Assembly: GCA_024684115.1 (NCBI GenBank)
Contig: JAIKXP010000103.1
Coordinates: 1 to 37,755 of the forward strand
Source: Sphaerochaetaceae bacterium
GTDB lineage: Bacteria; Spirochaetota; Spirochaetia; Sphaerochaetales; Sphaerochaetaceae
DNA: 37,755 nt
Reading direction: 5' to 3'
Shown: positions 1-37,755 of the stretch, piece after piece
How the letters are laid out: every line of letters begins with the position of its first letter
Numbering within the stretch: the stretch's first letter is position 1
The notes under the pieces: generated by a model
What the model was told of the DNA's origin: nothing
Databases searched by the model: none
Seen by the model: the letters and a program-made list of their open reading frames with translations, nothing else
Position numbers and translations under genes: made by a program

Positions 1-112
1 TGTATATTATATGAATACTCTATAATTATGCTATTGTATGAATATCAAAGATTATTAAAACCATATTAAAACTATAATTAATTATTTAATACTGATTATA
101 TTGTTTTGTATG

Positions 113-155
113 ACTATAAAAAATGCTATCAGTTTTATAGATTACTGATAGCATT
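113..155 (-). terminator. Rho-independent terminator of the COG2426 operon
   Basis: An 11-bp perfect stem (arms 122-132 and 145-155) encloses a 12-nt loop. On the minus strand it is followed by six T residues and then ATAG. It lies just downstream of the stop of the minus-strand gene ending at 179. The rest of 1-178 is AT-rich, with no gene that I can support. Confidence 0.8.
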
Positions 156-178
156 GTTATAGTTTTATTATATTAGAA

Positions 179-661
179 TTATATGTTTATTTGCTTTGTG
201 AATATGCTGCTTAGGGATGAGCCTGTGAGGATTACGAGGGAGACGATTATTCCTGAAATCATGACTCCGAGGGCTATGAAGAGGCTTGATTTCTTCTTGT
301 CCAGGCCCATAACCCATGCTCCCAGAGCTCCTGTCCAGGCACCTGTAATTGGAAGGGGGATTGCTACGAAGACCATAAGACCTGCCATACCGTATTTCTG
401 GATTTTTTCACCTACCTTTTTTCTGGCTCTGGCAACTGATTTATCAAAGAATTTCCTGTACCAGGAGAGGCGGTACATGGCTTTGTGGATAGTTTCCAGA
501 AAGAAAAAGAAGAAAGGAGCTACCAGAGCGTTAACAAGAACGCAGAGAAGGTAGGCATAGATAATTGGAACACCGTTAAGATAGGCGTAGGGGATTCCGC
601 CCCTGAGTTCGCTTATAGGTATGAATGACAGAATGGCTGAAATAAGATATATCTTAGTCAT
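179..661 (-). CDS. COG2426-family small membrane protein (putative small multidrug export protein)
   Basis: A 160-aa integral membrane protein with about four hydrophobic segments. An N-terminal motif SELRGGIPYA follows the first helix, and a PLPITGAWTGALGA motif sits around residue 105. Both are typical of the COG2426 / 'small multi-drug export' (Sm_multidrug_ex) family, whose members run about 150-170 aa. The export role is inherited from the family name and is weakly supported; substrate unknown. The start is set by AAAGGA a few bases upstream of the ATG, 9 nt after the stop of the DUF362 gene, so it is the last gene of a three-gene minus-strand operon. A strong terminator follows it. Confidence 0.75.
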   Translation of the reverse strand: MTKIYLISAILSFIPISELRGGIPYAYLNGVPIIYAYLLCVLVNALVAPFFFFFLETIHKAMYRLSWYRKFFDKSVARARKKVGEKIQKYGMAGLMVFVAIPLPITGAWTGALGAWVMGLDKKKSSLFIALGVMISGIIVSLVILTGSSLSSIFTKQINI

Positions 662-670
662 AGTTTTCCT

Positions 671-1774
671 TTATTGATTAATTGAAATAGCATCTGCCGG
701 GCACATCTCGTGGCAGCAGTAGCATCTTATACACTTGTCGTAGTCCGCTACAACAGCTTTCTTTTCATTGAAGGAAAGAGCTTTTGCAGGGCAGATATTA
801 ATGCATTTTGCACAGTGGATACACTTATTCTCATTGAAGAGAGGAGCAGGCTCCTTCTTCTGTTTTTTCTTGTGATAGCCCCTGGTAAAGAATGGAATTA
901 CAAGGGAAGTGAGTAAGTTAGTCTTCCTGCTTAACTTAATTCTCTCATAGTCATTAATTACAAGGTTTTCTGCATTTAACAGCGGAAAATCAATGTTTTG
1001 GGGCAGAAGATGCTGTCTTTTACCCTCATTGAGAATAGGGATGTCATTTGGTTTGTAGCCCATGATCACCGCCTGGGCGTAATCGAGTGCAAAGAGGTTG
1101 TCGGAGGACATAATAAGTCCGACTAACTTAGGTTTTCCGTTTGCAGGCCCCGGTCCTTCCATGCCTAAAACTGCATCCATAATGGCAAAAGAGGGTTGAA
1201 CGGTGTTGTGAATACCGACAATCAGCTTAGCAAAGCTCTCCCTTGTCGGGTTTGCCAGATGGCAGGGGCTTTTGTTCAAACCGGGAACAAGACCGAAGAG
1301 GTTCTTGACGGCTCCTGTGGTGTACATGAGCTGGTGGGTTTTGAACTTACAGATACTGATAGTAAGGACTCCTTCCTTAAGGATTGAGGCCAGCGGAAGG
1401 GTTTGTGAGGTGCCCTTAATAAGGGTTGGAGTGGGGGAGGTGGAGAAGTCTGTCCAGACTGCTCCTTCCTCCTGACATACATCATAGATGCCGCAGGTCT
1501 TACCGCTGAAAGATGACGTTTGCAGTCCCGGAGAGTCTCCAACGTATATTTCACTGGCTCCACGCTCAAAAAAGAGTTTGATAGCGCTCCTTACAATCTC
1601 AGGATTGGTGGTTATGCAGGAAGAAGCAGGGGAGTCCGAAAGAATGTTCGGTTTAAGAAGAACCTTCTTACCCCTTACATCCGGTACATCTGAGTTTTCC
1701 AGAACCTTCTTAAGCGCCTGATAGACTTCTTCCTGTCTGTAACTGGTGCATTTTGTAATTGCAACTCTGCTCAT
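671..1774 (-). CDS. DUF362 domain protein with C-terminal 2x[4Fe-4S] ferredoxin domain
   Basis: A 367-aa cytoplasmic protein. Residues 1 to about 290 match the DUF362 fold seen with Fe-S maturation or oxidoreductase partners (GKKVLLKPNIL near the N-terminus, TISICKFKTHQLMYTTGAVKNL in the middle). The C-terminal ~55 residues carry two CxxCxxCxxxCP clusters (CIHCAKCINICP and CIRCYCCHEMCP), which would bind two [4Fe-4S] centres. No substrate is known for the family. The ATG overlaps the stop of the upstream methyltransferase by 4 nt (ATGA) and has AAGGAGG in front of it, so the two are translationally coupled. The pairing with an RNA methyltransferase is not functionally explained. Confidence 0.8.
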   Translation of the reverse strand: MSRVAITKCTSYRQEEVYQALKKVLENSDVPDVRGKKVLLKPNILSDSPASSCITTNPEIVRSAIKLFFERGASEIYVGDSPGLQTSSFSGKTCGIYDVCQEEGAVWTDFSTSPTPTLIKGTSQTLPLASILKEGVLTISICKFKTHQLMYTTGAVKNLFGLVPGLNKSPCHLANPTRESFAKLIVGIHNTVQPSFAIMDAVLGMEGPGPANGKPKLVGLIMSSDNLFALDYAQAVIMGYKPNDIPILNEGKRQHLLPQNIDFPLLNAENLVINDYERIKLSRKTNLLTSLVIPFFTRGYHKKKQKKEPAPLFNENKCIHCAKCINICPAKALSFNEKKAVVADYDKCIRCYCCHEMCPADAISINQ

Positions 1775-2568
1775 GACAGCCTCCTTAAAAGACAGAAGTA
1801 AAGAGGACCGGCACCGTCAGAGGTGTCAGGCATGACTATACTTCCATAATCAAGCTCTTCAGCTTTAAGTATCTTATCATGTAAGTCGGGCTTACAAACC
1901 TCAACCCGGCCCTTTCTCTTGTTAAGAAGCTTTTCAATTACCCTATTGTTTTCCATCGGGTTTATTGAACATGTGCTGTAGAGAATGAAGCCGCCGGTCT
2001 TAACTGCATCAAGGGCAGCGCACAGCATGGCAAACTGGCGGATAGCCAGAGACTTAGGTCTACCGGTACCCCAGATTGAAAGAGCCTGAGGATCCATGAT
2101 TACATGGCGCTCACTTGAGCATGGAGCGTCCAGAAGGATCCTGTCATAGACATCTTTCTCATAGAGTGACCATGTAGTGCTGTCGTGACCGGTAATTCTT
2201 ATGTTTGAGTTAAGCTCAGGCGGAAGGCATTCCTTGAGAACCGCAGCAAGTCTTGTTCTTCTGGCAGGAGACCTGTCGTTTGCAACAAGAGTACCTGTGC
2301 CGTTAAGCTTCATGGCAAGGATAAGGCTCTTACCTCCGGGAGCTGCGCACATATCAAGAACTGTATCTGATTCGCGGACAGGTAAGACAGAAGCTGCAAG
2401 AATAGATGCACTGTCCATGTAGTATGGTTTTACAAGCGGACCGCTTAGACTCACAGGTTCTTTTTCCTTAAGGAAAGCTTCCCTGATCTTTATCCAGCGC
2501 TCACCGTAAATGTCGCTGTAGTAGTTTTCGAATTTTTCTTCGCCGTTTAACTTTTTTTTGCCTGACAC
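1771..2568 (-). CDS. RsmB/RsmF/NOP2-family RNA (cytosine-5) methyltransferase
   Basis: A 265-aa SAM-dependent m5C RNA methyltransferase. The SAM loop is DMCAAPGGK (residues 72-80). The two family cysteines are present as DAPC150 (motif IV) and STC200 (motif VI, nucleophile in RsmB-type enzymes), so it should be active. There is no NusB-like N-terminal domain and no C-terminal PUA domain, which makes it shorter than E. coli RsmB (about 430 aa) or RsmF, closer in plan to NSUN4-type enzymes. The target (rRNA or tRNA) cannot be told from sequence. The start is GTG without an obvious Shine-Dalgarno; it is the first gene of the operon, divergent from arsR. Confidence 0.82.
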   Translation of the reverse strand: MSGKKKLNGEEKFENYYSDIYGERWIKIREAFLKEKEPVSLSGPLVKPYYMDSASILAASVLPVRESDTVLDMCAAPGGKSLILAMKLNGTGTLVANDRSPARRTRLAAVLKECLPPELNSNIRITGHDSTTWSLYEKDVYDRILLDAPCSSERHVIMDPQALSIWGTGRPKSLAIRQFAMLCAALDAVKTGGFILYSTCSINPMENNRVIEKLLNKRKGRVEVCKPDLHDKILKAEELDYGSIVMPDTSDGAGPLYFCLLRRLS

Positions 2569-2576
2569 GAAGTTAC

Positions 2577-2605
2577 TTTAAACTTTTAACAGGGTTTTGT
2601 ATACT
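2577..2605 (+). promoter_or_regulatory. Candidate sigma-70 promoter for arsR-metG
   Basis: TTTAAA (2577-2582), a 17-nt spacer and TATACT (2600-2605) precede the arsR ATG by 17 nt. The 53-bp gap to the divergent methyltransferase must hold both promoters and any ArsR operator. I do not see a clean 12-2-12 SmtB-type palindrome in it. Confidence 0.45.
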
Positions 2606-2621
2606 TTAGTCAGGGTACAAA

Positions 2622-2930
2622 ATGAAAGACACACAGTCATTTAACACAGAAGATCTTGCCTCAGTTGCTACATTCTTCAAGGTTTTCGGAGATCCGACCA
2701 GACTTAAAATTCTCTACGGCCTTGAAAACGGAGAAATGAACGTGCAGGAGATTGCAAATCTTGCAGGTGTGTCACAGTCAGCCGTAAGCCAGCACCTGAA
2801 GTATCTGAGGATAGCAAGGCTTGTTTCATTCAGAAAAGACGGAAAGAACGTTTATTACAAACTGAACGACGAACACATTTCCAGAATACTCTCACTCGGC
2901 GCTGAACATTACCTTGAAACACAGGCCTGA
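2622..2930 (+). CDS. ArsR/SmtB-family repressor with an alpha-5 zinc-site signature
   Basis: A 102-aa winged-helix dimeric repressor. The helix-turn-helix is EIANLAGVSQSAVSQHLKYLR (about residues 43-63) and the wing is FRKDGKNVYYKL. There is no cysteine in the protein, so the ELCVCD-type arsenic or cadmium site is absent. The C-terminal helix has Asp83-x-His85 and His96-x-x-Glu99, spaced exactly as the zinc ligands of SmtB (D104, H106, H117, E120). I infer a zinc-responsive sensor. It begins the operon that continues into metG; the gap to the metG ATG is 50 nt. A zinc/cadmium-type ATPase gene at the far end of the window is a possible target, but it is 33 kb away. Confidence 0.8.
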   Translation: MKDTQSFNTEDLASVATFFKVFGDPTRLKILYGLENGEMNVQEIANLAGVSQSAVSQHLKYLRIARLVSFRKDGKNVYYKLNDEHISRILSLGAEHYLETQA

Positions 2931-2980
2931 TAACACGGGTGCGGTTGAATAAAAGATTCTCTGATATTATTATAACGCCT

Positions 2981-5221
2981 ATGAAAAAGAGACTTATAAC
3001 CAGTGCACTTCCTTATGTTAACAACATTCCTCATCTGGGAAACCTTACACAGGTCCTCTCAGCTGACGTCTTTGCCCGTTTCTGCCGCCTCAGAGGCTAC
3101 GAGACACTTTATGTGTGCGGAACTGATGAGTACGGAACAGCTACCGAAACAAGAGCTGCAAAAGAGGGCGTAACTCCGAGAGAGCTTTGTGACCACTACC
3201 ATGCCATCCACAGGGATATCTACAGGTGGTTCAACATTGACTTCAACTATTTCGGAAGAACCTCAACTCCGAAGCAGACAGAGATAGTACAGGGAATATT
3301 CAGGAAGGTTGATGAAGCCGGTTATATTACTGAAAAGGAAACAGAGCAGCTTTACTGCCCGTCCTGCAAAAGATTCCTTGCCGACCGCTTTGTTGAAGGC
3401 ACATGCCCTCACTGCGGAAGCACAGATGCCCGTGGCGACCAGTGTGACGCCTGTCAGACACTTCTTGAGCCTACAGAGCTCATTAATCCAAGATGCGGTG
3501 TCTGCGGAACAACACCTGTAGTAAAGAAGACAAAGCACCTCTACCTTGACCTTCCAAAGGCCCTGCCCATGCTTGAAAGCTGGATGGAAAAGGCCAGTGT
3601 TGAAGGCTTCTGGGCAAAGAATGCAGTCCAGGTAACAAAGAGCTGGATCCGTGACGGACTTAAGGAAAGATGTATAACAAGAGACCTCAAGTGGGGTATT
3701 CCTGTTCCGAAACCGGGCTACGAAGACAAGGTATTCTACGTCTGGTTTGATGCACCTATCGGTTATATTTCAATTTCAGCAAACTACACTGATGACTGGG
3801 AGCGCTGGTGGAAGAGCCCGGAAGATACGGAGCTGTTCCAGTTTATCGGAAAGGACAACATACCTTTCCACACAGTCATCTTCCCGATTACAGAACTTGC
3901 AACAGGGGAAAACTGGACCATGCTTCACCACATGAGCTCCACAGAGTACCTTAACTACGAGGGTGGAAAGTTCTCAAAGAGCAAGGGAATCGGAATATTC
4001 GGAAATGATGTACAGAGCACAGGAATCCCTGCAGACGTCTGGAGATGCTACATGTTCTACAACAGACCTGAAAAGTCTGACGTTAATTTCTCATGGAAGG
4101 AATTCCAGGAGAAGGTAAACGGAGAACTCATAGGAAACCTTTCCAACCTGGTAAACAGAGCCCTGACCTTCATAGGCCGTTTCTATGACGGAAAACTCCC
4201 GGCAGGGGAGAGCGACCCTGAGACAGTAAAACTCTTCAGGGACAAGGAAGCAGAGATAACCGACCTTCTCGAGCGCTCCGAGGAAAGAGACGCCCTGCGG
4301 GCAATATTCGAACTTTCAGGCTACGGCAACAAAATCTTCCAGGAGTCAGAACCGTGGAAGATGAGAAACACAGATCCTGAAGGAGCAGTACGCGTTCTCA
4401 GAACACTTGCAAATCTTATCAGGGATATAGGAATCATGATCCAGCCTTACATGCCGGAAACAGGAAAGAAGATTCTTGCCTTCCTCGGCTGTGAAGGACA
4501 GACCTGGAAAGACACAGGAAACTTCGATTCAGAAGTTACAGTCGGCAAGACAGAATACCTGTTCAAAAAGCTCGCAGATGAGGAAATTGAAGAGATGAGA
4601 AACCGTTTCAGCGGTTCTCAGGAAGAAAGAGAGGAAAAGAAAATGGAAAATACAGATAAGAAGGCTGAGGCAAAGGCTAAGGCTCAGGCAGCAAAGGCAG
4701 CAGAAGAGAACAAGAGCATTGCCGAAAAGTTTGCAGATAAGGTTATCCTTAAGGTTTGTGAGATTACAGAGGTCAACAAGCATCCGGAAGGAGACTTCCT
4801 CTACATACTCACCCTTGATGCAAAAGAGCCTGAGAGCAGAACAATTGTTTCTTCTATCGTTCCTTACTACACAGCAGAAGAGCTTCTTCACAGACATATT
4901 ATCCTTGTCAGCAACTTAAAGCCTGCCAACTTCAGAGGCGTAAAGAGCCGCGGCATGCTTCTTGCAGCCCAGGATCCTGAGGCTGAAGAGCACTCAACAT
5001 GTGAAGTAATCTTTGCAGACGATCTTCCTGCCGGAACAACACTTGTTCCAGAGGGACTGAAGAACCCTGAGGGAGATGTATTCTACGTAAAACCAGACCA
5101 CTTCTTCGCCATGCCGCTGTATGTAGAAAACGGCGTTCTCATGGTTGACGGAAAGCGCCTTGTCAGTTCAGACGGCAAGACAGCCGGCACAAAAAAGTAC
5201 TTAAACGGACCTGTAGGTTGA
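2981..5221 (+). CDS. metG: Methionyl-tRNA synthetase with C-terminal EMAP/Trbp111-type tRNA-binding domain
   Basis: A class I aminoacyl-tRNA synthetase charging tRNA-Met, 746 aa from ATG 2981. The HIGH-type motif is HLGN (residues 18-21) and the KMSKS-type motif is KFSKS (330-334). The connective peptide has four CxxC knuckles (CPSC, CPHC, CDAC, CGVC), the two-zinc MetG1 type. Residues about 345-540 form the anticodon-binding helical domain. A charged Lys/Ala/Glu linker (about 555-580) leads to an OB-fold dimerising tRNA-binding domain (about 583-746). An in-frame GTG at 2939 would add 14 residues before the invariant MKKRLITSALPYVNN start, so I prefer 2981 although neither has a good Shine-Dalgarno. 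Confidence 0.95.
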   Translation: MKKRLITSALPYVNNIPHLGNLTQVLSADVFARFCRLRGYETLYVCGTDEYGTATETRAAKEGVTPRELCDHYHAIHRDIYRWFNIDFNYFGRTSTPKQTEIVQGIFRKVDEAGYITEKETEQLYCPSCKRFLADRFVEGTCPHCGSTDARGDQCDACQTLLEPTELINPRCGVCGTTPVVKKTKHLYLDLPKALPMLESWMEKASVEGFWAKNAVQVTKSWIRDGLKERCITRDLKWGIPVPKPGYEDKVFYVWFDAPIGYISISANYTDDWERWWKSPEDTELFQFIGKDNIPFHTVIFPITELATGENWTMLHHMSSTEYLNYEGGKFSKSKGIGIFGNDVQSTGIPADVWRCYMFYNRPEKSDVNFSWKEFQEKVNGELIGNLSNLVNRALTFIGRFYDGKLPAGESDPETVKLFRDKEAEITDLLERSEERDALRAIFELSGYGNKIFQESEPWKMRNTDPEGAVRVLRTLANLIRDIGIMIQPYMPETGKKILAFLGCEGQTWKDTGNFDSEVTVGKTEYLFKKLADEEIEEMRNRFSGSQEEREEKKMENTDKKAEAKAKAQAAKAAEENKSIAEKFADKVILKVCEITEVNKHPEGDFLYILTLDAKEPESRTIVSSIVPYYTAEELLHRHIILVSNLKPANFRGVKSRGMLLAAQDPEAEEHSTCEVIFADDLPAGTTLVPEGLKNPEGDVFYVKPDHFFAMPLYVENGVLMVDGKRLVSSDGKTAGTKKYLNGPVG

Positions 5222-5275
5222 TTTTTCTGGATTTTAGCTGTTACCAAAAACGCTTTTTATTGTTTTAAAAAGTGT

Positions 5276-6574
5276 ATGGCTAAAGGAAAGAATGTACTGA
5301 TTGTCGGCTTCGAGCAGCGCGATGGCGGACTGCAGAATGCCTTATATTATTCCTCAAGAGGATGTAACGTCCGGCTCACCGATCTCAAGGATCTTGAATC
5401 CCTGGGAGAGGGGGTCGAATTTTTACGTTCTCACGGGGTTGAGATAATCAGTGACGGCTACCGTGAAGAAGACTTCAAATGGGCAGACATTGTCGTAAAG
5501 ACTCCTGCCATAGACCTCTCCAACACATACCTTAAATATGCAAAGAAAATAGTATCAAGCTTCTCCGAGCTTCTCTCTTCACCTCTTCTTGATAAGACTG
5601 GAATAATCATAATTACAGGCATGAAGGGAAAGACAATAGCTGCAAGCGCTGTTTCCCATACACTTAAAACCCTCGGAAAAACAGTACATACCTGCGGCAA
5701 TCTCGGCCGCTCAGCCTTTGCAGAGCTTTCTCTTCTTGAGAGGGGAGATGTTCCGCAGTACCTTATCTGCGAGTTCTCTTCCCGCCAGCTGCGTGATGCA
5801 TTCATGATTCTGGGTGAAGACTTCCCTGAGGTAGAAATTACTCTTGTTACCGGCGGAAGCCCGGAAAACCGCGGAGTCATAGAGGGCAGGGAGCTTGTAT
5901 TCGGAGAGAAATCCAGAAAGGTCGTCTGTCCCCAGGCTCTTAAAAAGACTCTTGCCGAGATTACCGGCAGAAAGATGGCTACCATTACATCTGTTGAGTC
6001 AAAAATAAGCCGCATGCCGCTGTCTATTCCCCCTTCACTTAAAAATGCATATGCACTTCTGAGTACCATGGGCATAACGGCTTCAAAAATAAATACAGGA
6101 TTAAAGAGCTTCCGCGGCGTGCCTAACCAGAGTGAAATCATACTCATGAACGGAGAACTCATAGCCGTAAACGACAGCTCTGCAACTATTCCGGAGTCGG
6201 TCGGATTTGCATACACACAATTCTCTTCTTTCCCGATTCACCTCATCTGCGGCGGAACAGGCAAGATGCTGGACGTGTCTTCCATGCTCACAAGCCTCAA
6301 GCGCTCAGCCAGCATAACCGTCCTTGACGGCTCTTTTTCCAGAAACGTCCTCATCCCTGTACTTGAGAAAAACGGAATTGAATACGGCGGACCTTTTTCC
6401 AGTATGAAAGATGCAGTTGAAGATTCCTTAAGGTATAATGATTTCCATGACGGAAAGACAGATGTAATTCTTCTTTCCCCGGGTGCCATGGCCTATGAAT
6501 TCTTCTCTGATGAGTTTGACCGCGGAGACCAGTTCTCCAAGGCAGTGAAGGCCCTTGAGATAAGCGCATCCTGA
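5276..6574 (+). CDS. murD: UDP-N-acetylmuramoylalanine--D-glutamate ligase (MurD-like)
   Basis: A 432-aa Mur ligase that would add D-Glu to UDP-MurNAc-L-Ala in peptidoglycan precursor synthesis. Seen: an N-terminal Rossmann-like domain (VLIVGFEQRDGGLQNAL), the ATP loop ITGMKGKT (113-120), the MurD-like ICEFSSRQL (164-172), GVPNQSEI (281-288) and the C-terminal LLSPGAMAYEFFSDEFDRGDQF region (399-420) that is diagnostic of MurD. Odd: the usual NDSKATN substrate motif reads NDSSATI (299-305), so the lysine is serine at 302, and the histidine-rich motif after the central strand is eroded (SPENRG). MurD is the best call; reduced or altered D-Glu recognition is possible. It lies 54 nt after metG. 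Confidence 0.8.
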   Translation: MAKGKNVLIVGFEQRDGGLQNALYYSSRGCNVRLTDLKDLESLGEGVEFLRSHGVEIISDGYREEDFKWADIVVKTPAIDLSNTYLKYAKKIVSSFSELLSSPLLDKTGIIIITGMKGKTIAASAVSHTLKTLGKTVHTCGNLGRSAFAELSLLERGDVPQYLICEFSSRQLRDAFMILGEDFPEVEITLVTGGSPENRGVIEGRELVFGEKSRKVVCPQALKKTLAEITGRKMATITSVESKISRMPLSIPPSLKNAYALLSTMGITASKINTGLKSFRGVPNQSEIILMNGELIAVNDSSATIPESVGFAYTQFSSFPIHLICGGTGKMLDVSSMLTSLKRSASITVLDGSFSRNVLIPVLEKNGIEYGGPFSSMKDAVEDSLRYNDFHDGKTDVILLSPGAMAYEFFSDEFDRGDQFSKAVKALEISAS

Positions 6575-6585
6575 CAGGAGAGTCT

Positions 6586-7848
6586 ATGGAGCTTTATAAG
6601 GCAAATATTCTTTACTCCCGGTCCTTTGATGAGATGGTTGTCTTTAACGACTCCTGCATTGCCGTCGAAGACGGAAAAGTTGAAGGAATATATGAGTCTG
6701 TTCCGGATAAGTTCAAGAACGTAAAAGTTAACGACTACTCGGGTAAGACCATAATACCTGCCTTCTCCGATCTTCACGTCCACGCACCCCAGTATGAGCA
6801 GAGGGGAATGGGAATGGACCTTCTTCTTGAAGACTGGCTTAATACCTACACCTTTCCGGAGGAAGCAAAGTATAAAGACATAGACTATGCAAAGGCGGTG
6901 TATGACAGGTTCTCAGATGATCTGGTTAAAAACGGAACCTTTCATGCGGTGTGTTTTGCAACCATACACAGGGAAGCTACCGAATACCTTGTAAAAAACC
7001 TTGAGGAGAGGGGAATCCGCTCATTTGTCGGAAAAGTCAACATGGACACTTCCTCCCCGTCCTTCCTCTGTGAGACTATATCTGAATCCCTTACGGAAAC
7101 AGAGGCCTTTATTGAACACACAGCCTGCAACAGATTCTCTAAACCCATACTCATGCCGCGCTTTACTCCGGTTTGCAGCCAGAGATTACTTGAAGGACTT
7201 GGAAAGCTTGGAAGAAAGTACCATGTGGGACTTCACACACACCTTGTTGAATCCATCTGGGAGGAGGAGACAGCAAGAAAGCTCTTTCCTTCCTTCAGCT
7301 GTGACACTGAGGTTTATGAAGCACTGGGACTGATGGATAACGGGCCGGTAATCGGAGCCCACTTCATCTTCCCGTCCGAGAACGACATAAGGATACTGAA
7401 AAAACACGGGGGCTGTGCTGTGCATTGCCCGGAGGCAACGGTAAATGTTATTGCAGGCATAATGAGGGTCTCTTACCTCCATGAGAGGGGGATTAATCTT
7501 GCAATAGGCACGGATGTGGGAGCCGCTCCGTCAGTTAAGGTCTACAGGCAGATAGCTGAGGCCGTGAGACTGTCAAAGATAAAGAACTTCTACGAGGGAG
7601 AGGGCAGCCCTTCCATTTCCTTTGAAAACGCATTTTACATGGCAACGAAGGGAGCCTCTTCAGTGTTTGAAAATACCGGCAGTTTTGATAAGGGCTGTGA
7701 CTTTGATGCCCTTGTGATAGATGATCTGTCGGATGAGCAGCGCAGGCTTACCCCGCAGCAGAACATAGAGCGCTTCTGCTATTGCGGAGATGAAAGGGAT
7801 ATCTGTGCCGGATTTATCAGGGGTAAAAAAAATAACCTACAGGGATAA
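6586..7848 (+). CDS. guaD: Guanine deaminase (amidohydrolase superfamily)
   Basis: A 420-aa zinc amidohydrolase predicted to hydrolyse guanine to xanthine and ammonia in purine salvage. Metal ligands are visible: H64-x-H66 (SDLHVHAPQY), H217 (GLHTHLVES), H259 (IGAHFIF) and D310 (IGTDVG); E222 is the likely proton shuttle. The substrate-recognition motif MPRFTPVCS (190-198) matches the guanine deaminase PRFxPTCS signature, which separates it from chlorohydrolases and cytosine deaminases. AGGAGAG precedes the ATG, 11 nt after the murD stop, so it is co-transcribed with murD. The last codons and the stop lie inside the hairpin that terminates the convergent 29-codon gene. Confidence 0.88.
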   Translation: MELYKANILYSRSFDEMVVFNDSCIAVEDGKVEGIYESVPDKFKNVKVNDYSGKTIIPAFSDLHVHAPQYEQRGMGMDLLLEDWLNTYTFPEEAKYKDIDYAKAVYDRFSDDLVKNGTFHAVCFATIHREATEYLVKNLEERGIRSFVGKVNMDTSSPSFLCETISESLTETEAFIEHTACNRFSKPILMPRFTPVCSQRLLEGLGKLGRKYHVGLHTHLVESIWEEETARKLFPSFSCDTEVYEALGLMDNGPVIGAHFIFPSENDIRILKKHGGCAVHCPEATVNVIAGIMRVSYLHERGINLAIGTDVGAAPSVKVYRQIAEAVRLSKIKNFYEGEGSPSISFENAFYMATKGASSVFENTGSFDKGCDFDALVIDDLSDEQRRLTPQQNIERFCYCGDERDICAGFIRGKKNNLQG

Positions 7849-7862
7849 ACCCGGTAGGTTAT
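7823..7862 (-). terminator. Terminator of the 29-aa gene, overlapping the guaD stop codon
   Basis: A 9-bp perfect stem (arms 7832-7840 and 7854-7862), with an inner GGG/CCC pairing and a short loop. On the minus strand it is followed by an unbroken T tract (seven A on plus, 7825-7831). The guaD TAA (7846-7848) is in the loop. The plus side after the hairpin is not T-rich, so the element mainly serves the minus-strand gene. Confidence 0.7.
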
Positions 7863-7887
7863 ACATAAAAGATTACGTGAAGAAGAA

Positions 7888-7977
7888 TTACTTCTTCTTA
7901 TGTCTCATCATTCTGAGCTTTTTCTTTCTTTTATGAGTAGCAATCTTATGCTTCTTTCTTTTTCTTCCACAAGGCAC
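7888..7977 (-). CDS. 29-aa AURKAIP1/COX24 (mS38)-like basic ribosomal-type protein
   Basis: A 29-codon gene with GTG start at 7977 and TAA at 7888-7890. The product starts MPCGRKRKKHKIATHKR and ends RMMRHKKK; about 60 percent of residues are Lys, Arg or His. From memory this closely matches the tiny 'AURKAIP1/COX24 domain' proteins of Bacteroidota (MPSGKKRKRHK...ATHKRKKRLR...RHKKK pattern), which are related to the mitochondrial small-subunit protein mS38. A role in the 30S subunit is inferred from that. Support for a real gene: AAGGAG placed 7 nt before the GTG, a promoter with a 17-nt spacer upstream (8032-8060), and a terminator downstream. It lies next to the S6-SSB-S18 ribosomal operon, on the opposite strand. 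Confidence 0.82.
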   Translation of the reverse strand: MPCGRKRKKHKIATHKRKKKLRMMRHKKK

Positions 7978-8031
7978 TGCAGAACTCCTTATTCTCCATA
8001 AACCGGAGTTAGATTTGTAATTACAGCGGTT

Positions 8032-8060
8032 ATTATCCTGATTTTGATAAAAACGGTCAA
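8032..8060 (-). promoter_or_regulatory. Promoter of the 29-aa ribosomal-type gene
   Basis: On the minus strand TTGACC (8055-8060) and GATAAT (8032-8037) are separated by exactly 17 nt; each matches the sigma-70 consensus at five of six bases. Transcription would begin near 8025, giving a leader of about 48 nt. A second TATAAT lies further upstream on this strand (8088-8093) with a 19-nt spacer to TTGATA. Confidence 0.6.
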
Positions 8061-8107
8061 GACTGCATAAAGGCTTTTCATTTTTATATTATAAAAGCTT
8101 GTGTTAA

Positions 8108-8137
8108 TTGACTATCAAAGGCTCAAAATGTTATCCT
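8108..8137 (+). promoter_or_regulatory. Promoter of the rpsF operon
   Basis: TTGACT (8108-8113) and an extended -10 with TG one base before TATCCT (8132-8137), spacer 18 nt. The start would be about 8144, leaving a leader of about 52 nt before rpsF. It sits back to back with the promoter region of the minus-strand 29-codon gene; the roughly 220 bp of 7978-8196 hold only these regulatory sites. Confidence 0.5.
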
Positions 8138-8152
8138 GAGAGTCGCCTCTTT

Positions 8153-8169
8153 ATCCGCCGTTGGCGGAT
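8153..8169 (+). promoter_or_regulatory. Leader hairpin of rpsF (possible S6:S18 autoregulatory site)
   Basis: ATCCGCC / GGCGGAT form a perfect 7-bp stem closed by GTT, in the predicted rpsF 5' leader 28 nt before the start codon. Many bacteria carry an mRNA structure here that binds the S6:S18 complex through a conserved CCG; a CCG is present both in the stem and in TCCGT just before the ribosome-binding site. The match to that motif is a guess. Confidence 0.4.
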
Positions 8170-8196
8170 CATATTTATAGTCCGTAAGGAGGAACC

Positions 8197-8475
8197 ATGA
8201 GAAATTATGAGTTCACTGTCATCTTCGATGCTAACGAAGAAATGACAGAAAAAGGGATGGAATTTGTTTCATCACAGTTTGAAGCTTCCAAGGTTGAAGT
8301 TACCAGAAAGGAAGACATGGGCGTAAAGAATCTCGCCTATCAGATCAAGAAGCAGGACAAAGGTCACTATTTCTATTTTGAGCTTTCTGCTGACCCGAAG
8401 ACAATTAACCTGATGAGTGCAGAAATGCTTCTTCAGGGTTCAATCCTCAAATTCCTGTTCGTCGTAAAGAACTGA
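8197..8475 (+). CDS. rpsF: 30S ribosomal protein S6 (bS6)
   Basis: A 92-aa protein with the bS6 fold: MRNYEFTVIFDANEE at the N-terminus, GVKNLAYQIKKQDKGHYFYFEL in the centre and a C-terminal strand (SILKFLFVVKN). Length is typical (about 92-100 aa before tails) and it lacks the acidic C-terminal tail of E. coli S6. It binds S18 on the platform of the small subunit. GTAAGGAGG is an excellent Shine-Dalgarno. First gene of the rpsF-ssb-rpsR unit. Confidence 0.96.
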   Translation: MRNYEFTVIFDANEEMTEKGMEFVSSQFEASKVEVTRKEDMGVKNLAYQIKKQDKGHYFYFELSADPKTINLMSAEMLLQGSILKFLFVVKN

Positions 8476-8509
8476 GCAGAAACTGAAGATTTTTTAAAGG
8501 AGCAAACTA

Positions 8510-8992
8510 ATGGCCAATGACATCAATGTTGTAGTGCTTGTAGGAAGACTTACAAGGGACTGTGAAGTCCGTTCAACTCAGGCTGGCATGAGTATCTGCC
8601 GTTTTTCCGTTGCAGTAAACAGAAGAAAAAAGTCAGGAGATACCTGGACAGATGAAGCCAACTTCTTTGATGTTGTTCTTATGGGAAAGAGCGCAGACAG
8701 TCTTAAACCTTATCTTACCAAGGGGCGCCAGGTATCCGTTGAAGGAGAACTCAGGCAGAGCAGGTGGGAGCAGGACGGTCAGGCTCATTCCAGAATCGAA
8801 ATCATGGCTAATAACGTACAGCTTCTTTCGTCACCCGGAGCTCAGAACAGTTCTGACTCTGGATCTTACGGAAATGTACAGCGTTCAAATCCAGCACCAG
8901 CTCAGCAGAAGCCGGTAAGCCGTCCGGTACAGGCACAGCAGCCCGGCCCTGAGGCGTTTGATGATGATGTGGACAGCGTCATTCCGTTCTGA
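8510..8992 (+). CDS. ssb: Single-stranded DNA-binding protein
   Basis: A 160-aa SSB. The N-terminal OB fold (residues 1 to about 110) includes NVVVLVGRLTRDCEVR, SVAVNRR and WTDEANFFDVVLMGKSAD. A Gln/Pro/Ser-rich flexible linker follows (about 111-148). The acidic tip ends DDDVDSVIPF, the partner-docking tail used by replication and repair proteins. AAAGGAG precedes the ATG. The position between rpsF and rpsR is widely conserved in bacteria and couples SSB output to ribosomal protein transcription. Confidence 0.96.
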   Translation: MANDINVVVLVGRLTRDCEVRSTQAGMSICRFSVAVNRRKKSGDTWTDEANFFDVVLMGKSADSLKPYLTKGRQVSVEGELRQSRWEQDGQAHSRIEIMANNVQLLSSPGAQNSSDSGSYGNVQRSNPAPAQQKPVSRPVQAQQPGPEAFDDDVDSVIPF

Positions 8993-9013
8993 TAATTAAC
9001 TTGGAGATTTAAA

Positions 9014-9289
9014 ATGGCTGATGAAAAAGAAACAATGGTAGAAGGATCCTTCAGAGATAAGAAGATGGGCGGAAAGCGCCAGTCATTCAAGAAGAAGGTC
9101 TGTAAGTTCTGTGCACAGAAGACAGAACCTGATTACAAGAACCCTGAGCAGCTCAGACGCTGTGTTACAGAGCGCGGAAAGATTCTTCCTGCACGTATCA
9201 CAGGAACATGTGCAAAGCATCAGAGAGCTCTGACACAGGAAGTCAAGAGAGCAAGAGTACTTGCCTACCTCCCGTTTGACAGGAAGTAA
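9014..9289 (+). CDS. rpsR: 30S ribosomal protein S18 (bS18)
   Basis: A 91-aa basic protein. The core [47 protein letters not shown] pattern (given here in outline: [25 protein letters not shown]) is classical bS18. It retains cysteines at CKFC and TGTC. An N-terminal charged extension of about 25 residues precedes the core, longer than in E. coli (75 aa total). It partners S6 on the 30S platform. TTGGAGA precedes the ATG. Confidence 0.96.
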
Positions 9290-9295
9290 TTCTTA

Positions 9296-10231
9296 ATGGA
9301 TCGTAAACAGAAAGCAGAATACAGGAATATATTTTTGATTCTGATGGTCTTGCTGAGTATTATCATGTCAAGGCTGTCCATGGGACTGTTTATCTTTCCC
9401 ATTCCTGTACTGCTGGCTGTTAACGGTGTCAAAGACACAAGAAAGGCAGTTCTTGTCCATCTTGCATCTACAGTCGGTGTTGTAGGAACCTACGTGGTTT
9501 CAAACAGTGTTCTTTTTACGCAGGAGTACATGACGGTAGCATTTCTGGGACTTGTTTTCCCGCTTACCATCTCTCTTGCAGCACTGATCTGGACCGCCTT
9601 AAGGGATTTCAGCAACTCTGTACTGAGGAAGCTGGTTATCTGCAGCATTCCTTCGGCACTGATTGCACTCTGCTTTGCACTGTGGCTCTGTTCAAATGCA
9701 TCTATTGAATCCGTGAACAACATGAAGACCGCGTATTCAATGATCCTTCCGCAGGAGCTGGTAGGGGAAGGCAGTTCAGCAATCATGGACCTCTTCTTTG
9801 TGATTCTGAAATATGCATGTGTTCCGTTTGCAATTCTTCTGCAGGCACTTCCCATCCTTATTTCAGAGTTCATAATCCACAGGGGAGATGAAGAGTGGAA
9901 CTTTGAGTTTGCAAACATGAAAATGCCGTACCCCTTTGTATGGGTTTTCCTTGCACTGCTCGCCTTAAGTGTTATTGTCCCGAGGATAAACGGTATTCCG
10001 GAAGTTGTTTCCGTAGTACTGTGGAACCTCACCTTTGGAATGGCACTGCACTACATTCTGGACGGTATCTCTGTTCTGTTCTCGGTATTGAGACGAAAAA
10101 CACTGAGAATTACACCGTCTACGGTTGTGCTGTGGGTTGCCGTTTCAACCATTATCCCGTACCTGAACATGTTCGTTTACGGCACTCTGCTTATTACGGG
10201 CGTGTTTGAGAACTGGATTAATTTACGCTAA
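9296..10231 (+). CDS. YybS/DUF2232-like polytopic membrane protein
   Basis: A 311-aa protein with about eight hydrophobic segments (roughly residues 10-45, 51-74, 78-101, 112-132, 165-193, 212-231, 236-264 and 277-307). No catalytic motif is visible. It lies 6 nt after rpsR, with the Shine-Dalgarno AGGAAG inside the last rpsR codons, and just before rplI. In Bacillus, yybS (DUF2232) lies in the same rplI-dnaC neighbourhood, and length and topology fit that family. Function is unknown; the call rests on position and topology, not on a recognised motif. Confidence 0.6.
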   Translation: MDRKQKAEYRNIFLILMVLLSIIMSRLSMGLFIFPIPVLLAVNGVKDTRKAVLVHLASTVGVVGTYVVSNSVLFTQEYMTVAFLGLVFPLTISLAALIWTALRDFSNSVLRKLVICSIPSALIALCFALWLCSNASIESVNNMKTAYSMILPQELVGEGSSAIMDLFFVILKYACVPFAILLQALPILISEFIIHRGDEEWNFEFANMKMPYPFVWVFLALLALSVIVPRINGIPEVVSVVLWNLTFGMALHYILDGISVLFSVLRRKTLRITPSTVVLWVAVSTIIPYLNMFVYGTLLITGVFENWINLR

Positions 10232-10271
10232 ATAAACGGCTCAGGCCGTATCAAAAAAAGGAGTATTCAAA

Positions 10272-10853
10272 ATGAAAATCATTCTGAATCAGGACGTACC
10301 TAACCTCGGAGAAGAGGGAGATGTCTGTGTGGTAAAAGACGGTTACGCACGTAACTATCTTCTTCCTACTGGTGCTGCGGTACTTTACAACAAAGATAAC
10401 CTTGCTGTTTTCAAGAGCAGAGCTGCCGCTATCGAGAAGAGAAAGGCTGAGAAGAGACAGGCTTCAGCAGACCTTAAGAAGAGCCTTGATGAAGTTAAGC
10501 TTCACATTGTTGTTGCTGCCGGTGAATCCGGAAAGCTCTTCGGTTCAGTTACTTCAGCCATGATCCAGGAAGCTCTTGCAAAACTTGGATTCGAAGTTGA
10601 AAAGAAGAGAATTGAAGTTGCTACACACGCAATCAAGATGACCGGTAACTACACTGCAAGAGTTCATCTCTATGAGAATGAATCTTCACTTATCGGACTC
10701 ATTGTTGAGAGCGAAGCTGAAGTTAAGGCTGCACAGAAGGCTGCTGAAAAGGCTGCCAGAGAAGAAGCTGCTGCCGCTGCTGCTGCCGCTGAGGCTGCTG
10801 CTGCAGTAGAGCAGGCTGAAGCTGCTGCAGAAGAAGAAAAGGCAGAGAACTGA
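10272..10853 (+). CDS. rplI: 50S ribosomal protein L9 (bL9) with Ala/Glu-rich C-terminal tail
   Basis: A 193-aa bL9. The N-terminal domain starts MKIILNQDVPNLGEEGDVCVVKDGYARNYLLP in outline, then a long central helix (residues about 42-78) and the C-terminal RNA-binding domain (about 80-150, HIVVAAGESGKLFGSVT). Typical bL9 ends near residue 150; here about 43 more residues run as an Ala/Glu/Lys-rich helix (AAEKAAREEAAAAAAAAEAA). The tail is coded by mixed GCT/GCA/GCC codons, so it is not a simple slipped repeat. AAAAGGAG precedes the ATG. A 5-bp hairpin (10236-10249) lies just upstream. Confidence 0.95.
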   Translation: MKIILNQDVPNLGEEGDVCVVKDGYARNYLLPTGAAVLYNKDNLAVFKSRAAAIEKRKAEKRQASADLKKSLDEVKLHIVVAAGESGKLFGSVTSAMIQEALAKLGFEVEKKRIEVATHAIKMTGNYTARVHLYENESSLIGLIVESEAEVKAAQKAAEKAAREEAAAAAAAAEAAAAVEQAEAAAEEEKAEN

Positions 10854-10879
10854 CTTATCTTCGCAAATTAAAAAGTCAT

Positions 10880-10910
10880 GCCCGCTGAAGAGCGGGCTGA
10901 TTTGTCTTTA
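10880..10910 (+). terminator. Terminator or attenuator between rplI and dnaB
   Basis: GCCCGCT (10880-10886) and AGCGGGC (10891-10897) form a perfect GC-rich 7-bp stem with loop GAAG, followed by TGATTTGTCTTT. It starts 26 nt after the rplI stop and 25 nt before the dnaB ATG, so it would cut or reduce read-through from the ribosomal operon into dnaB. Confidence 0.65.
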
Positions 10911-10922
10911 GGGGTAGAAATA

Positions 10923-12362
10923 ATGGCAAAATCGGCTGCAACCAGAGTTCCGCCAAACGACAACAAATGTGAGATAGCTCTCCTCGGATCTGTACTTCTT
11001 AAAAACAAGGTCATTGATGACGTTGAAGCAAGAATCCAGAGCAGTGATTTCTATCAGCTCTCGCACCAGAAGATCTGGGAAGCCTTCCTGGGTATGAGAA
11101 AGGACCTGCCGGGAGTTACCATTGACAGCGTGTCCCTCCTCAAGTACGTTTCCGAAAAGGGAATGCTGGAAGACTGCGGCGGTGCTGCCTATATTTCAAA
11201 ACTTACCTCAAGTGTACCTGTGTATGAAAATGCCTCTTACTACGCAGATATAATAAAGAACCTTTCAATCAAGAGGCAGCTTCTCTATCTTTCAGTAGAA
11301 ATCGGAGACAGCGTTTTTGATGAAACCCAGGATGTAAAGTTCTCAATAGACAAGCTTGATTCAAAGCTCTCCGAGCTCAGCACCAACTCAGACTGGGGTT
11401 CATATTCAACAGCAAAAGACATTCTCACTGCAGCCGTACATGAGATTGTTGACGTACGTCCGGTAAAGGGAAAGGTCGGTATTTCAACAGGCTTTAAGTC
11501 CCTCAACCACATGCTGGCCGGAGGATTCAAGAACACGGACCTCATCATAATAGGTGCCCGTCCGTCAGTCGGTAAGACAGCCCTGGCTCTCTCCATGGCC
11601 CACAATATGGCCTTCAACAGAAAGGACCCGGTGAAGGTCGGTTTCTTTTCACTTGAAATGTCAGGCCAGACACTCATGGAAAGACTTATAGCCAGAGAAG
11701 CTACAGTGGACGCTACAGCCATGTCCAGCGGAAAACTGACACCGGATATGAGTGCAAGCATACTCAACGCTGCTGACAGAATGTACGACATGGCAGGGAA
11801 CCTCCTGATTCAGGACACCCCGAACATAAGTCTTGCAGAGATAAAGTCCCAGAGCCGCAGAATGGTCCGTAAGGAAGGGGTCAAGATCATATTCATAGAC
11901 TACATAGGCCTCATTGAACCGGACGGAAATACCCAGAAGAAGCGTTTTGAACAGATGGCTGAAGTTTCCAGAAGCCTCAAGAGCCTTGCAAGAGAGCTCA
12001 AGGTACCTATTGTCTGCCTTTCTCAGGTAAACAGAGATGCTGGAAAGGACAGGGCTCCAATGCTTGCAGACCTCAGGGAATCCGGAGCAATCGAGCAGGA
12101 TGCTGACGTTGTAATCCTCCTCGACGACCCGTCAAAACGTCTTGATGAGAACAACAAGATTGCTCAGTATGAAGAAGATGATGCCGAGCTTGCAGAAGAG
12201 GCAGAGGCTCCTAAGGAGAAGCCTTCCAAAAATGTGAGCAGGGTAATCAAGGTCATAATTGCCAAGCAGAGAAACGGCAGCACCGGAGCTGTTAACCTCA
12301 TGTTCAGGGCTAACTTTGTCAGCTTCAACGAGATAGAAAGAGTCAGGACAACATCATTCTGA
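10923..12362 (+). CDS. dnaB: Replicative DNA helicase DnaB
   Basis: A 479-aa hexameric replicative helicase. The N-terminal domain begins VPPNDNKCEIALLGSVLL. The RecA-like motor has Walker A GARPSVGKT (residues 211-219), IIFIDYIGLI as Walker B region, CLSQVNRD (H3) and DLRESGAIEQDADVVILL (H4). A short acidic insert (EEDDAELAEEAEAP) lies late in the protein, and it ends with NLMFRANFVSFNEI. An in-frame ATG at 10878 lies inside the terminator hairpin and would add 15 non-conserved residues; the ATG at 10923, preceded by AGGGG, is the better start. It converges on rseP with only 2 nt between the stops. Confidence 0.95.
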   Translation: MAKSAATRVPPNDNKCEIALLGSVLLKNKVIDDVEARIQSSDFYQLSHQKIWEAFLGMRKDLPGVTIDSVSLLKYVSEKGMLEDCGGAAYISKLTSSVPVYENASYYADIIKNLSIKRQLLYLSVEIGDSVFDETQDVKFSIDKLDSKLSELSTNSDWGSYSTAKDILTAAVHEIVDVRPVKGKVGISTGFKSLNHMLAGGFKNTDLIIIGARPSVGKTALALSMAHNMAFNRKDPVKVGFFSLEMSGQTLMERLIAREATVDATAMSSGKLTPDMSASILNAADRMYDMAGNLLIQDTPNISLAEIKSQSRRMVRKEGVKIIFIDYIGLIEPDGNTQKKRFEQMAEVSRSLKSLARELKVPIVCLSQVNRDAGKDRAPMLADLRESGAIEQDADVVILLDDPSKRLDENNKIAQYEEDDAELAEEAEAPKEKPSKNVSRVIKVIIAKQRNGSTGAVNLMFRANFVSFNEIERVRTTSF

Positions 12363-12364
12363 TA

Positions 12365-13465
12365 TCAGAAGAAAATCCTCAATAACGGAATTACAACAAG
12401 GATTGTAAGGATTCCTACAACCTGAAGGATAATATAGACCTTCGGGGGAAATGTTCTGCCGAAAACAAGCTCAATAAAGCTTATGAGTATGAGTCCACCG
12501 TCAAGAGCTGAGATGGGAAGCATGTTTGCAACTCCCAGTGAAAGACTTACGGCTCCTGCAAGGTATATTACTACCCTCAGCCCCGCGTTGAAGTCTGCCC
12601 TGAAGGCATTCTGGGAAATAACTCCAATCTGCTCGGAAGCCGTAATGGTGCTGCTCAAAGTATCACTTACCTTGGACTTTCCCTTGAATATGCTAATAAC
12701 CGAATCAATGAAGTTCTTTATGTTTGCAAAGCACTCCTTGAAGGAGAGCCTGATTGCATTGCCCAGCGACTGGCCCGGAATGGTCTTGTAGTCTACATCG
12801 TATGGAATAATTCCGAAAACACCGTTATCAGGAACAACCGTGAACACACCCCTGTCTGTTTCTATTTCGACCGCCTGATCTGAGCTGTGTTCTTTTAAAA
12901 CAGCCTGAAGGTCTTCATACTCATTTACCTTTATGCCGTTTACGCTTAAAACGGTATCTCCTGTTTTCATGCCTGCTCTGGAGGCTGCACATTCATTTAC
13001 ACCGAAGTACTCGGGATAGTCTGAGGATAGGGCTATCTTTGATGTGTAGTAGTCCTGTAAAACCGGCATGAGAAGAAGGGTAGTGAAGCAGAGAAGGGCA
13101 AAGAGCACGTTCATGAGCGGGCCTGCAAGGTAGGTTATTATTCTCTTTAACGGATGAACTCCGTAAAGAGAGCCTTCCTCACAGTTCTCTATCCTGTTTT
13201 TCTTCTGCATTATGGCATACTTAAGGTCATCCTGACCTGCCATGACGGTAGCTCCGCCGAAAGGAATGAGGTTTAGAGTCACCTTTGTGCTTCCGAAATG
13301 TGTTGAAAAGAGCTTTGGTCCCGTTCCGAATGTAAGGCTTTCAACCTTTATGCCGCAGGCACGGGCTGCAATAAAGTGCCCGAGCTCGTGGATGATTATA
13401 ATAAGGTCCAGTGCAAGAATTCCAATGAGGAAGGAGAGTATCCATGAAAGGGATAAGAACTTCAA
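12365..13465 (-). CDS. rseP: RIP site-2 metalloprotease RseP
   Basis: A 366-aa inner-membrane zinc protease that cleaves substrates, such as anti-sigma factors, within the membrane. The zinc motif HELGH is at residues 26-30 in the first membrane helix. One PDZ domain follows (GDTVLSVNGIKVNEYEDL), fewer than the two of E. coli RseP. The third zinc-ligand motif is MLPISALDGGLILISF near the C-terminus. The start overlaps the dxr stop by 4 nt (ATGA). Last gene of the long minus-strand operon; the substrate in this organism is unknown. Confidence 0.93.
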   Translation of the reverse strand: MKFLSLSWILSFLIGILALDLIIIIHELGHFIAARACGIKVESLTFGTGPKLFSTHFGSTKVTLNLIPFGGATVMAGQDDLKYAIMQKKNRIENCEEGSLYGVHPLKRIITYLAGPLMNVLFALLCFTTLLLMPVLQDYYTSKIALSSDYPEYFGVNECAASRAGMKTGDTVLSVNGIKVNEYEDLQAVLKEHSSDQAVEIETDRGVFTVVPDNGVFGIIPYDVDYKTIPGQSLGNAIRLSFKECFANIKNFIDSVISIFKGKSKVSDTLSSTITASEQIGVISQNAFRADFNAGLRVVIYLAGAVSLSLGVANMLPISALDGGLILISFIELVFGRTFPPKVYIILQVVGILTILVVIPLLRIFF

Positions 13466-14571
13466 ATCCTGACCTCTCTGAAAACTTTTTTCTGAACTTC
13501 ATCTATATCTTCAAAACAGGTGGGAGTAAAAGACCAGTCTAAATCCAGAGCCCTTCTCACAACGTCCCTGATCTCTGTAAAACCTATTCTGTGTTTTATG
13601 AAGGCATCTACGGCAATCTCATTTGCAGTGTTGTATACAACAGGATATGAGCCCTCAAGACGCACACAGGAGTAGGCGTCAGCGACGAACGGGAAGCGCT
13701 CTTCATCAAGCTTCATGAAGTTAAGATTAAGGTTTGTAAAGTCCAGTGCCTTTCCGGCTTCATGAGGGAAGCGGTACTCAAGAAGTGCCCTCATAATCGG
13801 AAAGACCATATCCGGCGGACTCATCTGTGCATATACCTGGCCGCTTGTGCTTCTTACCATGGAGTGAACCACGCTCTGAGGGTGGATTACAACCTCTATG
13901 TCATCAGCCGGAAAATCAAACAGATAGTGGGCTTCAATTACTTCAAGACCCTTGTTTGCAAGGGTAGAGGAATCTATTGAAATCTTGGGTCCCATGTTCC
14001 ATGTGGGGTGTTTTACAGCCTGTTCAGGGGTCACCTTTTTAAGCTCCTCCACCGGAGTGTTTCTGAAAGGCCCGCCGCTTGCCGTAATTACCAGGGACTT
14101 AACGTTTTCACGTCCCTCGGAGAGGATGAGCTCATCAATTGCCGAGTGCTCGCTGTCCACGGGAATAATCCTGCAGCCGTGTTTTTCCGCGTATGAGAAG
14201 AGAAGCTTTCCACCCATGACAACGGATTCCTTGTTTGCAAGGGCCAGAACCGGGCAGCGTTTAATAACACACACAGAGGCCTTAAGCCCTGCGGAGCCGC
14301 TTATTCCGTTAAGAACTACATGCGGCCTTAGAGCTTCAAGCATGAGGGAGAGGTCCCTCCATACCTTAAGGCCCGGCACCTCTTCACACGGGGCATCTGA
14401 AGTGACGCAGAGGTTTCTGATTCCGTTCTCAAGACATATGCGTACAGCCTCCTGTGTCCTTGAATGCACTGAGGCTCCCGTGATTGCCAGTTCATTGGAA
14501 AAGTCTCTGCACCCTCTTACGGCCGTACGGCCAATGCTCCCCGTAAGCCCCAGTATTATCACATTTCTCAT
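13462..14571 (-). CDS. dxr: 1-deoxy-D-xylulose 5-phosphate reductoisomerase
   Basis: A 369-aa enzyme of the MEP pathway converting DXP to MEP with NADPH. Motifs in order: the dinucleotide loop GLTGSIGRTAV (8-18), ANKESVVMGG, the metal and substrate site PVDSEHSAI, TASGGPF, the flexible-loop region HPTWNMGPKISIDSSTLANKGLEVIEAH (in outline) and IHPQSVVHSMV. All key residues look intact and the length is close to the usual 380-400. It overlaps cdsA upstream and rseP downstream by 4 nt each. The co-operonic uppS uses the isoprenoid units this pathway supplies. Confidence 0.95.
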   Translation of the reverse strand: MRNVIILGLTGSIGRTAVRGCRDFSNELAITGASVHSRTQEAVRICLENGIRNLCVTSDAPCEEVPGLKVWRDLSLMLEALRPHVVLNGISGSAGLKASVCVIKRCPVLALANKESVVMGGKLLFSYAEKHGCRIIPVDSEHSAIDELILSEGRENVKSLVITASGGPFRNTPVEELKKVTPEQAVKHPTWNMGPKISIDSSTLANKGLEVIEAHYLFDFPADDIEVVIHPQSVVHSMVRSTSGQVYAQMSPPDMVFPIMRALLEYRFPHEAGKALDFTNLNLNFMKLDEERFPFVADAYSCVRLEGSYPVVYNTANEIAVDAFIKHRIGFTEIRDVVRRALDLDWSFTPTCFEDIDEVQKKVFREVRI

Positions 14572-15392
14572 ACAGCAAACCCTGCATACATAAGGTAGAA
14601 GAAAGGAGCTGAGAAGATTACAGAATCAATGCAGTCAAGCACTCCGCCTCTTCCCGGTACCACGTTTCCTGAATCCTTGACCCCGGCGCTTCTCTTGAAG
14701 ACGCTTTCAACAAGGTCTCCCATGTTTGCAAACACGCTCATTCCGGCTCCCAGAAGAATCATCTGCAGTAGAGATGGGGAAGAAACCTTATCGGAGAGAA
14801 GAGAGCAGTAGAGTACGCTTAAACCAACGCAGCAGACAAAGCCGCCTATGAAGCCGGCCATGCTCTTCTTCGGGCTCACCTTGAACGGATGAGACGTGTA
14901 CTTGCCGAACAGCATGCCGAAAACATATGCAAATATGTCGTTTCCGAAAACAAGTGTCAGAAAGAGAACAACTGCGTATGGTGTAATATGCTCAAGGCTC
15001 AGAAGCCTGATTAAAAATGTAAGAAAGTATGAAGGGTAAACCGTAAGAAGAACAAGTTTTGCACCGTTTGTAATTGAGTTTTTAAACTCTTCCTTCTCTC
15101 CGCTTATCACCTCGGTAAAGAGCAAGACTGAAAGTATTATAATCAGTGCAAAGCCCGTGTACTGCGGTAAAAAGTATTCAACCAGCGGAAGAATCCATAC
15201 AAGAAAGGAAGCGGGTACAACCTTTTTGAAAAGAAGCTTACTCATCTCAATGCTTCCGCCGAGGGAAAGGATGAAGATGAATATGCTCAGCGGCATGAAT
15301 CTGTTCTGCGGGAGCAGAAAAATCAGTGCAAAGAGTGCAGGAATTCCGACAACGCAGGTAAAGATTCTTGCTGCAAGATTACTTTTGAACAT
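14568..15392 (-). CDS. cdsA: Phosphatidate cytidylyltransferase
   Basis: A 274-aa polytopic membrane enzyme making CDP-diacylglycerol from CTP and phosphatidate, the branch point of phospholipid synthesis. About seven to eight hydrophobic helices. The CDP-DAG synthase signature near the C-terminus reads SVFKRSAGVKDSGNVVPGRGGVLDCIDS, in two pieces VKDSGNVVPGRGG and VLDCIDS. The aspartates are kept. Two usual residues differ: His of PGHGG is Arg, and the Arg of LDRxDS is Cys. It overlaps uppS by 14 nt and dxr by 4 nt. Confidence 0.93.
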   Translation of the reverse strand: MFKSNLAARIFTCVVGIPALFALIFLLPQNRFMPLSIFIFILSLGGSIEMSKLLFKKVVPASFLVWILPLVEYFLPQYTGFALIIILSVLLFTEVISGEKEEFKNSITNGAKLVLLTVYPSYFLTFLIRLLSLEHITPYAVVLFLTLVFGNDIFAYVFGMLFGKYTSHPFKVSPKKSMAGFIGGFVCCVGLSVLYCSLLSDKVSSPSLLQMILLGAGMSVFANMGDLVESVFKRSAGVKDSGNVVPGRGGVLDCIDSVIFSAPFFYLMYAGFAV

Positions 15393-16065
15393 CAGAGAGG
15401 CCTCCGAACTTTCTTGTTCTCTTGCCCAGTTCTGAAATAATGTAGTCCAGTTCCCCGGTATTCCAGTCAGGCCACAGGGTATCTATTGATAAAAACTCAG
15501 CGTAGGCACTGTCCCACAGCATGAAGTTGCTTATTCTATGTTCACCGGCACTTCTGGCAATCATGTCAGGAGCCGGAATATCCGGGTTGTCCAGGTTCAT
15601 GTTTATATCATTTACCGTTATTTCCTTACCCGGATTTGCAAGGCAAAAGCGTGTTGCTGCCCTTGCTATTTCATCCTGTCCGCCGTAGTTTATGCAGAGC
15701 ACAACCGTAAGTCCCGTGCAGGATGCTGTTTTGTCTATTGTTGTGTTAATTCCCTTTCTCGCTTCCTCAGGCAGGGCCTGAATATTTCCGCGAACCCGGA
15801 TTTTTATGTTGTTTTCAAGATAGAAATCCATCTCTCCGGGGAGCTTCTTGGCAAGAAGGTTCATGAGATAACCGACTTCCTGATCGGGTCTCTTCCAGTT
15901 CTCAGTGGAAAAGACGTAGAGGGTGAGGAAGTCAACGCCAATATCGGCGGCGTGTTTAACAACTCTTTTACAGGCCTTCAGGCCTTCCAGGTGACCGGCA
16001 GCTCTTGGCAGAGAGCGTTTTTGCGCCCATCTGCCGTTGCCGTCCATAATTAGACCTATATGCAT
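15379..16065 (-). CDS. uppS: Isoprenyl (undecaprenyl) diphosphate synthase
   Basis: A 228-aa cis-prenyltransferase that builds the polyprenyl carrier for cell wall synthesis from FPP and IPP. The catalytic aspartate is D8 in IMDGNGRWA, followed by RSLPRAAGHLEGLKA, TLYVFSTENWKRP and the C-terminal DMIARSAGEHRISNF and DTLWPDW motifs. The N-terminus is short, starting directly before the first strand, as in many bacterial homologues. The ATG shares one base with the frr stop (TGATG), so translation is coupled. It pairs naturally with dxr in the same operon. Confidence 0.95.
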   Translation of the reverse strand: MHIGLIMDGNGRWAQKRSLPRAAGHLEGLKACKRVVKHAADIGVDFLTLYVFSTENWKRPDQEVGYLMNLLAKKLPGEMDFYLENNIKIRVRGNIQALPEEARKGINTTIDKTASCTGLTVVLCINYGGQDEIARAATRFCLANPGKEITVNDINMNLDNPDIPAPDMIARSAGEHRISNFMLWDSAYAEFLSIDTLWPDWNTGELDYIISELGKRTRKFGGLSDVQK

Positions 16066-16619
16066 CAGACTTCCAGAATTTCCTTTTCCTTGTCATCAGC
16101 AATCTTATTGATCTGACCAATGTAGTTATCAGTAAGTTTCTGAAGGTCTGTCTCTGCCTGTGCCTGCTCGTCTTCAGAGATCTCTCCGTTCTTCTGGAGT
16201 TTCTTGATCTCATCCATGCCTTCACGTCTTATGTTGCGGATTGCAACTCTTGAAGCTTCAGCAGTGGTCTTGGCCTGCTTTGCAAGTTCCTTTCTTCTGT
16301 CTCCTGTAAGAGGAGGGAAGTTGATTCTGAGAAGCTTGCCGTCGTTTGAAGGGTTAAGTCCCAGGTCACTCTTCTGGATAGCCTTTTCAATTGCTGAAAG
16401 AAGACTCTTGTCCCATGGCTGGATTACAACAAGTCTTGCTTCAGGTACTGAAACGGATGCAACCTGATTGAGCGGAGTTTCCTGACCGTAGTAGTCAACC
16501 CTGATCTTGTCAAAGAGAGCGGAAGAAGCTCTTCCTGTTCTTAATGCCATGTAATCTGTTGTCAGGGCATTAACACTCTTTTTCATTTTTTCTTCACAGT
16601 TTGTGAGTGTCTGCAGCAT
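16065..16619 (-). CDS. frr: Ribosome recycling factor
   Basis: A 184-aa RRF. It has the three-helix bundle and beta domain: ALTTDYMALRTGRASSALFDKI at the N-terminus in outline, YYGQETPLNQVASVSVPEARLVVIQPWD in the middle, and the LTGDRRKELAKQAK helix. Length is standard (about 185). RRF works with EF-G to split post-termination ribosomes; a likely recycling-type EF-G is encoded in this window at 33875-35917. It is separated from tsf by a terminator-like hairpin, so it may be transcribed at a lower level than rpsB-tsf. Confidence 0.96.
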   Translation of the reverse strand: MLQTLTNCEEKMKKSVNALTTDYMALRTGRASSALFDKIRVDYYGQETPLNQVASVSVPEARLVVIQPWDKSLLSAIEKAIQKSDLGLNPSNDGKLLRINFPPLTGDRRKELAKQAKTTAEASRVAIRNIRREGMDEIKKLQKNGEISEDEQAQAETDLQKLTDNYIGQINKIADDKEKEILEV

Positions 16620-16633
16620 GATTTACTCCATTA

Positions 16634-16671
16634 AAAATTAAAAAGCTGCCACAAAAAATTGCGACAGCTTT
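16634..16671 (-). terminator. Terminator or attenuator between tsf and frr
   Basis: On the minus strand a 13-bp stem (AAAGCTGTCGCAA with TTGTGGCAGCTTT, two G-T wobbles) has a TTTT loop and is followed by TTAATTTTTAA. It starts 15 nt after the tsf stop and fits a rho-independent terminator that partly separates rpsB-tsf from frr-uppS-cdsA-dxr-rseP. Confidence 0.7.
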
Positions 16672-16686
16672 ACCTCATTGAAATAA

Positions 16687-17532
16687 TCAGGCGCCGGCGC
16701 GCATGCGCTGGAATCCTGTAATCTTAACGTCTGTGCCGTTTTCCTTGTTGAACTTGGCAAGAAGCTGAGCAACTGTGAGTCCGTCATCATTGTAAACCTG
16801 GCAAACCTGGTTCATGAGACAGATGTCAGCATAATGCTTGTTGAGCTTACCCTTTACAATACCTTCAAGAACCTTCTCCGGCTTGCCCATGTTTGCAACC
16901 TGGACTCTGAAGATTGAAAGCTGCTCTTCTTCGTATGCTTTTGGAACTGACTGAGCGTCAAGGTAGAGTGGGTCAGCTGCACAGACATGCATTGCTGTAT
17001 TGAAAGCAAGTGTCTTGAAAGCTTCGTTCTCGAAAACCTTTTTGTCTGAAGCTTCGAAAGAAACCAGAACGCCAATGTTTCCGTCAGCATGGCTGTAACC
17101 GCTTACATATCCGTTAGCCGGTACATCAAATGCTGCATATCCCTTGATAGCCATGTTCTCGTGGATTGTTGCAATAAGACCCTTAACAAGGTCTTCCATC
17201 TCTTCTGTAGCTTCCTTGCAGCCCTTCTGAAGAGCGAGAGCACAGATTTCTTCACCGAGCTTCTTGAACTCAGCGTTACGTGCAACAAAGTCTGTTTCAC
17301 ATGTTACGTTAACAATAACAGCCATCTTTTCGCCGATAGCGAATGTGATTCTGCCTTCTTCTGTAGCACGGTCAGCACGCTTCTCAACTGCTGCAAGTCC
17401 AACTTCCTTGAGGTACTTTGCAGCTGCTGCAAAGTCTCCGTCAGCCTGTGACAGAGCCTTCTTGCAGTCCATGATACCTGCGTGTGTTTCTTCACGGAGC
17501 TTCTTTACCATCTCCATTGTAATAACTGCCAT
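16687..17532 (-). CDS. tsf: Elongation factor Ts
   Basis: A 281-aa EF-Ts, the nucleotide exchange factor for EF-Tu. Seen: the N-terminal UBA-like domain MEMVKKLREETHAGIMDCKKAL in outline (the TGAGxxDCKKAL family motif with H-A-G-I-M), TDFVARN with the conserved Asp-Phe contact to EF-Tu, and HVCAADPLYL. The frame stays open 44 codons upstream through the end of rpsB, but those residues are non-conserved. The ATG at 17532 has AGGAG 7 nt before it, made from the last rpsB codons, and lies 4 nt after the rpsB stop. Confidence 0.96.
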   Translation of the reverse strand: MAVITMEMVKKLREETHAGIMDCKKALSQADGDFAAAAKYLKEVGLAAVEKRADRATEEGRITFAIGEKMAVIVNVTCETDFVARNAEFKKLGEEICALALQKGCKEATEEMEDLVKGLIATIHENMAIKGYAAFDVPANGYVSGYSHADGNIGVLVSFEASDKKVFENEAFKTLAFNTAMHVCAADPLYLDAQSVPKAYEEEQLSIFRVQVANMGKPEKVLEGIVKGKLNKHYADICLMNQVCQVYNDDGLTVAQLLAKFNKENGTDVKITGFQRMRAGA

Positions 17533-17536
17533 AAAC

Positions 17537-18328
17537 TTACTCCTCGTCTCTTGCTTCCTTGTCTTCTGCTGACTCATCAATAGATGATTCTGCAGCTGCA
17601 AGTGTGTCTTCGTTTTCAGGAAGTGATTCAATAATCTGAATTCCAACTTCGTTGTCAGCGTCAACTACTGCGTTTGCAATGATTTCAACAAACAGGCTGA
17701 TAGCTCTGATTGCATCATCGTTGCCCGGGATAGGATATGTAATATCTGTAGGATCACAGTTTGTATCTACAACTGCTACTACAGGGATTCCGCATCTCTT
17801 TGCTTCAGCAATAGCGAGGGCTTCTTTTCTTGTGTCAATGATGAAAAGAATTCCAGGAAGCTCTGTCATGTCCTTGATACCGCCAAGGTTCTTCTCGAGC
17901 TTAGCCTTCTGCTTTGTATAGAGAGCTACTTCTTTCTTTGTTAGTGAATCAAATGTTCCATCAACTGCCATCTTGTCAATCTTCTTGAGTGTTGCAATTG
18001 ATTTCTTGATTGTTGCGAAGTTTGTGAGCATACCGCCGAGCCAACGGTTGTTGACATAAGGCATTCCGCATCTCTTTGCTTCTGTTTCGATAGCCTGCTG
18101 GGCCTGTTTCTTTGTTCCTACGAACATAACTGTCTTTCCCTGCTTAACCTGAGCTCTGACTGCTTCGTAAGCTGCGACAATACATGCTGTTGTCTTGGAA
18201 AGGTCAATGATATGGATTCCGTTTCTTTCTGAGAAGATGTATGGTTTCATCTTCGGATTCCAACGCTTGGTCTGGTGACCGAAATGAACGCCTGCCTCGA
18301 GCAGACTCTTCATTGTTACTACTGCCAT
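17537..18328 (-). CDS. rpsB: 30S ribosomal protein S2 (uS2)
   Basis: A 263-aa uS2. Seen: [24 protein letters not shown] (outline of the N-terminal signature), [51 protein letters not shown] and [14 protein letters not shown]. The C-terminal 25 residues are acidic and variable ([26 protein letters not shown], in outline). AAGGAG precedes the ATG. First gene of the operon, co-transcribed with tsf. Confidence 0.97.
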
Positions 18329-18437
18329 TTAAATGACTCCTTACATTTGACGGATAAATCCGCCTCCAATACTATTTCTCTCTTCCGTAGAAGGGGAGAT
18401 TCCGCTTTGTCTTCCAGGAAAACTGCGCGGTATTCCC

Positions 18438-18466
18438 ATTATGTCAAAAAGAGGAAGATTAGACAA
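18438..18466 (-). promoter_or_regulatory. Candidate promoter of rpsB-tsf
   Basis: On the minus strand TTGTCT (18461-18466), a 17-nt spacer and CATAAT (18438-18443). The start would be near 18431, giving a leader of about 100 nt. A perfect TTGACA also occurs at 18442-18447 but has no good -10 partner. Confidence 0.45.
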
Positions 18467-18494
18467 TAGAATACTCTCTTACACTCCAATACAT

Positions 18495-18597
18495 ATGTCA
18501 TGGAGAATGAAATTTTTTCCCCGTCTCCATGACATTTGTCATGTAGAATAAAATTTTTTCTAATCTCCATGACATCTGAGAGGTTCATGTCATTCTC
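18495..18597. repeat. Two tandem 40-bp palindromic units plus a third half-site
   Basis: Unit 1: ATGTCATGGAGA (18495-18506) and its perfect reverse complement TCTCCATGACAT (18524-18535), with a 17-nt spacer. Unit 2: TGTCATGTAGA (18537-18547) and TCTCCATGACA (18564-18574), one mismatch, 16-nt spacer. The period is 40 bp, and both spacers contain AAATTTTTT. A third half (ATGTCATTCTC) lies at 18587-18597. The block sits in the 422-bp gap between rpsB and the aroDE fusion, upstream of the rpsB promoter. The rest of the gap (18600-18750) shows no gene, only a lone TATAAT at 18624-18629. Confidence 0.8.
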
Positions 18598-18750
18598 AAG
18601 GCATTTTTAATTACATGAATAGGTATAATTTGTCTGTTGCTACTGAGTCTCTTCAGCATTTTTCAGTTTTAGGAGTGAAATCTATAATTTAACAAATCAA
18701 GGAGAAGTTTTAAATCTGAGAAGACTGGTGCTGGAGACAGGAATAATTCC

Positions 18751-20097
18751 TTATTCCGGGTAGTAGAATCCGGTGAGTTTTTCAAACTGAAGCTTACCCT
18801 GGCTTATCAGGCAGCTCTTTCCGCTTATAATCCTGCAGCCGGCTTTTTCAGCTCCGCTCATGAAAGCTGAAGAGTTTGCGTTATATACAAGGTCACACAC
18901 CAGTTCCTTACCGGTGAACTTGAAATCCGGAGCATAATCTTCAACTGAAGATGTGGCCTGGATGATTAAATCCGCCTTTCCCGTGTACTTTGAAGCGTTC
19001 TCCAGACTGTCCCATTCACTCATGGTCTGGGCTGCGAGCTTTCTGGCCTTGTCGGCTGTTCTGTTTAAGATGGTAACATTTACGTGCCTGTACCTCAGTG
19101 CCCATACGGCGGAGTGGCCGGCAACCCCGCAGCCGAATACAACTGCGTTTTTGATTTTTCCTGAATCAAGCTCCTTCTCAAGCAGGTTGAGTATGCCGTA
19201 GTAGTCAGTGTTCATGCCCTTAAGGTATCTGTTTTCCCTGACTGCAAGGTTAGCAGCACCTGTCTGGGTCACTTCCCTTGAAATCTTTCCCAGGTAAGGG
19301 ATTATCTCTCTGTTAAAAGGCTTTGTGATTGAGAAACCGCTTATATCCAGAATATCTGAGATTCTGAAAAATGCCTTGAGGGTATTGGTCATGAACGGGA
19401 TGAAAACGCTGTTCATTCCGACTTTTGGAAAGGCTGAGTTCATGATCTGGGAAAGGGCATCATTTGCAGGGTTTCCGACTGTGGCATAAACCGTTGTTTC
19501 GCTGTTTATCCTGTCAGCCCTGTAGACGGTCTTAAGAATCCTGAGGTTTTCGGGTTTCTCACAGCAGAGGTACATGGAGTCTGCCTTTCTGTAGAGAATG
19601 GCAGCCGGTGTACAGTAATCTCCGCTGAAGTAGATTATCTTCTTTCCGAAGGCTGAAATGTTGTTGAGAAATGAAAAGTAGCTTACAAGTGTTTCTTCTG
19701 AATCAAAACACATGTTTACGGCAGGAATGCATGAATTCTCAGAGGCTTTCTTAAGGGTCTTGTAGAGGTTCTGCATCTTCTCCGACGGGCTGATCCTGAT
19801 GACACTGGTTTTCTTGAGCGTTTTTGAAAGCCTTGTACAGAGGTGGTGATTTGAAGAGCTCACAAAATCAAAACGGCAGGCTTCAAGAAGCTGCTGAAGG
19901 CTCTCCATCTCTTCCGTCCCGGTTAACCGCAGAACCTTCGGAATCTTTACGGAGGAGGCGAAGGAGATAAACTCTTCCCTGTTTTCTTTCGTGATTACTT
20001 TTGCGTCAATTTCAACTATATCAGTGTATTCTCTGTTCTCGGACAGACACTCACTAATCTCTTTTACAGAGGTGCCGCAGAGAAGCAAGCCCAGCAT
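18751..20097 (-). CDS. AroD/AroE-like fusion: dehydroquinase-like + shikimate dehydrogenase-like, catalytic positions altered
   Basis: A 448-aa protein. Residues 1 to about 200 have the length and spacing of a type I 3-dehydroquinate dehydratase (DIVEIDAKV, VLRLTGTEE), but the Schiff-base lysine and its histidine partner cannot be identified. Residues about 201-448 align with shikimate dehydrogenase: the NADP loop VFGCGVAGHSA (320-330), NRT (345-347), GMNTDYYG (294-301) and a C-terminal GKSCLISQGKLQFE. The catalytic lysine of the TxPxK motif is Asn262 (ITKPFNRE), and the HSxSP substrate serines read DALSQ. Fusions of this type are known in spirochaetes, chlamydiae and plants. I doubt normal activity; a repurposed or regulatory role is possible. 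Single-gene unit, divergent from the ABC-F gene. Confidence 0.75.
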   Translation of the reverse strand: MLGLLLCGTSVKEISECLSENREYTDIVEIDAKVITKENREEFISFASSVKIPKVLRLTGTEEMESLQQLLEACRFDFVSSSNHHLCTRLSKTLKKTSVIRISPSEKMQNLYKTLKKASENSCIPAVNMCFDSEETLVSYFSFLNNISAFGKKIIYFSGDYCTPAAILYRKADSMYLCCEKPENLRILKTVYRADRINSETTVYATVGNPANDALSQIMNSAFPKVGMNSVFIPFMTNTLKAFFRISDILDISGFSITKPFNREIIPYLGKISREVTQTGAANLAVRENRYLKGMNTDYYGILNLLEKELDSGKIKNAVVFGCGVAGHSAVWALRYRHVNVTILNRTADKARKLAAQTMSEWDSLENASKYTGKADLIIQATSSVEDYAPDFKFTGKELVCDLVYNANSSAFMSGAEKAGCRIISGKSCLISQGKLQFEKLTGFYYPE

Positions 20098-20119
20098 TTG
20101 TCGGTTGTCTCCTATTTCC

Positions 20120-20154
20120 TTGAAAATAATAGTCTAAAAATACTATATTTTCAA
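20120..20154. promoter_or_regulatory. Overlapping divergent promoters (aroDE fusion / ABC-F)
   Basis: Plus: TTGAAA (20120-20125), 18-nt spacer, TATATT (20144-20149). Minus: TTGAAA (20149-20154), 17-nt spacer, TATTAT (20126-20131). Each -35 abuts or overlaps the other -10, so the two promoters probably compete for polymerase. Confidence 0.5.
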
Positions 20155-20167
20155 CAATAGGTGTTCT

Positions 20168-22066
20168 ATGGCTATTTTTCAGGTAAACAACGTAAGTCTT
20201 GCATTCGGAGAAAGGGTTCTTCTGGACAATATTTCATTTACTGTCCGGGACAGGGCCCGTGCAGCCCTTGCCGGTGGAAACGGGGAAGGGAAGACTACGC
20301 TCATGAAAATAATGGCCTCCATCATGAAGCCTGACAGCGGCTCCTTCAGCGGAACGAGGGGAATGAGGATAAGTTACCTCCCGCAGAGTGACATTGTCCT
20401 TCGTGAAAGGACGGTCTACGAAGAGATAGAGGAGGCCTTTGACCGCTACAGGGAAAAGATAGACAGGCAGAGGGAGATAGAGGAAATTCTTCAGACTGAC
20501 CATGACCCGGCCCTTCTAATGGAGCTTGACGGAATACATGAGGAACTTCTGAACGGACCCTACTTCAGGAGAGAGGCAATCATCTCTTCAATTGCAAAGG
20601 GCCTTGGCTTCAGGGAGGCGGATCTTAGGAGAAACTGCAGCGAGTTCTCAGGCGGATACCAGATGAGGATAGCCCTTGCAAAGGTTCTGGCTCAGGACCC
20701 TGACCTCATGCTGCTTGACGAGCCGACTAACTACCTTGATATTGAGGCCAGAATGTGGCTCAGGGGCTTTCTTTCCCGCTACAGCGGCTCTCTGCTCCTT
20801 GTCTGCCATGACAGGGACTTCCTGGACGCAACTGTTAACGAAGTATATGAACTCTTTCAGGCAAAACTCAGCAGGTACAGCGGAAACTACACCTTCTATG
20901 AGAAGCAGAGAAGGATGGAAATCAGGCAGATGGAAGAGGCTGCCAGAAAGCAGGAAAGCGAGATAGAGAAAACAGAGCGCTTTGTTGAGCGCTTCAGATA
21001 CAAGGCTACCAAGGCTAAACAGGTTCAGAGCAGGATTAAGCAGCTTGAGAAGATGGACAGCGTTTCCTATCCGGTTCATCTTAAGAGACTTCAGTTTTCC
21101 TTCCCCCAGCCACCCCACAGCCCCAATGACGTTGTTGTGCTTGAACACCTTCACAAGGAGTACCCCGGCCAGGTTATCTTTGAAGACTTTTCCATGGTTG
21201 TTAACAAGGGTCAGAAGGTGGCGGTTACCGGTCACAACGGAATAGGTAAGTCAACTCTTCTTAAGATAATTGCAGGTGTAGACAGCTCTTATGAAGGCCT
21301 TGCAAAGCTCGGACCAGGGCTTGAACCGGGCTACTACTCCCAGGATACGGCTGATTCACTTGACCTCTCTTTATCCGTCTTTGACCAGGTCTCTTCCTAC
21401 GGAACTGAGTCCCAGATAAGAAATGCCCTGGGTTCATTTCTGTTCTCCGGAAACGACATACTGAAAAAGACCTCAGTGCTCTCCGGAGGAGAAAGAAGCC
21501 GCCTTGCACTCCTTAAAATCCTTCTGCGTCCGACAGCTCTTTTAATTCTTGATGAGCCCACAAACCACCTGGACTTAAACTCAAAGGACATGCTTCTCAA
21601 GGCTTTAAAGGAGTACACAGGCACCATCATATTCGTAAGCCATGATGCGTACTTCATTCGCGGTCTTGCAGACAGAATCCTTTATTTAAGCTCATCAGGA
21701 CCGCAGATGATAGAAGGGGACTACGAGTACTTTGAGTACAAGCTCTCCCAGATGAACGAGACTCCTGAAAAGGAAACTGTAAAGGAAACACCGAAACCCG
21801 TTACCGACAGAGCTCAGGCCAACAGGATAAAGAACAGGAAAAACTCCCTCCAGAGGCTCTCAGATTCACTTATTGAGAAATCCGGCGAACTTGAAGAAGA
21901 GCTGAGAAAGCTTAAGGAAAAGATGAACAATCCCGAGTACTACTCGGATACTGAGAAGATAAACGCCCTCATTTCGGAAATGAAGAAGATTGAGGAAGAA
22001 AAAGACTCAGTTGACGAGAAGTGGATGGAAGCAAACGAAGAGCTTGAAGCCCTGCTTAAAGAGTAA
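20168..22066 (+). CDS. ABC-F family ATPase (Uup/YdiF type)
   Basis: A 632-aa soluble protein with two ABC ATPase domains and no membrane segment. Domain 1: Walker A GGNGEGKT (36-43), signature FSGGYQMR, Walker B LLDEPTNYLD (about 181-190). Domain 2: Walker A GHNGIGKS (about 355-362), signature LSGGERSRL, Walker B LILDEPTNHLD (about 460). A charged linker of the P-site tRNA interaction type lies between them (QMEEAARKQESEIEKTERF). The C-terminal ~90 residues form a coiled coil (RIKNRKNSLQRL, KMNNPEYYSDTEK), the ABC_tran_CTD of Uup-like proteins that bind nucleic acid. ABC-F proteins act on ribosomes; specific function unknown. The 3' end overlaps the convergent gene by 11 nt. Confidence 0.9.
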   Translation: MAIFQVNNVSLAFGERVLLDNISFTVRDRARAALAGGNGEGKTTLMKIMASIMKPDSGSFSGTRGMRISYLPQSDIVLRERTVYEEIEEAFDRYREKIDRQREIEEILQTDHDPALLMELDGIHEELLNGPYFRREAIISSIAKGLGFREADLRRNCSEFSGGYQMRIALAKVLAQDPDLMLLDEPTNYLDIEARMWLRGFLSRYSGSLLLVCHDRDFLDATVNEVYELFQAKLSRYSGNYTFYEKQRRMEIRQMEEAARKQESEIEKTERFVERFRYKATKAKQVQSRIKQLEKMDSVSYPVHLKRLQFSFPQPPHSPNDVVVLEHLHKEYPGQVIFEDFSMVVNKGQKVAVTGHNGIGKSTLLKIIAGVDSSYEGLAKLGPGLEPGYYSQDTADSLDLSLSVFDQVSSYGTESQIRNALGSFLFSGNDILKKTSVLSGGERSRLALLKILLRPTALLILDEPTNHLDLNSKDMLLKALKEYTGTIIFVSHDAYFIRGLADRILYLSSSGPQMIEGDYEYFEYKLSQMNETPEKETVKETPKPVTDRAQANRIKNRKNSLQRLSDSLIEKSGELEEELRKLKEKMNNPEYYSDTEKINALISEMKKIEEEKDSVDEKWMEANEELEALLKE

Positions 22067-23630
22067 TCTCTACTGACTTTACACTGTAGACCGTGCTGAT
22101 TTTTATAAGGTCATCTTTGCCGTCGACAATGTTCCTGATCATAAGATAGTCGTTTCCCTGCTGCCTTCTTGTATCAATAGGTTTTGCTATTATTGTCTTA
22201 TCAGGCATTTCCATAAGCAGAATAGAGTTCTCTTTCTTCAGCGCATCCCTTATCAATGAGAGTTTTGCCCTGTAGTCCATACCGCTGCTGGCGTGTCCGG
22301 GAATTGATGAGAGGGCCTTTTCAAAGCTGCTGTTGTCTTCACTTAATCGTAAAACACTCTTTTCCCCCGAGCTGTAGAGACTCTTATAGTCCTTAAGTGC
22401 AACCTTCGGAGATTTGACAGTTTTTTCACTGTTAAGGCTCTCTTCAACTGTCTTTGGAAGGGCTCCGACATCCATGGCCTGGGCCAGCTTCTGTGACCAC
22501 ATTTCATATTTTTCAGTAGACATGAGAAAGACGGTGTCAGTTATCTTCCTGACCACATACCTGCTTAACTCCGGGACCGTCTGTATTACTGCTGAAAGAA
22601 GAGGGGTACACTGGAGCACGTAACCCTTGTAGACTCCTATTCTTTCGTAGCTCTCCTGCCAGGAATCAATGGTCCGGGAGAAGGAGGGCTTGCCGAGAAT
22701 CTCTATGATTTCAGAAAAGCTCATCCCTTCATCAAGTCCCCTGAAGAAAGAAGACTTTGTTACCTCGTACTCGATTACCGTGTCAAAACGTCTTAAGTCG
22801 CAGAAGAGATATATTTTATCCTCAGCGCTTCTTTCTCCGCTGTAGCGCACTGTAAAGTCAGAGTCACAGATTATATTTTCAGAAACCTTAGGTTCTTCAA
22901 TATAGGAAAGGTTGAGGTTAAAGAACCGCTCTTTCTCTATAAGAAGGTTTACGTTCAATATTTCAGATACCAGATCATCAGGGTCCGTTTTCATCCTGTA
23001 TTTGATGCAAAGCAGTTTTATTAGCCGCTCAAGGCCTTTTCTGTCAGTTGAAAAACGTTTGAAGAAGGAGATGAGGTCCCCGAGAAAAAGACTGTGTTCT
23101 TCTTCTCCAAAGCAGTCAAGAACACTGCAGGCAAGGGACAGACTGTCCATGAGAAGTATGGATTTTTCCGTTTCCCTGTTAAGGCTTATTGTGCTGTCAC
23201 TGACAAAGAACACATCTGACTTCCTTAAAAAGGCACGTGTCATGATAAAGAGGCTCTCCCTTACGGCAGGAAAGACTTCTCTATGGGCAGAAGTTGTCAG
23301 AAAGCGCTGGGTTCCGGCTTCCCTCAGGCTTGCCCTTCGGCTGAGTATAATGTTTTCAACTGCCTTTATGTACTCTCTTCCAAGGGAGAAGGAGTGCATT
23401 TTCTCCGGCTCCCTGAGGTTAAAGAGGGCAGACATGTCTGCCATCACGCCTGACGGACGGATGAGTCCCCTGTTTTTTATAAGGGATGAGTTCCTTGAAA
23501 GCTTTTCTATGAGAAGCAGTACGGACTGCGGTGTGTCCTTATCAAAAAAATCCGTGAAGCTGCTTTTATCCGTTTCTCCGAAGAGTCTGGCAGCTGCCAG
23601 TATTGCTTCGCAAGCCCTGTCGTCGGTCAT
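22056..23630 (-). CDS. XPB-partner protein with helicase-associated (Helicase_C_3-like) domain
   Basis: A 524-aa protein without ATPase motifs. Residues about 250-340 (ENIICDSDFTVRYSG, then IYLFCDLRRFDTVIEYEVTKSSFFRGLDEGMSFSEIIEIL in outline) match the pattern of the 'helicase-associated' domain that accompanies bacterial XPB helicases: a 'D.TV' strand, then 'Y.vT..S..ra...G.s..eI...L'. The ATG overlaps the stop of the XPB helicase gene by 4 nt, so the pair is co-translated. As I recall, an XPB-type helicase and a protein of this type also lie side by side in mycobacteria. The last ~70 residues (KTIIAKPID) may form a WYL-like or Sm-like fold; that is uncertain. Confidence 0.65.
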   Translation of the reverse strand: MTDDRACEAILAAARLFGETDKSSFTDFFDKDTPQSVLLLIEKLSRNSSLIKNRGLIRPSGVMADMSALFNLREPEKMHSFSLGREYIKAVENIILSRRASLREAGTQRFLTTSAHREVFPAVRESLFIMTRAFLRKSDVFFVSDSTISLNRETEKSILLMDSLSLACSVLDCFGEEEHSLFLGDLISFFKRFSTDRKGLERLIKLLCIKYRMKTDPDDLVSEILNVNLLIEKERFFNLNLSYIEEPKVSENIICDSDFTVRYSGERSAEDKIYLFCDLRRFDTVIEYEVTKSSFFRGLDEGMSFSEIIEILGKPSFSRTIDSWQESYERIGVYKGYVLQCTPLLSAVIQTVPELSRYVVRKITDTVFLMSTEKYEMWSQKLAQAMDVGALPKTVEESLNSEKTVKSPKVALKDYKSLYSSGEKSVLRLSEDNSSFEKALSSIPGHASSGMDYRAKLSLIRDALKKENSILLMEMPDKTIIAKPIDTRRQQGNDYLMIRNIVDGKDDLIKISTVYSVKSVEITL

Positions 23631-25261
23631 ATTTCACTTACCCTGTATGTATAGCCCTGTTCAGCGAGGAACTTCTGGCGGTTTGCAGAAAACTCCTCTT
23701 CAACGGTGAATTTCGAAACAACCGTGTAGAAGAAACACGGATTGAGTTTTGGTCTTAAGAGTCTTCCAAGCCTCTGGGCTTCTTCCTGTCTTGAACCGAA
23801 GGCTCCGGAAAGCTCTATTGCCACCGATGCATCCGGAAGGTCGACAGCAAAGTTTGCAACCTTTGAGACAATCAGGACCTTTGTTTCCTGGTCTCTGAAG
23901 GACTGGTAGAGTCTGTCCCTTTCCTTATTTGACGTGCTTCCAGTTATAACCGGATAGTCAAACCTCTTCTTAAGCTCTTTTATCTGGTCAATGTACTGTG
24001 CAATTATCAGTATCTTCTCACCCCTGTGCCTGCCAAGAAGCATCTCAACCACGTCCAGCTTTGCCGGATTGAGGCTTGCAACCCTGTACTTTGAACGTTT
24101 TGTGGCAACGGCATATGGAATCTGAAGGTCCACGGGAAGTGGAACCTTAACCTCTACGCAGTAAGCTGTTGCAATCCATCCTGCGTTCTGAAGGTCAGTC
24201 CACGGCACGTCGTAGCGCTTCGGGCCCACGAGGGAGAACACATCTGCTTCAAGCCCGTCTTCCCTGATGAGGGTTGCTGTAAGGCCCACGCGGTAGACGG
24301 CCTGCATCTCTGCAGTGATACGGAAGACAGGGGCGGGGAGCATGTGCACCTCATCATAGATTACAAGGCCCCACTTTCCGCCCAGAATTGTCTTCATGTT
24401 CTCAAAGTCCGCTTCCCGGTCCGCCCTGTAGGTCAGAACCTGGTAGGTGCAGACAGTTATGGGCTTGATTTCCTTTTTCTCTCCCGAGAACTCTCCTATC
24501 ATATCCGCGCCCACGTCTGTCTTGTCCAGAATCTCCCTTATCCACTGTCGCGCTGCGACGATGTTCGGGCAAAGCACCAGCGTTCTTGTTCCAAGCTCTT
24601 CCATTATCTTCATGCCGACCACTGTCTTTCCGCTTCCGCACGGCATGACTACAACCCCGTACCCGGTTCCTCTGGTGTTTGCACCGAGAACAGACCTTAC
24701 GGCTGTCTTCTGGTATTCCCTGAGCTCAGTATTAAGTTTGATCTTTACCGGATCCGACTTTACAAGCGGCACCCTGTCATCAACCGGATAGCCGGCCTTT
24801 ATAAGTGAAATCTTGACGTTTCCCCTGTCAAATCTGTGGATGAGGAAGGAGAAGGGGTCTTCTGACGGAAGAAGCAGTTTCTTAAGGCTTCTGCTGTTGT
24901 ACAGTATTTTAAATACATCCGGATCGGTAATTCTCAATTCATAGTACTTTTCATCATGCTCCAGAAGCATGAGCTTTCCGTACCTTGAGGCTGTCTCCCT
25001 TATGTAGTTACAGACAGCCTGAGGCATGTCGTACCTGGACCACTTTTCAAGGGTGGCTATTACAGAGGGGGCATCTATGCCAACGCTTGCTGCGTTAAAC
25101 AGTGAGATGTTATCTATGGAGTAGGTGTGAAAGTGCTCCGGAGCCTTCAGAAGCTGAGAGAAGGCAATTATGTCATTTCTGCATGCATCTGATGAGGGCG
25201 AGTGCACATCCAGAAGCATTGTTCTGTCACTCTGGATTATCAGCGGTTTATCTGTATTCAT
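23627..25261 (-). CDS. XPB/Rad25-type SF2 DNA helicase
   Basis: A 544-aa superfamily 2 3'-5' DNA helicase of the bacterial XPB group. Residues 1 to about 165 form an N-terminal damage-recognition-like region. Motifs: Q-motif-like LREYQ (180-184), Walker A PCGSGKT (207-213), DEVH (303-306), TAT (328-330) followed by the XPB-specific RED loop (R333 E334 D335), and motif VI EAQRLGRLLRP near the C-terminus. Its role is probably DNA unwinding in repair; archaeal XPB pairs with the nuclease Bax1, but the partner here is different. The start overlaps the small membrane protein gene by 4 nt (ATGA), and it is followed by its putative partner. Confidence 0.88.
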   Translation of the reverse strand: MNTDKPLIIQSDRTMLLDVHSPSSDACRNDIIAFSQLLKAPEHFHTYSIDNISLFNAASVGIDAPSVIATLEKWSRYDMPQAVCNYIRETASRYGKLMLLEHDEKYYELRITDPDVFKILYNSRSLKKLLLPSEDPFSFLIHRFDRGNVKISLIKAGYPVDDRVPLVKSDPVKIKLNTELREYQKTAVRSVLGANTRGTGYGVVVMPCGSGKTVVGMKIMEELGTRTLVLCPNIVAARQWIREILDKTDVGADMIGEFSGEKKEIKPITVCTYQVLTYRADREADFENMKTILGGKWGLVIYDEVHMLPAPVFRITAEMQAVYRVGLTATLIREDGLEADVFSLVGPKRYDVPWTDLQNAGWIATAYCVEVKVPLPVDLQIPYAVATKRSKYRVASLNPAKLDVVEMLLGRHRGEKILIIAQYIDQIKELKKRFDYPVITGSTSNKERDRLYQSFRDQETKVLIVSKVANFAVDLPDASVAIELSGAFGSRQEEAQRLGRLLRPKLNPCFFYTVVSKFTVEEEFSANRQKFLAEQGYTYRVSEI

Positions 25262-25689
25262 TCTTCAGAATCATTGTTTTCCGGCTGTACTAGGGGCTGC
25301 GTATGAACTTCTCCCTCTTTTGTTTCGGTCTTTCCAGGGTGTTTTTTCTTGAGCTTCAGCATAATCTCATAGAGGTTCTGACGCCTGTACATCTCATCTC
25401 TTTCCGTCGGGGTGAGTATGTACCTGAAAAGAAGTATGGTTGCTGTCCAGAAAACTGAAATGACCGAGTTTACTGCGGCAATTGAAAGGGCCAGGCTGTA
25501 AACTTCCACCGTAGTATCAGGAGTTACTATGGCAAGCAGAAGAAGGAAGGAAACTGCCATGAACGCAACGGTTATGACAAGAGAAGTAATCCATGTCAGT
25601 CCGTTTCTTGAAAGAACGAATCTGAAACAAAGGATCAGACAGATGAAATTCATTATCACCGGTAATATTGAAAATACATAGGCTGTCAT
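25258..25689 (-). CDS. Small membrane protein upstream of XPB, function unknown
   Basis: A 143-aa protein with three clear hydrophobic segments (about residues 4-26, 33-55 and 62-92) and a charged cytoplasmic-looking C-terminal tail rich in Lys and Glu (LKKKHPGKTETKEGE). I do not recognise a family. It overlaps the XPB gene by 4 nt, so it is the first gene of that three-gene operon. The start ATG at 25689 follows TGAGGAGGGGATATTGTAGAGA, in which AGGAGGGG lies about 11 nt upstream, a good but slightly distant Shine-Dalgarno. Confidence 0.65.
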   Translation of the reverse strand: MTAYVFSILPVIMNFICLILCFRFVLSRNGLTWITSLVITVAFMAVSFLLLLAIVTPDTTVEVYSLALSIAAVNSVISVFWTATILLFRYILTPTERDEMYRRQNLYEIMLKLKKKHPGKTETKEGEVHTQPLVQPENNDSEE

Positions 25690-25720
25690 TCTCTACAATA
25701 TCCCCTCCTGAGGATTAATA

Positions 25721-25729
25721 TGATATAAT
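25721..25729 (+). promoter_or_regulatory. Extended -10 promoter of the dGTPase-like gene
   Basis: TG, one base, then a perfect TATAAT (25724-25729), about 30 bp before the ATG at 25759. There is no good -35 at the right distance, as is common for extended -10 promoters. AGGTGG serves as the ribosome-binding site. Confidence 0.55.
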
Positions 25730-25758
25730 ACCATAGTTGTCAAAAAGGTGGAATATTT

Positions 25759-26907
25759 ATGGTATTTGAAAACGGCCTGAGTAATGAAGTTCTAACATCC
25801 AGAGTCTTTGAAAGATCCGGTGGAGATGTACGCTCACCCTTCTACAGAGATTCAACCGCCATCCTTCACAGTTCTCCGTTCAGGAGACTCAAGCACAAGA
25901 CCCAGGTCTTCTTTGCTCCGAGCAATGACCACATCTGTACCCGTATGGAACATGTACTTCACGTGGCCTCAATTGCGAGTGCCATATGCCGTCCGCTTAA
26001 GCTTAACGACGAGCTTGCCTGGGCAATAGGACTGGGGCACGATCTTGGACACACACCTTTCGGACACATAGGGGAGAGGATCCTCAGCCGCCTCATGCAG
26101 GATAAGGGCCTGCCGCCATTTGAACATGAGATTAACAGCCTGAGGGTTGTTGACTTCATCTCCTGCCTGAATCTCACATACGCGGTGAGGGACGGAATCA
26201 TAAGTCACTGCGGAGAAAGCTTTTTAAGAACCCTCACTCCAGAGTTCAAGGTTAAGGATTTTTCAACCATTACCACAAAAAACGGAATCATGCCTGCAAC
26301 CTGGGAAGGCTGCGTGGTAAGGCTTTCAGACCAGATTGCCTACATGGGCAGGGACTTTGAAGATGCATGCAGACTCGGAGTAATCAAGGCCTCTGAACTG
26401 CCACAGGAGTGCGTGAAGGTCCTTGGCCGCAGTAACGGCACCATAATCAACACCCTGGTTGAAGACATAATAGACAACTCCATGAAGGAGGGTGTAATAG
26501 GGTTCTCCCCGTCAGTGTTTGAAGCTGTGTGCCTTATGAAGGAGTTTAACTACACCCACATCTACCGCTCACCCATGCTTGACGGCTATACAAAGTACTT
26601 CAAGCGCCTTATAGAACTCATCTACGGCTATCTTACAGACCTCTTTGAGACAGCCGGAACTGAGGCTGAGCCTTATGCGGAGGAGGGAAACATGCTGGCC
26701 GCAGGTTTCTACAAGTACGTGAAGGAAAACAGTGCAAGGTATATAGAGCATGACGGAAACTTTGACAGACTGGTCTTTGATTATATTGCAGGGATGAGTG
26801 ACAACTTCTGTATAGACTGCGGAAATGAGATCTTAAGGCCTGAACACCTTAATGAAAACATTGAGCGCAGTCAGACCGGTAAGTGGTTTGATGTTTCTGA
26901 AGGCTAA
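25759..26907 (+). CDS. dgt: dGTPase-like deoxynucleoside triphosphate triphosphohydrolase
   Basis: A 382-aa HD-domain enzyme that hydrolyses dNTPs to nucleoside and triphosphate. Seen: FRRLKHKTQVF (41-51), TRMEHVLHVA with ligand H65, GLGHDLGHTPFGH with H94-D95 and the catalytic H98/H103 region, and VVRLSDQIAYMGRD carrying the distal Asp ligand. This set is diagnostic of dGTPase/SAMHD1-like enzymes. The length fits the shorter dGTPase-like type rather than E. coli Dgt (505 aa), so the substrate may be any dNTP. Its neighbour nrdR controls ribonucleotide reductase, making this a small nucleotide-pool locus. The stop is 1 nt from the convergent nrdR stop. Confidence 0.88.
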   Translation: MVFENGLSNEVLTSRVFERSGGDVRSPFYRDSTAILHSSPFRRLKHKTQVFFAPSNDHICTRMEHVLHVASIASAICRPLKLNDELAWAIGLGHDLGHTPFGHIGERILSRLMQDKGLPPFEHEINSLRVVDFISCLNLTYAVRDGIISHCGESFLRTLTPEFKVKDFSTITTKNGIMPATWEGCVVRLSDQIAYMGRDFEDACRLGVIKASELPQECVKVLGRSNGTIINTLVEDIIDNSMKEGVIGFSPSVFEAVCLMKEFNYTHIYRSPMLDGYTKYFKRLIELIYGYLTDLFETAGTEAEPYAEEGNMLAAGFYKYVKENSARYIEHDGNFDRLVFDYIAGMSDNFCIDCGNEILRPEHLNENIERSQTGKWFDVSEG

Positions 26908-26908
26908 G

Positions 26909-27367
26909 TCAGCTTTTCTGGAATTTTTCTATTTCAGCTATGAACTGCTCTACGTTGTTAAATGACCTGTATACTGAGGCAAAGCGTACGTATGCTACTG
27001 CATCTATGCCTGAAAGCTGTCTGAGTATTTCTTCTCCGATCTGGGCGGAGGTTACCTCATGCCTGGGTCCTGCCATGATTTTTATCTGCTCTTCAACGTT
27101 TGAGATAAGCTCATCAAGGGTTTCCTGACTTATGTTTCTCTTATCAGTACAGATTCTGAGACACCTCTGGATTTTCTCTGCATCAAACTGCTGGATGTTT
27201 CCGTTTTTCTTTATGACGGTAATGGGCTTGTCTTCAACTCTCTCGTAGCTTGTGAATCTGTAGCCGCACTTTATGCACTCTCTGCGCCTTCTCATGGCAC
27301 TTCCGTTGTTTGTAGTTCTTGTTTCAAGAACCTTATCATCATTACACCCGCAGGCCGGACATCTCAT
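26909..27367 (-). CDS. nrdR: Transcriptional repressor NrdR
   Basis: A 152-aa repressor of ribonucleotide reductase genes. The N-terminal zinc ribbon has C3-x2-C6 and C31-x2-C34, with MRRRRECIKCGYRFTSYERVE as the DNA-binding part in outline. Residues about 46-136 are an ATP-cone domain (ITVIKKNGNIQQFDAEKIQRCL in outline) that senses ATP/dATP. The length is standard (about 150). Inverted ACACTAAATA sites lie upstream and may be its own operators. Ribonucleotide reductase genes are not in this window. Confidence 0.95.
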   Translation of the reverse strand: MRCPACGCNDDKVLETRTTNNGSAMRRRRECIKCGYRFTSYERVEDKPITVIKKNGNIQQFDAEKIQRCLRICTDKRNISQETLDELISNVEEQIKIMAGPRHEVTSAQIGEEILRQLSGIDAVAYVRFASVYRSFNNVEQFIAEIEKFQKS

Positions 27368-27405
27368 ATTTTCTCTCCCTTTTGGATGATTATAAACTGA
27401 AACTG

Positions 27406-27463
27406 TATTTAGTGTCTATATTCTTTGTAATTCATTATATGAATATGAGGTAAACACTAAATA
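27406..27463. promoter_or_regulatory. nrdR promoter with paired inverted NrdR-box-like sites
   Basis: TATTTAGTGT (27406-27415) and ACACTAAATA (27454-27463) are perfect inverted copies, 48 bp centre to centre. Between them is a minus-strand TATAAT (27434-27439), within the palindrome ATTCAT-TAT-ATGAAT (27430-27444). The right site covers the -35 position of nrdR; the left lies just after the likely start. The core resembles the AT-rich ACACnAnATA half of NrdR boxes. The rest of 27368-27553 shows no gene. Confidence 0.5.
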
Positions 27464-27553
27464 TGTGATATCTGCTTTCTGCTGCAGATAAACATGAAGT
27501 CCTGTCTTCTAATCGTGATTGAAAAAAGCTCATTAAGTCTATAAATTATAGGC

Positions 27554-30500
27554 GTGCAACACTTGCTGCAGTTTTTGAGGAATTCAGAGGCTTTCAGGGA
27601 TTTTTCCAGAAAGCCGGAACAGAGGATATATGCAGAAGGCCTTGATGGTTTTCCGCTGTTTTGTTGCGCCCAGATCTTCTCAGAGAAGGTTAAGCACAAC
27701 CTCTGGATCATATGTCCCACCGAAGAAGTTTCCAGACAGCTCTATCAAAATGCAAAGTACATGGAGAGCATGGGTCATTCCATCTTCCTTCCGTCTTCCG
27801 GAAGGGTTCTTTACAGCAGGTGGGAAGGCTCCTCAAAGGAATATGCACAGCTTAGGTCTCTTTCTGAAATAACAGGGTCAGAAGGCTCTGTAATCATTAC
27901 CGACATAAGGGCTTTCTGTTCTCCGCTTCCACCGGCTTCATCCCTTCAGTCAGGTAAACTTGACATAGAAGTGGGGCAGAAGCTTGATACCATGAAGATA
28001 GGTTCTCTTCTCGGAGAGAATGACTACTACAGAAGTGACAGCACTTCCATGCCCGGTGAGTTTACCATAAGGGGAGAAGTCATGGATATTTTCCCCTACG
28101 GAGATGAGTACCCGGTGCGTATCTATCTTGACTGGGATACAGTCGAGAAAATCTGCCGGTTCGAGCCCATAACCCAGAGAATGAACAAGCCTGTCAAGAA
28201 GGTGGAGATAAGCCTCTTTGAGTCCAGCGGGGAGTTCGGGTTAAAGAACGGAGCAATAAAGGATTATCTTAATAAAAAAGATTACTTCTTCTTTGTCGGA
28301 GACAAGAGGCTTGAAACATCTTTTGAAAGTCTTCAGAAAGAGTCAAAGATGCTTTTCAGAAAGGCCTATCAGGAGGACCGCAACGCGGTGCATCCGGATG
28401 ACATGCTTTTTGATTTCAGCAGTTTCTACAGCGAATGCTCGTCCTGCATGATAATCTCCGACATAAGCGGTCAGATCCCCGGAGCAAAGAGATTTGAGAT
28501 AGACGGACCGCGTTCATACTTTGGAAACTTCACCTTCCTTAAGGATGACCTTAAGGGACTGGAAGAGAACGCCTGGGACATAAGAATAATTGTTTCGAAC
28601 TCACTTCAGAAGACCAGGCTTTCCCAGATGCTGAGCGATTTTAAGAGCATCGTGTACCACACAGGACAGATTTCGGGCGGGTTTGCGATTCCTTCCAGGA
28701 AGTTCATAGTTATCTGTGAGAACGAGATTCTGGGAAGGAAAAAGCAGGTTGTCAAAACCCTGCAGCACTCTCAGTCTTCGGTACTGGACAGCTTTGTCGA
28801 GCTTCATGAGGGAGACTATGTGGTTCACGTGAACTACGGTATAGGTATTTTCCTCAAGATAGACAGGGTCAGGGAAAGAGACTACATAAAGATAAAGTTC
28901 GCGGATGATGAGAATCTCTACGTTCCTATAGAGCAGGCCAACCTGGTACAGAGGTACATAGGTTCGGCCGGCGAGGCTCCGAGAATTGACCGTCTCGGGT
29001 CAGGGTCCTGGGAGAACAAGAAGGCCAAGGCCAGGAAGAGCGCCGAGAAGCTGGCTCAGAACCTGGTTGAACTCTACGCCAGAAGGCAGAACAGTAAGGG
29101 TTTCCCGTTTGCAAGGGATAATGACTGGCAGGTGCGTTTTGAGGCTGAGTTTGAGTTTGATGAGACCGAGGACCAGATTACCTGCATTCAGGACATAAAG
29201 GATGACATGGAGAGCTCTACCGTCATGGACCGTCTGGTCTGTGGAGATGTAGGCTACGGGAAGACTGAGATAGCTTTCCGTGCTGCCTTTAAGGCCATTA
29301 TGAGCGGTAAGCAGGTTGCCTTCCTCGCTCCGACTACCATCCTATCCGAGCAGCACTACAGAAACTTCTGTGCCCGCTCTTCTTCATTTCCGCTGAAGAT
29401 TGGTCTTCTGAACCGTATGGTTGGGAAGAAGGAGCAGAAGGAGGAGCTTAAAAACCTTCTGGACGGAAAGACTGATATTCTCTTCGGCACTCACAGGATT
29501 CTTCAGAAAGATGTTGTCTACAAGGACCTTGGACTTCTTGTAATCGATGAAGAGCAGAGATTCGGAGTTAAGGATAAGGAGAAGATAAAGGAGCTTAAGG
29601 CAAACATTGACTGTTTAAGTCTTTCTGCAACTCCTATTCCCAGAACACTTTACATGTCTCTTTTGAAGATCAGGGACATGAGTCTTCTCACCACTCCTCC
29701 TATTGTAAGAAAGGCCATAAAGACATATGTTCAGCACTTTGACCTTGATGTGGCAGAGCAGGCCATAAGGGCAGAGATAGCAAGACACGGTCAGGTCTTC
29801 TACCTTCACAACAGGATTGAGACTCTTGAAGAAGTTGCAGACATGCTGAGAAGAAGGATTCCGGAGGCCATAATCGAAACAGCCCACGGTCAGATGGAAG
29901 CTTCGGAACTTGAAGACAGGATGAGAAGGTTTGTCTATGAAGGAATCCAGGTTCTCGTCTCAACTACAATTATTGAAAACGGAATAGACATACCGAATGT
30001 AAACACCATAATAATTGACCGCGCTGACAGGTACGGTGTCTCCCAGCTCTACCAGCTCAAGGGCAGGGTCGGAAGGTCTGACAGGGAGGCCTATGCATAC
30101 CTCTTTTATCCGTCTGATTATGTGTTGAACGAGCAGGCCATCAAGAGGCTTAAGATTATAAGCGAACACACTGAACTTGGTTCAGGCTTCAAGGTTGCCA
30201 TGAAAGATATGGAAATCCGCGGAGCGGGGAACCTTCTTGGTAAGGAGCAGAGCGGCTTCATGAGCTCTGTCGGTCTTGATATGTACATAAGGCTTCTTGA
30301 TGAAGAGATAGCCAGAATACGTCAGAGTGACGAGAAGCAGGAAACGGAAGTATTCCTTGAGCTTGATTACAGCGGCTACATTCCTGATACATACATAAGC
30401 GACCCGTCAGTTAAGTTTGAAGTCTACAAGAAGATAGCAACAATAAGAACATCTGAGCAGCTTGAAAGGCTCTCAGCCGAGCTTGCGGACAGGTTCGGTA

Positions 30501-30787
30501 AGATTCCTGAGGAAGTTGCAAACCTTCTGTATATATGTGAGCTCAGGATAGTGTGCAGGAAACTTGATATCTATCACATGAAGGAGAAGAAGGGAGATGT
30601 GCTTGTAGAGTTCTCAAAGATAGCAAGTATCTCCATAGACCACCTCATAGACATGATAAAGACCTCAAACGGTGCAGTTACCATTGATCCGAAGAGACTT
30701 AATATAATGACAATGAAGACAAACGCCATAAGCCTCAGGGATAAGGCTCTCTTCATTCTTGAAAAGCTTCAGCGCCTTATTCCTTAA
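27554..30787 (+). CDS. mfd: Transcription-repair coupling factor Mfd
   Basis: A 1077-aa ATP-dependent DNA translocase that removes RNA polymerase stalled at lesions and recruits UvrA. Regions in order: UvrB-like N-terminal module (EGSSKEYAQLRSL, SMPGEFTIRGEVMDIFPYG), the RNA-polymerase-interacting domain (about 410-480, GDYVVHVNYGIGIF, YVPIEQANLVQRYIG), the RecG-like motor with Walker A GDVGYGKT (about 565-572), DEEQRFG (about 665), SATPIPRT, and the relay motif GRVGRSDREAYAY, then the C-terminal D7 domain. Slightly shorter than E. coli Mfd (1148). The GTG start at 27554 has no clear Shine-Dalgarno, so the start is approximate. Its end overlaps trmB (convergent) by 4 nt. Confidence 0.94.
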   Translation: MQHLLQFLRNSEAFRDFSRKPEQRIYAEGLDGFPLFCCAQIFSEKVKHNLWIICPTEEVSRQLYQNAKYMESMGHSIFLPSSGRVLYSRWEGSSKEYAQLRSLSEITGSEGSVIITDIRAFCSPLPPASSLQSGKLDIEVGQKLDTMKIGSLLGENDYYRSDSTSMPGEFTIRGEVMDIFPYGDEYPVRIYLDWDTVEKICRFEPITQRMNKPVKKVEISLFESSGEFGLKNGAIKDYLNKKDYFFFVGDKRLETSFESLQKESKMLFRKAYQEDRNAVHPDDMLFDFSSFYSECSSCMIISDISGQIPGAKRFEIDGPRSYFGNFTFLKDDLKGLEENAWDIRIIVSNSLQKTRLSQMLSDFKSIVYHTGQISGGFAIPSRKFIVICENEILGRKKQVVKTLQHSQSSVLDSFVELHEGDYVVHVNYGIGIFLKIDRVRERDYIKIKFADDENLYVPIEQANLVQRYIGSAGEAPRIDRLGSGSWENKKAKARKSAEKLAQNLVELYARRQNSKGFPFARDNDWQVRFEAEFEFDETEDQITCIQDIKDDMESSTVMDRLVCGDVGYGKTEIAFRAAFKAIMSGKQVAFLAPTTILSEQHYRNFCARSSSFPLKIGLLNRMVGKKEQKEELKNLLDGKTDILFGTHRILQKDVVYKDLGLLVIDEEQRFGVKDKEKIKELKANIDCLSLSATPIPRTLYMSLLKIRDMSLLTTPPIVRKAIKTYVQHFDLDVAEQAIRAEIARHGQVFYLHNRIETLEEVADMLRRRIPEAIIETAHGQMEASELEDRMRRFVYEGIQVLVSTTIIENGIDIPNVNTIIIDRADRYGVSQLYQLKGRVGRSDREAYAYLFYPSDYVLNEQAIKRLKIISEHTELGSGFKVAMKDMEIRGAGNLLGKEQSGFMSSVGLDMYIRLLDEEIARIRQSDEKQETEVFLELDYSGYIPDTYISDPSVKFEVYKKIATIRTSEQLERLSAELADRFGKIPEEVANLLYICELRIVCRKLDIYHMKEKKGDVLVEFSKIASISIDHLIDMIKTSNGAVTIDPKRLNIMTMKTNAISLRDKALFILEKLQRLIP

Positions 30788-31515
30788 ACTTTCTCGAACC
30801 AGACTTCACTTATGCTTCTCTGTGCATCAAGACCCTTTCTTTCAAAACCGGTTTCAGGTCTCCATTTAACATGCTCCGCAAAGCCCTCGTAGGGGTTTCT
30901 GAGACCCGGTGTGCGTGAGAAGACTTCAAGCATCTGGTCGGCATATTCCTGCCAGTCTGTTGCGCAGTAGATGTAGCCGCCCTTTTTGAGTCTTGAAGCG
31001 AGGAGGGATGCAAACTCATCCTGAATGAGGCGTTTCTTGTGGTGCCTTTTCTTTGGCCACGGGTCGGGGAAGAAGATGTGAAAACCGTCAACAGAGTTCT
31101 CTTCAACCATGTCCTCAAGCACTTCCTTTGCGTCAAAACGCATGAGGCGCAGGTTGTTTATCTTCCTGTCTGCCACATGGGCCAGAAGTTTGGAAAAACC
31201 GTAGAGGAAGACTTCAATTCCAAGGTAGTTCACCTCGGGGTGTTCAAGGGCAATCTGCTCGGTGGTGTAGCCCATTCCAAAGCCTATTTCTATTATCACG
31301 GGATTGGAGTTTCCGAAGATCTTCTTAAAATCAAGTTTGCTGTTCTCATCAAACACCAGACAGTACTCGTCAAAATGCTCCTTGAGGGCTTCTATCTGAA
31401 AGTCTCTGAGCTTCTGGCCTCTCATGGCAAAGCTCTTTACCTGTTTGTGTTCTCCGACTTCTCTCTTTTCTACTTTTGAAAGGGAGGGGATGAGATCATA
31501 GATTTCGTTTTCCAT
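30784..31515 (-). CDS. trmB: tRNA (guanine-N7-)-methyltransferase
   Basis: A 243-aa SAM-dependent enzyme forming m7G46 in the tRNA variable loop. Seen: the SAM-binding loop EIGFGMGYTTEQIAL, YLGIEVFLYGFSKLL, and the TrmB signature FHIFFPDPWPKKRHHKKRL (outline), followed by GGYIYCATDWQEYA. An N-terminal extension of about 60 residues (PSLSKVEKREVGEHKQVKSF) precedes the core and is common in the family. AAGGAAA precedes the ATG. It is followed by the convergent mfd gene with a 4-nt overlap and no room for a terminator. Confidence 0.94.
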   Translation of the reverse strand: MENEIYDLIPSLSKVEKREVGEHKQVKSFAMRGQKLRDFQIEALKEHFDEYCLVFDENSKLDFKKIFGNSNPVIIEIGFGMGYTTEQIALEHPEVNYLGIEVFLYGFSKLLAHVADRKINNLRLMRFDAKEVLEDMVEENSVDGFHIFFPDPWPKKRHHKKRLIQDEFASLLASRLKKGGYIYCATDWQEYADQMLEVFSRTPGLRNPYEGFAEHVKWRPETGFERKGLDAQRSISEVWFEKV

Positions 31516-31529
31516 GGTTTTTCCTTGTT

Positions 31530-31570
31530 ATAAACAATAAGAGAGACTGCAACGGTGTTACAGTCTCTCT
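31530..31570 (-). terminator. Terminator after the EF-G II gene
   Basis: AGAGAGACTG (31540-31549) and CAGTCTCTCT (31561-31570) form a perfect 10-bp stem with an 11-nt loop. On the minus strand it is followed by TATTGTTTATAA. It lies 30 nt after the stop of the EF-G-like gene and 25 nt before trmB. Confidence 0.7.
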
Positions 31571-31600
31571 GATATTGACAGTTAATCAGGCTTTTGACAA

Positions 31601-33694
31601 TCAGCTGTTGCCTTCTTCTGCAGCCTTGGCTGCCAGGCTTGCCTTGATTACATCTTCTGCAAGTTTTCCTGCAAGTGTCTCATAGTGGTCAAATGCAAGT
31701 TCGAATGAACCTGTACCTGATGTCATGGACTTAAGGTCAATTGCGTAGTTCAGCATTTCTGCCTGTGGAACTTCAGCATTTACCTGGACCATGTTACCGC
31801 CAAGGTCTTCCTGACCGAGAACACGACCACGCTTTGAAGAGAGGTCTGAGAGGATGTCTCCGAGGTAGCTGTTGTCAATGTAGACGGAAAGCTTTGCGAA
31901 CGGCTCGAGGAGAACAGGACCAGCCTTCTCAAGAGCAAGCTTCATGGCTCCCTTTGCAGCGAGTCTGAATGCCATTTCTGAAGAATCAACCGGGTGCTCC
32001 TTACCATCAACGAGGGTAACACCAATGTCTACCATAGGATAGCCTGCAAGGAATCCTTCTTCCATCTGGTCATGAAGTCCCTTTTCAATTCCAGGAACAT
32101 ATCCCTTTGAAACGCTTCCGCCCTTAACAATGTTTTCGAATGTGTAGTACTGGCCTCTTTCAGTCGGGGCTATCTCAATGAGAACCTTACCGTACTGACC
32201 GTGTCCGCCAGACTGCTTCTTATGAGCATATTCAACAATTCCGGACTTCTTTGTAATTGTTTCTCTGTAGGCAATTCTCGGAAGCTTTGTGTTGATTGTA
32301 ATCTTCTGCTTCTCCTTGATCTTGTCGAGGATCATGTTGATGTGAAGTTCACCCATACCGGAAACTGTTGTCTGCTTTGTTTCTTCGTTGAATCCGACTC
32401 TGAATGTGAGGTCTTCTTCTGTTACCTTATGCAGTGAGTCATTCATCTTGTCTTCAGACTTCTTGTCAGCTGCAGAAATTGCAAGTGAGTAAATAGGATC
32501 TGGAAGAGCAAGTTTTTTGAATGTGTACTTCTGTTCAGCAGAGCCGAGGAGGGTGGTGTTTGTAGCAGAGACGTTGCTCTTTGTGATAACACCGATTTCA
32601 CCGGCTGTAAGGGAATCAGTTTCAACAAGCTTCTTACCGATAGCCTTGTAAAGCTTGCCCGGCTTTTCCTTCTTGCCGACTTCAGGACTGTAGAGGTCTG
32701 AATCCGGTGTGAGAACGCCTGTGACAACCTTGATAAATGAAAGCTTTCCGGAGAACTGGTCAATTGTTGTCTTGAAGCAGTAGCATGAGAGAGGTCCTTC
32801 TGCTGTAAGCGGAAGGCTGTCTTCTGTTCCGTCTTCCTTAATGATTGTTTCAACAAGTCCTTCCGGAGACGGGAAGTTCTCTGCAACAAAGTCGAGGAGG
32901 CTTGAAATACCTGCTCCGTCTGCTGTTGATCCGCAGAAAACAGGAACGAGAACGTTGTTCTTCAGACCTTCACAGATACCTCTGTGGATTTCTTCCGGCT
33001 CAAGTTCCATTGTTTCAAGATACTTTTCCATGAGGTCATCTGCACCTTCTGCTGCAGATTCCATAAGAGTCTCTCTGTATTCTTCAACAAGGTCGGAATA
33101 CTCTGCCGGGATTTCTCCGGCTGTTTCCTTCTGGCCGGCTGCAAATGTAAATGCCTTGTTTTCGATAAGGTCAATAACACCCTTGAAATCAGGACCGTTG
33201 CCCATAGGAATGGTTACAGGAACAAATGTTACCTTGAACTCTTCCTTGAGGTGATTAAATGTTGCAGCAAAGTCTACACGCTCTCTTTCCATCTTGTTGA
33301 GGAAGACAGCTCTGGGCTTGTTTCTTCTGTTAAGATCTCTCCAGAGCTTGATTGTCTCAATCTGAGCACCGTCTCTGGCGTCAACAACCATAAGAGCACT
33401 TTCGCAGCTTCTGAAAGCACCGGTTACTTCACCGATAAAGTCTGCTGTACCCGGAGTATCTATAAAATTAAGGGATTTGCCCTGCCATGGCATGCATGCA
33501 AGTGCTGCGTGTACAGAAATCTTACGTGAAATTTCTTCTTCAGTGTAGTCACTTGTTGTCTTTCCTGAATCAACCTGTTCAGGTCTTGAAATCTGGTTGC
33601 CGTAGAAAAGAATCTGCTCAAGCAGAGAGGTCTTTCCTGTTCCGTTATGACCGGCAATTGCTATGTTTCTGATATTTTTGGTCTCTAAAGCCAT
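31601..33694 (-). CDS. Elongation factor G-like GTPase, EF-G II subfamily
   Basis: A 697-aa EF-G paralogue. G1 is GHNGTGKT (15-22) in place of AHIDAGKT, the mark of the EF-G II group (T. thermophilus EF-G-2, mycobacterial FusA2). In G3, DTPGTADF (79-86), the catalytic His of DTPGH is Thr83. In G4, NKME (133-136) replaces NKxD. Domain IV keeps the loop GGHGQYGKV (about residues 495-503) and the SSEMAFRLA helix, and the C-terminus is a short helical tail. It may bind ribosomes with low or altered GTPase activity; the role of this subfamily is not settled. AGGGGG precedes the ATG, with its own TTGACA promoter upstream and terminator downstream. Confidence 0.88.
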   Translation of the reverse strand: MALETKNIRNIAIAGHNGTGKTSLLEQILFYGNQISRPEQVDSGKTTSDYTEEEISRKISVHAALACMPWQGKSLNFIDTPGTADFIGEVTGAFRSCESALMVVDARDGAQIETIKLWRDLNRRNKPRAVFLNKMERERVDFAATFNHLKEEFKVTFVPVTIPMGNGPDFKGVIDLIENKAFTFAAGQKETAGEIPAEYSDLVEEYRETLMESAAEGADDLMEKYLETMELEPEEIHRGICEGLKNNVLVPVFCGSTADGAGISSLLDFVAENFPSPEGLVETIIKEDGTEDSLPLTAEGPLSCYCFKTTIDQFSGKLSFIKVVTGVLTPDSDLYSPEVGKKEKPGKLYKAIGKKLVETDSLTAGEIGVITKSNVSATNTTLLGSAEQKYTFKKLALPDPIYSLAISAADKKSEDKMNDSLHKVTEEDLTFRVGFNEETKQTTVSGMGELHINMILDKIKEKQKITINTKLPRIAYRETITKKSGIVEYAHKKQSGGHGQYGKVLIEIAPTERGQYYTFENIVKGGSVSKGYVPGIEKGLHDQMEEGFLAGYPMVDIGVTLVDGKEHPVDSSEMAFRLAAKGAMKLALEKAGPVLLEPFAKLSVYIDNSYLGDILSDLSSKRGRVLGQEDLGGNMVQVNAEVPQAEMLNYAIDLKSMTSGTGSFELAFDHYETLAGKLAEDVIKASLAAKAAEEGNS

Positions 33695-33724
33695 GAATAC
33701 CCCCTTTTTTAAACCATCTTTTTA

Positions 33725-33753
33725 AGTTTATTTTGACAAATCCCTGTTGTCAA
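33725..33753 (-). promoter_or_regulatory. Promoter of the EF-G II gene with a palindrome at the -35
   Basis: On the minus strand a perfect TTGACA (33748-33753), 17-nt spacer and TAAACT (33725-33730). The -35 is part of an inverted repeat TTGACAA (33733-33739) - 7 nt - TTGTCAA (33747-33753), which covers the spacer and could be an operator. Confidence 0.6.
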
Positions 33754-33805
33754 TTTTTTTGTTCTTTTTATGCAGAAAACATGCATTTTATGTATGTTTT
33801 TTGCC

Positions 33806-33846
33806 TGAAAAAAGATAATGGCACGTGAATATCCTCCACATGCCAT
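33806..33846 (-). terminator. Terminator after the upstream EF-G gene
   Basis: ATGGCACGTG (33818-33827) pairs with CACATGCCAT (33837-33846): six pairs, one mismatch, three pairs, with a 9-nt loop. On the minus strand TATCTTTTTT follows. It lies about 30 nt after the stop of the EF-G gene starting at 35917. Confidence 0.65.
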
Positions 33847-33874
33847 ACAGTTTCAATAATTACACTGCCATCCC

Positions 33875-35917
33875 TCAGTTTTTGGGAGAGTAGTGACTGA
33901 ACTCCATACTGAAGCTTCCGCGTCCCTGGGTGGAGGACCTTAGGACGGTAGAGTAGCCGAAGAGTTTTGCAAGAGGAGCCTGGGCGTGAACGCTGTCTGC
34001 ATTTGTCTTGCTTTCAATGCTTGATACAAGACCGCCACGGGCTGTAAGGGTTGAAATTACGTCTCCTACATACTGGTTCGGAACAACAACGGTTACATCC
34101 ATAACCGGCTCCATGAGGAGCGGGCCTGCTTCTGTTGCTGCTGCGTCAAAACACATGGCGCTGCAGGCTTCAAAGGCAAACTCTGTTGCAGTGAGTTCAT
34201 TGTATTTTACGTCTATGAGTTCTGCCTTGAGGTCACACACTTCATAGCCGAACTTGATGCCGCTCTGGAAGGAGTTCTCAACTCCACGTTTTATGGCTTC
34301 AAAGAACTGCTCCGGCATGGTCTTAAGCGGAACAAGGTTTTTATAGACAACGCCGCTGCCTGAATCAAGCGGAGTAAGGCGAAGGGTAACTTCTGCTGCA
34401 TTTTCCTTTCCGGCAATAACGCGGCTGAAGGCATTTGTATGGGTAACGCTCTTGCTTATGCTTTCCCTGTATGTAACCTGCGGGTTTCCGACGTTGCAGG
34501 CAACCTTAAGCTCATCCTTAAGTCTTGTAACAAGGACATCCAGATGGAGTTCTCCCATACCGCTTATGACTATCTGTCCTGTTTCCTCATTATCCTTCCA
34601 TGTGAAGGTCGGGTCTTCAAGAGAGAGTATCTCAAGGGCCTTCTTGAGTTTGTCCTGATCACTTGCAGTGGCAGGTTCTACGGCAACAGAGATAACAGGA
34701 ACCGGGAACTTCATGTTTTCGAGGAGTATCTGGTTGCCTTCGCTTCCGATTGTGTCTCCTGTCTGTGCTTCCTTGAAGCCAATAAAGACACCAATATCTC
34801 CACACTTAAGCTCATCAATCTCTTCAGGTCTGTTTGAGTGCATGCGGAGGATTCTGTTAATCCTCTCCCTCTTTTTCTTTCCTATATTGAGTACTGCTGT
34901 TCTTGATTTGAAGGAGCCTGAATAAACTCTTGCAAAGGCCAGGTTTCCGGCTTCCTTTTCATACTGAATCTTGAAGATGAGCGCAAGTGGCGGTCCATTC
35001 AGCTTGTTTTCAACCTTAACCTCTTCCTGTTTCTTAACCGATATGCCTGTGGCCGGCGGAATCTCCTGAGGGGAGGGAAGAAGTTCAACAATTCCGTCAA
35101 GAAGACACTGAACACCAATGTTCTTGAGTGAAGAGCCGCAGAAAACCGGGAGTATGCTTCTGTCAAGGACGCAGCGGTGAAGAGTGTCCATGACCATCTG
35201 TTCAGGGATTTCTTCTCCTGCAAAGTAGAGCTCAGTCATCTCGTCACTGAAGGCTGAAACTCCGTCTATGAGTTTTTCATACCACTTCTCGGCTTCTTCC
35301 TGCATGTCTGAAGGAATATCAACATATGAAAAGTCCCTTCCGTCAGTGTTCTGGTCAAAGACGACCATCTTCTTCTTGAGAAGGTCTATGACTCCCTCGA
35401 ACTTGCTTTCCTTGCCAACCGGTATGAAAAGAGGAACCGGGTTTTCCTTAAGTTTCTGTCTTATGTCATCAAGAACGCCGTAGAAGTCTGCACCCAGGCG
35501 GTCCATCTTGTTTATGAAGGCAATCCTCGGAACCTTATAAGTGTCAGCCTGTCTCCAGACTGTCTCTGACTGTGGTTCTACACCGCCTACTGCGCAGAAG
35601 ATTCCAACCGCTCCGTCAAGGACTCTCAGGGATCTTTCAACCTCAGCCGTAAAATCTACGTGGCCCGGGGTGTCAATTATGTTTACCTGTTTTCCTTTCC
35701 AGTAGCAGGTTGTTGCGGCACTTGTAATTGTTATGCCTCTGTCCTGCTCCTGCTGCATCCAGTCCATGGTTGCTTCGCCGTTGTCAACTTCACCGATTCT
35801 GTGGTTCTCTCCCGTGTAGAAGAGTATGCGTTCGGTAGTTGTTGTCTTACCGGCATCAATATGGGCCATAATGCCTATGTTTCTTATGTCAGAATTCTGT
35901 ATTTCTTTTGTTTGCAT
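33875..35917 (-). CDS. Elongation factor G paralogue, probably spdEFG2 (ribosome-recycling) type
   Basis: A 680-aa EF-G. The GTPase domain is fully canonical: AHIDAGKT (18-25), [18 protein letters not shown] with its His, and NKMD. Domains II and III are regular ([23 protein letters not shown]). In domain IV, the tip loop GGRGQYGxV of translocating EF-Gs is missing and reads [13 protein letters not shown] (about residues 490-505). That pattern fits spdEFG2 and mitochondrial EF-G2, which recycle ribosomes with RRF rather than translocate. I infer that assignment from one loop; the alternative is a divergent fusA. There is no clear Shine-Dalgarno, and it lies 24 nt after the metal ATPase stop, possibly co-transcribed with it. 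Confidence 0.8.
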
Positions 35918-35941
35918 AGCGCTAAGAAGACTAGCAAAAAA

Positions 35942-37753
35942 TTATTCGTTACGCAAGGTGCGTAAACTGTTTAGAACTGCCAGCAGAGCCACTCCGGTGT
36001 CTGCAAAAACGGCCCATCCCATACCTATGAGTCCGAATGAGGCCAGGGCAAGGAAAACAACCTTTATTCCGATTGTAAAAACAATGTTCTGCTTTGCAAT
36101 CTTCATGGTCTTCATGCTTATCTTCTTTGCCGTAACAAGGGCAGAGAGGCTGTCATTCATGATCACTATGTCGGAGGCTTCAATTGCTGCGTCTGAACCG
36201 ACTCCACCCATGGAGATTCCGACGTTTGCTGTTGCAAGGGCAGGGGCGTCATTGATTCCGTCTCCGGTAAATGCGCAGACCTGCTTCTCCCTTATCTTCT
36301 TTATCTCTTCAACCTTGTCCTGAGGAAGGAGGTTTCCCACTCCTTCATCTGCAGAGCTCATCTTCACTGCCTTTTCAACTGATTTCGGGTTGTCTCCTGA
36401 AAGAATTACAATTCTTGAAGCTCCGCTCTTTCTGAGTGAGGAGAAGTCTTCCTTAATATTTTCCTTAAGCTTGTCTTCGAGAAGTACACATCCGAGATAC
36501 CCTTTTTCATCACATGCGTAGATTGCAGTAACAGCGTTTTCTTCTGCATCAGGGATTTCTTTGCAGACTTCAGCTATGAAGCTTCTGTTTCCAATGCGGC
36601 ACTTCTTTCCGTTAACTGTGGCTTCAAGACCCTTTCCCTTTACCTCTTTTATATTATCAGCCTGTACAAGAGCTGTTCCCTTTTCTCTGCAGTAGTCTGA
36701 AACTGATCTGGCAAGAGGGTGGGTGCTGTTGCTTTCAACTGCATAGAGCACTTCAAGAAGCTCTTTTCCGCCATTGACTTCTGTTACGCTGAACTTTCCC
36801 TGTGTTACGGTTCCTGTCTTGTCAAAGACAAAGGCTGAAGCAGAAGCGAGTGTTTCAAGGTGTGTGCCACCCTTAACAAGGATTCCCTTCCTCGCTGAGG
36901 CTCCGATTCCTCCGAAAAATGCAACCGGAACAGAAAGTACAAGTGCACACGGGCAGCTGATTACCAGGGTTGTTAGTGCTTTTCTTACCCATACACTCCA
37001 TTCACCTGTTACAAGGGATGGAACTACTGCTATCAGGAGGGCCAGGGCACAGACTGCCGGTGTGTACACCTTTGCAAACTTTGTAATGAACTGCTGGGTC
37101 GGTGCCTTTGATTCCTTTGCATCTTTTGTGAGGGTAATTATTCTTGCAACCGTGCTGTTTTCATAGCTTGATGTGACTCTGACAACGATAGGGGAGTCTG
37201 TTACTATGCTTCCGCTGATAACTTTCTTTCCTTCTTCAGCAGAGTAAAGCCTGCTTTCTCCGGTAACTGCCTTTGTATCCAGTGAGGCGTTTCCTTCAAC
37301 CACGACTCCATCAAGAGCAATTCTTTCTCCTGCAAGTACCTGGATGAGATCTCCAACCTTTACTTCTTCAGGCTTGACCTCTTTTTTCTCTCCGTTCTTA
37401 AGGATTATTCTTGCCTTTTCCGGGGCTATATTCATAAGTGCTTCTATACTGTCCGTTGATCTGTCTACCGCCAGGTCCTGAAGGTATTCGCCAAGTTCGT
37501 AGAACAGCATGACGCCGACAGCTTCATGGTACTCTCCTATGCAGAAGGCTCCTATTGTAGCTATGGTCATGAGGAAGGTCTCATCAAAGAACTCTCCTTC
37601 CTTTATTCCCTTGAGGGCACTGAGGATGGTCTCATAGCCGAGCACAATATAGGAAACACCTATGAGGGCATATGTAACGTAGGCAGGCAGTCCGAGATGC
37701 TCGGAGAGAAACGACAAACCAAATAAAACAGCACCAATTAATATCTTAATCAT
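35942..37753 (-). CDS. CPC-type P1B heavy-metal ATPase (Zn/Cd/Pb exporter), possibly truncated by the window end
   Basis: A 603-aa P1B ATPase. In order: two to four N-terminal helices, the actuator motif TGES (residues about 169-172), the metal-site helix SCPCALVLS, phosphorylation site DKTGT, HPLARSV (nucleotide site), GDGINDAPA, and last helices IGIKVVFLALASFG and FADTGVALLAVLNSLR. The Lys and Asp in those two helices, with CPC, define the P1B-2 group that exports Zn2+, Cd2+ or Pb2+. No N-terminal metal-binding (HMA) domain is seen. The ATG is only 2 nt from the window end, so the true start may lie outside. A possible target of the zinc-type ArsR at 2622. Confidence 0.88.
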   Translation of the reverse strand: MIKILIGAVLFGLSFLSEHLGLPAYVTYALIGVSYIVLGYETILSALKGIKEGEFFDETFLMTIATIGAFCIGEYHEAVGVMLFYELGEYLQDLAVDRSTDSIEALMNIAPEKARIILKNGEKKEVKPEEVKVGDLIQVLAGERIALDGVVVEGNASLDTKAVTGESRLYSAEEGKKVISGSIVTDSPIVVRVTSSYENSTVARIITLTKDAKESKAPTQQFITKFAKVYTPAVCALALLIAVVPSLVTGEWSVWVRKALTTLVISCPCALVLSVPVAFFGGIGASARKGILVKGGTHLETLASASAFVFDKTGTVTQGKFSVTEVNGGKELLEVLYAVESNSTHPLARSVSDYCREKGTALVQADNIKEVKGKGLEATVNGKKCRIGNRSFIAEVCKEIPDAEENAVTAIYACDEKGYLGCVLLEDKLKENIKEDFSSLRKSGASRIVILSGDNPKSVEKAVKMSSADEGVGNLLPQDKVEEIKKIREKQVCAFTGDGINDAPALATANVGISMGGVGSDAAIEASDIVIMNDSLSALVTAKKISMKTMKIAKQNIVFTIGIKVVFLALASFGLIGMGWAVFADTGVALLAVLNSLRTLRNE

Positions 37754-37755
37754 AT

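Follow-up and report, generated by a model that had tools for sequence, protein, structure and literature searches.

Protein bS22 of Borrelia burgdorferi (bb0822) was genetically unannotated; its gene has a GUG start codon and carries no transposon insertions (PMC10618245). It was modelled in density at helices h2, h27, h44 and h45 of the 16S rRNA and H68 of the 23S rRNA, was described as analogous to mS38 (by binding site) and to eL41, and was predicted to turn up in other bacteria (PMC10618245). The same assignment was given to the actinobacterial bS22 in the C. acnes ribosome (PMC10085706). Work on Borrelia from 2023 had already put on record both the protein and its presence in spirochaetes, and the gene described here adds a member to that family.

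The window, which is the whole stretch of 37,755 nucleotides that was analyzed, had been read by a first-pass annotation in the context of Treponema; according to its named relatives, the host is instead a rumen Sphaerochaetaceae MAG. On comparison with homologous sequences, positions 7888-7977 almost certainly are a single-copy gene for bS22, a ribosomal protein of the 30S subunit.

The bS22 gene and its neighbors

The features of the locus are the following:

7888-7977, minus strand: bS22 coding sequence, 29 codons, GTG start and TAA stop (from the open reading frame listing, conservation and homology)
7985-7990, minus strand: Shine-Dalgarno site AAGGAG, 7 nt before the GTG, kept in relatives
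7994-8008, minus strand: leader hairpin CUCCG-GUUUA-UGGAG, directly before the Shine-Dalgarno site
8017-8024, minus strand: invariant GTAATTAC, at the predicted transcription start, bS22-specific within Sphaerochaetaceae
8032-8060, minus strand: sigma-70-type promoter TTGACC-17-GATAAT, 10/12 match, conserved in relatives
7825-7862, minus strand: bS22 intrinsic terminator (hairpin and U8)
6586-7848: amidohydrolase-like gene converging with bS22, its 3' end within the bS22 terminator
8146-8192, plus strand: rpsF leader with the layout of the bS6:bS18 motif, CCG at 8182-8184
8197-8475, plus strand: rpsF (bS6), divergent neighbor of bS22

The GTG start, the basic frame and the Shine-Dalgarno spacing given in the first-pass annotation were all borne out, as were the well-spaced promoter and the T-tract terminator. 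The product, MPCGRKRKKHKIATHKRKKKLRMMRHKKK, contains 11 lysines and 5 arginines among its 29 residues (55%), within the size and composition of bS22 (about 28-33 residues, more than half of them K or R). The promoter scan alone performed at chance level (3 found vs. 2.4 expected), and the promoter is credible because of its conservation in relatives. The terminator hairpin has 12 pairs, nine followed by three across a one-by-one internal loop, and the folded stretch reached -19.5 kcal/mol (z -6.3); in relatives, terminators of differing sequence come after bS22. The gene has a promoter, a leader and a terminator of its own both in the window and in these relatives. Rfam gave nothing at gathering level in the window, and the weak matches around the gene were below threshold and taken as chance.

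From 8197 onward the plus strand carries rpsF, ssb, rpsR, a 311-aa hydrophobic frame and rplI, in this order. The 311-aa frame (9296-10231), between rpsR and rplI, is probably membrane-spanning, and the bL9 gene (10272-10853) encodes 193 aa in total, its C-terminal tail being long and rich in Ala and Glu. The bS22 gene is divergent from S6-S18, as had been claimed, but it does not face the rpsF operon, since the two lie back-to-back. This divergent arrangement was found in the window's genus and several others of the Sphaerochaetaceae; in Sphaerochaeta and relatives bS22 lies upstream of rpsF on the same strand, and two genera (g2 and g11) have no rpsF near bS22 in their loci. Co-transcription of bS22 and rpsF was ruled out by the intervening terminator, even in the same-strand arrangement, where rpsF has a promoter-like sequence and a leader of its own. 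On both counts bS22 looks like a separate transcription unit. In loci L001-L149, the two orientations within one family, together with the unlinked genera, imply local inversions and moves of the 29-codon unit along with its promoter and terminator.

The start codon also sets this gene apart from its neighbors. Among 98 distinct bS22 genes of the same loci the start was GTG in 81 and ATG in 17, whereas the starts mapped for rpsF, ssb, rpsR and rplI, 251 in total, were ATG without exception; these counts are not independent, since the sequences are related and some loci duplicate each other. That a rare start codon has been retained throughout the class suggests that the gene tolerates slower initiation or benefits from it.

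On the opposite strand, the rpsF leader has a lower stem, CCUCUUU/AAGGAGG, which includes the Shine-Dalgarno site, and a GUCCG strand before UAAGGAGG. The apical hairpin is strongly covarying. In the leader alignment 98% of the cells were paired, with 19 compensatory cells vs. 6.0 in shuffles. A CCG strand thus placed between the lower stem and the apical hairpin, before rpsF, is the arrangement of the bS6:bS18 autoregulatory motif of rpsF leaders (Matelska 2013 and Fu 2014, as reviewed in PMC10931766). In some rows of the alignment CCA replaces CCG, and Rfam had no match to this leader.

Identity and conservation of the product

When the window peptide was searched against the PDB sequences with phmmer, three chains were retrieved at E ≤ 10, all of them ribosomal and all matched over their full length: 7JIL from Flavobacterium johnsoniae (E 1.7e-7), bS22 of B. 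burgdorferi in 8FMW (E 1.3e-6) and a ribosome chain of 9I5V named "AURKAIP1/COX24 domain-containing protein" (E 2.6e-6). The search lists molecule names, and the organisms of 7JIL and 8FMW were taken from the literature. No solved ribosome from the window's genus was among these matches. A profile built from 18 spirochaetal members reached the Borrelia bS22 of 8FMW at 9.7e-14. These matches agree with the earlier proposal that this spirochaete has a small-subunit protein akin to mS38/COX24. Pfam COX24_C (PF08213), the family to which the proposal pointed, matched neither the window peptide nor 17 relatives at E ≤ 10, nor anything in the genome, and an NCBIfam scan was likewise without a match; this silence is probably due to the very short and compositionally biased peptide. 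The proposed resemblance to mS38 held for the shared binding site (PMC10618245) but not for sequence: the spirochaetal profile retrieved from the PDB only chains of bacterial-type bS22, and no mS38 chain. The suggested kinship to mitochondrial mS38/AURKAIP1 rests on the rRNA pocket that the literature reports as common to both. The family had also been described as mainly one of Bacteroidota, which is too narrow, as Actinomycetota and Spirochaetota have bS22 too.

Near-identical peptides were encoded in 123 of the 139 Sphaerochaetaceae genomes and in 345 of the 393 genomes from the phylum Spirochaetota, nearly always once, and the window genome has one copy; the pattern is that of a single-copy, vertically conserved gene. 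Conservation of the frame, on which the first-pass annotation had staked its reading, therefore held. Synonymous change dominates, the other point on which that reading depended: pN/pS was about 0.11 over the 98 distinct genes, which indicates strong purifying selection. The window's residues recur without change in the products of eight distinct DNA sequences, which differ from the window by at most 10 synonymous and 0 nonsynonymous changes, and 16 of 29 positions were invariant among 18 diverse members. By contrast, bS22 was not found in three genomes that are 95-98% complete (G020, G046 and G476), profile search included. These are possibly losses or assembly gaps, and since a few fairly complete genomes show no bS22, some lineages may be able to do without it.

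A lysine/arginine-rich frame left open by chance in an A-rich intergenic stretch would likewise be very short, of low complexity and started by GTG, and the window has many open frames of 20-40 aa; however, a chance frame would hardly keep the same residues phylum-wide under synonymous divergence or match solved ribosomal chains from end to end, and we regard this explanation as wholly improbable. A peptide of the same ancestry might act outside the mature ribosome, as a nucleic-acid chaperone or as an assembly factor that is later released. Such a role would suit a generically nucleic-acid-binding peptide whose gene is not part of a classical ribosomal operon and, in some genera, lies away from rpsF, but close homologues from two phyla have been built in cryo-EM maps of mature 70S ribosomes, and it is very unlikely.

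The reading as a ribosomal protein is thus the one followed here. We infer that bS22 is present in the ribosome of the window organism and that its exact contacts are those seen in Borrelia. The extremely basic helix of 29 residues would come from a transcript of its own, carrying no other gene, and would occupy the 30S pocket formed by h2, h27, h44 and h45 of the 16S rRNA and touch H68 of the 23S rRNA upon subunit joining. So placed, it should lend stability to the subunit interface and to h44 at its decoding-centre end. Given its distribution, bS22, published for Borrelia, is a ribosomal protein that is near-universal in the phylum Spirochaetota. This matters for models of the spirochaetal decoding centre and for genome annotation, where GTG genes of 29 codons are easily missed.

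The start-site element and the leader hairpin

Of 71 distinct leaders from Sphaerochaetaceae, 61 contain an exact GTAATTAC. It always follows the -10 hexamer by 6-8 nt, which puts it at the predicted +1 of the bS22 transcript, whereas its spacing to the Shine-Dalgarno site ranges between 5 and 67 nt. The element is a perfect 8-bp palindrome and, in an alignment anchored on it, was more conserved than the -10 or the -35. It persists whether bS22 is divergent from rpsF, upstream of it or unlinked to it. A search of the 139 family genomes for TTGAC-N14-22-AAT-N5-9-GTAATTAC gave 112 matches, 105 of which lay just upstream of bS22, as assigned by comparing coordinates by hand with the bS22 positions; the remaining 7 were elsewhere, and the reversed control pattern gave 5. 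Outside the family, 3 matches were obtained in 109 other genomes of the class vs. 4 for the control, and those with a known bS22 position (in G208 and G487) were on contigs other than that of bS22. A wider regulon of the element was considered and rejected: elsewhere in the window genome, the occurrences inspected lay at no recognisable promoter and mostly resembled coding sequence.

Most leaders form a small hairpin in the stretch from the element to the Shine-Dalgarno site; its sequence differs by genus while the pairing is kept. Because automatic alignment masked the hairpin in the window's own clade, the leaders were folded one by one; the mean z was -3.4, and 71% of 55 leaders had p<0.05 against mononucleotide shuffles. 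In the alignment of Sphaerochaeta-type leaders, compensatory changes were observed at 2 of the 8 pairs. Four leaders (L037, L040, L097 and L124) have no hairpin. Mimicry of the 16S rRNA by the leader sequence was also discarded, the likeness being no better than to shuffled 16S.

On balance, we lean toward GTAATTAC and the usual hairpin being a dedicated Sphaerochaetaceae control element that sets the dosage of bS22. Element and hairpin would probably adjust the output of this gene only, at the level of DNA or RNA. At the DNA level, GTAATTAC might be a palindromic operator or a start-site sequence read by a repressor or by RNA polymerase; its perfect symmetry at a fixed distance from the -10, with a conservation that outranks both promoter hexamers, is what such a site would show. 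Nevertheless, no other gene of the window genome was seen with the element at a promoter, and a specific operator would be expected to span more than eight bases, so that we consider this a real possibility, if somewhat short of an even chance. At the RNA level, surplus bS22 could bind element and hairpin as an autoregulatory mRNA site and lower its own translation. Ribosomal proteins often have autogenous leaders (PMC10931766), and the element is gene-specific, independent of location and placed at the predicted 5' end of the mRNA, with the hairpin next to the Shine-Dalgarno site. Against this, the resemblance to 16S rRNA does not exceed chance, the hairpin is missing from the four leaders named above, and GTAATTAC is anchored to the promoter rather than to the Shine-Dalgarno site; autoregulation is a tentative reading that we hold to be rather doubtful.

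For the dedicated control element as such, no earlier account of the regulation of a bS22 gene was found in the literature on bS22 and autoregulation, whose coverage was incomplete, and the transcript-start element is the sole part of this locus for which no description was found there. It offers a concrete case of candidate control, specific to one gene, for the ribosomal protein bS22.

Comparison with known systems

The closest described relative is bS22 of B. burgdorferi (bb0822; 8FMW chain V), which is like the window peptide in length and in the pattern MPCGRKRK..I.THKRKKK.R..RHKK, with 22 of 28 residues identical, and whose gene shares the GTG start and the missing annotation (PMC10618245). 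Unlike the window, the Borreliaceae loci examined (L076 and L086) have no adjacent rpsF and no upstream GTAATTAC. The bS22 of F. johnsoniae (7JIL) aligns over 29 residues with the same architecture, but belongs to a different phylum and has S3 where the window has C3. Moreover, mRNAs of Bacteroidota are naturally without Shine-Dalgarno sites (PMC6847099), whereas the window gene has AAGGAG.

The bS22 of Actinomycetota (M. smegmatis and C. acnes) and mS38/AURKAIP1 occupy the same rRNA pocket (PMC10618245; PMC10085706). In contrast to the proteins above, they were not retrieved by sequence and are longer, mS38 considerably so. Finally, the bS6:bS18 leader of rpsF is, like the bS22 leader, a ribosomal-protein leader, and both lie in the same intergenic region, but it belongs to rpsF, and the bS22 leader differs from it in sequence and shape.
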